From Ancylobacter polymorphus (GTDB lineage Bacteria; Pseudomonadota; Alphaproteobacteria; Rhizobiales; Xanthobacteraceae), in NCBI RefSeq assembly GCF_030813495.1, contig NZ_JAUSUI010000002.1, positions 372,001 through 436,000 on the forward strand: DNA of 64,000 nucleotides. The letters are read 5' to 3'. Under the pieces are notes generated by a model. That model had not been told where the DNA came from. It ran no database searches and was given only the letters and a program-made list of their open reading frames with translations. Position 1 is the first letter of the stretch; the number at the start of each line of letters is the position of its first letter. Both the position numbers and the translations under genes were made by a program. This document shows positions 1 through 64,000 of the stretch, piece by piece.

Positions 1-1378
1 GCTCCCACACCACCCCCTCATTGCGGTAGGAGACGGAGGCGGTGCCGCCGTCCGACTTCATGCTGCTGTCGATGAGAGTGGAGCCGAAGCCGCGCTTGAC
101 CGGCGTCTGCACCGGCGGGCCGCCGCTTTCCTGCCAGCGCAGCTGAAGCTGGTCGCCCTCCACCGACCATTCCAGCACGACGCGGCCGGCGGGGCGGGAG
201 AACGCGCCGTATTTCAGCGCATTGGTCGCCAGCTCGTGCAGGATCAGCGCGAGGCGCAGCGCCGGCTGCGGCAGCAGCTGCACGCGCGGGCCACGGGCGT
301 CGAGCCGCGCCGGATCGACGGCGCCGAGCCGCAGCTGGTCGTGCACGAGGTCCATGAGATCGGCGCCCTGCCAGGTGCGGTCGCTGAGCATGCCATGGGC
401 GCGCGCCAGCGCCTGGATGCGGCCTGAGAAGGTGGCGGAGAACTGGTCGGGGTTGCGGGAGTAGCGCAGCGTCTGGGTGGCGATGGCCTGCACGCTGGCA
501 AGTGTGTTCTTCACCCGGTGGTTCAGCTCGCCGATGAGCAGGGTCTGGGTTTCCTCGGCGCGGCGGCGGTCGGTGATGTCGAGAATCTGCACGCTGAGCG
601 AGACCGGCTGTCCGTTGGGGCGGCGCAGCACGGAACTGTACCATTCGCAGTCCAGCACCGCGCCCGCGCGGGTGCGGCAGCGCACCGTGTGGTGCCCGCG
701 CTGGTGCGCCGCATCCGCCAGCGAACCGGAGAGCATTTCCGCGAGTTCGCCGATGCTGCTGTCGCAGAGCCAGCCGAGATCGGACAGCGACTGCCCCGTC
801 ATTTCCGCCGCCGTCCAGCCGAACATGCGCTCGGCGCCCTTGGACCAGGCGAGCAGGCGCATGTCGGGATCGAATTCGACAATGGCGAGCGGGGAATTGT
901 CGGTGTGCGCCTGCAGCCGGTCGAGCGCGCCTTTCAGCTCGGCTGCGGCGGTGGCAAGCGCGTCCTTCTGCCGGGCCAGCTGCTCATGCTGGCGGGCGAT
1001 GGAGAAGAACACCTCCGCCTTGCTCTTGAGGATCAGCGGATCGATCGGCTTGTAGATGAAATCGACCGCGCCGGCCTCATAGCCCTTGAATCGGCGGCCC
1101 TCATCGGTGGAGGCGGCGGTGACGAAGATGATGGGCACACGTCGCGTGCGCTCGGTGCCGCGCATCATCTCGGCGAGTTCGAACCCGTCCATGTCGGGCA
1201 TCTGCACGTCGAGCAAAGCGAGGGCGAAATCATGCTCCAGCAGCAGTTCCAGCGCCTCGACGCCGGAGCGCGCCTTGTAGAGGGTGAGCCCGTCGCGGCG
1301 CAGCAGCGCCTCCAGCGCGCGCAGATTCTCCTCGATGTCGTCGACCAGCAGGAACTTGACCGGCTCAGGCGACATCAT
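1..1378 (-). CDS. REC-PAS-HWE sensor histidine kinase (3' end outside window)
   Basis: Signal-transduction kinase, cytoplasmic. Translating leftward from the ATG at 1378 gives an open frame to the window edge, about 459 residues. The N-terminus is a response-regulator receiver (LLVDDIEEN; phospho-acceptor in LLDVQMPDMDG), followed by a PAS domain (around residues 145-260) and a HWE/HisKA_2 kinase core. The phospho-His box reads ELNHRVKNTLASVQAIA, the ATPase box HELATNALKYGA, and a WQESGG segment supplies the W-x-E signature of HWE kinases. A second ATG lies at 1375. The start overlaps the cheR stop by 14 bp, so it is the third gene of a coupled signalling operon. An N-terminal receiver on a HWE kinase suggests it takes phosphate from the hybrid kinase upstream; that is inference. 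HWE kinases often feed general stress or light responses, but the target is not visible. Confidence 0.9.
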   Translation of the reverse strand, partial: MMSPEPVKFLLVDDIEENLRALEALLRRDGLTLYKARSGVEALELLLEHDFALALLDVQMPDMDGFELAEMMRGTERTRRVPIIFVTAASTDEGRRFKGYEAGAVDFIYKPIDPLILKSKAEVFFSIARQHEQLARQKDALATAAAELKGALDRLQAHTDNSPLAIVEFDPDMRLLAWSKGAERMFGWTAAEMTGQSLSDLGWLCDSSIGELAEMLSGSLADAAHQRGHHTVRCRTRAGAVLDCEWYSSVLRRPNGQPVSLSVQILDITDRRRAEETQTLLIGELNHRVKNTLASVQAIATQTLRYSRNPDQFSATFSGRIQALARAHGMLSDRTWQGADLMDLVHDQLRLGAVDPARLDARGPRVQLLPQPALRLALILHELATNALKYGAFSRPAGRVVLEWSVEGDQLQLRWQESGGPPVQTPVKRGFGSTLIDSSMKSDGGTASVSYRNEGVVWE

Positions 1379-2249
1379 GGCGGGCCTCCCGCAGCGGTGC
1401 CGTCGCCAGCCGGCGGAAGATGCGCTCATCGGGCGCGAAGGCGGCGAAGGCGTCGGCATGGGCGGAAAAGCGCAGGCTCTCATTCATGCCGAGGCCGAGG
1501 AAGCCGCCGCGCGTCAGCGATTCCCGGAACAGCCGCAGCGCGCGGTCCTGCAGGTTCGAATCGAAATAGATCAGCACGTTGCGACAGGAGATCAGGTGCA
1601 TTTCGGAAAACACCTCATCGGAAGCGAGGCTGTGTTCGGCGAAGACGGTGCGGGCGCGCAGCGACTTGTCGAACACCGCCCCGCCATAGGCGGCGGTGTA
1701 ATAGTCCGACAGCGAGGAACGCCCGCCGGACTTGCGGTGGTTCTCGGTGAACAGCGGGATGCGGTCGAGGTCGTAAATGCCGAGTTCCGCCCGCGCCAGC
1801 GCCACCGGGTTGATCTCGGTGGCGTAGAACAGGGTGCGCGATTCCAGCCCTTCCTCGCGGAACAGGATGGCGAGCGAATAGAGTTCTTCGCCCGCGCTGC
1901 AGCCGGCGACCCACACTTTGAGCGAGGGGAAGGTGCGCAGATGCGGGATCACCTCCTCGCGCAGGGTGCGGAAATAGTCGGGATCGCGGAACATCTCGCT
2001 CACCTGCACGGTGAGGCAGTCGATCATCAGCGGCAGCAGCTCGGGCTCGCGCAGCAGCCGCGCCTGCACATGCGAGAGCGTCTCGCAGTGCAGCCGCTGG
2101 CGCAGCAAATCGGCCCGGCGGGCCAGCGAGGCGCGGGAATAGGAGCGGAAATCATAGTGGTAGCGGCGGTGGATCGCCTCGACCAGGAGATCGAGCTCGA
2201 TCTTCTCGCTGACGCTTGTGTGGCCGGTGACGCTGGCGGGGCCCGTCAT
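1365..2249 (-). CDS. cheR: CheR-type protein-glutamate O-methyltransferase
   Basis: S-adenosylmethionine-dependent methyltransferase that methylates glutamates of chemoreceptors or related sensors. It has 294 aa with the CheR N-terminal helical domain (IELDLLVEAIHRRYHYDFRSYS) and the SAM fold (VWVAGCSAGEELYSLAI, FYATEINPVALA, LISCRNVLIYF). The start chosen is the ATG at 2249, whose ATGA overlaps the stop of the upstream hybrid kinase; a longer frame begins at 2336 but lies wholly inside that kinase. No CheA, CheW or receptor is adjacent and no CheB appears in the window, although one could lie beyond the left edge. This looks like a CheR acting with sensor kinases rather than a flagellar chemotaxis operon. 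Confidence 0.92.
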   Translation of the reverse strand: MTGPASVTGHTSVSEKIELDLLVEAIHRRYHYDFRSYSRASLARRADLLRQRLHCETLSHVQARLLREPELLPLMIDCLTVQVSEMFRDPDYFRTLREEVIPHLRTFPSLKVWVAGCSAGEELYSLAILFREEGLESRTLFYATEINPVALARAELGIYDLDRIPLFTENHRKSGGRSSLSDYYTAAYGGAVFDKSLRARTVFAEHSLASDEVFSEMHLISCRNVLIYFDSNLQDRALRLFRESLTRGGFLGLGMNESLRFSAHADAFAAFAPDERIFRRLATAPLREARHDVA

Positions 2250-5200
2250 CGCGACATCCATACCCGGGCGAGGGAGAGCAGCTTGTCGACATCCAGCGGC
2301 TTGGCGAGATAGTCGTTCGCCCCGGCCGCCAGGCACTGTTCCTGGTCGTCCGCCATCGCCTTGGCGGTGAGCATGATGATGGGCAGGCCGTGCCAGGCCT
2401 CGCGCCGGCGGATTTCGCGCGTGGCGGTGAGGCCGTCCATCTCCGGCATCATCACATCCATCAGCACCAGATCGATCGGCGGACCGCCCTCGGCCTTCTC
2501 CAGCAGTTCCAGCGCCTCGCGGCCATTGCGGGCGATCTGCACCCTGGCGCCGTGCGGCTCGAAAATGCTGGTGAGGGCGAAGACGTTGCGCACATCATCC
2601 TCCACCACCAGAATCTGCCGGCCCTCCAGCCGCGCATCGCGGTTGAGCGAAGTGGCGAGCAGCTTCTGCTGCTGCGCCGGCAGGTCGGACACCACCTGGT
2701 GCAGGAACAGCGTGACTTCGTCGATCAGCCGCTCTGGCGATTTCGCGCCCTTGATGATGATCGACTTGGAATAGCGCCGCAGCCGCAGTTCCTCGGCATC
2801 GGTAAGCTCGCGGGCGGTGTAGACGATGACCGGCGGAAACGCCGCCGCCTCATTGTCAGCGAGCCGGTTCAGAAGATCGAAGCCGGTGGCGTCCGGCAGC
2901 GTCATGTCGAGCACCATGCAGTCGAAGGTCTCGCTCTCCAGCCGGGCCAGCGCCTCGGCGGCGGTGGCGCAACCGATCGTCTCCACCTCCTTGGCGGCGA
3001 GGAGTTCGCTGAGGCCCCGCAGCTGGGCGGGGTCGTCCTCGACGATGAGGATGCGGCGCAGCTGGCGCGCCATGCGGAATTCCAGGCGCTCCAGTGCCTG
3101 CACCAGCTCGTCGCGCTTGACCGGCTTCATCATGTAGCTGACGGCGCCATAGGCCATGGCCGTCTGCTCGTAATCGCTGGCGGAGACCACATGGACGGCG
3201 ATGTGGCGGGTGCGGGCATCGTGCTTCAGCCGGTCGAGCACGGTGAGGCCGGAATGGTCCGGCAGCCCCATGTCGAGGATCACCGCATGCGGCAGATATT
3301 GCCGCGCCGCGAGCACGCCGTCATCGGCTGTCGTGGTGACGATGCACTGGAAGCCCAGCTCATGGGCGAGATCGAGCAGGATGCGGGCGAAGGCGAGGTC
3401 GTCCTCCACCACCAGGATCAGCCGCGCGCCGGCGGTGAGGCGGGAGCGGTCGTCGTCGATGCCGGCGGGCGCGGGCCGCGCGGGCGCGTCCACTGCGAGC
3501 GGGGCGGGCGGGGCCGTGCGCGGTGCCGGGCTGCGGCGCGGGGCGCGCAGCGGCTGGGCGGCGGCGGCGCTGTCGACCACCACGCCGCTGAAGCGCGTCG
3601 GCACGAGGAGGCTGAAGGTGCTGCCTTCCCCGAGCCGGCTCTCCAGCTCGATCTCGCCGCCGAGAAGGTTGGTCAGCTCGCGCGAGATCGACAGGCCGAG
3701 CCCGGTGCCGCCATAGCGGCGGTCGATGGTGCCGTCGGCCTGGCGGAACGCCTCGAAGATCGCGTCCTGCTGCTCCTCGGCGATGCCGATGCCGGAATCC
3801 GACACGGCGAAGACGAGCCGGCCATCGGCCTGGCTGTGGATGTCCAGCACCACCTCGCCCTGTGAGGTGAACTTGACGGCGTTGGACAGGAAGTTCTTCA
3901 GCACCTGCTCCAGCCGCTGCGGATCGCTCTCCAGCACCGGCGACACGTCGGGCGCGATCTGCGCCCGCAGGGCGACGCCCTTCTCCTCCGCCTGCGGGGC
4001 GAAGCTGCGCACCAGCTTTTCCGCCAGCGCGGCGATTTCCACCTGCTGCGGCCGCAATTCCAGCTTGCCGGCCTCGATCTTGGACAGGTCGAGAATATCG
4101 TTGATGAGGGTGAGCAAGTCGTTGCCCGAGGTCTCGATCATCTGGGCGTAGCTGATCTGGTCCTCGGTCAGATTGCCGAAGCGGTTCTCGCCGAGCAGGC
4201 GGGCCATGATCAGCAGCGCGTTCAGCGGCGTGCGCAGCTCATGCGACATGTTGGCGAGGAATTCGGACTTGTAGCGGCTGGCGGCGGCGAGATCGTCGGC
4301 CTGCTGCTTCAGCGCGCCCTGGGTGCGGGCGAGATCGTCGCGCTGGGCTTCGAGCAGCTGGGTCTGCTCCTCAAGCTGGGCGTTCGATTCCTCCAGCTCC
4401 GCCTGCTGCCGCTCCAGCCGGCGCTGCGAATCCTGCAGCGCCTGGCTCTGCTCCTGCAGTTCCTCGTTCGCCGCCGTCAGCTCCTCGCCATGGGTGCGCA
4501 GCTCCTCGGCCTGCCGGCGCGTTTCCTCCAGCAGCTCTTCCAGCCGGGTGCGATACTGCGCCGAGCGCAGAGCGACGCCGACCGCGCTCGCGGTGCGCTC
4601 CAGGAATTCCAGCGCCTCCGGGAGCGGCTTGCGGGCGAAGCCGAGCTCGATGACGCCATTGACCTCGTCATCCTCGAAGGTGGGGGTAAGCAGCAGCCAG
4701 TCCGGCTTGCCCTTGCCGAGCCCGGAGCCGAAATAGAGATAGTTCTCGGGCACGGAATCGACGGTGAAGCTGCGCTTGTCGGCGATCACCTGCCCCACCA
4801 GCCCATCGCCACGGCGGATGCGGGCCGGCACCGGCGCATCGGCCGGCACGCCATAGCCGGCGGCGCGGGCGAAAGCGTCGTGGTCGCGGACATAGAACAG
4901 GGCGGCGCGGGCGCCGAGCCGCTCGGCGAGGAAGGTGAGCACCCGCTCGCCCAGTTCGGCGCTGGAGAGATCACCCATCATTCGGCGGGAGAGGTCGACC
5001 TGTGTGTCGCGGATCCACTCCTCGCGGCGGACGGCGAGCTTGTTGCGGATGAAGAAGAAGCCGGTCGCCGCCAGGATCCACACCGTGGCCGTGCCCATGC
5101 TGCGGTTGAGCAGAGCGACGCTGGGATCGATGCCGGCGCGGTCGACCATATAGCCGATGACGATGACGCCGGTGACGGCGGCAGCGGTGACGAGCGGCAC

Positions 5201-5473
5201 GTGGGTGCGCCAGGCGAGAAAGGCGAGCACGACCGGGATGAAATAGGCGACCCAGACGGCGACGCCGAGAGGAAAGGAAAGGTCCGCCAGAAAGACCAGC
5301 GCGGTGAGCGCGGCGAGAATGGCATAGAGAAGGATCGGCTTCTCTCCGAGCGCCCTGAACTGCACGCTGCCCTCACTCTCCTGAAAAAACGCTGCGGGGC
5401 TGCGCGCCGCCGACCCGCCAGATGCCGTGCTGTCCGCCGCGTCACGTGCTGGCGCACCTGCCGCGCCGCTCAT
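2246..5473 (-). CDS. Membrane-bound hybrid histidine kinase with GAF, coiled coil and three receiver domains
   Basis: Large hybrid sensor kinase of 1075 aa. Residues about 45-145 hold several hydrophobic segments (putative membrane domain); about 170-305 form a GAF-like sensor; 305-400 are a Glu/Gln-rich coiled coil. The dimerisation/phosphotransfer motif MSHELRTPLNAL places the phospho-His at 411, followed by an HATPase_c domain (NFLSNAVKFT, SDSGIGI, GGTGLGL). Three consecutive receivers follow (VVEDDLAFARI with LDMGLPDHSG; LIVEDDPAQLR with LDMTLPDATG; LVVEDDVRNVF with MDVMMPEMDG). The C-terminus overlaps cheR by ATGA. Such kinase/CheR/kinase operons are common orphan signalling units in soil proteobacteria. 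The signal and the output are unknown. Confidence 0.93.
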   Translation of the reverse strand: MSGAAGAPARDAADSTASGGSAARSPAAFFQESEGSVQFRALGEKPILLYAILAALTALVFLADLSFPLGVAVWVAYFIPVVLAFLAWRTHVPLVTAAAVTGVIVIGYMVDRAGIDPSVALLNRSMGTATVWILAATGFFFIRNKLAVRREEWIRDTQVDLSRRMMGDLSSAELGERVLTFLAERLGARAALFYVRDHDAFARAAGYGVPADAPVPARIRRGDGLVGQVIADKRSFTVDSVPENYLYFGSGLGKGKPDWLLLTPTFEDDEVNGVIELGFARKPLPEALEFLERTASAVGVALRSAQYRTRLEELLEETRRQAEELRTHGEELTAANEELQEQSQALQDSQRRLERQQAELEESNAQLEEQTQLLEAQRDDLARTQGALKQQADDLAAASRYKSEFLANMSHELRTPLNALLIMARLLGENRFGNLTEDQISYAQMIETSGNDLLTLINDILDLSKIEAGKLELRPQQVEIAALAEKLVRSFAPQAEEKGVALRAQIAPDVSPVLESDPQRLEQVLKNFLSNAVKFTSQGEVVLDIHSQADGRLVFAVSDSGIGIAEEQQDAIFEAFRQADGTIDRRYGGTGLGLSISRELTNLLGGEIELESRLGEGSTFSLLVPTRFSGVVVDSAAAAQPLRAPRRSPAPRTAPPAPLAVDAPARPAPAGIDDDRSRLTAGARLILVVEDDLAFARILLDLAHELGFQCIVTTTADDGVLAARQYLPHAVILDMGLPDHSGLTVLDRLKHDARTRHIAVHVVSASDYEQTAMAYGAVSYMMKPVKRDELVQALERLEFRMARQLRRILIVEDDPAQLRGLSELLAAKEVETIGCATAAEALARLESETFDCMVLDMTLPDATGFDLLNRLADNEAAAFPPVIVYTARELTDAEELRLRRYSKSIIIKGAKSPERLIDEVTLFLHQVVSDLPAQQQKLLATSLNRDARLEGRQILVVEDDVRNVFALTSIFEPHGARVQIARNGREALELLEKAEGGPPIDLVLMDVMMPEMDGLTATREIRRREAWHGLPIIMLTAKAMADDQEQCLAAGANDYLAKPLDVDKLLSLARVWMSR

Positions 5474-5578
5474 TCCGCGCAGGACGCATTCTCCCGGCGC
5501 CCATAAACACTTCTACAGCCGGAAGGTTCCATCTGTTGCGAAAGAAAGTGAGCCAGCCGCGAACGTGGCCGGCCCACC

Positions 5579-7318
5579 TCACGCCGGGATGCGCGCGGGC
5601 TCGCTGAACTGGGTGCGCACCATGCGGGCATAGATGCCGCCCCGTGCCACCAGCTCGGCATGGTTGCCCTGCTCGGCGATGCCCTCGCGGGTGACGACGA
5701 CGATGCGGTCGACGGTGCGGATGGTGGAGAGCCGGTGGGCGATGATTAGCGTGGTGCGCCCGACCGAGAGCGCCGCCAGCGCGCGCTGGATCTCCCATTC
5801 CGTCTCGCTGTCCAGCGCCGAGGTCGCCTCGTCGAGGATGAGGATGGGCGGGTCCTTCAGGAACATGCGGGCGATGGCGAGCCGCTGCTTCTGCCCGCCC
5901 GAAAGTTTCACCCCGCGCTCGCCGATCACCGTATCGAGCCCGAGCGGAAGCTCGGCCAGGAGGCCGTCGAGCTGCGCCCGGCGCGCCGCCTCGCGGATCG
6001 CCTCCTCGCCGGCGTCAAGCCGGCCATAGGCGATGTTCTCGCGAATGGTGCCGCCGAACAGGAACACGTCCTGCTGCACGATGCCGATGTTCCGGCGCAG
6101 CGAGGCGAGCTGCACGTCGCGAATGTCGTGCCCGTCAATCGCGATGCGCCCGCCCGCGACATCGTAGAAGCGCGGCAGCAGCGAGCACAGCGTGGTCTTG
6201 CCCGCGCCCGACGGGCCGACAAAGGCGACGCTTTCGCCGGCGCGTATGTCGAGGTCGATGCCGTTCAGCACCGGCGCGGCATTGCCATAGGCGAAGCGCA
6301 CGCCCTCATAGCGGATGGCGCCCTTCACCTCGGTGAGCGCGACCGCGCCCGGCTTGTCGGCGACATCCGGGCGGGTGGCGAGGAAATCGAGATAGGAGCG
6401 CAGTCCGGCAATGCCCTTGGGGTAGACTTCCATGACCGCCGCGATCTTCTCCAGCGGCCGGAAGAACACGCCGACCAGCAGCAGGAAGCCGACAAAGCCG
6501 CCATTGCTGAGTTCGCCGCGCAGCACGAACCAGGTGCCGGCCAGCATGATGATGACCTGGGTGAGGCGCATGCCGAGATAGGACAGCGAGGCATTGGCCG
6601 CCAGCAGGCGGTAGGCTTCCAGCTTGGTGGTGCGGTAATGCGCATTCTCCACCGCGAACAGCCGGGTCTCATGCTCCTCATTGGCGAAGGACTGCACCAC
6701 GCGGATGCCGCCGATATTCTCCTCGATACGGGCGTTGAAGGCGCCGACGCGGCCGAACAGGGCGCGGAAATTCTCCGTCATCCGCCGCCCGTAGCGGGTG
6801 GTGATGAGCGCGCTGGCGGGGACGATGACGGCGGTGAGCAAAGCGAGCGGGACATTGACGCTCAGCATCACCAGGAACGCGCCGACAAAGGTCATGAGCG
6901 CGATGAACACATCTTCCGGGCCGTGATGGGCGACCTCGCCGATTTCTTCGAGGTCCTTGGTCAGCCGGGCGACGAGATGGCCGGTCTTGTGGTTGTCGAA
7001 ATAGGAGAAGGACAGCTTCTGCACATGGTCGAAGGCGCGGCGGCGCATCTCGGTCTCGATATTGATGCCGAGCATGTGCCCCCAATAGGTGACGACCGCC
7101 ATCAGCGCCGCATTGAGCAGATAGACCACGAGCAGCCCCGCCGCCGCCCAGACGATGAGGTGCCAGTCCTGCCCCGGCAGCAGATGATCGATGAACAGCT
7201 TCACCGCGATGGGGAAGCCGAGTTCCAGCAGGCCGGAGACGACCGCGCAGGAAAAATCGAGCATGAACAGCCCCTTATAGGGGGCGTAATAGGACAGGAA
7301 GGGCCGGATGAGCTGCAT
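5579..7318 (-). CDS. ABC exporter, fused membrane and ATPase domains
   Basis: Half-size ABC exporter (MsbA/multidrug type), 579 aa. Residues about 1-320 are the six-helix membrane domain; the C-terminal part is the ATPase with Walker A GPSGAGKTT, Q-loop IVQQDVFLFGG, signature LSGGQKQR, Walker B ILILDEATSALD and switch His IAHRLSTI. It starts 21 bp after the stop of the siderophore-interacting protein gene and appears to be the last gene of the ferric-siderophore operon. That position suggests a role in siderophore traffic (secretion, recycling, or export of the deferrated ligand), but family membership alone does not fix the substrate, and no siderophore synthetase is visible in the window. 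Confidence 0.9.
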   Translation of the reverse strand: MQLIRPFLSYYAPYKGLFMLDFSCAVVSGLLELGFPIAVKLFIDHLLPGQDWHLIVWAAAGLLVVYLLNAALMAVVTYWGHMLGINIETEMRRRAFDHVQKLSFSYFDNHKTGHLVARLTKDLEEIGEVAHHGPEDVFIALMTFVGAFLVMLSVNVPLALLTAVIVPASALITTRYGRRMTENFRALFGRVGAFNARIEENIGGIRVVQSFANEEHETRLFAVENAHYRTTKLEAYRLLAANASLSYLGMRLTQVIIMLAGTWFVLRGELSNGGFVGFLLLVGVFFRPLEKIAAVMEVYPKGIAGLRSYLDFLATRPDVADKPGAVALTEVKGAIRYEGVRFAYGNAAPVLNGIDLDIRAGESVAFVGPSGAGKTTLCSLLPRFYDVAGGRIAIDGHDIRDVQLASLRRNIGIVQQDVFLFGGTIRENIAYGRLDAGEEAIREAARRAQLDGLLAELPLGLDTVIGERGVKLSGGQKQRLAIARMFLKDPPILILDEATSALDSETEWEIQRALAALSVGRTTLIIAHRLSTIRTVDRIVVVTREGIAEQGNHAELVARGGIYARMVRTQFSEPARIPA

Positions 7319-7339
7319 GATGGATCGCTTATAGCGGCC

Positions 7340-8419
7340 TCAATCGGCCAGATCGACTCCCGCGTGGCCGCGCCGCCAATAGGCGGCGATGGCGCAGCGG
7401 GACTTGGGGAGGCCGCGCTCCTGGGTCAGGTGGCGGCGTAGCGCCCGCGCGGTCTGCTGCTCGCAGCCGGCGAAGACATACACGTCCTCAGGGTCGGCGG
7501 GCAGGTCGAGCGCGCGCACCGCCCGCTCCAGAAGATCGCTGGTGCCGGCGGGGGCGCCGTCGCGGGTGAGCCATGCGACATCGAGCCGGGCGGGCGAGGG
7601 CAGGGGCTGGCGTTCGCCCGCATCCGCCACTTCCAGCCGCACCACCGCCTGCGCCTGCGCCGGCAGCTCCGCCACAAAACGGGCGATGACGGGCAGCGCG
7701 GTCTCGTCGCCGGCGAGCACATACAAGCGGGCCGGCGGCAGGCCGGCGCCGCCGGGGCCGAGCAGCCCCACCGGGTCGCCGGGCCGGGCGTCACGGGCGA
7801 AATCCGACCCAGGTGTCGCCGCGCCGGGGTGCAGCACCATGTCGAGCGCCAGCGTGCCCGCCGCCGCATCGACCTCGCGCACGGTATAGACGCGGGGGAC
7901 GAGTGCGTCCGCCCCCGTGGGCCAGACGACGCGCCCGTCGGGGGCGGCGTGCGGCCAGACCGGCGTGCGGCCGGCCGGCGGAATGAGCAGCCGCACATGC
8001 AGCCCGCCGCTGGCGAAATGCGCGGCGTCGCCTTCCAGCACCACGCGGCGCATGCGTGGCGTGACCGGGTAGGCGGCGGCGACACGCATGGCGCGGAAAT
8101 AGGGCAGGGCGGGATTGCCGGCGCCATGGCCTTCCCAGGCGAAGGCGGGGGTGGCGCCTTCCATCGCGGCATGGAGATGCTCGGCCAGCTGCATGCGCAG
8201 CACGGAAAGCCGGTCCTCGCGGTCGCTGCGGGCGTCAAGCACCAGCCGGCCGGCGGCGTCGATGGACAGCGCCGCCTCGCCGCACCAGTTCTCCAGCCGC
8301 GCCGAATGCGGCGTGCGCTCGCGCAGCGTCTCCGGCTCCAGCCGGGCGCAGAGGCGGGCGAGGAGATCCGCCGCGCCGGTGCAGGCGATGCGCGCCTGCG
8401 TGGTGAAGGGTTCACCCAT
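7340..8419 (-). CDS. Siderophore-interacting protein with N-terminal DUF2218-like domain
   Basis: Probable NAD(P)H/FAD ferric-siderophore reductase of the ViuB/SIP family, 359 aa, cytoplasmic. Residues about 1-90 resemble DUF2218 (ARLENWCGEAAL, LRMQLAEHLHAAME), a small domain often linked to SIP proteins. The rest is the FAD-binding (RVYTVREVDAAAGTLALDMVLH, GPGGAG) and NAD-binding portion (YVLAGDETALPVIARF, YVFAGCEQQTARALRRHL). It would release iron from the imported complex by reduction. The ATG at 8419 overlaps the fhuB stop by 8 bp, so the two are translationally coupled. Confidence 0.9.
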   Translation of the reverse strand: MGEPFTTQARIACTGAADLLARLCARLEPETLRERTPHSARLENWCGEAALSIDAAGRLVLDARSDREDRLSVLRMQLAEHLHAAMEGATPAFAWEGHGAGNPALPYFRAMRVAAAYPVTPRMRRVVLEGDAAHFASGGLHVRLLIPPAGRTPVWPHAAPDGRVVWPTGADALVPRVYTVREVDAAAGTLALDMVLHPGAATPGSDFARDARPGDPVGLLGPGGAGLPPARLYVLAGDETALPVIARFVAELPAQAQAVVRLEVADAGERQPLPSPARLDVAWLTRDGAPAGTSDLLERAVRALDLPADPEDVYVFAGCEQQTARALRRHLTQERGLPKSRCAIAAYWRRGHAGVDLAD

Positions 8420-10361
8420 GCCGGTCTCCCCGTTGCAGCAGCCAGATCAGATACGGCCCGCCGACCAGCGCCGCGAGCAGGCCGGTGGGCAGCTGGTAGG
8501 GAAAGGCGACCATGCGGGCCAGCCAGTCCGCCAGCAGCAGCACCAGCGCGCCGATCAGCGCCGAGGCGAAGACGAAGACGGCGCCGCGGTTCAGTCCGAG
8601 CTGGCGGGCGAGGTGCGGGCCGATCAGCCCGACAAGGCTGAGCGGGCCGACGAAGAACGCCGCCACCCCGGTCATCGCCGCCGCCAGAAGCGTGAGCAGC
8701 AGCTGGCTCGCCGCCACCCTCAGGCCGAGCGAGCCGGCCACGCCCGCGCCGAGCGGCAGCAGGCTCAGCCAGCGGCCGGCAAGGGCGACGGGGAGCAGCA
8801 GGAGAAGCGCGCAGGCGGCGAGAATGGCGGCCTGCATCAGGTCGACCCGGTCGGTGGTGCCGGCCATCCAGGCCAGCAGCAGGAAGCTGCCCGGCCCGCC
8901 GGCGGCGAAGAAGGCGGAGAGAATCGCGAGCGCCATGCAGCCGAGCGCGATACCGGCGAGCAGCAGCTTTTCCGCCCCGAAGCCGGTCGCCGCCGCGATG
9001 GCCAGCACCAGCAGCAGCGCGCCCAGCGCCCCGCCGGCACTGGCGGCGAGCAGCAGGCCCGGGCCCGCATCGGGCGCGAGCAGCAGCGCGGCGGCGAGGC
9101 CGACCCCGGCGCCGGCGCTGACACCCAGCACTTCCGGCCCGGCGAGCGGATTGCCGGTGAGCTTCTGCATGATCGCCCCCGCCGCGCCGAGCAGCCCGCC
9201 GGCGGCCGCCGCTGCGACCACGCGCGGGGCGCGGAACGCCAGAAGCTCGGTCAGCAGCGGTCCGGTGGCGAGGGCCCAGCCGTCGAGATCGCGCCCGGCG
9301 ACCAGAGCGAACAGCCCGGCCAGAAGGGCCGCGACAGCGAGCCCGGCGAGAGCGCGGCCAGGGCGGCGCCAGCGGCGGCGCGGCGTCGCGGGGACGGAGA
9401 GCGGCGGGGCGGCGGCGCGCAGGCGCGGCAGCAGCCACAGCAAGAGCGGCCCGCCGAGCAGGCCGACCGCCGCGCCGGTCGGGATGAGGTCGCCGCCATT
9501 GCCGGCGGTGAGCTGCACCAGGCTGTCGGTGATCCAGAGCAGCAGCGCGCCGATCAGCGGGGCGGCGAGCAGCACGGCGTCCGGCCGCCTTGCGCCGGCG
9601 ACGCGGGCCAGCGCCGGGGCGGCGAGGCCGACAAAGCCGATCACCCCGACTTCGGACACCACGCTCGCCGCCAGCGCCACCGCCACCGCGATGACGGCCA
9701 GCCGCATCCCCTGCACCGCCATGCCGAGGCTGCGCGCGCCGGCATCGTCCAGCGCCATGAGGCCGAGCGGGCGGCGCAGCAGGAAGGTGGCGCCGGCCGC
9801 CAGCGCCAGCCGCGTGCCGATCAGCTGCGCCGGCTCCCAGTTCTGCTGGTGCAGCGAGCCGGCGCCCCAGATGAACAGGGCGAACACATAATCGCCGCGC
9901 ACGAGGATGAGCGCCGCGCTCAGCGCCCCCGCCATCAGCGACAGCGTCATGCCCGCGACCACCAGCGTCACCGGCTCGAAGCCGCGCCGGGCGCTCAGCG
10001 CCAGCACCAGCGCCACCGCCGCCACCCCGCCGGCGAAGGCGGTGCCCTCGCGCGAGAGGGCGAGCAGCGCCGGGGCGAAGGCGAGCGCCAGCGTCAGGGC
10101 CAGCTGCGCGCCGGCGGCGATGCCGAGCGTGGAGGGATCGGCGATCGGGTTGCGCAGCACGCGCTGCAGCAGCGCGCCGGAAAGCCCCAGTGCCGCGCCG
10201 GCCAGCAGCGCGGTCGCCGCGCGCGGCAAGAGGCTGTGCCAGAGCAGCAGCTCGTCGAGATCGAACGCCGCGCCCGGCAGATCCGGCCGGCGCATCAGCA
10301 CCAGCGCGAACAGGCCGAGGCCGAGCGCGGAGAGGGCGAGCCCGAAAGGCAGCGGCCGCAT
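8412..10361 (-). CDS. fhuB: Ferric hydroxamate-type ABC permease, tandem-fused FhuB
   Basis: Inner-membrane permease for a ferric siderophore. About 649 aa from the ATG at 10361, twice the size of a single FecCD unit. Two homologous halves follow one another: the first contains LLPRAATALLAGAALGLSGALLQRVLRNPIADPSTLG split over the FecCD signature, the second FRAPRVVAAAAAGG and MQKLTGNPLAGPEVLGV. Both halves carry the Gly-rich cytoplasmic EAA-like loop near VGLIGPHLAR / VGLAAPALAR. A TTG at 10394 would overlap the fhuD stop (10387) and is a credible alternative start. Frames extending to 10679 lie inside fhuD and are rejected. Partners are fhuC and fhuD just upstream. Confidence 0.9.
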   Translation of the reverse strand: MRPLPFGLALSALGLGLFALVLMRRPDLPGAAFDLDELLLWHSLLPRAATALLAGAALGLSGALLQRVLRNPIADPSTLGIAAGAQLALTLALAFAPALLALSREGTAFAGGVAAVALVLALSARRGFEPVTLVVAGMTLSLMAGALSAALILVRGDYVFALFIWGAGSLHQQNWEPAQLIGTRLALAAGATFLLRRPLGLMALDDAGARSLGMAVQGMRLAVIAVAVALAASVVSEVGVIGFVGLAAPALARVAGARRPDAVLLAAPLIGALLLWITDSLVQLTAGNGGDLIPTGAAVGLLGGPLLLWLLPRLRAAAPPLSVPATPRRRWRRPGRALAGLAVAALLAGLFALVAGRDLDGWALATGPLLTELLAFRAPRVVAAAAAGGLLGAAGAIMQKLTGNPLAGPEVLGVSAGAGVGLAAALLLAPDAGPGLLLAASAGGALGALLLVLAIAAATGFGAEKLLLAGIALGCMALAILSAFFAAGGPGSFLLLAWMAGTTDRVDLMQAAILAACALLLLLPVALAGRWLSLLPLGAGVAGSLGLRVAASQLLLTLLAAAMTGVAAFFVGPLSLVGLIGPHLARQLGLNRGAVFVFASALIGALVLLLADWLARMVAFPYQLPTGLLAALVGGPYLIWLLQRGDRHG

Positions 10362-10386
10362 GCCGGTGGGGCGGGGCAAGGCGAGC

Positions 10387-11298
10387 TCAGCCAAGGCCGC
10401 CTCCGTTCCCCGATCCGCCCTCCAGCAGCGCCGCCGTGAGCAGGCGGGCGAAGCGGGCGGCGGTGGGCAGGCCGCCGAAAGGATCGACGCTGTCGAGCAC
10501 GGCGAAGCGGCGGGCGCGGATATTGGGCAAGGCGTTCCACAGCGCGCTGGTGGCGAGCACCCGCGCCGCATCCGGCGGGACGGGGCGCAGGATGACGAGG
10601 AAGGCCTCGGGAAAGCGCGCCAGCGCCTCCAGCCCGAGCGGGGCGGAGGCGGCGTAGAAGGTGCGCTCGCCCCAGGCATTGGCCAGGCCGAGGCGGGCGA
10701 TCACCTCGCCGAACAGGCTGTCGGCACCGAACACGCGGAAATGCCTGGAATCGCCGAGATTGAGCACCAGCAGCGGCCGACCGGCCTGCGCGGCGAGGCG
10801 CTGCCGGCAGGCGTCGATCTGCCCGGCGACGGCGTCGATCAGCGCTCGGGCCGCGTCCTCGCGCCCGGTCAGGGCACCGATCGCCATTGCCGCCGCCTCG
10901 GCCTCGCCATAGGGCGGGCGACCGGTCCGGTAGATGGACAGCGTCTCGACCGGGGCGATGAGGCGCAGCTTCGGCTCCATCCAGCCATAGAAGTTGGAAC
11001 TGAGGATGAGGCTTGGGCGGGTCAGCCGCAGCGCCTCGAAATTCACCGCGCCGCGCAGGCCGATATCGACCACGGAGGCCGGCACGGGCGGCTCCACCGC
11101 CACCTCGCGAAACAGCACCAGTTCGGCCGCCGCCACCGGCGAGATGCCCATGCCCAGCAGGGTTTCCAGCAGCGCCCAATCGACCGTTGCGAGGCGAAGA
11201 TCCGGAGCTTGCGCCCGCGCGGGCGCGCCGCGCAGCGCCAGCGCCGCCACTCCGGCGGCCAGCAGGGCACGGCGGTTGAGGTGCGGGGCGGCGCTCAC
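10387..11298 (-). CDS. fhuD: Periplasmic ferric-siderophore binding protein, FhuD-like
   Basis: Solute-binding protein of the FhuD/BtuF class (PF01497), 303 aa. It delivers the ferric siderophore from the outer-membrane receptor to FhuB. The start is a GTG at 11298 whose GTGA overlaps the fhuC stop; upstream ATGs fall inside fhuC. The N-terminus has a twin-arginine-like signal (LNRRALLAAGVAALALRG, then APARAQA), suggesting Tat export. The mature part shows LRLATVDWALLETLLGMG, SLILSSNFYGWMEPKL and LLVLNLGDSRHFRVFGADSL, consistent with the two-lobed helical-backbone fold. Confidence 0.88.
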   Translation of the reverse strand: MSAAPHLNRRALLAAGVAALALRGAPARAQAPDLRLATVDWALLETLLGMGISPVAAAELVLFREVAVEPPVPASVVDIGLRGAVNFEALRLTRPSLILSSNFYGWMEPKLRLIAPVETLSIYRTGRPPYGEAEAAAMAIGALTGREDAARALIDAVAGQIDACRQRLAAQAGRPLLVLNLGDSRHFRVFGADSLFGEVIARLGLANAWGERTFYAASAPLGLEALARFPEAFLVILRPVPPDAARVLATSALWNALPNIRARRFAVLDSVDPFGGLPTAARFARLLTAALLEGGSGNGGGLG

Positions 11299-12119
11299 AG
11301 CACGTAGCTCATCGGCGCGCCGCTGACGGGATGTGCCATCACGCCCATGTCGAGCCCGTAAATGGCGCGCAGGTTCTCCGGCTGCATGATCTCGCCGCAC
11401 GGGCCCTGGGCGATGAGCCTCCCGCCGCGCAGGGCGAGCAGGCCGTCGCAGGTGCGGGCGGCGAGGTTGATGTCGTGCAGGATGACGATCACCGTCATCG
11501 CGCCGCCCTCCGCGCCTGTCCCGGCTTCGTCGCCCAGCTCGCGCAGAATGGCGAGCACCTCCATCTGGTGGGCGATGTCGAGCGCCGAAGTCGGTTCGTC
11601 GAGCAGCAGGCAGCGCGCGCCCTGCGCCAGCATCAGGGCCAGCCAGGCACGCTGACGCTCGCCGCCGGAAAGGCTGTCCACCGCCCGGTCACGAAAGGCG
11701 GAAAGGCCGGTGCGCTGGATCGCCGCCTCCACCCGTGCCTCGTCCTCGGCGGTGAAGCGGCCGAGCGCGCCGTGCCAGGGATAGCGGCCGAGGCTGACCA
11801 GTTCGCGCACATTCATGCCGTCGGAAGCGGGCATGAATTGCGGCATATAGGCGACCTCGCGGGCGAAGGCGCGCCCGGTCCAGGCCGTGAGCGGTCGGCC
11901 GTCGAACCTTATCGCGCCGCCGGTCGGGGCGATCTGGCGGGCGAGCATCTTCAGCAGCGTGCTCTTGCCGGAGCCGTTGGGACCGATCAGCCCATAGACG
12001 CGCCCGGCCGGCAGACCGAGCGTCAGCGGGCTGAGGATCGCCCGGTCGCCGGCCGTGAAGGCCGTCTCATGCAGCGACCAGAGCGCGCCCGCCGGCGCTG
12101 GAGCAGCGGCCTCTACCAT
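11295..12119 (-). CDS. fhuC: Ferric-siderophore ABC transporter ATPase, FhuC-like
   Basis: ATPase energising FhuB, 274 aa. Walker A GPNGSGKST, Q-loop region VAYMPQFMPASDGMNVREL, signature LSGGERQR, Walker B CLLLDEPTSALD and the H-loop VILHDINLAART are all present. LVSLGRYPWHG is characteristic of the FecE/FhuC group. The ATG at 12119 overlaps the receptor stop by 7 bp; a longer frame begins at 12362 but lies inside the receptor gene. The stop overlaps the fhuD GTG start. Confidence 0.92.
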   Translation of the reverse strand: MVEAAAPAPAGALWSLHETAFTAGDRAILSPLTLGLPAGRVYGLIGPNGSGKSTLLKMLARQIAPTGGAIRFDGRPLTAWTGRAFAREVAYMPQFMPASDGMNVRELVSLGRYPWHGALGRFTAEDEARVEAAIQRTGLSAFRDRAVDSLSGGERQRAWLALMLAQGARCLLLDEPTSALDIAHQMEVLAILRELGDEAGTGAEGGAMTVIVILHDINLAARTCDGLLALRGGRLIAQGPCGEIMQPENLRAIYGLDMGVMAHPVSGAPMSYVL

Positions 12120-14248
12120 TTGTAGGACAGGGTTCCGAGCACGGTGCGGCCATTGCCATAGAAGCAGCCGAAGAAGCCGCAGCCGGCGACATAGGTCTCG
12201 TCGGCGATGTTGTTGACGTTGAGCTGGGCCTTGAACGGGCCCTTCTCGTAATGCAGGGCGGCATCGAACAGCGTGTTGGAGGACAGGAAGATGCTGTTGT
12301 CGTCGAGCGCGTAGCGGTCGCCGACGAAGCGCACGCCGCCGCCGACCCCGAAGCCCGCCCACGCCCCCGACGGGACGGTGTAGTCGAGCCAGAGATTGGC
12401 CATGTTCTCCGGCACATTGGCCGGGCGGTTGCCGGCATATTGGCCCTGGGTGATCTCGGCGTTCATATAGGTGTAGTTGGCGATCAGGTTGAGCCCGTCC
12501 GCGAGCCCGGCCACGGCGGTGAACTCAAAGCCCTTCACCCGCACCTCGCCGATCTGGGTCTGGTAGCTCACCCCGTCGATCAGCTGCGAGGACAGCACAT
12601 TGGACTGGGTGAGGTCGTAGACGGCGGCGGTGAAGAAGCCGTTCCAGCCCACCGGCTGGTACTTCACGCCGAGTTCGACCTGCTCGCCCTCCATCGGCTG
12701 GAAGGCGCCGCCGCCGAGCTGCGTCGGCATGTTGCCGATGACCGGCTCGAAGGAGGTGGAATAGTTGAAATAGGGGGCGATGCCGTTGTCGAAGAGATAG
12801 GTGAGGCCGACGCGGCCGGTGAAGGCGCTGTCGTCCTGGTTCTGCGCGGTGTTGCCGAAATTGGTCAGGTTGGTGGAATCGGTCGTCGCCCAGTCATGGC
12901 GCAGGCCGACGGTGAGCAGCCAGTTCTGCAGCTTCACCTGGTCCTGCGCATAGACGCCCGTCTGCGAGATCGTGCCGTTCACATCCGACGTGTACCAGGG
13001 CGTGCCGCCGACCGGCTGGTTGTAGATCGGGAACAGGATGTTGATCGGCGAGGCGGTGCCGAAGGCGGTGGTGTTGGATTCGCTGTAGCGGCGATAATCG
13101 ACGCCGACCAGCACCTCATGGCTCAGCGCGCCGGTGTCGAACTGCCCGAGCATCTGGCTGTCGAGGTTGAAGGTCTGCTGCGATTCGGCGTTTTCCGACG
13201 AACCGCGATTGGCGACGAGCGGGTTGGTCGGACTCAGCGCGCTGTAATAGAGGCTGTTATAGTCCCAGGCGAGCACGGCGTAGCGGGCGTTCTGGCGGAA
13301 CTCCCAGGTCTCGTTGAAGCGGTGCTTGAACTCGTAGCCGACGCTGCCGAAGGTGCGGTTGGAATTGTCGTAGTCGGGATCGCCGAGGAACAGGTTGCGC
13401 GGCAGGCGCAGGCCGCCATCGGCATCCACCGTGTACTGCACCGGCAGGCCGACCGGGGTGCCGGTCTGGTCGTACTGGATATTGGCCAGCACGGTGAGCT
13501 CGGTGTCGGTGGAGGGCCGCCAGGTCAGCGCCGGGGCGAAGAACAGCCGGTTGTCGTCGATATAGTCGGTCTGGGTGTCGCTCTCGCGGGCGAGGCCGGT
13601 GAAGCGGTAGGAGATGTCGGCATTGTCCGGCAGCACGCCGCCAATGTCGAAGCGGCCGACATAGCGGTCGAAGCTGCCGGCGTCCACCTGCACCTCGCCG
13701 AAATTGGTGAAGGTCGGGCGCTTGGAGATGAAGTCGAGCAGGCCGCCGGGATTGCCCTGGCCATAGAGCACCGAGGCGGGACCGCGCACCACGTCAATGC
13801 GCTCCAGCCCATAGGGGTCGATGGCGGTGGTGCCGGCCTCGCGCATCAGCTTCAGGCCGTTGAGATACATGCTGTTATCGGCGGCGAAGCCGCGGATGAT
13901 CGGGTAGTCGAAGCGCGGATCGGCGCCGAAGGGCTGGGAGACCACGCCGGCGGTGTAGTCGAGCGCCTGCCCGACGCTCTGCACGCCGCGTGCGTCCATC
14001 TGGTCGCGGGTGACGACGGAAATGGATTGCGGCACCTCGATCAGCGGCGTGTCGGTCTTGGTGCCGGCGGTGCTGGTGCGGGCGACATAGCCCTGCGTGT
14101 CGTCCGTGCGCTGACCCTGAATGTCGATCTGCTCAAGCTCGATGGCCGCCGCGCCCTGCTGCGCCCGTGCCGCCGGGGCCGAGACAAGGATCGCCGTGCT
14201 GCCCATCAGCAGCGACATCGTTGAGAGGGCCAGCCCTTTGCGCATCAC
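12113..14248 (-). CDS. TonB-dependent siderophore receptor, FhuA-like
   Basis: Outer-membrane ferric-siderophore receptor, 711 aa, first gene of the uptake operon. A signal peptide (RKGLALSTMSLLMGSTAIL to AARAQQ) is followed by a short TonB-box-like stretch (IELEQIDIQGQ). The plug domain contains DTPLIEVPQSISVVTRDQM, RGFAADNSMYLNGL and VVRGPASVLYGQGNPGG. The beta-barrel ends in an aromatic residue (GTLSYKW), as expected for barrel assembly. The plug motifs are those of ferrichrome/pyoverdine-type hydroxamate receptors; the exact ligand cannot be read. Iron control is expected, but no convincing Fur box was found upstream. Confidence 0.93.
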   Translation of the reverse strand: MMRKGLALSTMSLLMGSTAILVSAPAARAQQGAAAIELEQIDIQGQRTDDTQGYVARTSTAGTKTDTPLIEVPQSISVVTRDQMDARGVQSVGQALDYTAGVVSQPFGADPRFDYPIIRGFAADNSMYLNGLKLMREAGTTAIDPYGLERIDVVRGPASVLYGQGNPGGLLDFISKRPTFTNFGEVQVDAGSFDRYVGRFDIGGVLPDNADISYRFTGLARESDTQTDYIDDNRLFFAPALTWRPSTDTELTVLANIQYDQTGTPVGLPVQYTVDADGGLRLPRNLFLGDPDYDNSNRTFGSVGYEFKHRFNETWEFRQNARYAVLAWDYNSLYYSALSPTNPLVANRGSSENAESQQTFNLDSQMLGQFDTGALSHEVLVGVDYRRYSESNTTAFGTASPINILFPIYNQPVGGTPWYTSDVNGTISQTGVYAQDQVKLQNWLLTVGLRHDWATTDSTNLTNFGNTAQNQDDSAFTGRVGLTYLFDNGIAPYFNYSTSFEPVIGNMPTQLGGGAFQPMEGEQVELGVKYQPVGWNGFFTAAVYDLTQSNVLSSQLIDGVSYQTQIGEVRVKGFEFTAVAGLADGLNLIANYTYMNAEITQGQYAGNRPANVPENMANLWLDYTVPSGAWAGFGVGGGVRFVGDRYALDDNSIFLSSNTLFDAALHYEKGPFKAQLNVNNIADETYVAGCGFFGCFYGNGRTVLGTLSYKW

Positions 14249-14431
14249 GGTACCCGTTTTCAGCAGTTGAGATGAATTATAAAGAAGCGTTCCCCTCCGG
14301 CCCTGGGAAACACCGCTTCATATCAATCAACATTCCGCCGTTCTTGTCGCATCCTCTTGTGTTTTGAACGATCGTGTTCTCTATTGCCCCCTGATCGAAC
14401 GGATTTGGCGCGAGATCAAGGCGAGAGTGCT

Positions 14432-14459
14432 ACTTCATATTGATTCTAATCTATGAAGT
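14432..14459. promoter_or_regulatory. Inverted repeat between receptor and AraC gene (candidate operator)
   Basis: Perfect 8-bp arms ACTTCATA (14432-14439) and TATGAAGT (14452-14459) with a 12-bp AT-rich centre. It lies 32 bp before the AraC-family start and in the shared divergent intergenic region. A partial copy, CTTCATAT followed by CAATC, occurs near 14317, closer to the receptor. This arrangement fits an AraC-type or iron-responsive operator; the binder is inferred. Confidence 0.5.
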
Positions 14460-14490
14460 GCCGCGCTGATCTTGACGAATGGCACGCTGA

Positions 14491-15378
14491 ATGAGCTTTC
14501 AACCGCGCATGACCTCCACCGTGGAGGGCATCACCCTTCTGGACGACCTGCACTGGCGCAGCTGGAACGGCATCATCGCCGATGTCTGGCATGTCGCCTG
14601 CGCGGCGGGGGCGGGTGGGCATTATGTCTCGCGCGATGCCCGGCTGTTCGTGGTGCTGGAGCGCGAGGGCGGGCGCTCGGATGTGCAGCTCTCGGTGGAT
14701 GGCCGTCCGCGCCGGGTGCAGCGTGCCCCGCACCGGATGAGCTTCGTGCCCGCCGACCTGCCGATCTGGTCGCATGTCGACGAGCCGGTGCGGGTGCGCC
14801 ACCTCGACCTGCATTTCCACGCGCCGACGCTCAGCGAGCGCCTCGGCGAGGATCTCGACGATGAGCGGCTGGCGACGCCGCGGCTCGATTTTCTCGATCC
14901 GCGCCTGTTCACCCTGGCGCAGCTGATCGCGGAGGAATGCACTAGCCCCGAGCGTCGCCACGACCTCTATGGCGACGGCCTGACCCTCGCTCTGTTCATT
15001 GACCTCTTGAAGCTCGGCCGTGCGCCGGGCGCGGCGGCGCGCGGCCCCGCCCTCTCCCCGCGCCAGCTGCGGCGGGTGACGGATTTCATCGAGGCCCATT
15101 GCGCCCGCAATATCCGCCTGCAGGAACTGGCAGAGCTGACCGGCCTGTCGCAATCCTATTTCAGCCATGCCTTCAAGGCAGCGACGGGGGTGCCGCCCTA
15201 TCAGTGGCATCTCAAGGCGCGGCTGCGGCGGGTGCAGGCGCTGCTGACCGACACCGAGCTGCCGCTCACCGAAATCGCTTCCGCCACCGGCTTTACCGAT
15301 CAGGCGCACCTGACCCGCAGCTTCCGCCGGCTGATCGGCACGACCCCGGCGGCGTGGCGGCGGGCGCAGGGGCGCTGA
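14491..15378 (+). CDS. AraC-family transcriptional regulator, divergent to the siderophore operon
   Basis: DNA-binding activator of 295 aa. The N-terminal about 170 residues form a ligand-sensing domain without strong identity; the C-terminus has two helix-turn-helix motifs (LQELAELTGLSQSYFSHAFK and LTEIASATGFTDQAHLTRSF) with the usual GTTPAAWR ending. AraC proteins next to TonB receptors (PchR, YbtA, RhrA types) commonly activate uptake when they bind the ferric siderophore, so control of the 14248-5579 operon is likely but inferred. A second ATG at 14509 is possible. The 3' end overlaps the convergent gene at 15293 by 86 bp. Confidence 0.9.
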   Translation: MSFQPRMTSTVEGITLLDDLHWRSWNGIIADVWHVACAAGAGGHYVSRDARLFVVLEREGGRSDVQLSVDGRPRRVQRAPHRMSFVPADLPIWSHVDEPVRVRHLDLHFHAPTLSERLGEDLDDERLATPRLDFLDPRLFTLAQLIAEECTSPERRHDLYGDGLTLALFIDLLKLGRAPGAAARGPALSPRQLRRVTDFIEAHCARNIRLQELAELTGLSQSYFSHAFKAATGVPPYQWHLKARLRRVQALLTDTELPLTEIASATGFTDQAHLTRSFRRLIGTTPAAWRRAQGR

Positions 15379-16132
15379 GGCCGGCAAAGACGGGCGTGGC
15401 GAAGAGCGAACCGAAGCCGGCGAGCGGCGCGGTGGGAAGGTCGAGCGCGCGCAGGCAGCCCCACAGCGTGGCGGCAACGGAATCGATGATGGGCAGGCCG
15501 AGCGCGCGCTCGATCTCCGCGCCGACCCGCGCGCCGCGCATATTGGTGCAGACGATGGCGATGGCGTCGGGTTTAGCGGCCGCGACCTCCGCACACATCC
15601 GGCCGACATGGTCGTCGGCGATGTCGGCGAAGGAGAAATTGTCGGACAGGCCGGCATGGAGTCCGGCCACCACCTCGACGCCAAGCGTGGCGTAATTGGC
15701 GGCGATGCGGGCGCCGACATCCGCCGTATAGGGGGTGACGAGGCCGAGCCGCTTCACCCCGCCCTCCGCGAGCAGCCGGTTGAGGCCGAGAATGCAGCTG
15801 GTGGCCTTCACCCCCGTTCGCGCCTCGATCGCCGCGCAGAGCCGCGCATCGGTATCGAAGCCGAGCCAGCTCGCCGAGGTGCCGTTCCAGGCGATGATGT
15901 CGGTGCGGGCGTCGGCGAGCAGCTCCGCCGCCGCCAGGATGGGCTCCTGGCGGAACTGGTTGGAGGCGCTGTCGTCGAGCGCGATCCGCGTCACCCGGAA
16001 GCGGGCGAAATGCGCCGTCACCTCGGGGAAAAGCGGCTCCAGCATCCGCGCCGTATAGGGCTCCAGCACCGTGTTGGAAGACGGCGTCAGCATGCCGATC
16101 CGATGCCGGCGGGAGAGTCGTTCATCGTGCAT
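15293..16132 (-). CDS. Asp/Glu racemase-superfamily enzyme, maleate isomerase / arylmalonate decarboxylase-like
   Basis: 279 aa, start ATG at 16132 (frames reaching 16390 lie inside the neighbouring gene). The opening IGMLTPSSNTVLEPYTARM is typical of the maleate isomerase/arylmalonate decarboxylase branch. Where two-cysteine racemases carry the first catalytic Cys, this protein has Gly84-Thr85-Ser86 (AWNGTSASW). The second Cys is kept at 195 (IVCTNMRG) and a Tyr lies at 135 (TPYTADV). As I recall it, arylmalonate decarboxylase uses Gly74-Thr75-Ser76, Tyr126 and Cys188, with very similar spacing. The Cys-Thr-Asn-x-Arg context is instead maleate-isomerase-like. Last gene of the catabolic operon, 46 bp after the gamma-glutamyltransferase-family gene. 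It could decarboxylate or isomerise a small dicarboxylate. Confidence 0.8.
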   Translation of the reverse strand: MHDERLSRRHRIGMLTPSSNTVLEPYTARMLEPLFPEVTAHFARFRVTRIALDDSASNQFRQEPILAAAELLADARTDIIAWNGTSASWLGFDTDARLCAAIEARTGVKATSCILGLNRLLAEGGVKRLGLVTPYTADVGARIAANYATLGVEVVAGLHAGLSDNFSFADIADDHVGRMCAEVAAAKPDAIAIVCTNMRGARVGAEIERALGLPIIDSVAATLWGCLRALDLPTAPLAGFGSLFATPVFAGLSAPAPAATPPGSCRSAGGSCGSGAPDR

Positions 16133-16178
16133 GGCGCTGTTCCGACGGGGGAGGGGAAGGCGGACCTGCCGCAAGGGC

Positions 16179-17783
16179 TCAGAAGCCCATGGCGCAGCCG
16201 TCCTTGCGCGGGTCCGAGCCGGCCAGCAGGAAGCCGCTCGCGGGATCGCGCAGGATGATCTGCGCCCCGCCGAGCGGCTCGACGGCGGCGGTGACGGTGT
16301 GGCCGCGCGCTTCCAGCTCGGCCCGCAGGCTGTCGGGCCAGGTCGGCTCGATTTCCAGCACGCCGTCATGGGCGAAGGCGCGCGGCGCATCTACCGCCAT
16401 CTGCACGTCGAGATGGCGGTCGAACAGGCCGGAGAGCAGCGCCGCCTGACCGGAGGCTTGGTATTGCCCGCCCATGACGCCGAACACGCCCAGCGCCTCG
16501 CCGTCCTTGCGCAGCAGGCCGGGGATGATGGTGTGCATCGGCCGCTTGCCCGGAGCGATGGCGTTGGGGTGGCCCTCGATCAGCCGGAAGGACGCGCCGC
16601 GCGAATGCAGCAGCACGCCGGTTTCCGGGTCGATGCGGGTGGAGCCATAGCCGTGGAACAGCGAGTTGATGAAGGACACCATGTTGCCGTCGCGGTCGAC
16701 GACGCTGATATAGACGGTGTCCTTGTGCTCCGGCTCGTCCCACAGCGCGGGCGGCAGAGCGCGGCCCATATCGATGCGGGCGGCGAGCCGGCGGGCGGTG
16801 TCGCGGGAGAGCAGCGTCTCCACCGGCACCGTCATCGCGGCGGGGTCGGCGAGCAGGGCGTCGCGGTTGTAGTAGGCGAGCTTGCCCGCCTCGGCGTGGA
16901 GATGCACCCGGTCGGCCAGCGACATTCCCTCGCCGAGGTCGAATTCGCGCAGGATGTTGAGCAGCATCAGCGCCGCGAGGCCCTGCCCGTTGGGCGGGCA
17001 CTCTTCCACGGTGTAGCCGCGATACTCGGTCGCGATCGGCGTGGTGTAGAAGGCGCCGTTGGTCATCGCCGCGAAGTCTTCCTCGGTATGCAGGCCGCCG
17101 AGGCTGTTGAGATAGCGCACCAGCGATTGCGCGGTGGCGCCCTCATAGAAAGCGGCCGCGCCATGGGCGGCGATGTCGCGCAGGCGCTGGCCCAGCAGCG
17201 GCTGGGCATGGCGATCACCCGCCACCAGCGGCTTGCCGTCCTTGAGGAAAAAGGCGCTGGCATTGGCATCCTGCGCCAGCAGCGGCGCGTCGTCGGCCCA
17301 GTCAAAGGCGACGCGCTGGGCGATGGGATAGCCGTTCTCGGCATAGTCGATGGCGCGGGCGAACAGCCGGTCGAGCGGCAGCGTCGCATAGTCGGCGTGA
17401 AGGCGCGTCCAGGCGGAAATCGCGCCCGGCACGGTGATCGCGTGCGGGCTGGTGCGGGGAATCTCGGTGGTGAGGCCGGCGGCCTTCAGCGCCGCGACGC
17501 TGGCGGCCATCGGTGCCCGCCCGCTGCCGTTCAGCGCCACGGTGGGCTTGCCCTTGGGCGCGTAGAGCACGAAGCAGTCGCCGCCGATGCCGGTCATCGC
17601 CGGCTCGACCACGCATTGCGCCGCCACCACCGCCAGGGCTGCGTCCATGGCGTTGCCGCCCGCCTGCAGCACCTCAAGCCCCGCCGCCGTGGCCAGCGGG
17701 TGCGAGGTGGCGATCGCCGCGTCGCGGGCGAACAGAGTGGGGCGGGACGGGCCGAAAAAGGTGGAGCGGTGGGTGGTGATCAC
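16179..17783 (-). CDS. Gamma-glutamyltransferase-family Ntn hydrolase
   Basis: 534 aa, self-processing N-terminal-nucleophile hydrolase family. GTG start at 17783 overlaps (GTGA) the stop of the upstream amidohydrolase. The large-subunit region has the conserved GGNAMDAALA and GIGGDCFVLY segments. The autoprocessing and catalytic Thr is T356 in DTVYISVVDRDGNMVS, with GGQYQASGQ further on. No signal peptide is visible, so it is probably cytoplasmic, unlike classical periplasmic Ggt. Cytoplasmic members include oxamate amidohydrolase (HpxW) and acylase-like enzymes. In this catabolic operon an amide-hydrolysing role is more plausible than glutathione turnover, but the substrate is unknown. Confidence 0.85.
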   Translation of the reverse strand: MITTHRSTFFGPSRPTLFARDAAIATSHPLATAAGLEVLQAGGNAMDAALAVVAAQCVVEPAMTGIGGDCFVLYAPKGKPTVALNGSGRAPMAASVAALKAAGLTTEIPRTSPHAITVPGAISAWTRLHADYATLPLDRLFARAIDYAENGYPIAQRVAFDWADDAPLLAQDANASAFFLKDGKPLVAGDRHAQPLLGQRLRDIAAHGAAAFYEGATAQSLVRYLNSLGGLHTEEDFAAMTNGAFYTTPIATEYRGYTVEECPPNGQGLAALMLLNILREFDLGEGMSLADRVHLHAEAGKLAYYNRDALLADPAAMTVPVETLLSRDTARRLAARIDMGRALPPALWDEPEHKDTVYISVVDRDGNMVSFINSLFHGYGSTRIDPETGVLLHSRGASFRLIEGHPNAIAPGKRPMHTIIPGLLRKDGEALGVFGVMGGQYQASGQAALLSGLFDRHLDVQMAVDAPRAFAHDGVLEIEPTWPDSLRAELEARGHTVTAAVEPLGGAQIILRDPASGFLLAGSDPRKDGCAMGF

Positions 17784-18664
17784 GGGAGGCGTTCCTGCTC
17801 GGGCGGTACTGCGGGGAAGCCATACAGCGCCGCCGCATTGTCTGTCATGATCTTGGCGGCAAGGGCGTCGCTGCCGCACCAGTCGCGGAACAGGTCGACC
17901 AGCGCCGCGTCGTCCGGCGGATTGCCGGGTTTGGAGGGGTGCGGCCAGTTGGTGGCGAACAGGCAGCGCTCCGGCGCATGGGCGATCAGCGCGCGGGCGA
18001 GCGCGGCGACATCGCTGTAGAAGGGCGGGCCGAGGCGCGAGGTCTCATAGACGCCCGAGGTCTTCACATAGGTGCGACCATTATCGAGAAGCCGTTGCAG
18101 CGCCTTGACGCCGGGATGGTCGAGGCCGACGGGCGCCAGGAACTTGCCGTTGTGGTCGATGACCAACCGGCCCGGCAGGCGGGCGAGGCGGTCGGCTTCC
18201 TCGTGCAGGAGACGCCCGTCCATCTGCATCTGCACATGCCAACCGAAAGCCGCGGTCTTCGCCGCCAGCGTTTCCAGATCGTCCCAGCCGAGCGCGCCGC
18301 CGCCGATCATGAAGAAGCGGATGCCGCATATGCCGAGGCCGGTGAGCCGCTCCAGCTCCGCGTCGCTCACGTCAGGCGGCACCACGGCGACGCCGCGGGC
18401 GTCTTCCCCGAGGATCGCCATCGCGTCAAACGTGGCGCGGTTGTCAAAGCCATAGACCGAGGGTTGCACGACGACGGCGCGCGAGAGGCCGAGCGTGGTG
18501 CGGACCTTGAGATAGGCGGCGATATCGCCGCCGGCGACCGGCGGAAACGGCGAGGCGGGTGCCGGCGGGTAGGTCTCCGCCGGGCCGTAAATATGCATGT
18601 GGCAGTCGCAGGCCCCGGGCGGCGGCGTGAAGGCCGGCGCCCGGGCGGGCAGGAGCGCGCTCAT
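17780..18664 (-). CDS. Amidohydrolase-2 family TIM-barrel hydrolase, PDC-hydrolase/lactonase-like
   Basis: 294 aa. The N-terminal metal-site motif DCHMHIYGP and the late NWPHPSKPG segment match the family containing 2-pyrone-4,6-dicarboxylate hydrolase (LigI) and sugar-lactone isomerases. VIDHNGKF and VKTSGVYETS complete the barrel. These enzymes open cyclic esters or amides. ATGA overlap at 18664/18661 couples it to the preceding dehydrogenase, and its stop overlaps the next gene. It probably hydrolyses a lactone or cyclic intermediate formed by the Rieske oxygenase and dehydrogenase; that step order is inference. Confidence 0.85.
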   Translation of the reverse strand: MSALLPARAPAFTPPPGACDCHMHIYGPAETYPPAPASPFPPVAGGDIAAYLKVRTTLGLSRAVVVQPSVYGFDNRATFDAMAILGEDARGVAVVPPDVSDAELERLTGLGICGIRFFMIGGGALGWDDLETLAAKTAAFGWHVQMQMDGRLLHEEADRLARLPGRLVIDHNGKFLAPVGLDHPGVKALQRLLDNGRTYVKTSGVYETSRLGPPFYSDVAALARALIAHAPERCLFATNWPHPSKPGNPPDDAALVDLFRDWCGSDALAAKIMTDNAAALYGFPAVPPEQERLP

Positions 18665-19659
18665 CGCGACCGCCAGTTGGACAGGCGGTGCGGGTTCTTG
18701 GCGTGGATCGGCAGCCGGCCTTCCAGCATCGCCTTCACCTGCTCCACCGTCTCCATCGCCTGGAATTCGGAGGGCTCGATCATCAGCGCCGCCGAATGCG
18801 GCGTGGCGACGACATTGGGCAGGCGGGCGAGGCGGAGCGAGGGCTGCTGGTCGCGCCCGTCGCCGACATCGAGCCCGGCGCCGGCAATGGTGCCCGAGGT
18901 GAGCGCCGCCTCCAGCGCGTCCTCATCCACCAGAATGCCGCGCGAGATGTTGATGAAGAAGGCGTCGCGCCGCATCTTGGCGAAAGCATCCGCGTTCATC
19001 ATCCGCTCCGTCTCCGGCGTCGCATAGGCGGCGCAGACGACGAAATCGGGCTGGGAGAGCACCTCGTCGAGCCCGACCGGGACGACGGCGCCATTGTCGA
19101 AGCGCGCATAGGGGTCGTAGACCGTCACCTTCATCTTGAAGGCCAGCGCCAGTTCGACGATGCGCCGGCCGATCGAGCCATAGCCGATGACGCCGACATG
19201 GGCGCCGGCCATCTGCCGGCCGAACACCATGGGGTGGGAGGCGTCGCCGGCATGGTAACGCTCGGCGTCGCGTGTGATGTTGCGGGCGAGGTCGAGCATG
19301 AGGGCGAGCGTGTGCTCGGCCACCGCGTCGGCATAGCCGGAAGAACAGTTGCAGACGAGGATGCCGGCCGCGGACGCCGCGTCCACGTCGATATTGCGCA
19401 TGTCGACGGCGCAGCGGGTGAACAGCTTCACATCCTTCAGCCGCTGCATCACCTCGCGCGGGCCGGCTGCGAGGCGGTCGGAAATGACCACCTCGCAGCC
19501 CTCCGCCGCCTTCACGAGGGTGTCTCCCGACAGGGGCTCATGACTGTCGTTCATCACCAGCTCGATCGGCAGTGCCTTCAGGGCGTCGACGGCCCTGTAG
19601 CCGTAGAAATGCTTCAGCAGGTCGCGGTTATGGGTGAGGAGCACGCGCATGGGTTTCAT
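18661..19659 (-). CDS. D-isomer-specific 2-hydroxyacid dehydrogenase
   Basis: NAD(P)-dependent oxidoreductase interconverting 2-oxo and D-2-hydroxy acids, 332 aa. The nucleotide-binding loop GVIGYGSIGRR sits near residue 147. The catalytic set is visible as Arg in NISRGILVDEDAL, an acidic residue in GLDVGDGRD, and His in TPHSAAL. The first domain includes the ISDRL and CNCSSGYADAVAEHTL segments. Overlaps the Rieske gene stop by ATGA at 19659 and the amidohydrolase start by ATGA. The substrate is not predictable from sequence. Confidence 0.9.
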   Translation of the reverse strand: MKPMRVLLTHNRDLLKHFYGYRAVDALKALPIELVMNDSHEPLSGDTLVKAAEGCEVVISDRLAAGPREVMQRLKDVKLFTRCAVDMRNIDVDAASAAGILVCNCSSGYADAVAEHTLALMLDLARNITRDAERYHAGDASHPMVFGRQMAGAHVGVIGYGSIGRRIVELALAFKMKVTVYDPYARFDNGAVVPVGLDEVLSQPDFVVCAAYATPETERMMNADAFAKMRRDAFFINISRGILVDEDALEAALTSGTIAGAGLDVGDGRDQQPSLRLARLPNVVATPHSAALMIEPSEFQAMETVEQVKAMLEGRLPIHAKNPHRLSNWRSR

Positions 19660-20813
19660 TCGGCGCCCTCGGCCATGCCGGCGACGATGTCGGCCGGCAG
19701 CTGCGCCATCACCCAGCGGTTCATCGCCAGCACCATGTCGTCGCGCCAGGAGAGCGGGCCGGGGCGGGCGAGGCAGGAGGAGAGGCCGACCTGCTGCTTT
19801 TCCAGGATACCCACATCCTCCATCGCCACCGCTTCCCAGCGCTTGTAATAGGGCGCGGCGCGCTCCTCGAAATCGGGCAGCTCGGTATAGGCCCTGGGGA
19901 AGCAGCCGCCGACGGAAAGCACGGAGCGGTCAACGGAAATCGGCCGCACCGCCAGCCACCAGGCGCAGTCCTGGGCATAGACGAACTGCACGGTCGGCTC
20001 GATCACGGTGAAGAAGGTGCCCTTGCGCGCCTGCTCGGACAGACCCTCGATCGGCGGGAAGGGCGGCTCCTGCCCGAGCACGGCGATGGAGCGGTTGGCC
20101 TGCACCTGGATGACATGCCAGTTGCCCTGGGTGGGGAAACTCACCGAGCGCTGGGCGCCGACGGTGGCGGCGTGGACGATGCCGGTGTGGTAGGTCTCCA
20201 TGGCGTTTTCGAGCAGCAGCTTCCAGTTGCACCGCGTCTCGATGTCCATGTGCCAGGTCTTGACCATCTCCCCGAGCCGGTGGCTGCCGACCAGCTCCGG
20301 CATGTTGCCGAGATGGGTCATCAGGCCGGGGGCGCTGTCGTCGTAATTCAGGAACACCGAGCCTTCCCAAATCTCCATGCGGATCGGGATGAGGCCGTGC
20401 GGCGGCTTCTCGAATTTCGGCACCTCGCGCATGCCGGGCGCGCCGGCCAGCGTGCCGTCGAGCCGGTAGTTCCAGGCGTGGTAGGGGCAGGTGAGATTCT
20501 TGGCGTTGCCGCAGCCTTCCATGAGGATGGAGGCGCGGTGGCGGCAGACATTGGCGAAGGCGCGCAGCACCTCGTCCTCGCCGCGCACCAGCAGCACCGG
20601 CCCGCCGACGCTGTCGAGCGCCTTGAAGTCGCCGGGCTTGGCCACCTCTTCCACCCGGCCGGCGAAGAACCAGCTCTTCATGTGGATGTGGTCCAGCTCG
20701 GCCTTGAACACGGCGGGGTCGGTGTAGAAGCGGGTCGGCGCGCTCTTGGCGTCGCCGAGCGGCGGCTCGGACCAGACATAGGGTTCGGGAACCAGCGTCG
20801 TTTCCAGGCTCAT
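19656..20813 (-). CDS. Rieske non-heme iron oxygenase, alpha subunit
   Basis: 385 aa aromatic-ring-hydroxylating or N/O-dealkylating oxygenase. The [2Fe-2S] ligands are C90, H92, C109 and H112 (CRHRA and CPYHAW). The mononuclear iron site shows E206, H209 and H214 in ENAMETYHTGIVH; the acidic third ligand probably lies in the AMEDVGILEKQQ region. Start ATG at 20813 is 16 bp past the ureohydrolase stop; an in-frame ATG at 20846 would overlap that gene. No ferredoxin, reductase or beta subunit gene is in the operon, so electrons must come from elsewhere. Family relatives include ring dioxygenases and betaine/choline-type demethylases. Confidence 0.92.
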   Translation of the reverse strand: MSLETTLVPEPYVWSEPPLGDAKSAPTRFYTDPAVFKAELDHIHMKSWFFAGRVEEVAKPGDFKALDSVGGPVLLVRGEDEVLRAFANVCRHRASILMEGCGNAKNLTCPYHAWNYRLDGTLAGAPGMREVPKFEKPPHGLIPIRMEIWEGSVFLNYDDSAPGLMTHLGNMPELVGSHRLGEMVKTWHMDIETRCNWKLLLENAMETYHTGIVHAATVGAQRSVSFPTQGNWHVIQVQANRSIAVLGQEPPFPPIEGLSEQARKGTFFTVIEPTVQFVYAQDCAWWLAVRPISVDRSVLSVGGCFPRAYTELPDFEERAAPYYKRWEAVAMEDVGILEKQQVGLSSCLARPGPLSWRDDMVLAMNRWVMAQLPADIVAGMAEGAE

Positions 20814-20829
20814 GACCGGGGCCTTTCGT

Positions 20830-21777
20830 TCAGCGATGCCCGGCATTCAGGCGGTGTTCCGCCTGGCCGAGCTGGACGAGATGAAGGGCGATGACGGCGA
20901 CATGGCCGGCCAGCATGGCCGACATGCCCTGCACGTCATGGGGCGGGCTCAGCGTGTTGATGTCGACGCCGACAAGGTCCAACCCCTTGAGTCCGTGCAG
21001 AAGATCGAACACGTCCGCCACGGGCGGGCCGCCCCAGGTGGGAGTGGCGACGCCGGGCGCGGCGGAGGGGTCGAAATAATCCATGTCGAAGGACAGGTGA
21101 ACGGGCCGCGTGCCCACCACGTCGCGCACCTCGGCGGCGATCGCCTCCGGGCCGCGCCGGCGCACCTCGTCACCGGGAATCAGCCGGTAGCCGAGGCCGC
21201 GCGTGTGGTCATAGGCGCCGCCGACCAGCATGGTGCCGCGCGCGCCGATATGGAAGGAGCGCTTGGTGTCGATCAGCCCTTCCTGCGCCGCCAGGGTGAA
21301 GGTGGTGCCGGTGTTGAGCTCCTCGCCGGGATAGGCGTCGGTATGGGCGTCGATATGGATCAGCACCAACTCGGGGTAACGCTTTGCCAGCGCGCGCAGA
21401 ACCGGCAATGTGACCGTGCCGTCGCCGCCGACGCAGAGCGGCACCGCGTCCGCCGTCACCACCTCCTGCACCACGGCCTCCATCGCCGCCATGGACGGGC
21501 CGATATCCGAGGCGACGACATCGACATCGCCGAGATCCACCACCCGCCCGCCGTCGCGCGGATCGCTATCCGCCAGCGGGGGATAGAAGGGGCGCACCTC
21601 GCTCGACATGGCGCGGAACGCGGCCGGGCCCTGGCGCGAGCCGATGCGGGTGGCGTGGGTGCCGCAGTCGAAGGGCAGGCCGATGACGGCGATCTGCCCG
21701 GCGCGGGCGGATGTCGCCGGCGGCACGCCGAGGAAGGTTCCGAGCCGCATGCGCGGGGCGCCAGAAGTATCGGTCAT
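20830..21777 (-). CDS. Ureohydrolase-family protein (agmatinase-like) lacking one metal-ligand His
   Basis: 315 aa arginase/agmatinase superfamily protein. Metal motifs IDAHTD (D143, H145, D147) and SFDMDYFDP (D231, D233) are intact. The normal GGDH box, which supplies the first Mn-A ligand, reads GGDG here (residues 117-120), so Gly replaces His; the codon at that position is GGC. The family hydrolyses guanidino or amidino groups to urea or ammonia. With one ligand missing, activity may be reduced or altered, or the protein may serve as a partner subunit. ATGA overlaps with livF place it directly behind the importer genes, suggesting that it acts on the imported compound. Confidence 0.88.
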   Translation of the reverse strand: MTDTSGAPRMRLGTFLGVPPATSARAGQIAVIGLPFDCGTHATRIGSRQGPAAFRAMSSEVRPFYPPLADSDPRDGGRVVDLGDVDVVASDIGPSMAAMEAVVQEVVTADAVPLCVGGDGTVTLPVLRALAKRYPELVLIHIDAHTDAYPGEELNTGTTFTLAAQEGLIDTKRSFHIGARGTMLVGGAYDHTRGLGYRLIPGDEVRRRGPEAIAAEVRDVVGTRPVHLSFDMDYFDPSAAPGVATPTWGGPPVADVFDLLHGLKGLDLVGVDINTLSPPHDVQGMSAMLAGHVAVIALHLVQLGQAEHRLNAGHR

Positions 21778-22550
21778 GCATCGGCTCCAAGATAGAAAGA
21801 CTTCACGCGCTCCGGGTCTATATTGGTGCCGCTGTCCTCATGGACGATGCGGCCGAGGCGCATGATGTAGACGTGATCGGAGAGGCGCATGGCCTCCACG
21901 GCGTTCTGTTCGACAAGCAGGATGGTGGTGCCCTGCTTGCGGATCTCCAACACCGTGTCGAGGATCAGGTCGATCATCTGCGGCGCGAGGCCCATGGTGG
22001 GCTCGTCCATGATCAGCAAGGAGGGGCGCGACATGAGGCCCCGCGCGATGGCGAGCATCTGCTGCTCGCCGCCGGACATGGTGCCGGCCTGCTGCGCCAT
22101 GCGCTCGCCCAGGCGCGGGAACAGCGCCACCATGCGCTCAAGATCGCTTGCGATATCAACGGCATCGCCGCGCGCATAGGCGCCGAGCACGAGGTTTTCC
22201 CGCACGCTCATGCCGGCGAAGACGCGGCGGCGCTCCGGCACATGGGCGATGCCGCGCGCCACCCGCAATTCCGGCGCCAGCGCGGTAATGTCTTCTCCGG
22301 CAAAGCGAATTCGCCCGGAGGCGAGCGGCAGCAGACCGGACAGCGCCATCAGCGTCGTGGTCTTGCCGGCGCCGTTGGAGCCGACCAGCGAGACGATGCG
22401 GCCGGGCTCGACATGCAGATTGACGCCATCCACCGCGCGGATGCGGCCATAGGAGACGGCCAGGTTCTCAACCTGGAGTAGCGGCGGCGTGGCCGCATCG
22501 GCGGGACCGGTCGGTGCGGTGAGGTGGACGATGTGTGCAGTCTGGCTCAT
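21774..22550 (-). CDS. livF: Branched-chain-type ABC transporter ATPase, LivF family
   Basis: 258 aa ATPase. Walker A GSNGAGKTT, signature MSGGEQQML, Walker B LLIMDEPTMGLAP and LLVEQNAVEAMRLSD identify the LivF type. Start ATG at 22550 sits 5 bp after the livG stop; the longer frame to 22667 lies within livG. About 23 extra residues (TAHIVHLTAPTGPADAATPP) precede the first conserved strand. ATGA overlap with the ureohydrolase gene binds the transporter to the catabolic genes, so the substrate is probably not a branched-chain amino acid. Confidence 0.9.
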   Translation of the reverse strand: MSQTAHIVHLTAPTGPADAATPPLLQVENLAVSYGRIRAVDGVNLHVEPGRIVSLVGSNGAGKTTTLMALSGLLPLASGRIRFAGEDITALAPELRVARGIAHVPERRRVFAGMSVRENLVLGAYARGDAVDIASDLERMVALFPRLGERMAQQAGTMSGGEQQMLAIARGLMSRPSLLIMDEPTMGLAPQMIDLILDTVLEIRKQGTTILLVEQNAVEAMRLSDHVYIMRLGRIVHEDSGTNIDPERVKSFYLGADA

Positions 22551-22555
22551 CGCGC

Positions 22556-23350
22556 TCACCTCGCCCGGCCGAGATAGGCGGCCTGCACCGCCGGGTCGGC
22601 CAGCACCTGTTCCGGCGGGCCGTCCGCCAGCTTGCGGCCGTATTCCAGTACGGTGAGGTGATCGCACAGCCGGCGCACCACCTGCATATCGTGCTCGATC
22701 AGCAGCACGGCGATGCCCTGCGCCCGTACCTGCCGGACGAGATCGGCGATTTCGGCCTTCTCCACCGCGTTCATGCCGGCGAGCGGCTCGTCGAGCAGCA
22801 GCAGCTTGGGCGAGGAGATGAGGGCGCGGGCGATCTCGACCCGGCGCTGATGGCCATAGGAGAGGGTGGTGGCAACGCGGTCGGCGACCTCCGCCCCCAG
22901 CCCGACAAAGGCGAGCAGCTCATAGGCGCGGGCGATCATCGCCGCTTCCGCCGCGCGCGCGGCGCGCCGGCCGAAGACGAGCGACAGCGCATTGGCGGAA
23001 AAGCGCTGATGCGCGCCGACCAGCACGCTCTCCAGCACCGTCATGGCACCGAACAGGCGGATGTTCTGGAAGGTGCGGGCAAGGCCGCGCCGGGCGAAGC
23101 CGTTGACGCCCAGCCCGCCTATTTCCGCGCCGTCGAACACGAGTTCGCCCTCGGTCGGGCGGACGAAGCCGGTCAGCACGTTGAGCACGGTGGTCTTGCC
23201 CGCGCCATTGGGGCCGATCAGCCCGTGAATGGCGTTGCGGCCGATGGCCATGTCGAGGTCGCCGACGGCCTGCAGCCCGCCGAAGCGCACGGTGATGGCG
23301 CGCGCTTCCAGGAGCGGCGCGGGGGAGGGGGCGCCGGTCAGCGGTTTCAT
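22556..23350 (-). CDS. livG: Branched-chain-type ABC transporter ATPase, LivG family
   Basis: 264 aa. Walker A GPNGAGKTT, signature-like LSYGHQRRVEIARAL (the LivG form of LSGGQ), Walker B LLLLDEPLAGMN, and the LivG-specific GLARTFQNIRLF. Overlaps the livHM stop by ATGA. Pairs with LivF to drive the fused permease. Confidence 0.92.
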   Translation of the reverse strand: MKPLTGAPSPAPLLEARAITVRFGGLQAVGDLDMAIGRNAIHGLIGPNGAGKTTVLNVLTGFVRPTEGELVFDGAEIGGLGVNGFARRGLARTFQNIRLFGAMTVLESVLVGAHQRFSANALSLVFGRRAARAAEAAMIARAYELLAFVGLGAEVADRVATTLSYGHQRRVEIARALISSPKLLLLDEPLAGMNAVEKAEIADLVRQVRAQGIAVLLIEHDMQVVRRLCDHLTVLEYGRKLADGPPEQVLADPAVQAAYLGRAR

Positions 23351-25383
23351 GCCGCCTCCTTCGCGTTAGCGGGCCGGGCACCCGGCATGGTCAGGGCGAC
23401 GCGGGCACTCGCCGCCAGACCCTGCGGGCGGAACACCATCAGCACGATGAGCACGATGCCGAGCAAAGCGAAGCGGGTTTCCGGATAGGCCTGCACGAAG
23501 GGCAGGTCGAGCGCCAGCTGCAGGAACACGATCCAGATCAGCGCGCCGACAAAGGGCCCGATGAAGGTGCCGAGCCCGCCGAGCACCACCAGCATCAGCA
23601 GGAGGATGTTCTCGAACAAAGAGAAGTTCAGCGGGCTGATATATTGCTGGGTGTGGGCGTAGAACACGCCGACGAAGCCGCCGACGAAGCCGCTCGCGGC
23701 ATAGGCATAGAGCTTGTAGCGGGCGGTGGGCACGCCCATCGCTTCCGCCGCCTCCTCATCCTCGCGGATCGCCACCCAGGCACGCCCGACATAGGAGCGC
23801 ACCAGCCGGGCGATGGCGAAGACGACGACGACCGCCAGCGCCAGAGCGAAGAAGAACTGCGCCCGCGGCGAGCCGAGCGCGATGCCGAACAGGTTCGGCG
23901 CGGGAATGCCGCGAATGCCCATCGGCCCGTTGGTCAGGTCCATCCAGTTGATGGCGACCACGCGCACGATCTCGCCGAAGCCGAGCGTCATGATGGCGAG
24001 ATAGTCGCCGCGCAGCCGCAGGGTCGGAGTGCCGAGCATGACCGCGAAGCCGGCGGCGAGCAGGCCCGCCAGCGGCAGGTTGAGATAGAGCAGCCACCAA
24101 ATCGTCGCCGGCTCGACGCCGAACTGGTCCTTCAGGACCAGCACGAACAGGATCGAGGTGAGATAGGCGCCGACCGCCCAGAAGGCGACGAAGCCGAGAT
24201 CCAGCAGGCCGGCAAAGCCGACAATGACGTTGAGCCCGCTCGCCAGCATGCCGTAGATCACCACGAGGGTGAGGATGCGCAGCCAGTAATCGGACGGCAG
24301 CAGCGCGCCGACGACAAGCGCCAGCGCCAGCAGGCCGAGCGCGGCGGGCGTGCCGGCGGAAGCCGCGCGGGCCAGCCCGCCGTCGAGCTTGCCGAAGGCG
24401 GCGCGCAGCCAGCCAGCGCCAAACTCCGAGGCGCCGCCGAGCAGGCTGCCGCGCCCGGCGGAATTCAGTTCCGGCTTTCCGAGCAATCCCTGCGGGCGCA
24501 GATAGAGCAGGCCGACCAGCAGCACGAAGCTGATCGCGTCCTTCCAGGCGGTGCCATTGGGCAGATAGCCCGAGCCCAGCGCCTCGACGAGGCCGAGAAT
24601 GAGCCCGCCCAGAGCCGCGCCGGGAATGGAGCCGATGCCGCCGAGCACGGCGGCGGTGAGCGCCTTCAGCCCCGGCAGGAAGCCCATGCTGGAATGGGCG
24701 AAACCATAGGTCTGCGCATAGAGCAGCCCGGCCAGAGCGGCGAAGCCCGAGCCGATGGCGAAGGCGGCGGCCACCACCCGGTTGACCGGAATGCCGACCA
24801 GCGTCGCCGCCATCTGGTCTTCCGCGCTCGCCCGCATCGCCCGGCCGAGCGAGGAGCGGGCGATGAAGGCGGAAAGCCCGAGCATGGCGGCCAGCGCGGT
24901 GGCCATCACCACGAGGTCCATCACCGAGAGGTAGATCGAATCGAACAGCACCACCGGCGGCAGTGTGGCGAGGTGGAATTCGGGAAAGCGCAGTTCCTCG
25001 GCGCCCCAGACGGTCTGGGCGAGGCTCTGCAGCACCACGGAGACGGCGATGGAGGTGATGAGCGGGGCGAGGCGCGGGGCGTTGCGCAGCGGGCGATAGG
25101 CGATGCGGTCGACCAGCACGCCGAGCGCGGCGGTGAGCGCGATGGCCCCCGCCGCGGCGACGGGCAGCGAGAAACCCGGCATCGGCACAATGGCGCCGAG
25201 CAGACGCACCTCGGGCAGCATCAGCGACGCGGTGAGAAAGGCGCCGAGCATGAACAGTTCGCCGAAGGCGAAGTTCACCAGGCGCACGACGCCGTACACC
25301 AGGGTGAAGGCGACGGCGGCGAGGGCGTAGATCGCCCCCAGCACCAAGCCGTTCGCCAGCAACTGTCCGAGATAATCCATCAC
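23347..25383 (-). CDS. livHM: Fused LivH-LivM permease of branched-chain-type ABC importer
   Basis: 678 aa integral membrane protein combining both permease subunits. Residues about 1-300 are LivH-like (YGVVRLVNFAFGELFMLGAF, GIGSIPGAALGGLILGL), and about 350-660 LivM-like (GFAGLLDLGFVAFWAVGAYL, LRLRGDYLAIMTLGFGEIVR, AIREDEEAAEAMGV). A hydrophilic linker around 300-345 joins them. Fusions occur in some genera but separate genes are usual. Either of two adjacent ATGs (25383, 25380) may be used. Confidence 0.93.
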   Translation of the reverse strand: MMDYLGQLLANGLVLGAIYALAAVAFTLVYGVVRLVNFAFGELFMLGAFLTASLMLPEVRLLGAIVPMPGFSLPVAAAGAIALTAALGVLVDRIAYRPLRNAPRLAPLITSIAVSVVLQSLAQTVWGAEELRFPEFHLATLPPVVLFDSIYLSVMDLVVMATALAAMLGLSAFIARSSLGRAMRASAEDQMAATLVGIPVNRVVAAAFAIGSGFAALAGLLYAQTYGFAHSSMGFLPGLKALTAAVLGGIGSIPGAALGGLILGLVEALGSGYLPNGTAWKDAISFVLLVGLLYLRPQGLLGKPELNSAGRGSLLGGASEFGAGWLRAAFGKLDGGLARAASAGTPAALGLLALALVVGALLPSDYWLRILTLVVIYGMLASGLNVIVGFAGLLDLGFVAFWAVGAYLTSILFVLVLKDQFGVEPATIWWLLYLNLPLAGLLAAGFAVMLGTPTLRLRGDYLAIMTLGFGEIVRVVAINWMDLTNGPMGIRGIPAPNLFGIALGSPRAQFFFALALAVVVVFAIARLVRSYVGRAWVAIREDEEAAEAMGVPTARYKLYAYAASGFVGGFVGVFYAHTQQYISPLNFSLFENILLLMLVVLGGLGTFIGPFVGALIWIVFLQLALDLPFVQAYPETRFALLGIVLIVLMVFRPQGLAASARVALTMPGARPANAKEAA

Positions 25384-25460
25384 CTGCCTGCGTTGCCTTT
25401 AGGGACGCGCCGGCCCGGGGCGAGCCGGGACGGGTGGGTTCTGCGCGGAGCGCCGGCCTT

Positions 25461-25566
25461 CCCTCTCCCCGTGGGGGAGAGGTGGCCCGCGTCAGCGGGT
25501 CGGCGAGGGGGCGGGTCGCGGCGGGGATTAACCTCACCTCAACCCTCTCCCGTGGGGGAGAGGGAG
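25461..25566. repeat. Paired palindromic repeats between livJ and livHM
   Basis: Two near-identical hairpins: CCTCTCCCC-GTG-GGGGAGAGG at 25462-25482 and CCCTCTCC...GGAGAGGG at 25543-25564. A GC-rich stretch with its own short inverted repeat (CCCGCGTCAGCGGG) lies between. This composite looks like an alphaproteobacterial intergenic palindromic repeat. It sits between the binding-protein gene and the permease gene, where a stem can protect the upstream mRNA and lower downstream expression (inference). Confidence 0.7.
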
Positions 25567-25579
25567 CGTGGCGCGAGGC

Positions 25580-26701
25580 CTATGGCTGCTTGGGGGCGAG
25601 GCCGAACTTGCCGTCCTTCACTTCGAGGAAATACAGCGCGCCGGCGCGGTCGCCCGAGGGGTCAAAGGTGGTGGGGCCGGTGACGCCGGGCACGTCTTTC
25701 AGCTTGCCGAAGGCGGCGTTGAGGCTCTCGCGCGTGACCGGGCCGTCCTTGGCGGCGAGATCGACCGCCGCGCCGAGCGCCATGCCGGCGTCATAGCCCA
25801 GCGCCGCCCAGGCGCTCGGGTCTTCCTTGTAGGCGGCCTTGTAGGCGGAGAGGAAGCTCTCGGTCGCCGGGGTGGCCACGGCGGGATCGAACATGCCGTA
25901 GACGATCATGCCTTCCACGGCGCTGCGGCCGAGTTTCATCAGTTCGACATTGAGCGCGCCGTCGGTGGAGAGAAGCTGCGCCTTGATGCCGAGCGCGCGG
26001 GCCTGCTCGGCGATCTTCGCCGCCTCGGTGTAGAAGCCGCCGATGAAGATGGCGTCGGGCTTGGCGGCGCGCACCTTGGTCAAGAGGGTGCGGAAATCCT
26101 TGGAGCCGAGCAGGTAGGATTCGGTCCCAATGATCTTGGCGCCGTCCTTCTCGGCGGCGGCAGAGAACGCCTTGGCGACGCCGATGCCGTAATCATCCTG
26201 CTGGTTCAGCACATAGATCGACTTGAGGCCGAGCGTCTTGGCCGCGTAGTCGCCCATCATCGTGCCCTGTACCGCGTCGGTGAGCACGTTGCGGCGGAAA
26301 TAGGGGCTGACATTGGTCAGCGCCGGGCTGGTGACGGCGGAGGCCAGGACCGGGAGCTTGCACTCGTTGAAGACCGGCACGGCGGCAAGGGCGATGGAGG
26401 AGAAGGAATAGCCCATCACCACATCGACCTTCTTGTCGGAGCAGAAGCGCTGGGCGATGAGCACGCCCTCGCGCGCCTCGCCGCGGTCATCCACCGCGTC
26501 GATCGTGTAGGTGTTGCCGCCCTTCTTGTTCAGCGCCGCCACTGCGAGGTCGAGGCCCTTGCGCATGTTGAGGCCGAAGGCGGCGAAGTCGCCGGAGAGC
26601 GCGGCGGTGAAGCCGATGGTGATCTCCTCGGCCCGGGCAAAGCCGGGAGAGGCGAGAAGGCCGATGCCGAGCACGGCAGCGGCAAGGCGATGGGTCGTCA
26701 T
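25580..26701 (-). CDS. livJ: Periplasmic substrate-binding protein, branched-chain-type (LivJ-like)
   Basis: 373 aa, peripla_BP_6 fold. Signal peptide MTTHRLAAAVLGIGLLASPG with cleavage near ARAEE. The mature start EITIGFTAALSGDFAAFGLN and later VMGYSFSSIALAAVPVF and IFIGGFYTEAAKIAEQA are typical. It selects the substrate for LivHM-LivG-LivF. Given the downstream enzymes, a nitrogen-containing aromatic or amide/guanidino compound is a reasonable guess, not more. Confidence 0.92.
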   Translation of the reverse strand: MTTHRLAAAVLGIGLLASPGFARAEEITIGFTAALSGDFAAFGLNMRKGLDLAVAALNKKGGNTYTIDAVDDRGEAREGVLIAQRFCSDKKVDVVMGYSFSSIALAAVPVFNECKLPVLASAVTSPALTNVSPYFRRNVLTDAVQGTMMGDYAAKTLGLKSIYVLNQQDDYGIGVAKAFSAAAEKDGAKIIGTESYLLGSKDFRTLLTKVRAAKPDAIFIGGFYTEAAKIAEQARALGIKAQLLSTDGALNVELMKLGRSAVEGMIVYGMFDPAVATPATESFLSAYKAAYKEDPSAWAALGYDAGMALGAAVDLAAKDGPVTRESLNAAFGKLKDVPGVTGPTTFDPSGDRAGALYFLEVKDGKFGLAPKQP

Positions 26702-26791
26702 GCGAAGTCTCCTCTGGAAGAGATGAGCCGTGCGGCCTGCTGCGGAAGGTTCCGGCCTTCTGGCCGTGTGGTTGATTGGGTCTTGCCGGGT

Positions 26792-27301
26792 TCAGTGCAG
26801 TTCCACCGTCACCCAGGTTTCGAAACAGTAATCATCGGCCAGCGACATCACCCCGATGGAGGCGCGCCCGCCCACCCCGATCTCCGGGCCGAACACCTGC
26901 TCGAACAGGTCGGTAAGCCCGCTCGCCACCAGATGCGGCTGGGTGAAAGAGGGGTCGCAGGCGATGAAATTGAGCGAGCGCACCAGCCCCTTCACCCGGT
27001 CGAGATCGCCAACCGCATCCTTGATGCAGGACAGGCAGTTGAGCCCGGTGAGGCGGGCGGCCTCATAGCCCTGTTCCACGGTCACGTCGCGGCCGAGCCG
27101 GCCGGGGAACAGCGCCTTGCCATCGGCATCGACGCCCGCCGTCTGGCCGGAGAGGAACAGCAGCTTGTCGCTGAGATAATGCGGCTTCATCTTGCCGTAG
27201 CGCGTGCCGTAATAGCCCGCCCCGCCGCCGGCGCCGGGAAGCACGAGGCCGAGTTCCTCGACCCGCTTTGTCGCCGAGAGGCTCATTGCCGGTGTGCTCA
27301 T
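26792..27301 (-). CDS. RidA/YjgF-family protein
   Basis: 169 aa from the ATG at 27301; an upstream ATG at 27394 is possible but lacks family similarity. Contains YLSDKLLFLSGQTAGVDADG, GYEAARLTGLNCLSCIKDAV and the conserved Arg in GGRASIGVMSLADD. RidA proteins deaminate reactive enamine/imine intermediates; related members act as deaminases in ring-cleavage pathways. Its place beside the importer suggests it handles an imine made in the pathway. It is about 30 residues longer than minimal RidA at the N-terminus. Confidence 0.85.
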   Translation of the reverse strand: MSTPAMSLSATKRVEELGLVLPGAGGGAGYYGTRYGKMKPHYLSDKLLFLSGQTAGVDADGKALFPGRLGRDVTVEQGYEAARLTGLNCLSCIKDAVGDLDRVKGLVRSLNFIACDPSFTQPHLVASGLTDLFEQVFGPEIGVGGRASIGVMSLADDYCFETWVTVELH

Positions 27302-27455
27302 GTATGTCTTCCCTGCGCAGGCTGTTCCTGCCCTGATTTCCCGTCGATTTCGCGTCGCCGTCAAACAGGAAATAGCGGGAAGTCCATAAAGCAAAGTTAT
27401 AGCTTGGGTGCTATGGCCGCCCGCTGCCCGAAGTTTGAGCGGGGTGCCGGCCCCC

Positions 27456-28352
27456 TCAGCGCGTCGGGGCGAGGTCCGGCGCCACGGCGCGGCGGAACCG
27501 CTCCATGAAGGCGACCGAGATGCGCGAGGGCGGCCTTGTGCTGGGGCGGAACATGCCGAAGCGGTAGGGCACGAGCGGGCGGAACGGGACCGCCACCAGC
27601 CCCATCGCGGCGAAGAAGCGGGCGGTGGCGGGATCGACCAGCGTCACCGCGCCGAGCTGCTGCACCAGCACGCAGGCGGTGCCGAAAAATTCCACCTCCG
27701 CCACCACGTTCCAGTGCGCCTGTGCCTCGAAGAAGGCTTCTGCGGCGGCGATATGGGTGATGTGTTCGGGAAACAGCGTGACGAAGGGCACGGCGTCGAG
27801 CTGTTCCGGCCCGATGCAGCGCTCCCCGGCCAGCTTATGGTCGGCCCGCATCACGCACATGCACGCCACCTCGAACAGTTCGAGCGAGGCGACATGGATG
27901 TCGATGGGCAGTTCCGCGAACCCCACGTCGAAGGCGCCGATGGTGCCGAGATCGCGCACCGCATAGGAGGAGCGGGTGATGAAGCGGGCGGTGGCCCCCG
28001 CATTCTCCTTCAGCACATCGGCGATGATCGGCGGCAGCAGATAGGTGGCGAGGCCCGGCGGGCTGGCGATGAGCAGCGTCGCCGAGGACAGGCTTTTCAG
28101 GTTGCGGGAGATGGCCAGCGTGCGGTCCATCGCGTCGAGCGTGCGCACGATGGCGGCGAAGAAGGTCTCCGCCTCCGGGGTCGGCTCCAGGCGCCCATGG
28201 GCGCGGTGGAACAGCCGCACCCCGATCTCGTCCTCCAGCCGGGCGATGAGGTTGCTGATCGCCGGCTGCGACTTGCCCAGCAGGACGGCGGCGGCGCTCA
28301 TCGAGCCGTTCTCATAGACGGCGCGGAAGGCTTCGAGATGGCGGGTGTCCAT
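27456..28352 (-). CDS. LysR-family transcriptional regulator
   Basis: 298 aa. N-terminal winged helix-turn-helix (LEAFRAVYENGSMSAAAVLLGKSQ continued by PAISNLIARLEDEIGVRLF), then a LysR effector-binding domain. Encoded in the same direction and 154 bp upstream of the ridA start, so it probably controls the ridA-liv-catabolic operon. The effector is likely the imported compound or an intermediate (inference). Confidence 0.9.
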   Translation of the reverse strand: MDTRHLEAFRAVYENGSMSAAAVLLGKSQPAISNLIARLEDEIGVRLFHRAHGRLEPTPEAETFFAAIVRTLDAMDRTLAISRNLKSLSSATLLIASPPGLATYLLPPIIADVLKENAGATARFITRSSYAVRDLGTIGAFDVGFAELPIDIHVASLELFEVACMCVMRADHKLAGERCIGPEQLDAVPFVTLFPEHITHIAAAEAFFEAQAHWNVVAEVEFFGTACVLVQQLGAVTLVDPATARFFAAMGLVAVPFRPLVPYRFGMFRPSTRPPSRISVAFMERFRRAVAPDLAPTR

Positions 28353-28399
28353 CGCTGACGCTCACTGCGTTGGGCGGCGCGCCCGGCCGCCCGTTGTCG

Positions 28400-29542
28400 C
28401 TACGGCGCGGCGGGCTCGGCGGCGTCGCCGGTCTGGGCGGGCGTGGCGCTCGCGGTGCGGATCAGCGAATCCAGCATCTTCTTGCGCTTGGCCTCGTAAT
28501 AATAGCCGCGCGCATAGAGCATCACCGCCCGCTTCTCGTCGCGCCCGGCCACCCGGTAGGCATTGGCGAGATAGGCGACGGCGTAGGTCAGGTTGGTGTC
28601 GGCGTCGAGCAGGTCCTTCGGCGTGCCACGGAAGCCGAGGGCGCGGGCGGTGTCGACGCGAATCTGCATCAGCCCCCAATAGGGGCCGTTGCGCCGGCTC
28701 GGCTCGAACTTGCTTTCGCGCCAGGCGACGCGGCGCACCAGCCACACCGGCACGTCGAAGCGCTGGGCGTGGCGCTCCAGCAGCGCCTCGATGGCGTCGG
28801 GCGCGCGGTCGGCGGTGGCGCGGGTCGCCACCGGCTCGGGCGTGTCGTCGATGGGGCGCGCGGCGTCCTCCCCCTCCGGCAGCGGCTCGACCTCCGCCTC
28901 GGCCACCGCTTCGGCCGGCACCTTGGCGGAGGTGCCCGCCTTGGCCTCGGCGGCCGGGAAGGCGGGAGAGTCGGCCGATGGCGGCGCGGCGAAGGCGAGG
29001 GGCTCGCTCGGGCGGCTCGGCGGCAGCGGCACCAGTGAGGCGAGAACGATTCCGCGCTTCTCCGCCAGCCGCTTGGGCGGCACGGGAATGGCGGGCAGCG
29101 CGGCAGCGGGCGCGGGAGTGTCGGCCGGGGCGGCAGCCGACGCCGGGGGCGCGGCGGCCGACGCCAGCGGCGCGGCGGGTGGGCTGGGCGCGGTCGTTGC
29201 CGGAGAGGTCTCGCTCGGCGTGACGGCGACGAGGGCGACCGCTTCCGTGTGCACGACCAGCCGCTCGCCGGTGAGCGCGCCGCGCGCGGGGTCGGTGATC
29301 CACGCACTGTAGGAAGGGGCGACGAGATCGGCCGGGCAGCGCGGCACCGGCGCCAGAACCGGCGGCGGCACGACGCGGGCGAGCGTGACCGCCACCACGC
29401 GCACAGTGCGCACGGGGGCGTTCTTCTTGGTCGCGGCTGAGGCCGGGACCGCCGCCACGAGCATGCCGCCCGCCAGCAGCGCGAGGCTGGCGACGGTGAG
29501 CGGCGTCGAGGCCGGGGCGGGTCGTGTTGTCACTCGTTTCAC
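28400..29542 (-). CDS. Lytic transglycosylase domain protein with Pro/Ala-rich N-terminal half
   Basis: 380 aa, exported. An N-terminal hydrophobic segment (TPLTVASLALLAGGMLVAAV) looks like a signal or anchor. Residues about 90-240 are Ala/Pro-rich low complexity. The C-terminal SLT domain contains the catalytic Glu in RRVAWRESKFEPSRRNG, then YWGLMQIRVDTARALGFRG and LTYAVAYLANAY. It cleaves peptidoglycan between MurNAc and GlcNAc. It is monocistronic by appearance, between the LysR gene and the acid-sugar operon. Confidence 0.88.
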   Translation of the reverse strand: MKRVTTRPAPASTPLTVASLALLAGGMLVAAVPASAATKKNAPVRTVRVVAVTLARVVPPPVLAPVPRCPADLVAPSYSAWITDPARGALTGERLVVHTEAVALVAVTPSETSPATTAPSPPAAPLASAAAPPASAAAPADTPAPAAALPAIPVPPKRLAEKRGIVLASLVPLPPSRPSEPLAFAAPPSADSPAFPAAEAKAGTSAKVPAEAVAEAEVEPLPEGEDAARPIDDTPEPVATRATADRAPDAIEALLERHAQRFDVPVWLVRRVAWRESKFEPSRRNGPYWGLMQIRVDTARALGFRGTPKDLLDADTNLTYAVAYLANAYRVAGRDEKRAVMLYARGYYYEAKRKKMLDSLIRTASATPAQTGDAAEPAAP

Positions 29543-29583
29543 GCCCGATGGCCTAGCATATTTCTTAACGGGCTGAAAATCCC

Positions 29584-29604
29584 GCCCGGCCGTAGCGGCC
29601 GGGC
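29584..29604 (-). terminator. Rho-independent terminator after the otnC/TRAP operon
   Basis: Perfect 9-bp stem GCCCGGCCG / CGGCCGGGC with TAG loop. On the minus strand the hairpin is followed by GGGATTTTC, a short T run. It lies 66 bp past the otnC stop. Confidence 0.7.
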
Positions 29605-29669
29605 CGCAGCTTCACGCAGGCGGCCGGCGGGAGCTTTGCCGGCTCAGTGCTTGCCGCGAGCGCCCGGCC

Positions 29670-30308
29670 TCAGCGTCCCATGGCGCGCAGTTCGGCGATT
29701 TGGGCCTCGCTGAGATAGCGGATCTTCTCGCCGCGCAGGATGAAGGCGAGGCGCGCGGTCTCTTCCAGCTCCTCGGCATTGTTGACCGCGTCTTCCAGGT
29801 CCTTGCCCAGTACCACCACGCCATGGGAGGCGAGAAGGAAGGCGTTGACCGGGTGGGCCTTCGCCGCCACCGCGAGGTCGCGGGCGATTTCCGGCGCGCC
29901 GGGGCGGTAATAGGGAATGACCGGCATATAGCCGGCGCGCATCACATAATAGGGCGTGAAGGGGCGCAGGGCGTTGTCGGTCGGCAGGTCTTCGAGGCAG
30001 GAGAGGGCGGTGAGATAGGTCGAGTGCAGATGCACGATCGCCCCCGCCTCCGGCCGCGCCTCGAACAAAGCGAGGTGGAAGGCGAATTCCTTCGAGGGCT
30101 TGGGCCCCGGCGCCGGCCGGCCTTCGCCGTCGATCCGCGCCAGCGCGTCGGGGGAGAGCCGCCCGAGGCTGCCGCCGGTGGGGGTGACGAGGAAGCCGCC
30201 TTCCTCCAGCCGCACCGAGACATTGCCGGCGCCGCCGACGCTGTAGCCCCGGTCGAACAGGCTCTTGCACAGGGCGCACAGAAGTTCCGCCCGCTCATTC
30301 CCGCTCAT
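29670..30308 (-). CDS. otnC: Class II aldolase-family 3-oxo-tetronate 4-phosphate decarboxylase, OtnC-like
   Basis: 212 aa, zinc-dependent class II aldolase/adducin fold. Start ATG at 30308 (an in-frame ATG at 30347 is less likely). Metal-site motifs: GGAGNVSVR, VHLHSTYLTALSC and LASHGVVVLGKD. OtnC converts 3-oxo-tetronate 4-phosphate to dihydroxyacetone phosphate and CO2. The assignment rests on the linked OtnK kinase gene and TRAP transporter; family relatives include fuculose-phosphate aldolases. Last gene of its operon. Confidence 0.85.
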   Translation of the reverse strand: MSGNERAELLCALCKSLFDRGYSVGGAGNVSVRLEEGGFLVTPTGGSLGRLSPDALARIDGEGRPAPGPKPSKEFAFHLALFEARPEAGAIVHLHSTYLTALSCLEDLPTDNALRPFTPYYVMRAGYMPVIPYYRPGAPEIARDLAVAAKAHPVNAFLLASHGVVVLGKDLEDAVNNAEELEETARLAFILRGEKIRYLSEAQIAELRAMGR

Positions 30309-30371
30309 CGTTCCGTCTCCATGTGCCGGGATCGGAGAGGCCGGCACCGCAGGGGCGCCGGCCGCCGCAAC

Positions 30372-31640
30372 TTAGTTGGTCAGCGCCCAGCTGGTGAAGC
30401 CGGGCACATAGGTGACCAGCGCCAGCACCGCCAGCATGATGCCGATGAAGGGCAGCATGGCGCGCGAGAGCTTCATGACCGGCACGCCGGAAATGCTGCT
30501 TGCGAGGTAGAGCGCCGTGCCCACCGGGGGCGTCAGCAGGCCGATGGTGAGGTTGATCACCATGATCAGGCCGAACTGCACGGGATCGACGCCGAGATGC
30601 GCCGCCACCGGGCCGAGGATCGGCGTCATCAGCAGGATCGCCGGGCCGCTGTCGAGGAACATGCCGACCACGAGCAGCATGAGGTTGATCAGCAGCAGCA
30701 GCAGGATCTTGTTCTCGGTGAGCCCGAGAATGGCGCCGGCAATGGTCTGCGGCAGGCGGGCATTGGTGAGCAGCCAGCCGAACAGCGAGGTGGCGGCGAT
30801 GATGGCGGCGATCACCGCCGTGGCGATGGCCGCTTCCATGCAGATCTTCGGAATGTCGGCGAGGGTGAATTCCTTGTAGACGAACAGCCCGACCAGGAAG
30901 GCATAGACCGCGACCACCGCGCCGCCCTCAGTGGGGGTGAACACGCCCATGCGGATGCCGCCGATGATGATGACCGGCATCATCAGCGCCCAGCTCGCCT
31001 CCTTGAAACGCTGCCACTTCTCCGCCGCGCTCACCCGGCCTTCGGTGGGGTAGCCGTGCCGCACCGCATAGACATAGGAATAGAGCGCGAAGCCGAGCCC
31101 GATCACGATGCCCGGCGCAATGGCGGCGAGGAACAGGTCGCCGATCGAGGCCTGGTTGGACACGCCATAGATGATGATGGCGATGCTCGGCGGCAGGATC
31201 AGCGCCAGGCTGCCGGAAGAGGCGACGAGCGCGGCGGAGAAGCCGGCATCGTAATTGCGCTTCTTCATCTCCGGGATCATCACCGAACCCAGCGCGGCGA
31301 CATCCGCCACGCCCGAACCGGAGACGCCGCCCATGATGACGCCGCTTGTGGTGACGACATGGGCGAGGCTGCCGCGGATATTGCCGACCAGCGCCAGCGC
31401 CAGATTGATGATGCGCCGCGTGATGCCGCCATGGCCCATCAGCGAGCCGGCCAGCATGAACAGCGGGATCGCCATCAGCGGGAAGGAATCGACCGAGGTG
31501 AACAGCCTCTGGCCGAACAGCGCCATCGGGTAGCCCTGGTAGAGGATGGCCCCCAGCGAGGCGAGCGCGATGCCGAAGGCGACGGGCACGCCGAGAATGA
31601 GGAACAGCGCGAAGCCGCCGAACAGAAGCAGGGCAATCAT
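30372..31640 (-). CDS. dctM: TRAP transporter large permease, DctM family
   Basis: 422 aa, about 12 membrane segments. Characteristic segments FALFLILGVPVAFGIALASL, SGSGVADVAALGSVMIPEM and TPPVGTALYLASSI. Imports the acid sugar using the sodium gradient together with DctQ and DctP. ATGA overlap with dctQ at 31640/31637. Confidence 0.93.
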   Translation of the reverse strand: MIALLLFGGFALFLILGVPVAFGIALASLGAILYQGYPMALFGQRLFTSVDSFPLMAIPLFMLAGSLMGHGGITRRIINLALALVGNIRGSLAHVVTTSGVIMGGVSGSGVADVAALGSVMIPEMKKRNYDAGFSAALVASSGSLALILPPSIAIIIYGVSNQASIGDLFLAAIAPGIVIGLGFALYSYVYAVRHGYPTEGRVSAAEKWQRFKEASWALMMPVIIIGGIRMGVFTPTEGGAVVAVYAFLVGLFVYKEFTLADIPKICMEAAIATAVIAAIIAATSLFGWLLTNARLPQTIAGAILGLTENKILLLLLINLMLLVVGMFLDSGPAILLMTPILGPVAAHLGVDPVQFGLIMVINLTIGLLTPPVGTALYLASSISGVPVMKLSRAMLPFIGIMLAVLALVTYVPGFTSWALTN

Positions 31641-32113
31641 GGCGTGACCTCGCGCGCGGTGGCGCGCTGCCAGGCGGCGCGCAGGGCGAAATAGACCAGG
31701 GCGGCGCCGCTGAACGGGATCACCGCATAGACGTAATACATGGGCAGGCCGAGGGCGGCGCTGCGCTGGTTCAGCCCGAACTTGATGAGCGAGGCGCCGC
31801 CGACCACCAGCGCCACGCCGACCAGCGCGACAAGGAAGGCGTTGAACACGTTGAGCGCGCGCGAGGGCCTGGCCGGCAGCAGCGTCAGCAGGAAGTCGAG
31901 CGCGATATGCGCCTTCGACTGGAACGCCGCGGCCATGCCGAGAAAGGTGATCCAGACGAAGATGTAGCGGCCGAGCTCCTCGGACCAGCTGAGCGAATTC
32001 GCGAAGGCATAGCGCGCGACCACCTGGGCGAAGGTGACGCCCATCATGGCGAACATCAGCGCGGCGATGGCCCAGAGAAGGAAGTGGTGTATCAGCCGAT
32101 CCAGCTTGTCCAA
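31637..32113 (-). CDS. dctQ: TRAP transporter small permease, DctQ family
   Basis: 158 aa with four predicted membrane helices. Contains VVARYAFANSLSWSEELGRY and IFVWITFLGMAAAF, the DctQ hallmark region. Between dctP and dctM; overlaps dctM. Confidence 0.9.
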   Translation of the reverse strand: MDKLDRLIHHFLLWAIAALMFAMMGVTFAQVVARYAFANSLSWSEELGRYIFVWITFLGMAAAFQSKAHIALDFLLTLLPARPSRALNVFNAFLVALVGVALVVGGASLIKFGLNQRSAALGLPMYYVYAVIPFSGAALVYFALRAAWQRATAREVTP

Positions 32114-32148
32114 GCTCGTTTCTCCCTCAGGCGGCGCGTCTTTTGCCG

Positions 32149-32183
32149 CGCCCCGGAACAGCGTCGAGCGCTCTTCCGGGGCG
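32149..32183. repeat. Intercistronic stem-loop between dctP and dctQ
   Basis: Perfect 10-bp arms CGCCCCGGAA (32149-32158) and TTCCGGGGCG (32174-32183), 15-nt loop, starting 29 bp past the dctP stop. No T run follows, so partial attenuation or 3' mRNA protection is more likely than full termination. Confidence 0.6.
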
Positions 32184-32211
32184 GGCGGGCGCGGGCCGCG
32201 CAGGCGGTGTG

Positions 32212-33216
32212 TTACCGCCCGAGTTCCTGCTTGATGCGGTTGTAGAGGTCCGGGTTGACCTTCGCGCCGAAGGCGTCGTGCGCGGACTGCGCGGCGGCGG
32301 CGATGGGCGCGGTGTCGGGATGGGTGACCTTGAGGCCGGCGGCCTCCATCTTCTTCAGCATCTCGTCGGTGCGGGTGCGGACCAGCTCGTTCTCATAGGC
32401 CGTGGCCGCATTGGCCGCCTCGGCGACGATCTTCTGCTGTTCCGGGGTCAGCTGGTTCCAGCGCATCTCGCTGATGACCAGCGTCACATATTCATATTTG
32501 TGGTTGGTGAAGGCGAGGTTCGACTGCACCTCGTTGATGCGCCCGCCATAGATGAAGGGGATCGGGTTTTCCTGCGCCTCGATGACGCGCTGTTCGAGGC
32601 CGGTATAGACCTCGCTCCACGCCATCGGGGTCGGGTTGGCGCCGATGGCGCGCCAGGTGGTGACCATGGCGGGAATTTCCGGCACGCGGATCTTCAGGCC
32701 CTTGAGGTCGTCAAGACCGTTGATCGGCTTGTTCGCCGTCACCTGCCGCGAGCCGCGCTCCCACCAGTCGAGAATGCGGACATTGGCGCTGGAGAGCACA
32801 TTGCCGGCGATCTCCTCGCCGATCTTGCCCTTCACCACCTTGTTGAACTCGTCCTGCGACTTGAACAGATAGGGCAGTTCCAGCAGCTGGATCGAGGGCG
32901 CGAAATTGCCGAGCACGCCGGCGATGAGGCCGAAATCGACCGTGCCCATCTGCATGCCCTCGACGAGGTCGCGGTCACCGCCGAGCGTCGAGTTCGGGTA
33001 GATGGTGAGCGTGATGGTGCCGTTGGAGCGCTTTTCCAGCTCTTCCTTGAACTTCTGCGCGCCGAGATGCCACAGATCCTGCTCGGACTGGATGTGGCCG
33101 AGCTTGAGGTTCAGCACGTCCTGGGCGAGGGCGGGCGCCGGCGCGGCCGCGAGGGCGAGGGCGGAAGCGGCGGAGAAGACCGCCAGCTTCAGCATCTTCA
33201 CGGTGGTGTTCAACAA
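32212..33216 (-). CDS. dctP: TRAP transporter substrate-binding protein, DctP family
   Basis: 334 aa periplasmic receptor. Signal peptide MLKLAVFSAASALALAAAPA with cleavage near ALAQ. Mature motifs LNLKLGHIQSEQDLWHLGAQ, DFGLIAGVLGNFAPSI and LKGLKIRVPE followed by WSEVYTGLEQRVIEAQENP. The start was chosen by the ribosome-binding site: AAGGAGGA at 33223-33230 is 7 bp from a TTG at 33216 (a second TTG at 33213), but too far from the first ATG at 33195. Relatives bind acid sugars such as gluconate-type or tetronate ligands. Confidence 0.88.
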   Translation of the reverse strand: MLNTTVKMLKLAVFSAASALALAAAPAPALAQDVLNLKLGHIQSEQDLWHLGAQKFKEELEKRSNGTITLTIYPNSTLGGDRDLVEGMQMGTVDFGLIAGVLGNFAPSIQLLELPYLFKSQDEFNKVVKGKIGEEIAGNVLSSANVRILDWWERGSRQVTANKPINGLDDLKGLKIRVPEIPAMVTTWRAIGANPTPMAWSEVYTGLEQRVIEAQENPIPFIYGGRINEVQSNLAFTNHKYEYVTLVISEMRWNQLTPEQQKIVAEAANAATAYENELVRTRTDEMLKKMEAAGLKVTHPDTAPIAAAAQSAHDAFGAKVNPDLYNRIKQELGR

Positions 33217-33277
33217 GTCACGTCCTCCTTTTGATCTTATGATTGTGCAGCCCGCGCCGGAGCGGCGGGCCGCGGCT

Positions 33278-34540
33278 TCAGTGGCCGCGCAGAACGGCGT
33301 CGGCCTCGGCGAAGAAATCCACGCCGCCGAAATTTCCGGACTTGAGCGCAAGGGCCAGCGGCCTTCCGCCGGCCGCAACGGTGCGCAAAGCGGGCGCGCC
33401 GGGGGCGATTTCCGGCCCGATCTCCAGCGAGGTCAGGTCCAGCCCCTCGACCACGGCGCCCGAGGTCTCGCCGCCGGCCACGACGAGACGCCCCACGCCG
33501 CCCGCGACCAGGGCTCGGGCGATGGCGGCGAAGAGCGTCTCGATGGCCGCCGCGACAGTTTCGCGGCCATGGGTGTTCTGGGCCCGCCGGACCTCTTCCG
33601 GATCGGCGGAGGAGAAGACCAGCGGGCGCGCGGCCTGCGCCAGTGCCCAGGCGGCGATCTCCTGGGCGTCGAGCCGCCCGGCCACGGCGTCATCGGCATT
33701 GATCTCGAACAGCGGCAGGCCGGCCTCGCGATGGCGGGCGACCTGGCCGCGCGTGGCGGTGGAGCAGGAGCCGGAGAGCACGACGCAGGCGCCTTCCACC
33801 CCCTGCCAGGCGCTGCCTTCGCCCGACAACAGGCCCTTGCGGCGGAAATTCTCCGGCAGGCCCATGGCGATGCCGGAACCGCCGGTGACGAGCGGGGCGC
33901 CGTCCAGCGCCGCGCCGATTTCCATCAGATCGGCGTCGGACAGCGCGTCGACCACGATCAGCCGCGCCCCTTCCGCGTCGGCGCGGGTGAGCGCCTCCGC
34001 GATGGCGTCCGCCCCCTGGCGCACGGCGGCGAAGCCGACATGGCCGACCTTCATGTCGGTCTGCCGCGCCAGAAAGCGGCGGATATCCGCATCCGTCATC
34101 GGGTTGAGCGGGTGATGCTCCATGCCGCTCTCGTTCAGCAGCCGGTCCTGCACGAAGAGGTGGCCCTGATAGAGGGTGCGGCCGGCGCCGGGAAACACCG
34201 GGCAGACCACGACCTTGCGCGCATCCAGCGCCTGCGCCAGCGCCGCCGCCACCGGGCCGATATTGCCTTCGGGCGTGCTGTCGAAGGTCGAGCAATATTT
34301 GAACAGGAACTGCGTGCAGCCCTGCGCCTTCAGCCAGTCCAGCGCCGCCAGCGACTGGGCGATGGCGTCCTTGGCCGGGATGCTGCGCGATTTCAGCGCC
34401 ACCACGCCGGCCTCGACGCCGGCGTCGGCCGGGCCGGTCGGCACGCCGGAATATTGCGTCACCCGCATGCCCTGCTTGGACAGGGTGTTGGCGAGATCGC
34501 TGGAGCCGGTGAAGTCGTCGCCAATGCAGCCGAGAAGCAT
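33278..34540 (-). CDS. otnK: Four-carbon acid sugar kinase (DUF1537), OtnK-like
   Basis: 420 aa from the ATG at 34540 (frames to 34642 have no family similarity). N-terminal domain begins LLGCIGDDFTGSSDLANTL, the family fingerprint. The C-terminal nucleotide-binding domain has VVLSGSCSTATRGQVA and VAGGETSGAVVEGL. DUF1537 kinases phosphorylate 3-oxo-tetronate, D-threonate or D-erythronate. Pairing with OtnC argues for 3-oxo-tetronate 4-kinase. It lies 61 bp upstream of dctP and follows a repeat element that separates it from the GntR gene. Confidence 0.9.
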   Translation of the reverse strand: MLLGCIGDDFTGSSDLANTLSKQGMRVTQYSGVPTGPADAGVEAGVVALKSRSIPAKDAIAQSLAALDWLKAQGCTQFLFKYCSTFDSTPEGNIGPVAAALAQALDARKVVVCPVFPGAGRTLYQGHLFVQDRLLNESGMEHHPLNPMTDADIRRFLARQTDMKVGHVGFAAVRQGADAIAEALTRADAEGARLIVVDALSDADLMEIGAALDGAPLVTGGSGIAMGLPENFRRKGLLSGEGSAWQGVEGACVVLSGSCSTATRGQVARHREAGLPLFEINADDAVAGRLDAQEIAAWALAQAARPLVFSSADPEEVRRAQNTHGRETVAAAIETLFAAIARALVAGGVGRLVVAGGETSGAVVEGLDLTSLEIGPEIAPGAPALRTVAAGGRPLALALKSGNFGGVDFFAEADAVLRGH

Positions 34541-34586
34541 GTTCAGAGCCTTTGCAAAAAGACGGAGCGGACGGGCGTTGCGCTTG

Positions 34587-34690
34587 GAGCGTTTTCGAGC
34601 GAAGTGGATGCCGGTTCGCGTGAAGAAAACGCGACAAAACAAAGAATTAGATCATTTCACTGTTTCCGTGACACGGTGAAATGATCTAGG
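34587..34690. repeat. Rhizobiales-type palindromic mosaic repeat with terminal hairpin
   Basis: Two palindromes in tandem. The first nests GCGTTTTC / GAAAACGC (34589-34596, 34625-34632) around GCGAA / TTCGC. The second has perfect 13-bp arms TAGATCATTTCAC (34648-34660) and GTGAAATGATCTA (34676-34688), overlapping the GntR stop codon. The GAGCGAAGTGG and CCGGTTCGCGTGAAG core is one I recognise as a dispersed intergenic element of rhizobial relatives (RIME-like). The second hairpin may end the GntR transcript. Confidence 0.7.
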
Positions 34691-35420
34691 CGGGGTCGGG
34701 TGTCTGGGCGCGCATGTCCCAATAAGTCTTGATCACTGTTTCGAGGTGTTCGCGCATCGCCGCTTCCGCCCGGTCGGCGTCGCGGTCGCGAATAGCTTCG
34801 AAAATGTGCCGGTGCGCCGCCATCGCCTTGCCGAGACCGTCGGGATGGCTCAGCGAGAAGCGGCGCTGTTCTTCGAGCAGTTCGAGAACGACGTGGTAGA
34901 GCGCGTCGAGCAGCGGGTCGTCGGCAATGCGGGCGATGCGGTGGTGGAACGCATCGTCGCTGGCAGAGAAGGCCGGTATGTCGCCGGCACTGGCCTCATT
35001 CACGCGCAGCAGCGCTTCGAGCTCGGCGATGTCCTGTTCGGTCGCCAGCCGCACCGCCTCGCGCGCCAGCGCCACCTCGACGAAGATGCGGGTGTGCTGG
35101 AACTGGCGGATGCCTTCCGGCCGGGCGACGAGCATGCGCGCCGCGCCGGTGAGAAGCTGCAAGAGGTCGCGCGGGTCCGGCTCGGTGACGCGGGTGCGGT
35201 CGCCATTGGAGACAGACAGCATCCCGGTCTTGCTGAGCCAGAGCAGCGCCTCGCGCACGGCGGGGCGGCCGACGCCATAATGCGCCATAAGCTCCCGCTC
35301 GGAGGGCAGCTTGTCGCCGACGCTCAATTCGCCCGACAGCACCCGCGCCTCGATGTCCTTGGCGATCTTGTCGGACAGCCGGTCGCGACGCAGATGAGCC
35401 GGGGTGCCGAATCCGCTCAT
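34686..35420 (-). CDS. GntR/FadR-family transcriptional regulator
   Basis: 244 aa. N-terminal winged helix (LPSERELMAHYGVGRPAVRE and ALLWLSKTGMLSVSNGDRT), C-terminal FCD ligand domain with metal-site His residues (DDAFHHRIARIADDPLL, AMAAHRHIFEAIRD). Such FCD regulators respond to acid-sugar or organic-acid ligands. ATGA overlap at 35420/35417 couples it to the upstream dehydrogenase. A candidate operator lies at 36436-36460. Confidence 0.9.
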   Translation of the reverse strand: MSGFGTPAHLRRDRLSDKIAKDIEARVLSGELSVGDKLPSERELMAHYGVGRPAVREALLWLSKTGMLSVSNGDRTRVTEPDPRDLLQLLTGAARMLVARPEGIRQFQHTRIFVEVALAREAVRLATEQDIAELEALLRVNEASAGDIPAFSASDDAFHHRIARIADDPLLDALYHVVLELLEEQRRFSLSHPDGLGKAMAAHRHIFEAIRDRDADRAEAAMREHLETVIKTYWDMRAQTPDPA

Positions 35421-36319
35421 GCGCCGAGCTTGCCCGCGATCTCGCGCTTGGCGGCGACGATGCCGGCGAGGAAGCTGTCGCGCCATTTACGCCGCGCCGG
35501 CAGGCCTTCCGCGGGAACGGCGGCGCGCATCTTCGCCTCGATGGCGGCGACGAGTTCCGGCGTCCATTCGCGCGGGTCGGCCTGTTCCTTGGCGAGGCCG
35601 TAATACATCGGCCCGAGATTGGCGCAGTATTCCGACACGCCCTTGGCGGCGTTGAGATCGATGGTGGCGAAGGGGCCCATGAAGCACCAGCGCAGGCCGA
35701 GCCCGTCCGCCACCGCCGCATCGACCTCGGCCGGGGTGCAGATGCCGTCCTCGACCAGCCGGAAGGCCTCGCCCAGCAGCGCGCTCTGCAGCCGGTTGAC
35801 GACGAAGCCGTTGATCTCGCGGGTCAGGGTGATCGGGCTCTGGCCGACGTCGGCCATCAGATTGCGGGTGAAGTCGAGCGTTTCCGTCGCGGTCCAGGGG
35901 GCGGGGATCAGCTCCACCAGCGGGATGAGATGCGGCGGGTTGATCGGGTGCGCCACCAGGCAGCGCGCGGCATTGGCGAGACCTTCGGTGAACACCGAGG
36001 CCGGGAAGCCGGAGGTGGAGCTGCCGATGATGGTGGTGGGCGCCACCAGCGCGTCCATCTCGCGATAGAGCTCCTGCTTGATCGGCAGCCGTTCCGGCGC
36101 GCTTTCCTGCACATAGTCGGCGCCGGCGAGCGCGTCGGCGAGGCTGTCGGCGATGCGGCAGCGGGCGGCGAGGGCGGGATCGGCCGCGCGCACGAAGTCC
36201 AGCGCCGCCTCGGCGGCGGCCGGGGTGCGGTCGTAAATGGCGAGTTCATGCCCGGCGCGGGCGAACACCAGGGACCAGGACGAGCCCACCACGCCGCAGC
36301 CGACGATCGCAATCTTCAT
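35417..36319 (-). CDS. 3-hydroxyacyl-CoA dehydrogenase-fold NAD dehydrogenase, L-gulonate 3-dehydrogenase-like
   Basis: 300 aa. Rossmann start KIAIVGCGVVGSSWSLVFARAG; catalytic region SSTSGFPASV and CLVAHPINPPHLIPLVELIPA (His-Pro-x-Asn-Pro-Pro); C-terminal domain NGFVVNRLQSALLGEAFRLV. The short, CoA-free members of this family (lambda-crystallin, L-gulonate 3-dehydrogenase) oxidise C3 hydroxyls of acid sugars. In this cluster it could make 3-oxo-tetronate directly for OtnK; that is inference. Start ATG at 36319; frames to 36544 are unsupported. Confidence 0.87.
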   Translation of the reverse strand: MKIAIVGCGVVGSSWSLVFARAGHELAIYDRTPAAAEAALDFVRAADPALAARCRIADSLADALAGADYVQESAPERLPIKQELYREMDALVAPTTIIGSSTSGFPASVFTEGLANAARCLVAHPINPPHLIPLVELIPAPWTATETLDFTRNLMADVGQSPITLTREINGFVVNRLQSALLGEAFRLVEDGICTPAEVDAAVADGLGLRWCFMGPFATIDLNAAKGVSEYCANLGPMYYGLAKEQADPREWTPELVAAIEAKMRAAVPAEGLPARRKWRDSFLAGIVAAKREIAGKLGA

Positions 36320-36435
36320 GTTCACTGCCCTCTCAACACACGCGGCGGCGGCCCGGCCTATGTCGCTTCCTCCCGGCCGCAGGGCTCGGGGCGCGAACAT
36401 TCGTTCCGCCGTCTGATCACTTGGTCTGGTATGAC

Positions 36436-36460
36436 AGGTTGATAGACTGATCGTCAACCT
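36436..36460. promoter_or_regulatory. Inverted repeat upstream of the acid-sugar operon (candidate GntR operator)
   Basis: Perfect arms AGGTTGA (36436-36442) and TCAACCT (36454-36460) with 11-bp centre, 117 bp upstream of the dehydrogenase start. A GGTCTGGTATGACAGG stretch just before it overlaps. Position and symmetry fit a GntR/FadR-type site. The rest of 36320-36551 shows no gene. Confidence 0.5.
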
Positions 36461-36538
36461 ATTGTCGGACTCAAATTTTCGGATCCGCGATTCCGCTGTT
36501 ACCGGGAGGCGGGAGGGAGGATGGGGAGGGGGAGGCGG

Positions 36539-36579
36539 CACCAAAAAGAAACCGCCGCCCGGCGGGTGCGGGGCGGCGG
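36539..36579 (-). terminator. Rho-independent terminator after the sigma-54 ABC operon
   Basis: Minus-strand hairpin with 9-bp arms (CCGCCGCCC 36552-36560 / GGGCGGCGG 36571-36579), immediately followed by TTTCTTTTT on that strand. It lies 35 bp beyond the stop of the ATPase gene. Confidence 0.8.
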
Positions 36580-36613
36580 CGAAGCGTCCGGCGATAAGGG
36601 TGAGGCGCAGGTC

Positions 36614-37738
36614 TCAGGCGGTGCCCGGCCCAAGCCACAGGGCGGAAGCCACGGGTATGTCGACCCAGACGCGATCGCCGATCTCATAGGGTGCGCGCAG
36701 TCCGGGCTGGAACACCTCGTCGACGGTGATCTCCTGCCCGCCGACCTCGATGCCGAAGCGGATCACGCTGCCGAGGAATTCGCGCCGGCTGATCGCGCCC
36801 TCGAAGGCGCAGGCCCCGGCCGGTTTTTCCCTCGCCAGACGGGCGACCTGCGGGCGGAACACCAGCCGGGCGTCGGCCGGTACCTCGGCACCCGCCGCGA
36901 TGGGCAGACGCAGGCCGCCGAGGGTTTCGAACTGCCGCGCCGCGCCAGTGCCCGTGACCTTGCCTTCCAGCACATTGGCCGTGCCGAGGAAGGTGGCGAC
37001 GAACAGATTGGCCGGGCGTTCATACAGTTCCACCGGCGTGCCGACCTGCTGCACCACCCCCTCATTCATCACGGCGATGCGGTCGCAGACCGTGTTCGCC
37101 TCTTCCTGGTCATGGGTGACGAAGATGGTGGTGAGGCCGAGCCGCTGCTGCAGGTCGCGCAATTCGCGGCGCACCTGCACCCGCATCTTGGCGTCGAGAT
37201 TGGACAGCGGCTCGTCGAGCAGCAGCACCTTGGGCTCGATGACCACGGTGCGCGCCAGCGCGACGCGCTGCTGCTGGCCGCCGGAAAGCTGGGACGGCCG
37301 GCGCTCGGCGAGATGGCCGAGCCCGACGATCTCCAGCGCCGCCGCCACCCGGCGCTGGATCTCGCCGCGCTTCACGCCGCGCTCCTCCAGCCCGAAGGCG
37401 ACGTTCCTGGCGACCGTCATGTGCGGCCACAGCGCGTAGCTCTGGAACACCAGCCCGACATCGCGCTTCCACGGCGGCAGGTTGCTGATGTCGCGCCCGC
37501 CAACGACGACACGCCCCGTATCGGGGGTGTTGAAGCCGGCGATGAGGCGCAAAAGCGTGGTCTTGCCGCAGCCGGAGGGGCCGAGAAAGGCGAAGAACTC
37601 GCCGGGCTTGATGTCGAGATTGACGTTCTTCAGCACATGGTTGCTGCCATAGGAGAGGTTCACCCCCTCAATGTGCAGGTCGAGCGCCGCCGTGTTGAGG
37701 ACGGCCGCGGCGCTGGCGTCGATGGCGTGAGCGTTCAT
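36614..37738 (-). CDS. ABC importer ATPase, FbpC/PotA-type with TOBE domain
   Basis: 374 aa. Walker A GPSGCGKTT, Q-loop LVFQSYALWPHMTV, signature LSGGQQQR, Walker B VLLLDEPLSNLDAKMR, H-loop FVTHDQEEA; the C-terminal about 110 residues form a TOBE-like substrate/regulatory domain. Third gene of the operon started by the sigma-54 promoter at 40994; ATGA overlap with the permease gene. Family members carry ferric iron, polyamines, 2-aminoethylphosphonate or phosphorylated acids. Confidence 0.9.
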   Translation of the reverse strand: MNAHAIDASAAAVLNTAALDLHIEGVNLSYGSNHVLKNVNLDIKPGEFFAFLGPSGCGKTTLLRLIAGFNTPDTGRVVVGGRDISNLPPWKRDVGLVFQSYALWPHMTVARNVAFGLEERGVKRGEIQRRVAAALEIVGLGHLAERRPSQLSGGQQQRVALARTVVIEPKVLLLDEPLSNLDAKMRVQVRRELRDLQQRLGLTTIFVTHDQEEANTVCDRIAVMNEGVVQQVGTPVELYERPANLFVATFLGTANVLEGKVTGTGAARQFETLGGLRLPIAAGAEVPADARLVFRPQVARLAREKPAGACAFEGAISRREFLGSVIRFGIEVGGQEITVDEVFQPGLRAPYEIGDRVWVDIPVASALWLGPGTA

Positions 37739-39453
37739 CGGGCGGCCCCCGTGGTCTTCTGGTTGCGGTCAATGATGTAGTGGGAGATCAGCGTGCAGGC
37801 GGCGACCAGCAGCACGGCGATGACACCGAGCGCCGCGCCGGGCCCGCGACCGGCGGCGGACTGCATGAACACATACAGGCCATAGGCCAGCGGGGCGTCG
37901 GCATTGGACTGCACCAGCATCAGCGTGGCGGAGAGTTCCACCGCCGCCGTGGCGAAGCTGGTGACGAAGCCGGCGAGGATGCCGCCGGTCATCAGCGGCA
38001 CCACGACGCGCCGCACGGTGCGCGACTTGGTGGCGCCGAGATTTTCCGCCGCCTCCTCCAGCGAGACGGAAATCTGCTGCAGCGCGGCGTAGCAGGCGCG
38101 CAGCGCATAGGGCAGGCGGCGGATCGCCAGCGCGATGACCAGCACGATCCACAGCGTCGCCAGCGGCGTGCCGTCGGGCAGGCGGATGTCGTAGAAGGTG
38201 CGCAGATAGCCGATGCCGAGCACCACGCCCGGCACGGCGAGCGCGGCGGTGGCCGCCCAGTCCAGCCAGTGGCGGCCGATCAGCTTGGTGCGCAGCACCA
38301 GATAGGCGATGGCGGTGCCGACCACCACGTCGATCCCGCCGGCGATGGAGGCGTAGATCAGCGTGTTCTTGATATAGACCGAGCTTTCCCCGAACACCCT
38401 GGAGTAATGGGCGAGGGTGAAGCCGTCCGGCAGCGGGCTGAACGACCAGATGGTGGCGAAGGACAAAAGCAGCAGGCCGAGATGCGGCGCCAGCACCAGC
38501 GCCAGGATGAGGCCGACGACGCCATAGGCAACCACCTGCTCCCACGGGCGCATGCGGCGCTTGGCGAGCCCGCCGCCGCCGCGCTGGGTGGTGGCGTAGT
38601 CGCGGCCGCGCAGCGCCAGCGCCGACACCCACATGGCGAACACCGACACCACGATGAGCACCACCGCGATGACATAGCCCATGGGATCGGTGATGCCGAT
38701 GGAGGTGACGCGCAGATAGGCCTGCGGCGCCAGCATGTCCTTCACATTCAGCAGCAGCGGCGTGGCGAGGTCGTCGAACACCTTGACGAAGACCAGCGAG
38801 GCGCCGGCGACATAGCCGGGCATGGCGAGCGGCAGCACGATGCGCCGGAACATCCGTATGCCGGAGGAGCCGAGATTCTGCGCCGCCTCTTCCATCGAAC
38901 GGTCGATGTTGCGCAGCGCGGCGGAGAGGTTGATCAGGATGAAGGGGAAATAGTGGATGGCCTGGACGAAGATGACGCCGTTCAGCCCTTCCATGAACGG
39001 GATGCGGAAGCCGAAATACTCGTTCAGCAGCAGGTTGACCGAGCCGTTGCGGCCGAACAGCAGCTGCATCGCCACCGCGCCGACGAAGGGCGGCATGATC
39101 AGTGGCACGAAGCCCAGCGTCTGGATGATCAGCGCGCCGCGAAACTCGAAGCGGGTGGTGATGTAGGCCAGCGGCAGCGCGAACAGCGAGGCCAGCCCCA
39201 CCGTCATCGCCGAGACGTAGAACGAGTTCCAGAACGACCGCATGAACAGGTCGGTGCGGAAGAAATCGACGAAATTGATCAGGGTGAAGCCGCCGCTGCC
39301 CTTCTCGGTGAAGGCGACATAGATCACGGACCCGACCGGCACCAGAAGGAAGGCCAGCAGGAAGGCCGTCAGCCCCAGCGCCAGGGCGATCTGGCCGGGG
39401 GTTCCCGGCAGCCGCCAGCGGCGCGCCGGGGCCTGGGTGAAGGCGAGCGACAT
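37735..39453 (-). CDS. ABC importer permease with two fused membrane domains
   Basis: 572 aa, FbpB/ThiP-like. Two binding-protein-dependent transport domains in tandem, each with an EAA-type loop (MEEAAQNLGSSGIRMFRRIV in the first half, LEEAAENLGATKSRTVRRVV in the second). About 12 membrane helices. Start ATG at 39453; longer frames run into the tandem repeat at 39469-39587 and only translate the repeat. Forms the channel for the binding protein encoded upstream. Confidence 0.92.
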   Translation of the reverse strand: MSLAFTQAPARRWRLPGTPGQIALALGLTAFLLAFLLVPVGSVIYVAFTEKGSGGFTLINFVDFFRTDLFMRSFWNSFYVSAMTVGLASLFALPLAYITTRFEFRGALIIQTLGFVPLIMPPFVGAVAMQLLFGRNGSVNLLLNEYFGFRIPFMEGLNGVIFVQAIHYFPFILINLSAALRNIDRSMEEAAQNLGSSGIRMFRRIVLPLAMPGYVAGASLVFVKVFDDLATPLLLNVKDMLAPQAYLRVTSIGITDPMGYVIAVVLIVVSVFAMWVSALALRGRDYATTQRGGGGLAKRRMRPWEQVVAYGVVGLILALVLAPHLGLLLLSFATIWSFSPLPDGFTLAHYSRVFGESSVYIKNTLIYASIAGGIDVVVGTAIAYLVLRTKLIGRHWLDWAATAALAVPGVVLGIGYLRTFYDIRLPDGTPLATLWIVLVIALAIRRLPYALRACYAALQQISVSLEEAAENLGATKSRTVRRVVVPLMTGGILAGFVTSFATAAVELSATLMLVQSNADAPLAYGLYVFMQSAAGRGPGAALGVIAVLLVAACTLISHYIIDRNQKTTGAAR

Positions 39454-39468
39454 GCAACACGCTCCAGC

Positions 39469-39587
39469 TATGGCGTGGAAGGACGGGACGCGGCGTCGCC
39501 GCGTCCTATGGGCGTGGAAGGACGGGACGCGGCGTCGCCGCATCCTATGGGCGTGGAAGGAGGGGACGCGGCGTCGCCGCCGCGTCC
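39469..39587. repeat. Three tandem copies of a 38-39-bp hairpin-forming unit
   Basis: Copies begin at 39469, 39507 and 39546. Each holds GGCGTGGAAGGA then GGACGCGGCG-TC-GCCGCGTCC, a near-perfect stem. Copy 2 has one stem mismatch (CATCC), and copy 3 has an extra GCC triplet and a G replacing C. It lies between the binding-protein gene and the permease gene, so transcripts would carry three adjacent stem-loops. Confidence 0.85.
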
Positions 39588-39615
39588 TATGCGGGGAAGC
39601 TCAGGCGGGCGCGGC

Positions 39616-40941
39616 TCAGTTGGCGAGCGTGGCGGCTTCCGCGACCTTGGCCTTCGCCTTGGCGTAGTGCTCCTTGGCGAAGCCGGCCCATTGCTGCTCG
39701 ATCTCGGCCTGGCGGGCGCCCTTCTCCTTGCCGCCGCTGAACGCCGCCAGCACTTCCTTGCTCGACGCCTGCTCCTCGTTGACCGGCATGGCGCCGATCA
39801 GCGCGCGCGCTTCCTTGATCAGGGCGCGGGCCTGCGGGTTGTCCTTGGCCGCGAGCTTGGCCTCGACCTCATGGATCGACTTGGTAACGGCCTTCAGATC
39901 GTTCAGCTGGAAGGAGATGAGCTGGTCGAACAGCGTGTCGACCACGGCGGTGCGCTGGCCCGACTTCTCGACATCGAACATCGTCATCGACTTGAAGCGC
40001 GGGTCGGTGAAGGGATTGGGGTAGCCCTCCGGCGCCTTGGCATAGACGGCGGGGTTAACCGGCAGGCGGCGGATGCTGGGTTCCAGCAGCACTTCCTGGC
40101 CGGCGGGCGAGAGCAGGAAGTTGACGAATTTCTGCGCGTTGGCGGCGTTCGGGGCGTTGGCGACGATGCCGACATTGGCCGGCACCACGGTGGTGACGGT
40201 GGGGTAGACGAACTTCACCGGAAAGCCCGAACCCTGGGCGGAGAAGGCGAAGAAATCGATGACGATGCCGTAGCCGACCTGGCCGGAATTCACCGCCTCC
40301 GGCACGCCGAAGGAGCGTTCGGTGATGGTCTGGAAGTTGCCGGCCATGTCCTTGATGGTCTGCCAGCCCTTGTCCCAGCCTTCGCCCTGCAGGATCGTCT
40401 CGATGGTCAGGTGCGTGGTGCCCGAACGCGCGGGCGAGGCGATGGCGACATGGTCGTAATAGGGCGCGGCGGCGAGGTCGTTCCACTCCTTCGGCTCGGG
40501 CAGTTCATTGGCCCCGACATAGCGGGTGTTCCACATGATGCCGTAGCCCGACGCCGCAAAGCCGAAATAATAGCCCTCGGGATCGTTGATGGGATAAGCG
40601 CCGATCTTCTCGGGGATGCCTTCCGCCGAGGGGGTGAATTTCTGCAGCAGCTGCTTGGACTTCAGCACCTCGAAGGCGTCCGGCGCCGAGGCCCAGAACA
40701 GGTCCGCCTGCGGGTTGGAGCGGGTTTCGTCGAGATATTTCACGCCCGCATTGGTGTTGCGGTTCTGCACGTCGAGCGAAATGCCGGGATTGGCCTTCTC
40801 GAACGCGGCCTTGATCGGGTCGGTGACATCCTTGGAGAAGGAGGTGACGACGGTGACCTTGCCGGACTGCGCCAGCACCGCCGGGGCGGCGGCGAAGGAG
40901 GCGAGCGCAAGGGTGGCCGCGAGGGCGGCGGAACGGATCAT
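39616..40941 (-). CDS. Periplasmic binding protein of the sigma-54-controlled ABC importer
   Basis: 441 aa, extracellular solute-binding protein family. Signal peptide MIRSAALAATLALASFAAAP with cleavage near VLAQ. Key segments: VTVVTSFSKDVTDPIKAAFE, ADLFWASAPDAFEVLKS, SPARSGTTHLTIETILQGEG and GYGIVIDFFAF. The same motifs recur in the second binding protein at 44465-45838, so the two are paralogues: this one feeds the importer, the other probably senses. GGGAG precedes the ATG at 40941. PgtC-like relatives recognise phosphoglycerate-type ligands; the true substrate is unproven. Confidence 0.9.
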   Translation of the reverse strand: MIRSAALAATLALASFAAAPAVLAQSGKVTVVTSFSKDVTDPIKAAFEKANPGISLDVQNRNTNAGVKYLDETRSNPQADLFWASAPDAFEVLKSKQLLQKFTPSAEGIPEKIGAYPINDPEGYYFGFAASGYGIMWNTRYVGANELPEPKEWNDLAAAPYYDHVAIASPARSGTTHLTIETILQGEGWDKGWQTIKDMAGNFQTITERSFGVPEAVNSGQVGYGIVIDFFAFSAQGSGFPVKFVYPTVTTVVPANVGIVANAPNAANAQKFVNFLLSPAGQEVLLEPSIRRLPVNPAVYAKAPEGYPNPFTDPRFKSMTMFDVEKSGQRTAVVDTLFDQLISFQLNDLKAVTKSIHEVEAKLAAKDNPQARALIKEARALIGAMPVNEEQASSKEVLAAFSGGKEKGARQAEIEQQWAGFAKEHYAKAKAKVAEAATLAN

Positions 40942-40993
40942 GGCGTATCTCCCAAAAGTCTGTTTGGCGGCCCGAAGGCAGCGCGGGGCTCTC

Positions 40994-41010
40994 CGCAACC
41001 CGCGTGCCAG
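40994..41010 (-). promoter_or_regulatory. Sigma-54 (RpoN) promoter
   Basis: On the minus strand the bases read CTGGCACGCGGGTTGCGG, an almost perfect match to the -24/-12 consensus TGGCACG-N4-TTGC. The -24 GG falls at about 41007-41008 and the -12 GC at 40995-40996. Transcription would begin near 40983, giving a leader of about 40 nt before the binding-protein ATG at 40941. The adjacent NtrC-type regulator has the GAFTGA loop needed to activate such a promoter. Confidence 0.88.
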
Positions 41011-41080
41011 ATGGGCAGCTTTGGGATAAGCAATTGATCTATCGAAAATTTACGAGCGCTTCCGCCGCTCTGCCGCACGG

Positions 41081-41134
41081 GGATGGGTCATCGCGGTAAC
41101 GCCGCCGGCCGGGCGGATGGGTCATGAAGGTAAC
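41081..41134. promoter_or_regulatory. Two 20-bp direct repeats: candidate upstream activator sites
   Basis: GGATGGGTCATCGCGGTAAC at 41081-41100 and GGATGGGTCATGAAGGTAAC at 41115-41134 share 17 of 20 bases, centre to centre 34 bp (about three helical turns). They lie about 100-150 bp upstream of the predicted sigma-54 start site, the usual distance for an NtrC-type activator. Confidence 0.75.
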
Positions 41135-41172
41135 ATCGCGGCGCGCCGTCTGCGCCGCGCGCCGCCGGCGCG

Positions 41173-42549
41173 TCAGTCCTCGACCGCGTCGCGTTCCAGC
41201 CCGTGCTTGCGCATTTTGAGATAGAGCGTCTTGCGCGAGATGCCGAGCGCTTCCGCGCATTGGCCGACCCGCCCGCCGTGGCGGGCCAGCGCCTCGGCAA
41301 GGAGCTGGCGCTCGGCGGCGTCCATCATCGCTTCGAGGCTCGTCCCGCCCGCCGGCATCGGGGCCGGCGGCGGAGGGAAGGCATCCGGCGCGCCCGCTTC
41401 CTCCAGCCCCAGCACATGGCGCTCGGCGGCGTTACGCAATTCGCGCACATTGCCCGGCCAGGGCCGGCGCATCAGCGCAGCGAGCGCGGCTGGCTCCACC
41501 GGGCGGGCCGGCACGCCGTCGCGCGCGGCCACGGCCTCGACGAAGTGGCGGAACAGGGCCGGAATGTCCTCGCGCCGGTCGCGCAGCGGCGGCAGGCGGA
41601 CGGTGACCGTATTGAGCCGGTAGACCAGATCCTCGCGAAACCGCCCTTCGTCCGCCAGCGCCAGCAGGTCGACCTTGGTGGCGGCGATCACGCGGATATC
41701 GACCTTGATCTCCGCATTCGAGCCCAGCCGCTCGATGCTGCGCTCCTGCAGCGCCCGCAGCAGCCGCGTCTGTGCCGCCAGCGGCATGGATTCGATCTCG
41801 TCGAGGAACAGCGTACCCTTGTGCGCGTGCTCGATCTTGCCGATGCGCCGCTCGCGCGCGCCGGTGAAGGCGCCGGCCTCATGGCCGAAAAGCTCGCTCT
41901 CGATCATGTTCTCGGGGATGGCGGCGCAGTTGACGGCGACGAAGCGCCCGGCGCGGCGGCGGCCGAAATCGTGCAGAGCGCGCGCCGCCATTTCCTTGCC
42001 GGTGCCGGTCTCGCCGAAGATCAGCACATCGGTGCGGGTGTCGGCGAGCACGGCGAGGGTGCGGCGCAGGCGCTGCATCGGCTCGGCGCGGCCGATGAGC
42101 CGGGCGGCCCACACATCCTCCGCCGCCGCGTCGTCGCGGGCGGCCTCCTCGCGCAGGGCGCGGTTTTCCAGCACCAGACGGCGCTGCTCCAGCGCGCGCC
42201 GCACCGTCTCCACCAGCAGCACCGGGTCCGCCGGCTTCTCGATGAAGTCCCACGCCCCGGCGCGCAGGGCGCGCAGCGCCATCGGCACATCGCCATGGCC
42301 GGTGATCAGCAGCACGGGAATGTCGGCGTCGAGCCGGCGCACCGCGTCGAGAAAGGCGAATCCGTCCATGCCGGGCATGCGCACATCCGAGACCACGACA
42401 CCCTCGAAGCCGGGCGACAGCAGCTTGAGCGCCGCCGCCGCACCGGCGACCGGCAGCACGGCGAGGCCGTCGAGTTCCAGCGTCTGGCCATAGGCGTGGC
42501 GGACCTCGGCGTCGTCGTCCACCAGCACGATGTCAGGCGCCGCGCTCAT
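41173..42549 (-). CDS. NtrC-family sigma-54-dependent response regulator (PgtA/DctD-like)
   Basis: 458 aa. Receiver domain (residues about 5-118; phospho-Asp in VVVSDVRMPGMDGF), AAA+ domain (about 145-385) with Walker A GETGTGKE, sigma-54 contact loop GAFTGA and Walker B GTLFLDEIESM, then a Fis-type helix-turn-helix (VGQCAEALGISRKTLYLKMR). Overlaps the kinase gene by ATGA. Likely activates the sigma-54 promoter at 40994-41010 in response to the partner kinase. An uneven GC hairpin at 41137-41159 follows its stop, without a T run. Confidence 0.93.
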   Translation of the reverse strand: MSAAPDIVLVDDDAEVRHAYGQTLELDGLAVLPVAGAAAALKLLSPGFEGVVVSDVRMPGMDGFAFLDAVRRLDADIPVLLITGHGDVPMALRALRAGAWDFIEKPADPVLLVETVRRALEQRRLVLENRALREEAARDDAAAEDVWAARLIGRAEPMQRLRRTLAVLADTRTDVLIFGETGTGKEMAARALHDFGRRRAGRFVAVNCAAIPENMIESELFGHEAGAFTGARERRIGKIEHAHKGTLFLDEIESMPLAAQTRLLRALQERSIERLGSNAEIKVDIRVIAATKVDLLALADEGRFREDLVYRLNTVTVRLPPLRDRREDIPALFRHFVEAVAARDGVPARPVEPAALAALMRRPWPGNVRELRNAAERHVLGLEEAGAPDAFPPPPAPMPAGGTSLEAMMDAAERQLLAEALARHGGRVGQCAEALGISRKTLYLKMRKHGLERDAVED

Positions 42550-44468
42550 GCCGCCTCGCTCAGCTCGATGGCGAAGAGGCTCCCGGCGGGCGAGCTGCGC
42601 TTCAGCAGCAGCCGGCCGCCGAAATCGCGGATGATGTTGAAGGACAGCGACAGGCCGAGGCCAAGGCCCGAGCCCGGCGGCTTGGTGGTGAAGAACGGGT
42701 CGAAAATGTCCGAGCGCTGCGCGTCCCCGATTCCCGTGCCGCTGTCGGCGATCTCGATGCTCACATGCTCTCCCTCGCGGTGGGCGCGGATCTCGATCCG
42801 GCGCGTGGCCGCGTCGTGAACCGCGTCCATCGCATTGGCGATGAGATTGACCAGCACCTGTTCGAGCCGCACCTCCTCGGCGCGGACCCGCAGCCCCGGC
42901 GGCACCGCCCGTAGCACCTCGATGCGCTCATCGGCAATGCGCTGGGCGAACAGCGACAGCGCGCCCTCGACCACATGCTCAAGATCGACCGCGCCGAGGG
43001 CGGGCTCCGGCCGGCGGGCGAAGCGCTTGAGATGCGCGATGCTCTGCGCCATGCGGACGGTGAGCCCTTCGATGCGGGCGAGACTTTCCGCCGCGTCGTC
43101 CCCGCGCCCGCGCTTCAGCAGCACGGCGCCGTTATGCGCGTGCGAGCGGATGGCGGCGAGCGGCTGGTTCAGCTCGTGCCCGATGCCCGCCGCCATCTGG
43201 CCGAGCGCGGCCAGCTTGGCGGACTGCACCAGCTCGTCGCGCGTCTGGCGGAAGATGACGAGGGCGCGGGCGAGTTCGTCCAGCTCGTCGGCGCCGAAAT
43301 AGCCCTGCGCCTTGGCCGCCGGCAGTTCCACCGCGCCGCCGCCGGCGATGGCCCCGGCGGCGAGGGTGAGCCGCTCCAGCCGGGCGATGAGGCTGCGCCG
43401 GACATAGAACCAGCCCACCAGCACCGCGACGCCGAGCGAAAGCCCGGCAATGGCGAGCAGCAGGCCGCGCCCGATGACGATGGCTTCCGCCGCGCGGGCG
43501 GCGGCGGCGCGCGCATCGGTCTCGATCTGCCGCGCCACGGTGCCGATGCTGCCGCCGAGTTCGGCGGCGAGATCGCGGCTGGTGGCGAGCCGCGCCTGGC
43601 CTTCCTCCGACGCGGCGATCTCCGCCATGCGCAGCCCCGGCAGGCCGCTTTCCGCCTCGGCGAGCGCGGCGAGGCGGCCGACGATCTGGCGCACGGTGAT
43701 GCTGTCCGCCCAGCCCTGCAGCCGCTTGGCCTCGACCACGAGTTCGTCCACCGCCTCGCCGAGGAAATGCCCGGTCTGGCGCAGATCCTCGGTCACCCGC
43801 ACGCTCGCCACCTGGCCGAGAAGGCCGATGGCGAGATGCGCCTGCGCGCTCAGGGCGAGGATGGCCTCGGTCTTGGAGGTCTCGTCGCGCAGGATGCGCT
43901 GCGCCGCCTGCCCGGCCTCGCCCGCCTGCCCCGCCTGGGCGAGGGCGGCGTGGATGTTGAAGCGCGCGTCTTCCACCAGCGGCTCGACCTCGTCGACGAG
44001 ATCGGCCTGCAGCCAGCGCAGTTCCTCGACGATGGCGCGGGTGCGGGCCTCGATGTCGAAGCGGCGGCGGGCGGCGGCGTCCACCGCGTCGAGCGTGGTG
44101 CCGAGCGCCTCCACCAGCCGGCGGAGCGCACCGAAGCCCTGCGCGCCTTCGCGCGACGGCGCGGTCTCCAGCAGGCGGCCGAGAGCGCCGAGCCGCTCGC
44201 GCGCCCGCTCCATGGCGCGGTCATGGTCGTCGCGGCGCTCGGCGGTGGCGAGTTCGGTGGCGGCGGCGGTGAGGCGCCCGCCCGCCTGCGACAGCTGCGC
44301 GGCGAAGACCAGCGCCGGCACATGGCCGCGCGCGGTGGAATCGAGTTCCGACGACAGCCGGGCATAGGACAGCCAGCCGACCAGGCAGGCGATGACCGCC
44401 AGCCCGCCCACGCCGATGAAGGCGAGCAGCAGCCGCCCGCCAATGCCGAAACGGCGCTCCCCGCTCAT
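42546..44468 (-). CDS. Membrane sensor histidine kinase (PgtB/DctB-like) with large periplasmic domain
   Basis: 640 aa. TM1 at about 12-34, a helical periplasmic domain of about 290 residues, TM2 near IVIGRGLLLAIAGLSLGVAV, a HAMP-like linker, then the kinase core with phospho-His in AALGQMAAGIGHELNQPLAA and ATP boxes NLIANAMDAV, DSGTGIGD and GSGLGLGLSLSF. Lies between its regulator and a binding protein in overlapping frames (ATGA at both ends). In Salmonella PgtB works with the periplasmic PgtC to sense phosphoglycerate; the same arrangement here suggests sensing through the binding protein. Confidence 0.92.
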   Translation of the reverse strand: MSGERRFGIGGRLLLAFIGVGGLAVIACLVGWLSYARLSSELDSTARGHVPALVFAAQLSQAGGRLTAAATELATAERRDDHDRAMERARERLGALGRLLETAPSREGAQGFGALRRLVEALGTTLDAVDAAARRRFDIEARTRAIVEELRWLQADLVDEVEPLVEDARFNIHAALAQAGQAGEAGQAAQRILRDETSKTEAILALSAQAHLAIGLLGQVASVRVTEDLRQTGHFLGEAVDELVVEAKRLQGWADSITVRQIVGRLAALAEAESGLPGLRMAEIAASEEGQARLATSRDLAAELGGSIGTVARQIETDARAAAARAAEAIVIGRGLLLAIAGLSLGVAVLVGWFYVRRSLIARLERLTLAAGAIAGGGAVELPAAKAQGYFGADELDELARALVIFRQTRDELVQSAKLAALGQMAAGIGHELNQPLAAIRSHAHNGAVLLKRGRGDDAAESLARIEGLTVRMAQSIAHLKRFARRPEPALGAVDLEHVVEGALSLFAQRIADERIEVLRAVPPGLRVRAEEVRLEQVLVNLIANAMDAVHDAATRRIEIRAHREGEHVSIEIADSGTGIGDAQRSDIFDPFFTTKPPGSGLGLGLSLSFNIIRDFGGRLLLKRSSPAGSLFAIELSEAA

Positions 44469-45838
44469 GGCGCGCCTCTCCCCGCGCGCAGCGCCGGCAG
44501 CCGCCCGTCCTCCACCAGGAGGCGCCGGGCAGTCTCGGCGGCGGCGCGCGCCTCGGCGAGATTGGCGGCGGCCCAGCGCTGGATGCGGCCGGTGAGCGCC
44601 GCCTGTTCCGGCGCGGCGGGCAGGCCGCGCGGCACGCGCACCAGCTTCACCCCGGCGGCGAGGCGCGTGGCTTCCGCCTCATTGAACGGCATCTGCCGCA
44701 GCAGCGCCCGCGCCCGCGTCACCTCGCGCGCGGCCTCGGTGTGCGGCGTGGGGAGCAGGGCGGCCTCCACCTCATAGACGGTGCGCCAGATGTCGGTGGC
44801 GTCACTGAGCGGGAAGGTGATCAGCTCGTCGAACAGGATGTTGACCAGTTCGTAGCGCTGCGCCGAGCGGCCGGCATCGAAGCTCCAGGTCGCCGCCTCG
44901 TCGTTCTGCGCGAAGGGATTGGGCCCGACGGTCGCCCCCTCGGCATAGAATTCCGGGCGGATGGGCTGGCGGTCGATGCGGGGGTCGAGCAGCAGGCGCT
45001 GACCGGGCACGGACAGCAGGAAATCGACGAAGGCGTTCGCCGCCTCGCGGTTCACCGCGTCCTTGAGCAGGGCGATGCTGGCGGGGGTGAACACCTTCTG
45101 ATCGGGAAAGCTGAAGCGCACCGGCCCGGCATCGAGTCCGCCCGGCCGCGCCAGGAAATCGATGGTAATGCCGACCCCGAACCGCCCGCGCGACACGCCC
45201 GCCGCCACGCCGAAGCTGCGGGCGGTGACGGTGGCGAGATTGCCGCCGACCTGCCGCCACACCGCCCAGCCCTCATCCCAGCCCTGCGACTGCAGCAGCG
45301 CCTCGACCATCAGATGCGTCGTGCCCGAGCGGGAGGGCGAGGAGAGGCCGACATGGCCGTGATAGACCGGCGCGGTGAGATCGCGCCAGCGCTGCGGCAC
45401 GCCGAGCCGGTGGCGCTCCAGATAGGCCTCGTTCCACACCACGCCATAGCCCGACAGCGCGAAGCCGAGATAGAGGCCGGAGGGATCGTTGACGGGATAG
45501 CCCGCCACCACCGGCGGCGTGCCGGTGTCGCGCGGAGCGAGCGGTGCGAGCCGGCCTTCCAGCTTCAGCAATTCGAACGCATCCGGCGCCGAGGCCCAGA
45601 ACAGATCGGCATCGAGCCGCTCGCCGCCGGTGATCAGCGCCACGGCGGCGGTGGTCTTGCGCTGCACGAACTCGACCTCGATGTCCGGCCGCGCCGCCCG
45701 GAATGCCGTGCGGTAAAGCTCGATCATGGAGGGAGGAAACGAGGTGACGATACGCAGGGGGCGAGCTGAGGCCGGCACCGCCTGCGCGATCAGCAGGCAC
45801 AGGCCGATAAGGGCCAGAGCCGATATGCGGTGCTTCAC
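44465..45838 (-). CDS. PgtC-like periplasmic binding protein, probable signal input for the sensor kinase
   Basis: 457 aa, GTG start at 45838 preceded by GGGAG. The same frame stays open to 46633, but that extension lies antisense to the LysE gene. Signal peptide KHRISALALIGLCLLIAQAV with cleavage near ASARP. Motifs ADLFWASAPDAFELLK, SGLYLGFALSGYGVVWN and SPSRSGTTHLMVEALLQSQG mirror the importer's own binding protein. Encoded first in the sensor operon, with the kinase and regulator following, it is better placed to signal than to transport. Confidence 0.88.
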   Translation of the reverse strand: MKHRISALALIGLCLLIAQAVPASARPLRIVTSFPPSMIELYRTAFRAARPDIEVEFVQRKTTAAVALITGGERLDADLFWASAPDAFELLKLEGRLAPLAPRDTGTPPVVAGYPVNDPSGLYLGFALSGYGVVWNEAYLERHRLGVPQRWRDLTAPVYHGHVGLSSPSRSGTTHLMVEALLQSQGWDEGWAVWRQVGGNLATVTARSFGVAAGVSRGRFGVGITIDFLARPGGLDAGPVRFSFPDQKVFTPASIALLKDAVNREAANAFVDFLLSVPGQRLLLDPRIDRQPIRPEFYAEGATVGPNPFAQNDEAATWSFDAGRSAQRYELVNILFDELITFPLSDATDIWRTVYEVEAALLPTPHTEAAREVTRARALLRQMPFNEAEATRLAAGVKLVRVPRGLPAAPEQAALTGRIQRWAAANLAEARAAAETARRLLVEDGRLPALRAGRGAP

Positions 45839-45960
45839 CGCCTTCTCCCGGAGTGTGACGTTTCTTGTTGCGCCACCATCGCCGCTGAGCCCGGCCGCCG
45901 CAAGCTTTGCCGGCAATCCCTTCCCGGCAATGCCTTTTTCAGGCCCTGGCGGTCGGCGGC

Positions 45961-46602
45961 TCAGCCCGGCGCGTTCAGCGCGCGCAGCACCAGCGAGCCG
46001 GCCAGGGTGAGCATGACGAGCCCGACTCCGGCATCGAGCACCCGCCAGGCCGCCGGCCTTGCGAAGAGCGGGCGCAGCAGCCTGGCGCCATAGCCGAGCG
46101 TGGCGAACCAGAGAAAGCTCGCCAGCGCCGCGCCGGCAACGAAGACCGGGCGCGCCGCCTCCGGCTGGGCGGCGCCGGCCGCGCCCATCAGCAGCACCGT
46201 GTCGAGATAGACATGCGGGTTGAGCAAAGTGAAGCCGGCGGTGGCGAGCAGCGCGCGGGCCAGCGTGGTGCCGGCCGACGCATCGACCACCATCGCGTCC
46301 GTCGCCGCCATGCGCCGCAGCGCCTGCACCCCATACCAGCCGAGAAAGCCGGCGCCGCCCAGCGCCAGCGCCGTGGCGAGCTGCGGCAGGGCGTTGAGGA
46401 AGGCGCCGAGCCCGCCGACGCCCGCGCCGATGAGCAGCGCGTCGGCGGTGCCGCAGAACAGCACGATCGGACCCACATGTTCGCGCCGCAACCCCTGGCG
46501 CAGCACGAACAGGTTCTGCGCGCCGATGGCGATGATCAGCGCGCCCGAGAGCAGAAAGCCGGTGAGGAAGGGCAGGAATGCAGGCGCGAGGGGCTGTGTC
46601 AT
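45961..46602 (-). CDS. LysE/ArgO-family amino-acid exporter
   Basis: 213 aa inner-membrane protein with five to six helices. Start ATG at 46602. Contains LIIAIGAQNLFVLRQGLRRE, TLLNPHVYLDTVLLMG and LASFLWFATLGYGARLL, close to ArgO/LysE (arginine or lysine export). Divergent from an ArgP/LysG-type regulator, the classical pairing in which basic amino acids induce the exporter. A hairpin with TTGCCGG / CCGGCAA arms lies at 45907-45930 past the stop, but its T run is on the opposite strand. Confidence 0.9.
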   Translation of the reverse strand: MTQPLAPAFLPFLTGFLLSGALIIAIGAQNLFVLRQGLRREHVGPIVLFCGTADALLIGAGVGGLGAFLNALPQLATALALGGAGFLGWYGVQALRRMAATDAMVVDASAGTTLARALLATAGFTLLNPHVYLDTVLLMGAAGAAQPEAARPVFVAGAALASFLWFATLGYGARLLRPLFARPAAWRVLDAGVGLVMLTLAGSLVLRALNAPG

Positions 46603-46630
46603 GCCGTCTTGGTGGCGCGCGACGCCTGCC

Positions 46631-46676
46631 CAAGTAAAACTTGTTCTGCTAAGCCTGATGAAGCAAAACTTCATCA
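46631..46676. promoter_or_regulatory. Two palindromes in the lysE-argP intergenic region
   Basis: CAAGT-AAA-ACTTG (46631-46643) and TGATGAAG-CAAAA-CTTCATCA (46656-46676). Both lie in the 73-bp divergent region, the second abutting the argP start codon. They are plausible ArgP operator/autoregulation sites. Confidence 0.45.
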
Positions 46677-47566
46677 TGCTGGATTACCCTTCGCTTGCCG
46701 CCGTCGCCGCCGTGGTGCGGGAAGGCACGTTCGAGCGCGCCGCCGCCGCGCTCGGCATCACGCCCTCGGCGGTGTCGCAGCGCGTGCGCGGGCTGGAGGA
46801 ACGGCTCGGCGCCATCCTCATCGTGCGCGGCCAGCCCTGCCTGCCGACCGCGCTCGGGCGCACGCTGTGCGCCCATCTCGACCGGGTGCGGCTGCTGGAG
46901 CACGACCTCGCGCCGGCGCTCGGCCCCTCGGTCGGGGCGGGCGAGCGCCTCACTGTGCCGGTGGCGGTGAATGCCGACAGTCTCGCCACCTGGTTTCCCA
47001 CGGCGGCCGCAGCCTTCGCCCGCGCGACGCAGGCGACGCTCGACATCGCGCTCGACGACGAGGCCCACACCGCCGCGCGGCTGCGCAGCGGCGAGGTGCT
47101 GGCCGCCGTCACCGCCGAGCGCGAGCCCGTGCCGGGCTGCCGGACGCTCCCGCTCGGGGCGCTGGCCTATGCCGCCTGTGCCAGCCCGGATCTTGTCGCG
47201 CGGTGTTTCCCGCACGGCGTCACCGCGTCGGCATTGGAGGCCGCGCCCTGCCTGCGCTTCGACCGGCGGGATTTCCTGCAGGTACGCTGGGCGCAGGCCG
47301 CGCTGGGGGTGGAACGGCTCGGCCCGGTGCATTGGGTGCCGTCCACCCATGGCTTTCTCGACCTGACGCGGCTGGGGCTCGGCTGGGGCCTGCACCCCTT
47401 GGTGATGGTCGAGGCGGATATCGACGCCGGCCGCCTCATCGAGCTGGTGCCGGGCCGGCGCAGCGAGGTGCCGCTGTACTGGACCGCGACCCGCCTGCAT
47501 GCCGGGGCGCTGAGCCGGCTGACAAGCGCGGTGCGGGCGGCGGCGGGCACCGTGCTGCGCCGCTGA
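46676..47566 (+). CDS. argP: LysR-family regulator ArgP/LysG type
   Basis: 296 aa. DNA-binding domain LDYPSLAAVAAVVREGTFER and AAAALGITPSAVSQRVRGLE, very like E. coli ArgP; effector domain includes WVPSTHGFLDLTRLGLGWGL. Start ATG at 46676 aligns with ArgP; an in-frame ATG at 46658 adds MKQNFI. Expected to activate the divergent exporter when lysine or arginine is in excess. Confidence 0.9.
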   Translation: MLDYPSLAAVAAVVREGTFERAAAALGITPSAVSQRVRGLEERLGAILIVRGQPCLPTALGRTLCAHLDRVRLLEHDLAPALGPSVGAGERLTVPVAVNADSLATWFPTAAAAFARATQATLDIALDDEAHTAARLRSGEVLAAVTAEREPVPGCRTLPLGALAYAACASPDLVARCFPHGVTASALEAAPCLRFDRRDFLQVRWAQAALGVERLGPVHWVPSTHGFLDLTRLGLGWGLHPLVMVEADIDAGRLIELVPGRRSEVPLYWTATRLHAGALSRLTSAVRAAAGTVLRR

Positions 47567-47641
47567 GGGCGGGTGTCGGGCGTGCCATCAGCCTCGCGCA
47601 AGCCAGCCCGCCTCTAGTGGAGGCTGACTTAACCTTACGAG

Positions 47642-49351
47642 ATGTCAGCGATGCGCTTCGCCAACTGGTCCATACTGGGGAAAATCTCCCTCGTGGTCGC
47701 TCTGCTCGGCCTGTGCTCCACCGGATGCACCCTGTTTGCCGGCCGCCGGATGGCGGAGATGCAGGACGATTATACCGCGCTGCTTGAGGGCGATGCCCGG
47801 GCGGCGGTCGCCCTGGCGCGCATGAACCGGCAGGCGGTATGGTCGGAGCGCTCGATCTTCCAGGCCCTGGCCTCCACCAGCCCGGAAGAGGGGCGCGAGG
47901 CGCAGACGCAGCTTGCGCATGGGCTTGAGGAACTGCATCGTTTTGCCGCCGAGGCCCAGAAGGCGTTGCCCGACCACGCCGCCGACATCCAGGCGCTGGT
48001 GGACCGCTTCGACGCGCAGGTGAAGAATGCCTGTGCCGCCACCATCCAGACGGCGCTCGCGGCCACGACCGCCGACGAGAAGCACCACGCGAACCAGATG
48101 ATGATGGCGGAGTGCGAGCCGGCACTGGAGAAGGTGCGGGTCGAGCTGTCCAATCTCGTCGCCGCGCTGCAGAACCACATGCACCAGCGCGAGGAGGAAT
48201 TGCACGCGCGGGCCGACGCCACCCAGCTCGAACTCTATGCCGGCACCGGCGCCGCGATCTTCTTCTGCCTCGTGCTGGCCTTCCTGATCGCCTCGCGGGG
48301 CATTGTGCGCCCCATCGGCCGCATCGTGGGTGTGATGGAGGCGCTGACCTCCGGGCGGTTCGAGACCGAGGTCGCGGAGACCGAACGCCGCGACGAGGTC
48401 GGGCGGCTGGCGCGGGGGCTGGCGCGCTTCCGGCAGGAGCTGATCGCCAATGCCGATCTGCGCGCGCAGGCGGCGATCGAGGAGCAGCGCTCGGCCGAGC
48501 GGCTGCGTCAGCAGAAGGAGGAGATCGCCGCCACCTTCGAAAGCCGCATGGGCAAGCTCGCGGAATCGTTCACGAGTTCCTCGACGGAAGTGGCGCAGGC
48601 CGCGACCATGCTCTCCGCTGCGGCGGAGCAGACCACCCGCCAGGCCCACGCCGTGAGCGAGGCGGCGACGGAAGCCTCGGCCAGCGTGCAGACGGTTGCC
48701 GCATCCGCGGAGGAGATGTCCGCCTCGGTCCGCGAGATCGCCCAACAGGTGGTCCGCGCCGCGAGCATCGCCGACGGCGCCTCCAGCGATTCGACCCGGA
48801 TCCAGAGCGAGATCGCCGAGCTGACCCAGGCGGCGAGCCAGATCGGCGCGGTCATCGACCTCATCACCAGCATTGCCGGGCAGACCAATCTGCTGGCGCT
48901 CAACGCCACCATCGAAGCCGCCCGCGCCGGCGAGGCGGGACGGGGCTTCGCCGTGGTGGCGCAGGAGGTGAAGGACCTCGCCAGCCAGACCGCGCAGGCG
49001 ACCGAGGAGATTTCCGCCAAGGTGACGGAGATCCAGAGCGCGACGGACCGCTCGGTCGCGTCGATCGCGCGGATCGCCACCACCATCGACGAAATCCGCA
49101 CCGCGTCGGCGGCGATTTCCGCCGCCATCGAGGAGCAGGGGGCGGCGACGCGCGAAATCGCCTACAGCACCCAGCAGGCCGCCGAGGGTGCTCGCGCCGT
49201 CAATGGCAGCATCCACGGCGTCGGCGAGGCGGCGGAGACCACGGGCGCCGCTTCGGTGCAGCTGAAGGGCCTGTCCGAGCAGCTCTCCGGCCAGGCGGTG
49301 GAGCTCAACACCGAGGTACGCAGCTTCGTGACCACCCTGCGCGCAGCCTGA
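47642..49351 (+). CDS. Methyl-accepting chemotaxis protein
   Basis: 569 aa. TM1 at about 12-32, a four-helix-type periplasmic domain of about 160 residues, TM2 near [24 protein letters not shown] ([20 protein letters not shown]) and a signalling domain with the hairpin tip [20 protein letters not shown] and [17 protein letters not shown]. No C-terminal CheR-docking pentapeptide is visible. Stands alone, with no che genes beside it. The ligand is unknown. Confidence 0.94.
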
Positions 49352-49376
49352 GCCGCGCCGCACTCCCGAAAAGAGG

Positions 49377-49401
49377 CGCCCGGCGGCGGCAACGCCGGGC
49401 G
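49377..49401 (+). terminator. Hairpin terminator after the chemoreceptor gene
   Basis: Stem CGCCCGGCG / CGCCGGGCG with 7-nt loop, 26 bp past the stop and followed by TGGCCTTTC. An outer AGGCGCC / GGCGCCT pair surrounds it. Confidence 0.6.
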
Positions 49402-49540
49402 TGGCCTTTCAGGCGCCTTCCCCTCCGCCGCGTCATGGCCCTCGGTTCCACGGTTGATTGTCGGGCAACGAACCGCCAGAGTGAGCGTTATTCAACGGTG
49501 CCAACAGGGCACGTTGCTCCACTAGGGAAGGTTATCGCCG

Positions 49541-49975
49541 ATGAAACTCTTGTCGGTACTACGGGTCGGGTTGCTCGCTCTTGCCGCGCTCATCGGCGGC
49601 ATGTCGCTGGCCAGCGCCGCGGACGGCTCCATCACCATCCGCATCGTGAAGGCCGGGTTCGTCGTCGGCGGTTCCGCCGGCGAGGGCGTGCTGACCTTCC
49701 GGGGCCGCAAATATCCGCTCTCGGTCGGTGGGCTGAGCTATGGCTTCACCTTCGGCGCTTCCGAGACGCGCCTGCATGGCAAGGTCCGCAATATCCAGCG
49801 TGCGTCCGACGTGTCGGGCGTCTATGCCCAGGGCGGTGCCGGCGCGGCCTTCGTGAAGGGCGCGCAGGTGGTTGTGCTGACCAACCAGAACGGCGCCGTG
49901 CTGGAACTCAGCGGCGAGCAGAAGGGCGTGATCGTCAGCCTCGATCTGAGCGGGCTGGCTCTCTCGCTGAAGTGA
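49541..49975 (+). CDS. Small exported protein of unknown function
   Basis: 144 aa. Clear signal peptide (KLLSVLRVGLLALAALIGGM, cleavage near SLASAADG), with GGGAAGG upstream. The mature part is Gly-rich and beta-like: VKAGFVVGGSAGEGVLTFRG, KYPLSVGGLSYGFTFGAS, AAFVKGAQVVVLTNQNGAVL. The KAGFxVGGSxGEGxL stretch resembles the SYLF/Ysc84 lipid-binding motif, but only over a short region. It is probably periplasmic. No operon partner: terminators bracket it on both sides. I do not assign a function. Confidence 0.8.
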   Translation: MKLLSVLRVGLLALAALIGGMSLASAADGSITIRIVKAGFVVGGSAGEGVLTFRGRKYPLSVGGLSYGFTFGASETRLHGKVRNIQRASDVSGVYAQGGAGAAFVKGAQVVVLTNQNGAVLELSGEQKGVIVSLDLSGLALSLK

Positions 49976-49982
49976 GACATGC

Positions 49983-50016
49983 GGCGGGGGCGGCCGCGAC
50001 GCACGCCGCCCCCGCC
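49983..50016 (+). terminator. Strong GC hairpin after the small exported protein gene
   Basis: Perfect 12-bp arms GGCGGGGGCGGC / GCCGCCCCCGCC with a 10-nt loop, starting 8 bp past the stop. No T run. Confidence 0.6.
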
Positions 50017-50503
50017 GTCCTCCTCCGCTGGCCGTTGGCCGTTTCTGAGCGCGCCGGGCCCGAGGGGAAGACATTCGCGCGCCCATATTGGCCGGCGACG
50101 AGCCCGCCGCGCGCTTCACCATCGCCGATCCGATCAGGCGGGGCTCCACCAGCACGACACGCTCGCGCGCGCCGGCCGCGCAACCTCCCGCCGCGGACCG
50201 GACCGACGCTTGCGCGGCGATGGCCCGCTTTTCCCATGACAGGCTGCCGCGCGGACCGTCACAGACGGAGGCGCCGGGCGGCGGACGGCGGAGATCGCAC
50301 CCCCGACTTATGACAGGGCGCGGGATGGCCCCTACAATGCCGGCAAGCGCATCGCGCCGACCAGACCCAGGGGATGGCCGCCAATCCACAACGGGTGCCC
50401 GTTTGAGAAACGGCCCCCCAGAGCGCCCGACGCGGATGTGGGCCTACGAAATCAATGCAGAAGAAGGGCTGAAGGGGCATCACGCCCAAGGCTCGCGCCC
50501 GGC
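50017..50503. other. Intergenic stretch without a recognisable gene
   Basis: About 490 bp between the small exported protein and the HxlR gene. Frames open here on both strands have biased composition and no family motif. I see no RNA gene or mobile-element remnant. Confidence 0.5.
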
Positions 50504-50893
50504 TTACCGGTTTCGCCCTGACGTTCCCGCCGGGACGCTCCGCTGCGTGTCCGGATGGTAGAATCCGCCTTCGAGCTTTGCATGTCCCCATGCCATGAGC
50601 TCAAGGAGGACCGGTTCGAGGCTCAATCCTTCCTCCGTGAGAAGGTAGCGATATCGGACCGGGCGCTGCTGGTAGGCTTCGCGGCGCAGGATGCCAAGGG
50701 CTTCGAGACGCTTCAGACGCTGAGCCAGCAGGTTGGCGGGGATGCGTTCCTCGCTGCCCTGCAAGGCGAGGAAGGTGTCCTTCCCGTGCCACATCAGGTC
50801 CCGGATGACGAGCAGGGTCCACCTGTCTCCGATTATCTCCAGCGCTCTTGCGATGGAACAGCGCGAGCGAAATTCGTGGCTGTCGAGCTTCAT
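50504..50893 (-). CDS. HxlR-family winged-helix regulator
   Basis: 129 aa. Family core CSIARALEIIGDRWTLLVIRD, then IPANLLAQRLKRLEALGIL and YLLTEEGLSLEPVLLELMAW. The single conserved N-terminal Cys (C12) is kept, which in YodB/HypR-type members senses electrophiles or oxidants. Divergent from the PLP-enzyme gene with palindromes between, so it probably represses itself and/or that gene. Confidence 0.9.
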   Translation of the reverse strand: MKLDSHEFRSRCSIARALEIIGDRWTLLVIRDLMWHGKDTFLALQGSEERIPANLLAQRLKRLEALGILRREAYQQRPVRYRYLLTEEGLSLEPVLLELMAWGHAKLEGGFYHPDTQRSVPAGTSGRNR

Positions 50894-50933
50894 CGTAGCC
50901 GCCGCTCCGTTCAGGCCAACCCCCGCTGACCCA

Positions 50934-50992
50934 TATCACTTTCTCATTGCAAGTCACCGTGTCGTCAGTCACTTTCGAATTGGAAGTGACTC
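50934..50992. promoter_or_regulatory. HxlR candidate operators in the divergent region
   Basis: A perfect inverted repeat AGTCACTT (50968-50975) and AAGTGACT (50985-50992) with 9-bp centre. A weaker copy with the same half-sites (ATCACTT ... AAGTCAC) occupies about 50934-50958. Both lie in the 118-bp gap between hxlR and the PLP gene. Confidence 0.65.
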
Positions 50993-51011
50993 GCCTCGGG
51001 AGGATGCCTCG

Positions 51012-51923
51012 ATGCTTCAGATCGGTAACACGCCCTTGGTGCGGCTCGACCGGCTGACGGGCCCGGACTGCGCGGATGTCTGGGTCAAGTGTGAAGGTGC
51101 CAACCCGACCGGCAGCATGAAGGACCGCATGGCGCTGTCGATGGTCGAGGGCGCCGAGGCGCGAGGCGCGCTGCGGCGGGGGATGCGGCTGGTCGAGTAT
51201 ACCGGCGGAAGTACCGGCAGTTCGCTGGCGATGGTCTGTGCCATGCGCGGCTACCGGGCGCATTTTGTTTCGTCGAATGGATTTGCCGAGGAAAAGCTGC
51301 GCACGATGCGGGCCTTCGGCGCGCAGGTCGAGATCATCGAGGCGGAAGGGCGCAGGCTCACCGCCGCGGTCATCGACCGGATGATCGCCCGGGCCCGCAC
51401 ACTGGCTGCCGAGTCCGATGTTTACTGGCCCGACCAGGTGAACAACCCCGACAACAAGCGCGGCTACCATGGCATGGCTCAGGAAATCTGCGCGGCGCTC
51501 GCGGGCCCCGTGGATGCCTTTGTCGCGGCAACGGGCGGCGGCGGTTGCATTTCGGGCAACGCCGAGATTCTCAAGCAGCGCAATCCCGCCACCCGGATCG
51601 TCGCTGTCGAGCCCGATCAGGTTCGCAACATTTCAGGCGGCCCCACCAGCGGTACGCATCGGCTGGAGGGAATCGGCCTGTCCTTCACGCCGACGATCCT
51701 TCGGCGCGATCTGATCGACGAGGTGATCGCTGTCACCGACGCCGACGCCTATTCAACCGCGCGAGACCTGGCAATGCGCGCCGGCATACTGGGCGGAGTG
51801 ACGTCCGGCGCCAATGTCTTCGCCGCGTTGCAGCTGGCCCGGCGCCTCGGCCCGGGCAAGACCGTGGTCACGGTTATCATCGACACCGGACTTCGCTATC
51901 TCCAGGGAGATCTCTTCGTCTGA
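51012..51923 (+). CDS. PLP-dependent cysteine synthase-family enzyme
   Basis: 303 aa, fold type II PLP enzyme. PLP Lys at 37 in GANPTGSMKDR; phosphate-binding loop GGGGCISGNAE; opening IGNTPLVRLDRL. It replaces or eliminates a beta-substituent on an O-acetylserine-like amino acid. It lacks the long C-terminal regulatory region of cystathionine beta-synthase. The usual substrate-loop motif TSGNTG is here TGGSTGS, so it may not be the housekeeping CysK. GGGAGGA precedes the ATG at 51012. Control by the divergent HxlR gene hints at thiol or electrophile stress. Confidence 0.85.
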   Translation: MLQIGNTPLVRLDRLTGPDCADVWVKCEGANPTGSMKDRMALSMVEGAEARGALRRGMRLVEYTGGSTGSSLAMVCAMRGYRAHFVSSNGFAEEKLRTMRAFGAQVEIIEAEGRRLTAAVIDRMIARARTLAAESDVYWPDQVNNPDNKRGYHGMAQEICAALAGPVDAFVAATGGGGCISGNAEILKQRNPATRIVAVEPDQVRNISGGPTSGTHRLEGIGLSFTPTILRRDLIDEVIAVTDADAYSTARDLAMRAGILGGVTSGANVFAALQLARRLGPGKTVVTVIIDTGLRYLQGDLFV

Positions 51924-51947
51924 GCCCGTGTCGTGCAGGACGGGCTC
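51922..51947 (+). terminator. Hairpin overlapping the stop of the PLP-enzyme gene
   Basis: Arms GAGCCCGT (51922-51929) and ACGGGCTC (51940-51947), 10-nt loop. A second GTGTCG / CGACAC pair extends around it. The remaining 51948-52113 shows no gene. Confidence 0.55.
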
Positions 51948-52113
51948 GCCATGCGACACGTACGGCACGGCTCTCTTCTTCAACCAATCGGGCACTTGGG
52001 GCGAAGATAAGCCGCGTATTCCGCGGGCGGACGTGGAACGCGATGCCTGCGGCGCCGGTGGTCGCGGGCCAAAGCCTTCAAAGGGCATCAAATCCGGGCG
52101 ACGGCTCGGAAGA

Positions 52114-55100
52114 TCAGGCCGCCGCATGAGGGGCGGCCGGCTTGCCCCGCATCCGTTCCAGCACCGTGAAGAAGGCGGGGACGAACAGCACGGCGAGCCC
52201 GGTGGAGGCGAGCATGCCGCTGACCACGGCAATGCCGAGCGACACGCGCGCGCCGGCGCCCGCCCCGGAGGCGAAGGCCAGCGGCAGCATGCCGAAGATG
52301 AAGGCGAAGGAGGTCATCAGGATCGGCCGGAAACGCAGGCGGGACGCCTCGACGGCGGCTTGCGCGATGTCCATCCCTTCCATGCGTTTCTCGCGCGCGT
52401 ATTCCACGATGAGAATGGCGTTCTTGGCCGCCAGCGCGATGAGCAGCACGATGCCGATCTGCGTGTAGAGGTCGTTCGGCAGGCCGGTGATCTCCAGCGC
52501 CGCCACCGTGCCGAGCAGGGTGAGCGGCACGGCGAGGATGACCGCCAGCGGCTGCAACCAGCTTTCATATTGGCCGGACAGCACGAAATAGACCAGCACC
52601 AGTGCCACGGCGAAAACGAAGTAGATCTGGTTGCCGACGAGGCGTTCCTGATAGGACATGCCGGTCCATGCCGCCCCCATGGAGGCAGGCAGCGCATAGG
52701 CGGCGACCTGATCCATCAGGCTCATCGCCTCGCCGGAGGAGAAGCCGGTGGCCGGGCTGCCGGTCACCTGCGCCGCCGGGTAGAGGTTGTAGAGGGTGAT
52801 CAGCGGCGGGCCGGCATCGTCGACGAAATGGGCGACCTGGCCGAGCGGCACCATCTCGCCCCCTGCGCCCTTCACTTTGAGATTCAGTATGTCGGCCGGC
52901 TGCAGGCGGAACGGCGCGTCCGCCTGCACATAGACCTGGAACACCATGTTGAAGCGGGTGAACTGGTTCACATAGGACGAGCCGACATAGGCTTCGAGCG
53001 CCGAGAACACCTGGCCGACCGTCAAACCGTAGGTTTCGGCCTTCACACGGTCCACGTCCAGTCGCAGCTGCTTGACCGCGCCGCGGAAATTCGTGCCGAC
53101 ATGGGACAGGGCGGTTTGGGTGCCGGCGGCGTCAACCACGTCATTGGCGGCGTTCTGCAGGGCGGTGAAGTCCGAGGTGCCGTCCTTCATCTCCACCATC
53201 AGGGTGAAGCCAGAGGAATTGCCGATTCCCTGGATGGGAGGCGGCATCATCACCATGACCTCGGCGGTGCCGAGATTGTCGAGCGCCGCGCGGACCCTGG
53301 CGCCGATGCCGGCGGCGCTGAGCGCGTTGGTCGTGCGCTCGCTCCAGTCCTTTAGCACCACATAGAGCATGCCGGTGCTGTAGAGCGTGGCGTTATTGTC
53401 GAGCGGGGAAATGCCGGAGACGCCGATTACGCTGTCTATGCCATCGAGCGAGCGGATCTTCTCGACCGCGGTGGCCACCACCGCCTCGGTGCGGGCAGCG
53501 GAGGCGGAGTCCGGCAGGTTCAGGCTGACGATGAAATAGCCCTGGTCCTCGCTCGGCAGGAAGGCGGTCGGCACCTGCGTCAGCCCATAGAAGGCAAGCC
53601 CGATGAGGCCGAGCCCGACGAGGCTGGTGAGCAACGCGCCGCGCACCAGCCGCCGCACGAGAGCGACATAGACCGCCTCGGCGCGGTCATAGACGGTGTT
53701 GAAAGCGCGGTAGACCACATTGCGCTGCGCCGGCGGCGTCGAGGGGCGCAGCCACAGCGCGCATTGGGTCGGCTTCAGAGTCATGGCGTTAACCGCCGAA
53801 ATCAGCGCCGTGGCGGCGATGACCAGCGCGAATTGCTGGTACATCTTGCCGGTCAGACCGGACATCATCGCCGCCGGCAGGAACACCGCCATCAGCACCA
53901 GCGTGATGCCGATGATCGGGCCGGTCAGTTCCGACATCGCCTTGATCGCGGCGTCGCGGCTGGAGAGCCCCGCCTCCATGTGGCGCGACACGCCCTCGAC
54001 GATGACGATGGCGTCGTCCACCACGATGCCGATCGCCAGGACGAGGGCGAACAGGCTGGTGGTGTTGACGGTGTAGCCGAGCAGATACATGGCGGCGAAG
54101 GCGCCGACGATGGTCACCGGCACGGTGGTCGCGGGCACCAGCATCGCCCGCCAGTCCTGCAGGAAGATGAGGATGACGGCGAGCACCAGCAGCGCGGCGA
54201 TGACCAGCGTCTCGTACACCTCGTCGACCGAGGCGGTGACGAATTTCGTGCTGTCGAAGGAGACCTTGTAGTCGAGCCCCTGCGGGAAAGCGGCGGCCAG
54301 CTCCTTCATCTTCGCGTTCACCTCCTCCGCGACGGTGAGGGCGTTGGCGCCGGTGAGCTGCGAAATGGCGATGGCGGCGGAAGGCTTGCCGTCCAGCGTC
54401 GCGGTGTGACCATAGGTGGCGGCGCCAAGTTCGACGCGGCCGACATCGCCGATGCGTACCAGCCGCCCGCCGCCCTCATCCGCGGCCTTGACGACGATGC
54501 GCTCGAAATCCGCCGCCTCGCTGAAACGGCCGGTGACATTGATGACGTACTGGAAATTCACCGAGGCCGGCGTGGGCGGTGCCGCGACCATGCCGGCCGT
54601 GACCTGCGTGCTCTGCTGCTGGATGGCGGTGGAAACATCCGCCGGCGTCAGGCCGTAGGTCTGAAGGCGCTCGGGATCGAGCCAGATCCGCATCGCGTAG
54701 CTGCCGGAGCCGAGCACGGTGACGGAGCCGACGCCCGGCAGCCGCGCCAGTTCGTTCTCAAGGCTGATGGCGGCGTAGTTGGCGAGGAACAGATTGTCGT
54801 AGCGCCCGTCCTGGGAATAGAGATTCACGAATTGCAGGATCGAGGTCGACTTCTTCTGGACGTTGAGCCCCTGCGTCGACACCGCGCTCGGCAGCTGCGC
54901 CGTGGCGAGCGACACCCGGTTCTGCACCAGCACCTGCGCCATGTCAGGATCGGTGCCGATGTCGAAGGTGATGACCAGCGAATAGGAGCCGTCATTGCCG
55001 CTGGTCGACTGCATGTAGATCATGCCCTCGACGCCGTTGACCTGCTGCTCGATCGGCAGCGCCACCGTGTCCATCACCGTGCGCGCGCTGGCGCCGGGAT

Positions 55101-55248
55101 AGGTGGCCGTGACCGAGACGGTCGGCGGCACCACATCGGGATATTGCGAGATCGGCAGGCTGGTGAGCGCCAGCGCGCCGAGGAGCACGATCAGCAGGGC
55201 CAGGGTGTTGGAGAGCACCGGCCGTTCGATGAAGAAGCGCGAGAGCAT
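52114..55248 (-). CDS. RND efflux pump inner-membrane transporter, HAE1 (AcrB/MexB) type
   Basis: 1044 aa, the normal length. N-terminus FFIERPVLSNTLALLIVLLG, porter region LPISQYPDVVPPTVSVTATY and GASARTVMDTVALPIEQQVN, proton-relay TM4 segment LVLAIGIVVDDAIVIVEGVS with the paired Asp residues, and C-terminal AAKNAILIVEYAREKRMEGM. Proton-driven export of hydrophobic drugs, solvents or metabolites. The adaptor gene lies 24 bp upstream; no outer-membrane channel or TetR gene is in the window. Confidence 0.95.
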   Translation of the reverse strand: MLSRFFIERPVLSNTLALLIVLLGALALTSLPISQYPDVVPPTVSVTATYPGASARTVMDTVALPIEQQVNGVEGMIYMQSTSGNDGSYSLVITFDIGTDPDMAQVLVQNRVSLATAQLPSAVSTQGLNVQKKSTSILQFVNLYSQDGRYDNLFLANYAAISLENELARLPGVGSVTVLGSGSYAMRIWLDPERLQTYGLTPADVSTAIQQQSTQVTAGMVAAPPTPASVNFQYVINVTGRFSEAADFERIVVKAADEGGGRLVRIGDVGRVELGAATYGHTATLDGKPSAAIAISQLTGANALTVAEEVNAKMKELAAAFPQGLDYKVSFDSTKFVTASVDEVYETLVIAALLVLAVILIFLQDWRAMLVPATTVPVTIVGAFAAMYLLGYTVNTTSLFALVLAIGIVVDDAIVIVEGVSRHMEAGLSSRDAAIKAMSELTGPIIGITLVLMAVFLPAAMMSGLTGKMYQQFALVIAATALISAVNAMTLKPTQCALWLRPSTPPAQRNVVYRAFNTVYDRAEAVYVALVRRLVRGALLTSLVGLGLIGLAFYGLTQVPTAFLPSEDQGYFIVSLNLPDSASAARTEAVVATAVEKIRSLDGIDSVIGVSGISPLDNNATLYSTGMLYVVLKDWSERTTNALSAAGIGARVRAALDNLGTAEVMVMMPPPIQGIGNSSGFTLMVEMKDGTSDFTALQNAANDVVDAAGTQTALSHVGTNFRGAVKQLRLDVDRVKAETYGLTVGQVFSALEAYVGSSYVNQFTRFNMVFQVYVQADAPFRLQPADILNLKVKGAGGEMVPLGQVAHFVDDAGPPLITLYNLYPAAQVTGSPATGFSSGEAMSLMDQVAAYALPASMGAAWTGMSYQERLVGNQIYFVFAVALVLVYFVLSGQYESWLQPLAVILAVPLTLLGTVAALEITGLPNDLYTQIGIVLLIALAAKNAILIVEYAREKRMEGMDIAQAAVEASRLRFRPILMTSFAFIFGMLPLAFASGAGAGARVSLGIAVVSGMLASTGLAVLFVPAFFTVLERMRGKPAAPHAAA

Positions 55249-55272
55249 GGGGCCGCCTCGGAACTGCCGGTG

Positions 55273-56499
55273 TCAGGGAGACGGGGTGCCGCCTGCGGAG
55301 GTGGACGCGGCGTCGGCCTTGGGCAGCGCCGCCATGGTGCCGGCTACGGGATCGACGCTTTTGCCCGCCACGGCCCGCTGCAGCGAGCCGATGACCACCT
55401 TGTCGCCGGCGTTCAATCCCTTGGTGACGACGCGCAGCTGCCCCTCGACCGGGCCTGTGGTGACGGAGCGCTGCTCCACCACATTGTCGGCGCCGACCAC
55501 CATCACATAGCTTCCGGTCTGGTTGGACTGCACCGCCGTGTCATCCACCAGAAGCGCGCTGTCGATCTTGCCGATCGCCACCCGCACCCGCACGAACTGG
55601 CCCGGTATCAGCTCCACTTTTGAATTTGGCAGCGCCGCCCGCATCTGCAGCGTTCCGGTGGCGCCGTCGAGCTGCGGGGCCATGTAGTCGATCACACCCG
55701 CGTAATCATAGCTCGCCGCACCGGGCAGCCCGATCTCGACCGGCGGCTGGATCTTGCTCTCGCGGACATCGCGCAGGCTTTTGCCCTGCGCCGCCAGCGC
55801 ATCGCGCATGGCGATCTGCTGCTGCTCGCTCATGTTGAAATAGACATGCAGCGGGTCGACGCGCAGGATCGTCGCGAGCCGGGTGGGGCCGGAGGAGCCG
55901 ACCAGTGTGCCGACATCGGCGAGATGGCGGGTCACCACCCCGTCGAAGGGCGCGCGCAGTGTGGTGTAGCTCAGCGTCAGCCGGGCGAGGGCGAGGCTGG
56001 CTTCGTCCGCCGCCACCTGTCCCTTGGCGGCGTCGAGCGCGGCGCGCGCGTCGTCGACGCTGCGCTGGCTCGACACCTGCTTTGCGCCGAGATCGGACTG
56101 GCGGTCGAATTCGGTCTGCGCATTGGCCGCCTTGGCCTGGGCGATGGTAAGCTCGGCTTCCTGCAGCGCCACCTGGTCGCGGTACTGGTCCGGCTCGATC
56201 TCGAACACGATGCGGTCCTTGCGCACCGCCTCGCCATCGGCATAGCCGATGGTTTTCAGATAGCCCTCGACGCGGGCGTCGAGATTGACCTCCTGCGAGG
56301 GAGCGGTCTTGCCGGTGAATTCGGCGTAGAGCGTCACCGGCGCGACCGTGGGCGACGCCACCGTCACCTTTGCCAGCGGGGGGACGGCGAAGGTGTTCGG
56401 CTCGTTGCAGCCTGCCAGCAGCAGCGCCGCGCCAAAGGTGCAGGTCAGCATCCCCGTCCGGGTCCAGCCCGTGATTGAATGACCATCGCTTGCAGGCAT
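55273..56499 (-). CDS. RND efflux periplasmic adaptor lipoprotein (MFP, AcrA-like)
   Basis: 408 aa. Lipobox LLLAGC places the lipidated Cys at 31. ATG at 56499 is supported by AAGGAG 9 bp upstream; an internal ATG at 56451 would shorten the signal. Domains: lipoyl/hairpin (VNLDARVEGYLKTIGYADGE, TLSYTTLRAPFDGVVTRHLA), beta-barrel, membrane-proximal region. Links the transporter to an outer-membrane channel encoded elsewhere. Confidence 0.93.
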   Translation of the reverse strand: MPASDGHSITGWTRTGMLTCTFGAALLLAGCNEPNTFAVPPLAKVTVASPTVAPVTLYAEFTGKTAPSQEVNLDARVEGYLKTIGYADGEAVRKDRIVFEIEPDQYRDQVALQEAELTIAQAKAANAQTEFDRQSDLGAKQVSSQRSVDDARAALDAAKGQVAADEASLALARLTLSYTTLRAPFDGVVTRHLADVGTLVGSSGPTRLATILRVDPLHVYFNMSEQQQIAMRDALAAQGKSLRDVRESKIQPPVEIGLPGAASYDYAGVIDYMAPQLDGATGTLQMRAALPNSKVELIPGQFVRVRVAIGKIDSALLVDDTAVQSNQTGSYVMVVGADNVVEQRSVTTGPVEGQLRVVTKGLNAGDKVVIGSLQRAVAGKSVDPVAGTMAALPKADAASTSAGGTPSP

Positions 56500-56893
56500 G
56501 CCGCCACACTCCTTCCACGGCCCTGCCACGCAAGGTCTGCATCCGCGCCGGGCGGAGGACTATGGATTCCTGTCGCGACAATACCAAGATACCGAGTTTC
56601 ACGTATGGCGCTCTCAGGCATCGGCGCCCGTCCGCCGCGACAGCAGGACCGCCACCGGCATTGGCATGAGGCTTGGGCCGTTGACTCATGGAGCGAGGCC
56701 GCTCCTTCCCGACATTGCCGGTCGTCTTGTGCTCACAGTCCCTGCCGCAAGGTCGCAACGGAGTGATGCAACAGCACCTGACCCACCGGGAGAAACGTCA
56801 CTCTCAATGGCGCGTGCGCTGATCTAGGATATAACTACATAAATATGTCTTTATGTCTGTTGACGCAGCAGGCTCCTGCCTGCATCTTGGTCC
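56500..56893. other. Intergenic region upstream of the efflux operon and the metE riboswitch
   Basis: Divergent promoter region of about 390 bp. No convincing gene. The stretch 56822-56870 is AT-richer (TATAACTACATAAATATG and TTTATGTCTGTTGACGC) and is the probable promoter of the riboswitch transcript. A similar ATGTC...GTTGACGC string precedes the second riboswitch near 63921-63940. Confidence 0.5.
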
Positions 56894-57082
56894 CTGTCAT
56901 GGTTCTGCGGCGTCGCTTGCGTCGCAGCTAAGAGGGAAGCCGGTGAGCCTTTGGCGAGGCCGGCGCTGCCCCCGCAACTGTAAGCGGCGAGCCTGTCGTC
57001 CAATCAGCGTCACTGAAGCGCAAGCTTCGGGAAGGCCGGACGAAAAGGCGGCGACCCGCGAGCCAGGAGACCTGCCCTGACA
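56894..57082 (+). promoter_or_regulatory. Cobalamin (adenosylcobalamin) riboswitch upstream of metE
   Basis: All diagnostic segments are in order: GAGGGAAGCCGGTGAGCC, the CCCCCGCAACTGTAAGCGG core, GTCACTGAAGC with GGGAAGGCCGGACGAAAAGG, and the B12 box GCCAGGAGACCTGCC at 57062-57076. Binding of B12 should lower expression of the B12-independent methionine synthase downstream. The boundaries are approximate to about 10 nt. Confidence 0.95.
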
Positions 57083-57205
57083 ACATAATCGTCCCTGGGC
57101 GGGGTGTCCCGGTGGTGCGTTCGCGCGTCCGCCGGTGCCTTGCACCCGTGGCAGCGCCTCGCGTCCGCTCGGCCTTTGCCCCCAATCCTGATTGGGGTTA
57201 GCCGA
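57083..57205 (+). repeat. Riboswitch expression platform, leader copy 1 (metE)
   Basis: Leader between aptamer and start codon, near-duplicate of the minus-strand leader at 63623-63745. It ends with the hairpin CCCCAAT-CCTG-ATTGGGG (57180-57197), 8 bp before the ATG. ATTGGGG includes the only G-rich stretch that could act as a ribosome-binding site, so the hairpin can hide it; this suggests translational control. Confidence 0.7.
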
Positions 57206-59569
57206 ATGAACTTCCCTTATTCCGCCGGCACGGTGCCGGTTTCCACCCTTGGCACGCCGCGCATCGGTCCGCGCCGCGAACTCAAGAGCGCGCTTGAGAC
57301 CTACTGGGCCGGCAAGAGCGATGCGCCGGCATTGCTGGAGGCGGCCGCGCGCCTGCGCGCCGCAAATTGGGCCCGGCAGAAGTCGCTGGGCGTCAGCAAC
57401 ATCCCGTCCAACGATTTTTCGCTCTACGACCACGTGCTCGACACGGCGGTGATGGTGGGGGCGATCCCGCCCGCCTATGGCTGGTCCGGCGGGCCGGTGC
57501 CGCTCGACATCTATTTCGCCATGGCGCGCGGCAGTCAGAGCGCGGAGACGACGTGCGCGCATGGCCACGCGCATCCGCATGGCAGCGGCGTTCCAGCGCT
57601 TGAGATGACCAAATGGTTCGACACCAATTATCACTATATGGTGCCGGAATTCTCGCCGGGGCAGCGCTTCTCGCTCACCTCCACCAAGCCGATGGACGAG
57701 TACCGCGAGGCCAAGGCGCTGGGCTATGAGACGCGCCCCGTGCTGCTCGGCCCCGTGACCTTTCTCAAGCTCGGCAAGGCGACAGAGCCGGGGCTCGACC
57801 CGCTCAGCCTGCTCGGCGATCTGCTCCCGGTCTATGTCGAGGTGCTGCGCCGGCTCTCCGCCCATGGCGCGGAATGGGTGCAGATCGACGAGCCCTGCCT
57901 CGTCACCGATCTCGACGAGGCGGCCCGTGCGGCGCTCCGCGAGGCATATGGCTTTTTCGCCCATGCGCTGCCGAAGCTGAAGATCATGCTCACGGCCTAT
58001 TTCGGCCGGCTGGGCGACACTCTCGACACGGCGCTGGCGTTGCCCGTCGCCGGGCTGCATCTCGACCTGGTGCGGGCCCCCGAGCAATTGCGCGAGGTGG
58101 CGGACAAGGCGCGGGCGGGGCTCGTGCTCTCGCTCGGCGTCATTGACGGGCGCAATGTCTGGCGCGCCAATCTGCCTGGCCTGCTCGACACGCTCGAACC
58201 TTTCGTGCGCAAGCGCGGTACGGATCATGTCGAGATCGCGCCCTCATGCTCGCTGCTGCACGTGCCGATCGACCTTGAACAGGAGACCGGCCTCGATCCT
58301 GATGTGAAGAGCTGGCTCGCCTTTGCCGTGCAGAAGATGGACGAGCTGGTCACGCTCGGCACCGCGCTGGCCGGCGGCCGCGAGGTGGTGCTGGGCAAGC
58401 TGATGGAATCCGGCGCGGCGGCCGAGGCCCGCAGAGTGTCGCCCAAGGTGCATGATGGGCGGGTTGCCGCCCGGCTCGCCGCCGTCACGCCTGATATGAC
58501 CCGGCGGTCGCGCCCCTTCGCCGCCCGCGCCGAGCTTCAGCGGGGCCGCCTGCGCCTCCCGCTGTTTCCGACCACCACGATCGGCTCCTTCCCGCAGACG
58601 CCGGAGGTGCGCAAGGCGCGCGCCGCCCTTGGCAAGGGTGAACTCAGCGATGCCGGCTATGACGCCTTCCTGAAGGAGGAGACGGCCCGCACCCTTCGCT
58701 GGCAGGAGGAGATCGGGCTCGATGTGCTCGTACATGGCGAGTTCGAGCGCAACGACATGGTGCAGTATTTCGGCGAGCAGCTTTGCGGCTTTGCCTTCAC
58801 CCGGCATGGCTGGGTGCAGAGCTACGGCTCGCGCTATGTCCGCCCGCCGATCCTGTTCGGCGACGTGGCGCGGCCCGCGCCGATGACGGTCGAGTGGTGG
58901 CGCTTTGCGCAAAGCTGCACCGACAAGCCGGTGAAGGGCATGCTGACCGGCCCGGTGACGATCCTCAACTGGTCCTTCGTGCGCGACGACCTGCCCCGCA
59001 GCACGGTGAGCCGGCAAATCGCCCTCGCCATCCGCGACGAGGTGACCGACCTCGAAGCGGCCGGTGCGAAAATGATCCAGATCGACGAGGCGGCGATCCG
59101 CGAGGGCCTACCGCTGCGCCGCGCCGATTGGGATGCCTATCTCGACTGGGCGGTGGCGAGCTTCCGGCTGTGCGCCTCCGGGGTGCGGGACGAGACGCAG
59201 ATCCACACCCATATGTGCTATTCGGAGTTCAACGACATCATCGCCGCCATCGCCGCCATGGATGCCGACGTGATCTCCATCGAGACATCGCGCTCGAAGA
59301 TGGAACTGCTCGACGCCTTCGTCGACTATCGCTACCCCAACGAGATCGGGCCGGGGGTCTACGACATCCACTCGCCGCGCGTGCCGGCGGTCGAGGAGAT
59401 GGTCGAGCTCCTGGAGCGGGCGACGCAGCGGCTCGCCGCGGCGCAGATCTGGGTCAATCCCGATTGCGGTCTGAAGACGCGGCAATGGGCTGAGGTGCGT
59501 CCGGCGCTCATCAACATGGTGGCGGCGGCGCACCGCCTGCGCGGTCATCTCGCGCGGGCGGCGGAATGA
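57206..59569 (+). CDS. metE: Cobalamin-independent methionine synthase
   Basis: 787 aa, full length. Transfers the methyl group of methyltetrahydropteroyl-triglutamate to homocysteine. The C-terminal catalytic barrel begins FPTTTIGSFPQT. Zinc ligands appear in HTHMCYSEF (His, Cys), a Glu in VISIETSRSKME, and Cys in WVNPDCGLKTR. Start ATG at 57206 (M-N-F-P-Y); frames from 57104 only translate the leader. The internal CAHGHAHPHGSG loop near residue 120 is His-rich and unusual. Controlled by the riboswitch just upstream. Confidence 0.96.
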   Translation: MNFPYSAGTVPVSTLGTPRIGPRRELKSALETYWAGKSDAPALLEAAARLRAANWARQKSLGVSNIPSNDFSLYDHVLDTAVMVGAIPPAYGWSGGPVPLDIYFAMARGSQSAETTCAHGHAHPHGSGVPALEMTKWFDTNYHYMVPEFSPGQRFSLTSTKPMDEYREAKALGYETRPVLLGPVTFLKLGKATEPGLDPLSLLGDLLPVYVEVLRRLSAHGAEWVQIDEPCLVTDLDEAARAALREAYGFFAHALPKLKIMLTAYFGRLGDTLDTALALPVAGLHLDLVRAPEQLREVADKARAGLVLSLGVIDGRNVWRANLPGLLDTLEPFVRKRGTDHVEIAPSCSLLHVPIDLEQETGLDPDVKSWLAFAVQKMDELVTLGTALAGGREVVLGKLMESGAAAEARRVSPKVHDGRVAARLAAVTPDMTRRSRPFAARAELQRGRLRLPLFPTTTIGSFPQTPEVRKARAALGKGELSDAGYDAFLKEETARTLRWQEEIGLDVLVHGEFERNDMVQYFGEQLCGFAFTRHGWVQSYGSRYVRPPILFGDVARPAPMTVEWWRFAQSCTDKPVKGMLTGPVTILNWSFVRDDLPRSTVSRQIALAIRDEVTDLEAAGAKMIQIDEAAIREGLPLRRADWDAYLDWAVASFRLCASGVRDETQIHTHMCYSEFNDIIAAIAAMDADVISIETSRSKMELLDAFVDYRYPNEIGPGVYDIHSPRVPAVEEMVELLERATQRLAAAQIWVNPDCGLKTRQWAEVRPALINMVAAAHRLRGHLARAAE

Positions 59570-59575
59570 TCCTTG

Positions 59576-59601
59576 GGGCCGCCGCCTCGGGGCGGCGGCC
59601 C
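59576..59601. terminator. Bidirectional terminator between metE and nrdB
   Basis: Perfect 11-bp arms GGGCCGCCGCC / GGCGGCGGCCC with TCGG loop, in the 40-bp gap between two convergent genes. Followed by TTCTCTCGT on the plus strand. Confidence 0.8.
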
Positions 59602-59609
59602 TTCTCTCG

Positions 59610-60725
59610 TCAATCCCAGGTCAGCGCGCCGCCGTTCTGGTATTCAATGACGCGTGTCTCGAAGAAGTTCTTTTCCTTCTTGAGATCCATCGCCTCGCTC
59701 ATCCACGGGAACGGGTTGTCCGCCTCGGCGAAGACAGATGCGAGCCCGAGCTGGGCGCAGCGGCGGTTGGCGATGAAGTGCATGTATTGCTCGCACAGGC
59801 CGGCGTTCAGCCCGAGAAAGCCGCGCGGCATGGTGTCCCGGCCATAGGCGGCTTCCAGTTCCGCCGCGTCCTTCAGCATGGAGCGCACCTCGTCCTGGAA
59901 GGCGGGCGTCCAGAGGTGCGGGTTTTCGTGTCTGATCTGGTTGATCACGTCGATGCCGAAATTGAGGTGAATGCTCTCGTCGCGCAGGATGTACTGGTAC
60001 TGCTCGGCGATGCCGACCATCTTGTTGCGCCGGCCGAGCGAGAGGATCTGCGCGAAGCCGGTGTAGAACCACATGCCCTCGAACACGACATAGAAGGCGA
60101 CGAGATCGCGCAGGAACTGCTGGTCGGCCTCGGGCGTGCCGGTCTGGAACGCGGGGTCATCGAGACGTTGCGTATGCTTCAGCGCCCAGGCGGCCTTGTC
60201 GGTGATCGAGGGCACCTCGCGGTACATGTTGAACAGCTCGCCCTCATCGAGACCGAGACTCTCCACGATGTACTGGAAGGTGTGGGTGTGCACCGCCTCT
60301 TCGAAAGCCTGACGCAGCAGATATTGCCGGCATTCCGGGTTGGTGAGGTGGCGGTAGATGGCGAGCACGATATTGTTCGCCACCAGCGATTCCGCGGCGG
60401 CGAAGAAGCCGAGATTGCGCTTCAGCATGCGCCGCTCGTCCTCGGTGAGGCCATCGCGCGACTTCCACAGCGCGATGTCGGCCTGCATGGAGACTTCGGT
60501 CGGCATCCAGTGATTGTTGCAGCCGGAGAGGTACTTCTCCCATGCCCATTTGTACTTGAGCGGCAGGAGCTGGTTCACGTCGGCGCGGGCATTGATCATC
60601 CGCTTCTCATCCACCGTGACCCGGGCGGCGCCGCGCGCGATGGCGCCGAGACCGGTGGCGTCGCTGGCGGGCGGCGCGAAGGCGGGGTGAAGCGGGGCAG
60701 GCTTTGTGTCGGACCAGTCGAGCAT
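59610..60725 (-). CDS. nrdB: Class I ribonucleotide reductase beta subunit, class Ic-like (Phe at radical site)
   Basis: 371 aa. Di-metal ligands by alignment: E112 ([12 protein letters not shown]), E143 and H146 ([10 protein letters not shown]), E216 (VVFEGMWF), E250 and H253 ([10 protein letters not shown]). The residue four after His146, Tyr122 in E. coli, is Phe150, and the first ligand is Glu instead of Asp; both are features of class Ic (Mn/Fe) enzymes such as Chlamydia NrdB. The C-terminal tail keeps a Tyr (IEYQNGG). ATG at 60725 has AAGGAG 8 bp upstream; a GTG at 60752 overlapping the nrdA stop is a weaker option. Supplies the oxidant for NrdA. Confidence 0.93.
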
Positions 60726-60748
60726 GTGCGTGTCTCCTTCTTCGCTGC

Positions 60749-63622
60749 TCACTGGCAGGCTTCACAGTCGGGATCGTCGAGGACGCAGGCCTTGCCGAAC
60801 TCGCTCTCCGGCACGCTGATCGGCGCGGCGGAAACAACGGCAGAGACCGCGTTGAGCTTGCCGTCTGTGCCCTTCAGCGTCGATTTCTCGACATGGGTGG
60901 CCGAGCGCGAGCGCAGATAATAGGTCGTCTTCAAGCCGCGCTTCCACGCGAGGCGATAGGTTTCGTCGAGCTTGCGGCCGGAAGGATTGGCGACGTAGAG
61001 GTTCAATGACTGAGCCTGATCGATCCATTTCTGCCGGCGCGCCGCCGCCTCGATCAGCCATGAAGCGTCGATCTCGAAGGCGGTGGCGTAGAGCGCCTTG
61101 AGATCGTCCGGGATGCGGTCGATCTGGCCGACGCTGCCATCGTAATATTTGAGGTCGGAGACCATCACCTCATCCCAGAGGCCGCGGCTTTTCAGGTCGC
61201 GGACAAGGAACGCGTTCACCACGGTGAAGTCGCCGGACATGTTCGATTTCACGAACAGGTTCTGGTAGGCCGGTTCGATCGACTGCGACACGCCGCAAAT
61301 GTTGGAAATGGTCGCGGTGGGTGCGATCGCCATGGTGTTGGAGTGGCGCATGCCGATCGTCGTCACCCGCGCGCGAAGCCCCTCCCAATCGAGTGTCGTC
61401 GAGCGGTCGAGGTCGAGCCCGCCGCGCCCCTCGGCCAGCAATTCGATGCTGTCGATCGGCAGGATGCCCTTCGACCACAGCGAGCCCTCGAAGGAGGGAT
61501 AGCGCCCCCGCTCGGCGGCGAGATCCACCGAGGCGGAGATGGTGTGGAAGCTGATCGCCTCCATGCTCTCATCGGCAAAACGGATGGCCGCATCCGAGCC
61601 ATAAGGAAGACGCAGCGCGTGCAGCGCATCCTGAAAGCCCATGATGCCGAGACCGACCGGACGGTGGCGCAGGTTCGAGCGACGCGCTTCCGGGATGGTG
61701 TAGAAATTGATGTCGATGACGTTGTCGAGCATGCGAAGCGCCGTCTTCACGGTGCGGGCGAGGCGCTGATGGTCGAGGCCGTCCGGCGTGACATGCGCGA
61801 GCAGATTCACCGAACCGAGATTGCACACGGCGACCTCGTCGGCGCTCGTGTTCAGCGTGATCTCGGTGCACAGGTTCGAGGAGTGCACCACGCCGACATG
61901 GCTCTGCGGCGAGCGGATGTTGCAGGGATCCTTGAAGGTGACCCAGGGGTGGCCGGTCTCGAACAGCAGGGTCAGCATGCGCCGCCACAGATCGACGGCG
62001 CGCAGTTGCTTGAAGACCTTCAACTCTCCGCGCGCAGCCTTTGCCTCATAGCCCTCATACGCCGTCTTGAAGGCCGGACCGTACAGATCGTGTAGATCGG
62101 GCGTCTCGTCGGGGGAGAACAGCGTCCACGGGCCGTCTTGCTCGATGCGCTGCATGAACAGGTCCGGCACCCAGTTGGCCGTGTTCATGTCATGGGTGCG
62201 ACGGCGGTCGTCGCCGGTGTTCTTGCGCAGGTCGAGGAATTCCTCGATGTCGATGTGCCAGGTCTCGAGATAGGCGCAGACCGCCCCCTTGCGCTTGCCG
62301 CCCTGATTGACCGCGATGGCGGTGTCGTTGGCGACTTTCAGGAACGGCACCACGCCCTGGCTCTCGCCATTGGTGCCCCTGATATGGGCCCCCAAGCCCC
62401 GCACGCGGGTCCAGTCATTGCCAAGGCCGCCGGAGTATTTGGCGAGCAGCGCGTTGTCCTTGATCGCCTTGAAGATGCCGTCGAGGTCGTCGGCGACCGT
62501 GGTGAGGAAGCAGGAGGCAAGCTGCGCGCGCGGCGTGCCGGAATTGAACAGGGTCGGCGTCGAGGCCATGAAGTCGAAGGACGACAGCAGCCGGTAGAAC
62601 TCGATCGCCCGCGCCTCGCGGTCGACCTCGCGGAGCGCCAGCCCCATGGCGACACGCATGAAGAAGGCCTGCGGCAGCTCGAAGCGCGTGCCGCGCGCGT
62701 GCAGGAAATAGCGGTCGTAGAGCGTTTGCAGGCCGAGATAGTCGAATTGCAGGTCGCGCTCGGGCAGCAGGGCTTCCGCGATCCGCTCGATATCGAACCG
62801 CGCGAGTTCGGGATCGATCCGTTCTTCGTCGATGCCGCGGGCGAGATAGGCACGGAAATAGTCGCCATAGCGCTCGGCCATCTCCGCCTGCGTCGCCTGA
62901 TCGGGACGGCCGGCGAGGAAGCTCAGCGCCTCGCGGCGCAGCCTGTCGAGCAGCAGCCGGGCCGACACCCTGGCGTAGTTCGGCTCGCGCTCGATCAGGG
63001 TACGCGCGGCGAGGATGGGTGCGAGCCCCAGCTCGTCCACGCTGATGCCGTCATAGAGATTGCGGCGCGTCTCGGCGAGGATGGCATCGCTTGAGACATC
63101 GGCGAGCCCGGCGGTGGCTTCGCCGATGACGGCGGCGAGCCGTACCTCGTCGAGCGGCACCAGCGCCCCGCTCGCCAGGCGCAGGCGCAATTCGCCCGTA
63201 ACCGGTGGCGCCGTCGCGCCGACTCTGGCAGCCGCCCGCTCACGGGCGCGCTCCTCGCGGTACAGCACATAGGCGCGGGCGACCTTGTGATGTTCGCCGC
63301 GCATCAGGGCGAGTTCCACCTGGTCCTGTACGTCCTCGATGTGGAAGGTGCGGCCGGCATCGGCGCGACGGGTGAGTCCGGCGACGATCTGCGCGGTGAG
63401 GTCCGCGACGATGGCGTGCACACGACGCGAGGCCGCAGCGGACGACCCCTCGACGGCGAGAAAGGCCTTGGTGAGGGCGAGCGCTATTTTCGCGGGATCG
63501 AAGGGCGTCACCGCGCCATTGCGGCGGATCAGCTGATAGCCCGGCGTGCTGGCCGGGTCCGCCCCGGCCGAGCGGGGAAGAGGCGGTTCGGCGACCGGCG
63601 CGACAGGATGAAGGAGAGACAT
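60749..63622 (-). CDS. nrdA: Class I ribonucleotide reductase alpha subunit with two ATP-cone domains
   Basis: 957 aa, longer than E. coli NrdA (761). Reduces ribonucleotides for DNA synthesis. The N-terminus has an ATP-cone ([20 protein letters not shown]) and a second cone-like domain ([20 protein letters not shown] ... [20 protein letters not shown]), for overall activity control. Active-site elements: SCFLTT (redox Cys), [12 protein letters not shown] (Asn, Cys, Glu), [18 protein letters not shown]. The C-terminal CEAC shuttle thiols are present. ATG at 63622. Preceded by a cobalamin riboswitch leader; 23 bp before nrdB. Confidence 0.95.
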
Positions 63623-63745
63623 CGGCAAACCCCAATCAGCATTGGGGGCAAAGGCCGAGCGACGCATCGGCGGGCACGACGGCACGAGGAGCCGACGGAC
63701 GCGCGAACGCACCACCGGGACACCCCGCCCAGGGACGATTATGTT
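63623..63745 (-). repeat. Riboswitch expression platform, leader copy 2 (nrdA)
   Basis: Inverted, near-identical copy of the metE leader at 57083-57205. On the minus strand about 50 nt beginning CAACATAATCGTCCCTGGGC are the same in both. It ends with a hairpin CCCCAAT-GCTG-ATTGGGG (63630-63647), 7 bp before the nrdA ATG. Confidence 0.75.
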
Positions 63746-63920
63746 GCGACGGCAGGTCTCCTGGCTCGCGGGTCACCGCCTTTCGTCCGGCCTTCCCGGA
63801 ACTCTCGTTCCAGTGACGCTGAATGGACGACAGGCTCGCCGCTTACAGTTGCGGGGGCAGCGCCGGTCTTGCACCGGCTTCCCTCTTAGCCTCTGAGCCA
63901 ACCCGACTCAGAGGACCGAA
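63746..63920 (-). promoter_or_regulatory. Cobalamin riboswitch upstream of nrdA-nrdB
   Basis: Minus-strand B12 box AGCCAGGAGACCTGCC (63751-63766) and the CCCCCGCAACTGTAAGCGG core (around 63838-63856), preceded by AAGAGGGAAGCCGGTGC. A CCTCTGAG / CTCAGAGG stem (63890-63897, 63907-63914) closes the 5' side. B12 should repress the B12-independent reductase, presumably in favour of a B12-dependent class II enzyme (NrdJ) elsewhere in the genome. The 80 bp to the window edge contain no gene. Confidence 0.94.
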
Positions 63921-64000
63921 GCGTCAACATATAGACATCGACGCCCGAACTTGGTCAACATATGGTTAAGGTGCCGTGTTTCGATTTAGGCGGGATGGGT

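Follow-up and report, generated by a model that had tools for sequence, protein, structure and literature searches.

Two facing cobalamin riboswitches around a metE/nrdAB island in Ancylobacter polymorphus: a probable translational switch and possible gene conversion between leaders

The question raised by this locus is whether two cobalamin riboswitches that face each other across the genes for two different enzymes are simply neighbors, or whether they evolve together. Scanning the whole window (the 64,000-nucleotide stretch of A. polymorphus DNA analyzed here; its genome is G000 below) with cmscan gave exactly two Rfam matches above the gathering score, both of them full-length matches to the cobalamin riboswitch family RF00174 (gathering score 31.5 bits; table). 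A first-pass annotation made from the sequence alone had proposed such a facing pair around metE and nrdAB, and the covariance model bears it out, although the span given there (56894-63920) leaves out the outermost 11-15 bp of the two aptamers. Its view of the genes as B12-independent isozymes also holds, MetE and the class I NrdA and NrdB all exceeding curated cut-offs; against the class II (NrdJ) model TIGR02504, NrdA scores 378.0 bits, under the cut-off of 399.95. The metE and nrdAB genes are convergent, the stop codons of metE and nrdB being separated by 40 bp, and each transcription unit (metE; nrdAB) has a full-length aptamer 5' of it. Translation of nrdB may begin at a later start codon. 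RND-type efflux genes flank the island on both sides (window 52114-56529; L255 2978-6175), the right-hand one exceeding the NF000282 cut-off, and a tRNA-Ser (gga) lies 479 bp past the nrdA aptamer (L255 414-503; G000:C2:436414-436503).

Table. Features of the metE/nrdAB island and its leaders, in window coordinates.
Feature	Position	Strand	Basis
metE cobalamin riboswitch aptamer	56883-57093	+	RF00174, 123.3 bits, E 1.7e-30, model 1-189
Candidate P13/L13 of metE leader, GGGCGGGGTGTCCC	57097-57110	+	GCGGGG complementary to L5 CCCCGC
Predicted hairpin over metE Shine-Dalgarno	57169-57205	+	fold; stem covaries among leaders
metE, cobalamin-independent methionine synthase, 787 aa	57206-59569	+	NF003556 1139.8 bits, TIGR01371 1104.4 bits, both above cut-off
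nrdB, class I ribonucleotide reductase beta subunit	59610-60752	-	NF005550 679.4 bits, above cut-off
nrdA, class I ribonucleotide reductase alpha subunit	60749-63622	-	NF005544 1687.9 bits, above cut-off
Predicted hairpin over nrdA Shine-Dalgarno	63622-63658	-	fold; stem covaries among leaders
Candidate P13/L13 of nrdA leader, GGGCGGGGTGTCCC	63717-63730	-	motif search; same folding caveat as metE
nrdAB cobalamin riboswitch aptamer	63734-63935	-	RF00174, 139.1 bits, E 5.4e-35, model 1-189

Control of this kind implies B12-dependent counterparts, MetH and a class II NrdJ, elsewhere in the genome, as the first-pass annotation had pointed out; a genome search found both over cut-off, metH at G000:C4:353488-357042 (1766.2 bits) and nrdJ at G000:C12:126264-128639 (565.1 bits), with no cobalamin riboswitch in the stretches around them (L257, L258). 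RF00174 has five matches in the whole genome. One outside the island sits amid cobalamin genes, with CobW and CobN downstream, CobU and a corrinoid adenosyltransferase on its other side, and CbiB nearby; another precedes an ABC substrate-binding protein whose family matches are below cut-off; the remaining one precedes a membrane protein without an NCBIfam match, and this riboswitch match (G000:C11:7330-7562; L005/L260) extends over the start of that protein's reading frame as annotated here. From the B12-synthesis genes found, rather than from the whole pathway, we infer that the bacterium can make cobalamin. The gene content supports a role for MetE and NrdAB as backup isozymes that would be expected to be off when cobalamin is plentiful.

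How widespread is the arrangement? In a draw of 119 genomes from the family (orthologue threshold E < 1e-150), nrdA is found in 26 and metE in 23 (2 partial). When an upstream riboswitch is counted if on the same strand and within 800 nt of the gene, RF00174 precedes every one of the 26 nrdA genes and 21 of the 23 metE genes, the exceptions being G007 (cut by the contig start) and G014 (none present). NrdJ is over cut-off in all 26 nrdA genomes and in 105 of the 119. Both metE and nrdA occur in 18 of these genomes, with a spacing below 10 kb in 11. Of these 11 pairs, eight are divergent with less than 1.7 kb between the genes, one is divergent at 6.6 kb, one has both genes on the same strand 3.7 kb apart, and one, that of the window genome, is convergent. 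In a draw of 30 genomes from the genus, nrdA is present in 16 and metE in nine, all nine among the 16, and all 25 genes have the riboswitch (16/16 nrdA, 9/9 metE). Because MetH and NrdJ are over cut-off in all 30, the B12-dependent enzymes appear to be the constant part of the repertoire, and the island a backup that some members have. The convergent layout is seen in 1/18 genomes of the family draw and 4/9 of the genus draw (the window genome being in both), the other genus members being G141, G125 and G131, with gaps of 2.0-4.0 kb. Riboswitch-controlled nrdAB beside metE had been flagged as notable in an alphaproteobacterium; the combination is present but is not peculiar to this genome, given the 26/26 nrdA leaders and the 11/18 pairs within 10 kb, and it is the convergent layout that is the rarer feature.

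Some peculiarities of other genus members were seen in passing. In six of the 30 (G127, G119, G022, G131, G123, G136) the MetH match falls in two adjacent pieces (profile approximately 2-340 and 335-1182), pointing to a split gene. G022 also has two back-to-back cobalamin riboswitches 60 bp apart (L262; G022:C9:389350-389557, minus strand, and 389617-389830, plus strand), which lie between cobN and a gene for a CbtA-type cobalt transporter, and a close pair resembling it is found in G062:C17.

The structure of the leaders bears on how they might act. GGGCGGGG lies downstream of the aptamer in all 68 leaders compared, and the L5 motif CTGCC..GCAAC, complementary to it, is present in 66. In minimum-energy folds of both window leaders the P13 stem is not formed as drawn and the L13 stretch pairs otherwise; a kissing role for L5 and L13 would rest on this complementarity and on the known behavior of the family (PMC9600662). 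The G-run of the Shine-Dalgarno sequence, adjacent to the start codon, has a C-run farther upstream as its pairing partner in the leaders compared; where the stem departs from CCCC/GGGG, the change is compensated (CCCT/AGGG, CTCC/GGAG, CCCG/CGGG, CAGACCC/GGGTCTG). After removal of near-duplicates, 45 of the 68 leaders remain, and their mean stem score for this hairpin is 7.25; 40 shuffled sets give 6.01 (sd 0.20, maximum 6.49). Five leaders have no GGGG: they reach 6.90 when scored with their own 5' part, and 5.33 when that part is taken from GGGG leaders (200 combinations). No Sigma-70-like promoters were found. With a hairpin at the ribosome-binding site that shows compensatory changes, and no terminator-like site found in either window leader by a terminator scan, the leaders look translational. 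A strong G+C-rich hairpin does close each leader, as might be expected if the riboswitches acted by transcription termination rather than by masking the ribosome-binding site, but it overlaps the Shine-Dalgarno sequence and adjoins the start codon, and its G-run is followed by just two T, so that we regard termination as quite unlikely; Rho-dependent effects may nevertheless occur in these leaders.

In a translational switch of this kind, cobalamin binding would lead the aptamer to hold L13 through the L5-L13 kissing contact; with L13 held, the anti-Shine-Dalgarno CCCC would pair with the GGGG Shine-Dalgarno by the start codon and translation would stop. Without ligand, the L13 G-run could compete for the CCCC run, freeing the Shine-Dalgarno sequence. 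We infer the switch itself, its ligand and its direction of control.

An alignment of 329 columns gives 82% identity between the two window leaders. Is this more than would be expected of two members of one riboswitch family? For each of 27 genomes (one per species), the metE leader was compared with the nrdA leader, and the result set against all cross-gene, cross-genome pairs. In the half of the aptamer after L5, within-genome identity is 0.91 in G000, 0.92 in G141, 0.93 in G125, 0.94 in G131 and 0.87 in the convergent Methylocella island described below, compared with a mean of 0.69 in the 22 other genomes (one-sided Mann-Whitney p 0.0007, or 0.0018 with four near-duplicates dropped, for arrangement classes set after seeing the data, with relatedness partly controlled and four of the five convergent genomes from one genus). 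The platform also shows an excess (p 0.0096; 0.019 with near-duplicates dropped), being homogenised in three of the five convergent genomes and not in G125 or G131, and the 5' part shows none, remaining gene-specific (p 0.72). Within the genus, excess identity is found in 4/4 convergent and 1/5 other genomes (Fisher p 0.040). Two pairs are as homogenised without the convergent layout: those of G136 (0.93), a sister of convergent G131 in which the genes are on different contigs, and of G006 (0.91), in which they are in tandem. In the window genome, where four of the five riboswitches were compared, the aptamer halves of metE and nrdA have an identity of 0.91, as against 0.59-0.70 in comparisons involving the cobW-side or ABC-transporter-side riboswitch. 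We read the 3' halves of the facing riboswitches as evolving in concert, putatively through recurrent gene conversion.

A second line of evidence comes from the nrdA leaders of seven genus members (G000, G137, G141, G143, G132, G084 and G130; the group was named after the leader tree was seen), in which a 5' part like that of other nrdA leaders is joined to a platform like that of metE leaders. At columns diagnostic of genus metE as against the other nrdA type, all seven are nrdA-like at 4/4 in the 5' part and metE-like at 13/13 in the platform; beyond the start codon both kinds of base occur, with nrdA-like ones in the majority. Trees of the 5' part split leaders by gene (support 96/96 for 21 genus leaders, 89/93 for the 61/68 set and 94/95 for the 71/74 set), and trees of the 3' part join the seven nrdA platforms to genus metE (100/99, 99/95 and 100/99, respectively, the last with Methylocella metE inside). 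Conflicting segment trees with gene-specific sequence outside the tract, the pattern taken to mark conversion, are thus found, with AU tests of a plain gene split in the 3' part varying by set (p 0.235, 0.0055 and 0.058 in the same order). In the NrdA protein tree the seven carriers do not form a clade, since four of them have as their sister G120, whose leader is of the other type (96/96); constraining the seven as a clade is not rejected (p 0.092). G120 has both nrdAB flanks in common with mosaic carriers G132 and G143, so that the leader appears to have changed in place. Five of the seven carriers lack metE. We favor the metE leader as the probable donor because the trees place the seven nrdA platforms beside or within the metE group, and the mosaic nrdA leader of the window lineage seems best explained by gene conversion from a metE leader.

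Could the two leaders instead be independent orthologous riboswitches, alike within a genome through shared constraint and ancestry, with no exchange? Aptamer cores are highly conserved everywhere, an AU test on whole leaders does not reject the plain nrdA/metE split (p 0.43), and in a first set the metE leader was nearer to another metE leader than to the nrdA leader of its own genome in 16 of 17 genomes. The reference pairs, however, are under the same constraint, and yet convergent pairs rank 1-3 of 73 for the 3' aptamer half; moreover, the bases common to a pair lie in variable loops specific to each species, and the excess does not extend to the 5' part. Independence of the leaders therefore seems unlikely to us.

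Another reading is that metE is a newcomer captured behind a duplicated local nrdA leader. This was suggested by a first tree with few genus members, which joined the window metE leader to the nrdA leaders of the window and G084 (98/98), and by the lack of metE in four other genus members of the family draw. It was dropped once genus members joined the leader trees: eight metE leaders then form their own clade (100/98), with a branching similar to that of the MetE proteins, the seven nrdA platforms are placed beside or within that clade, and no metE leader has an nrdA-type 5' part in any 5' tree. We consider capture very improbable.

The island is also found outside the family. Two Methylocella tundrae plasmid records match 98% of it in one collinear piece at 75.9% identity, and the plasmid examined (L263, NZ_LR536452.1) has the convergent island with both riboswitches, surrounded by plasmid genes such as those of an integrase, a transposase and a toxin-antitoxin pair. 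An unusual GGTGGTTCGC stretch occurs in the platforms of both leaders there, as would be expected had the Methylocella pair been homogenised independently of the genus. A Phyllobacterium plasmid and an Aureimonas plasmid have nrdAB with the riboswitch, with metE not adjacent. In a survey of 80 named metE loci, whose flanks are often short, a close NrdA neighbor (79%) is found only at L009, a Xanthobacter MAG in which the two genes are in tandem with a riboswitch before each; at L057 there is an NrdA at 66%, approximately 5 kb from metE. In a synteny comparison, the flanks of genus members share almost nothing with those of G000. Three scenarios for the island were considered and rejected. Transfer between the genus and Methylocella is at odds with the protein trees (Methylocella NrdA groups outside the genus, and its MetE with G044, G096 and G065); a tRNA-borne island is at odds with the differing neighboring tRNAs (tRNA-Ser in G000, tRNA-Arg in G141, tRNA-Met in G138), which offer no common site; and the clean gene split of the 5' parts argues against inversion of the island through its two riboswitches by a fixed crossover.

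Taken together, we consider it likely that this is a B12-independence island under two cobalamin riboswitches that act as translational switches, and whose facing 3' halves have been homogenised by gene conversion. A more tentative extension, to which we would give somewhat less than an even chance, is that inverted riboswitch pairs repair each other by gene conversion around a mobile island, keeping matched B12 thresholds for unrelated genes, and that seven species have a metE-derived nrdA platform, five of them having lost metE. Riboswitches are commonly followed through evolution as leaders that remain attached to one gene; exchange of 3' halves without the 5' parts or the coding genes would, if true, show how a regulon keeps its switches alike. 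The convergent and other genomes form a natural set for asking whether matched thresholds matter, and the island itself is a compact, partly plasmid-borne unit that would give B12-dependent bacteria a backup for methionine and deoxyribonucleotide synthesis.

How does this compare with known systems? Streptomyces nrdABS is reportedly under B12 riboswitch control. In the Streptomyces-type operon a third gene, nrdS, follows nrdAB; it is absent in the window, where the stop codon of nrdB is instead next to that of metE. Titles and the beginnings of abstracts in the open-access literature (most subscription journals being outside this scope) gave no account of paired metE/nrdAB riboswitches in alphaproteobacteria, or of riboswitch-riboswitch conversion. 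Isozymes of B12-dependent enzymes under cobalamin riboswitches are known (PMC3766115), and the window follows the same logic as metE and Streptomyces nrdABS, but it has both isozymes adjacent, convergent and each with its own switch, in an alphaproteobacterium, and with putative exchange between the switches. The metE gene of Priestia megaterium has a SAM-cobalamin tandem riboswitch, which PMC9600662 describes as off with corrinoids usable by MetH; the window genes, in contrast, carry one aptamer each, and cmscan gave no SAM riboswitch at gathering score in the 64 kb. Compared with RF00174 members having the L5-L13 kissing loop described in the same paper, the window leaders are alike in the full-length aptamer, the L5 motif and the complementary G-rich motif downstream, and differ in the predicted anti-Shine-Dalgarno hairpin approximately 60 nt past the candidate L13, with which the putative switch would operate. 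Riboswitch control of the isozymes is thus known; what appears to be new is the paired, partly mobile island and the apparent exchange between its switches.
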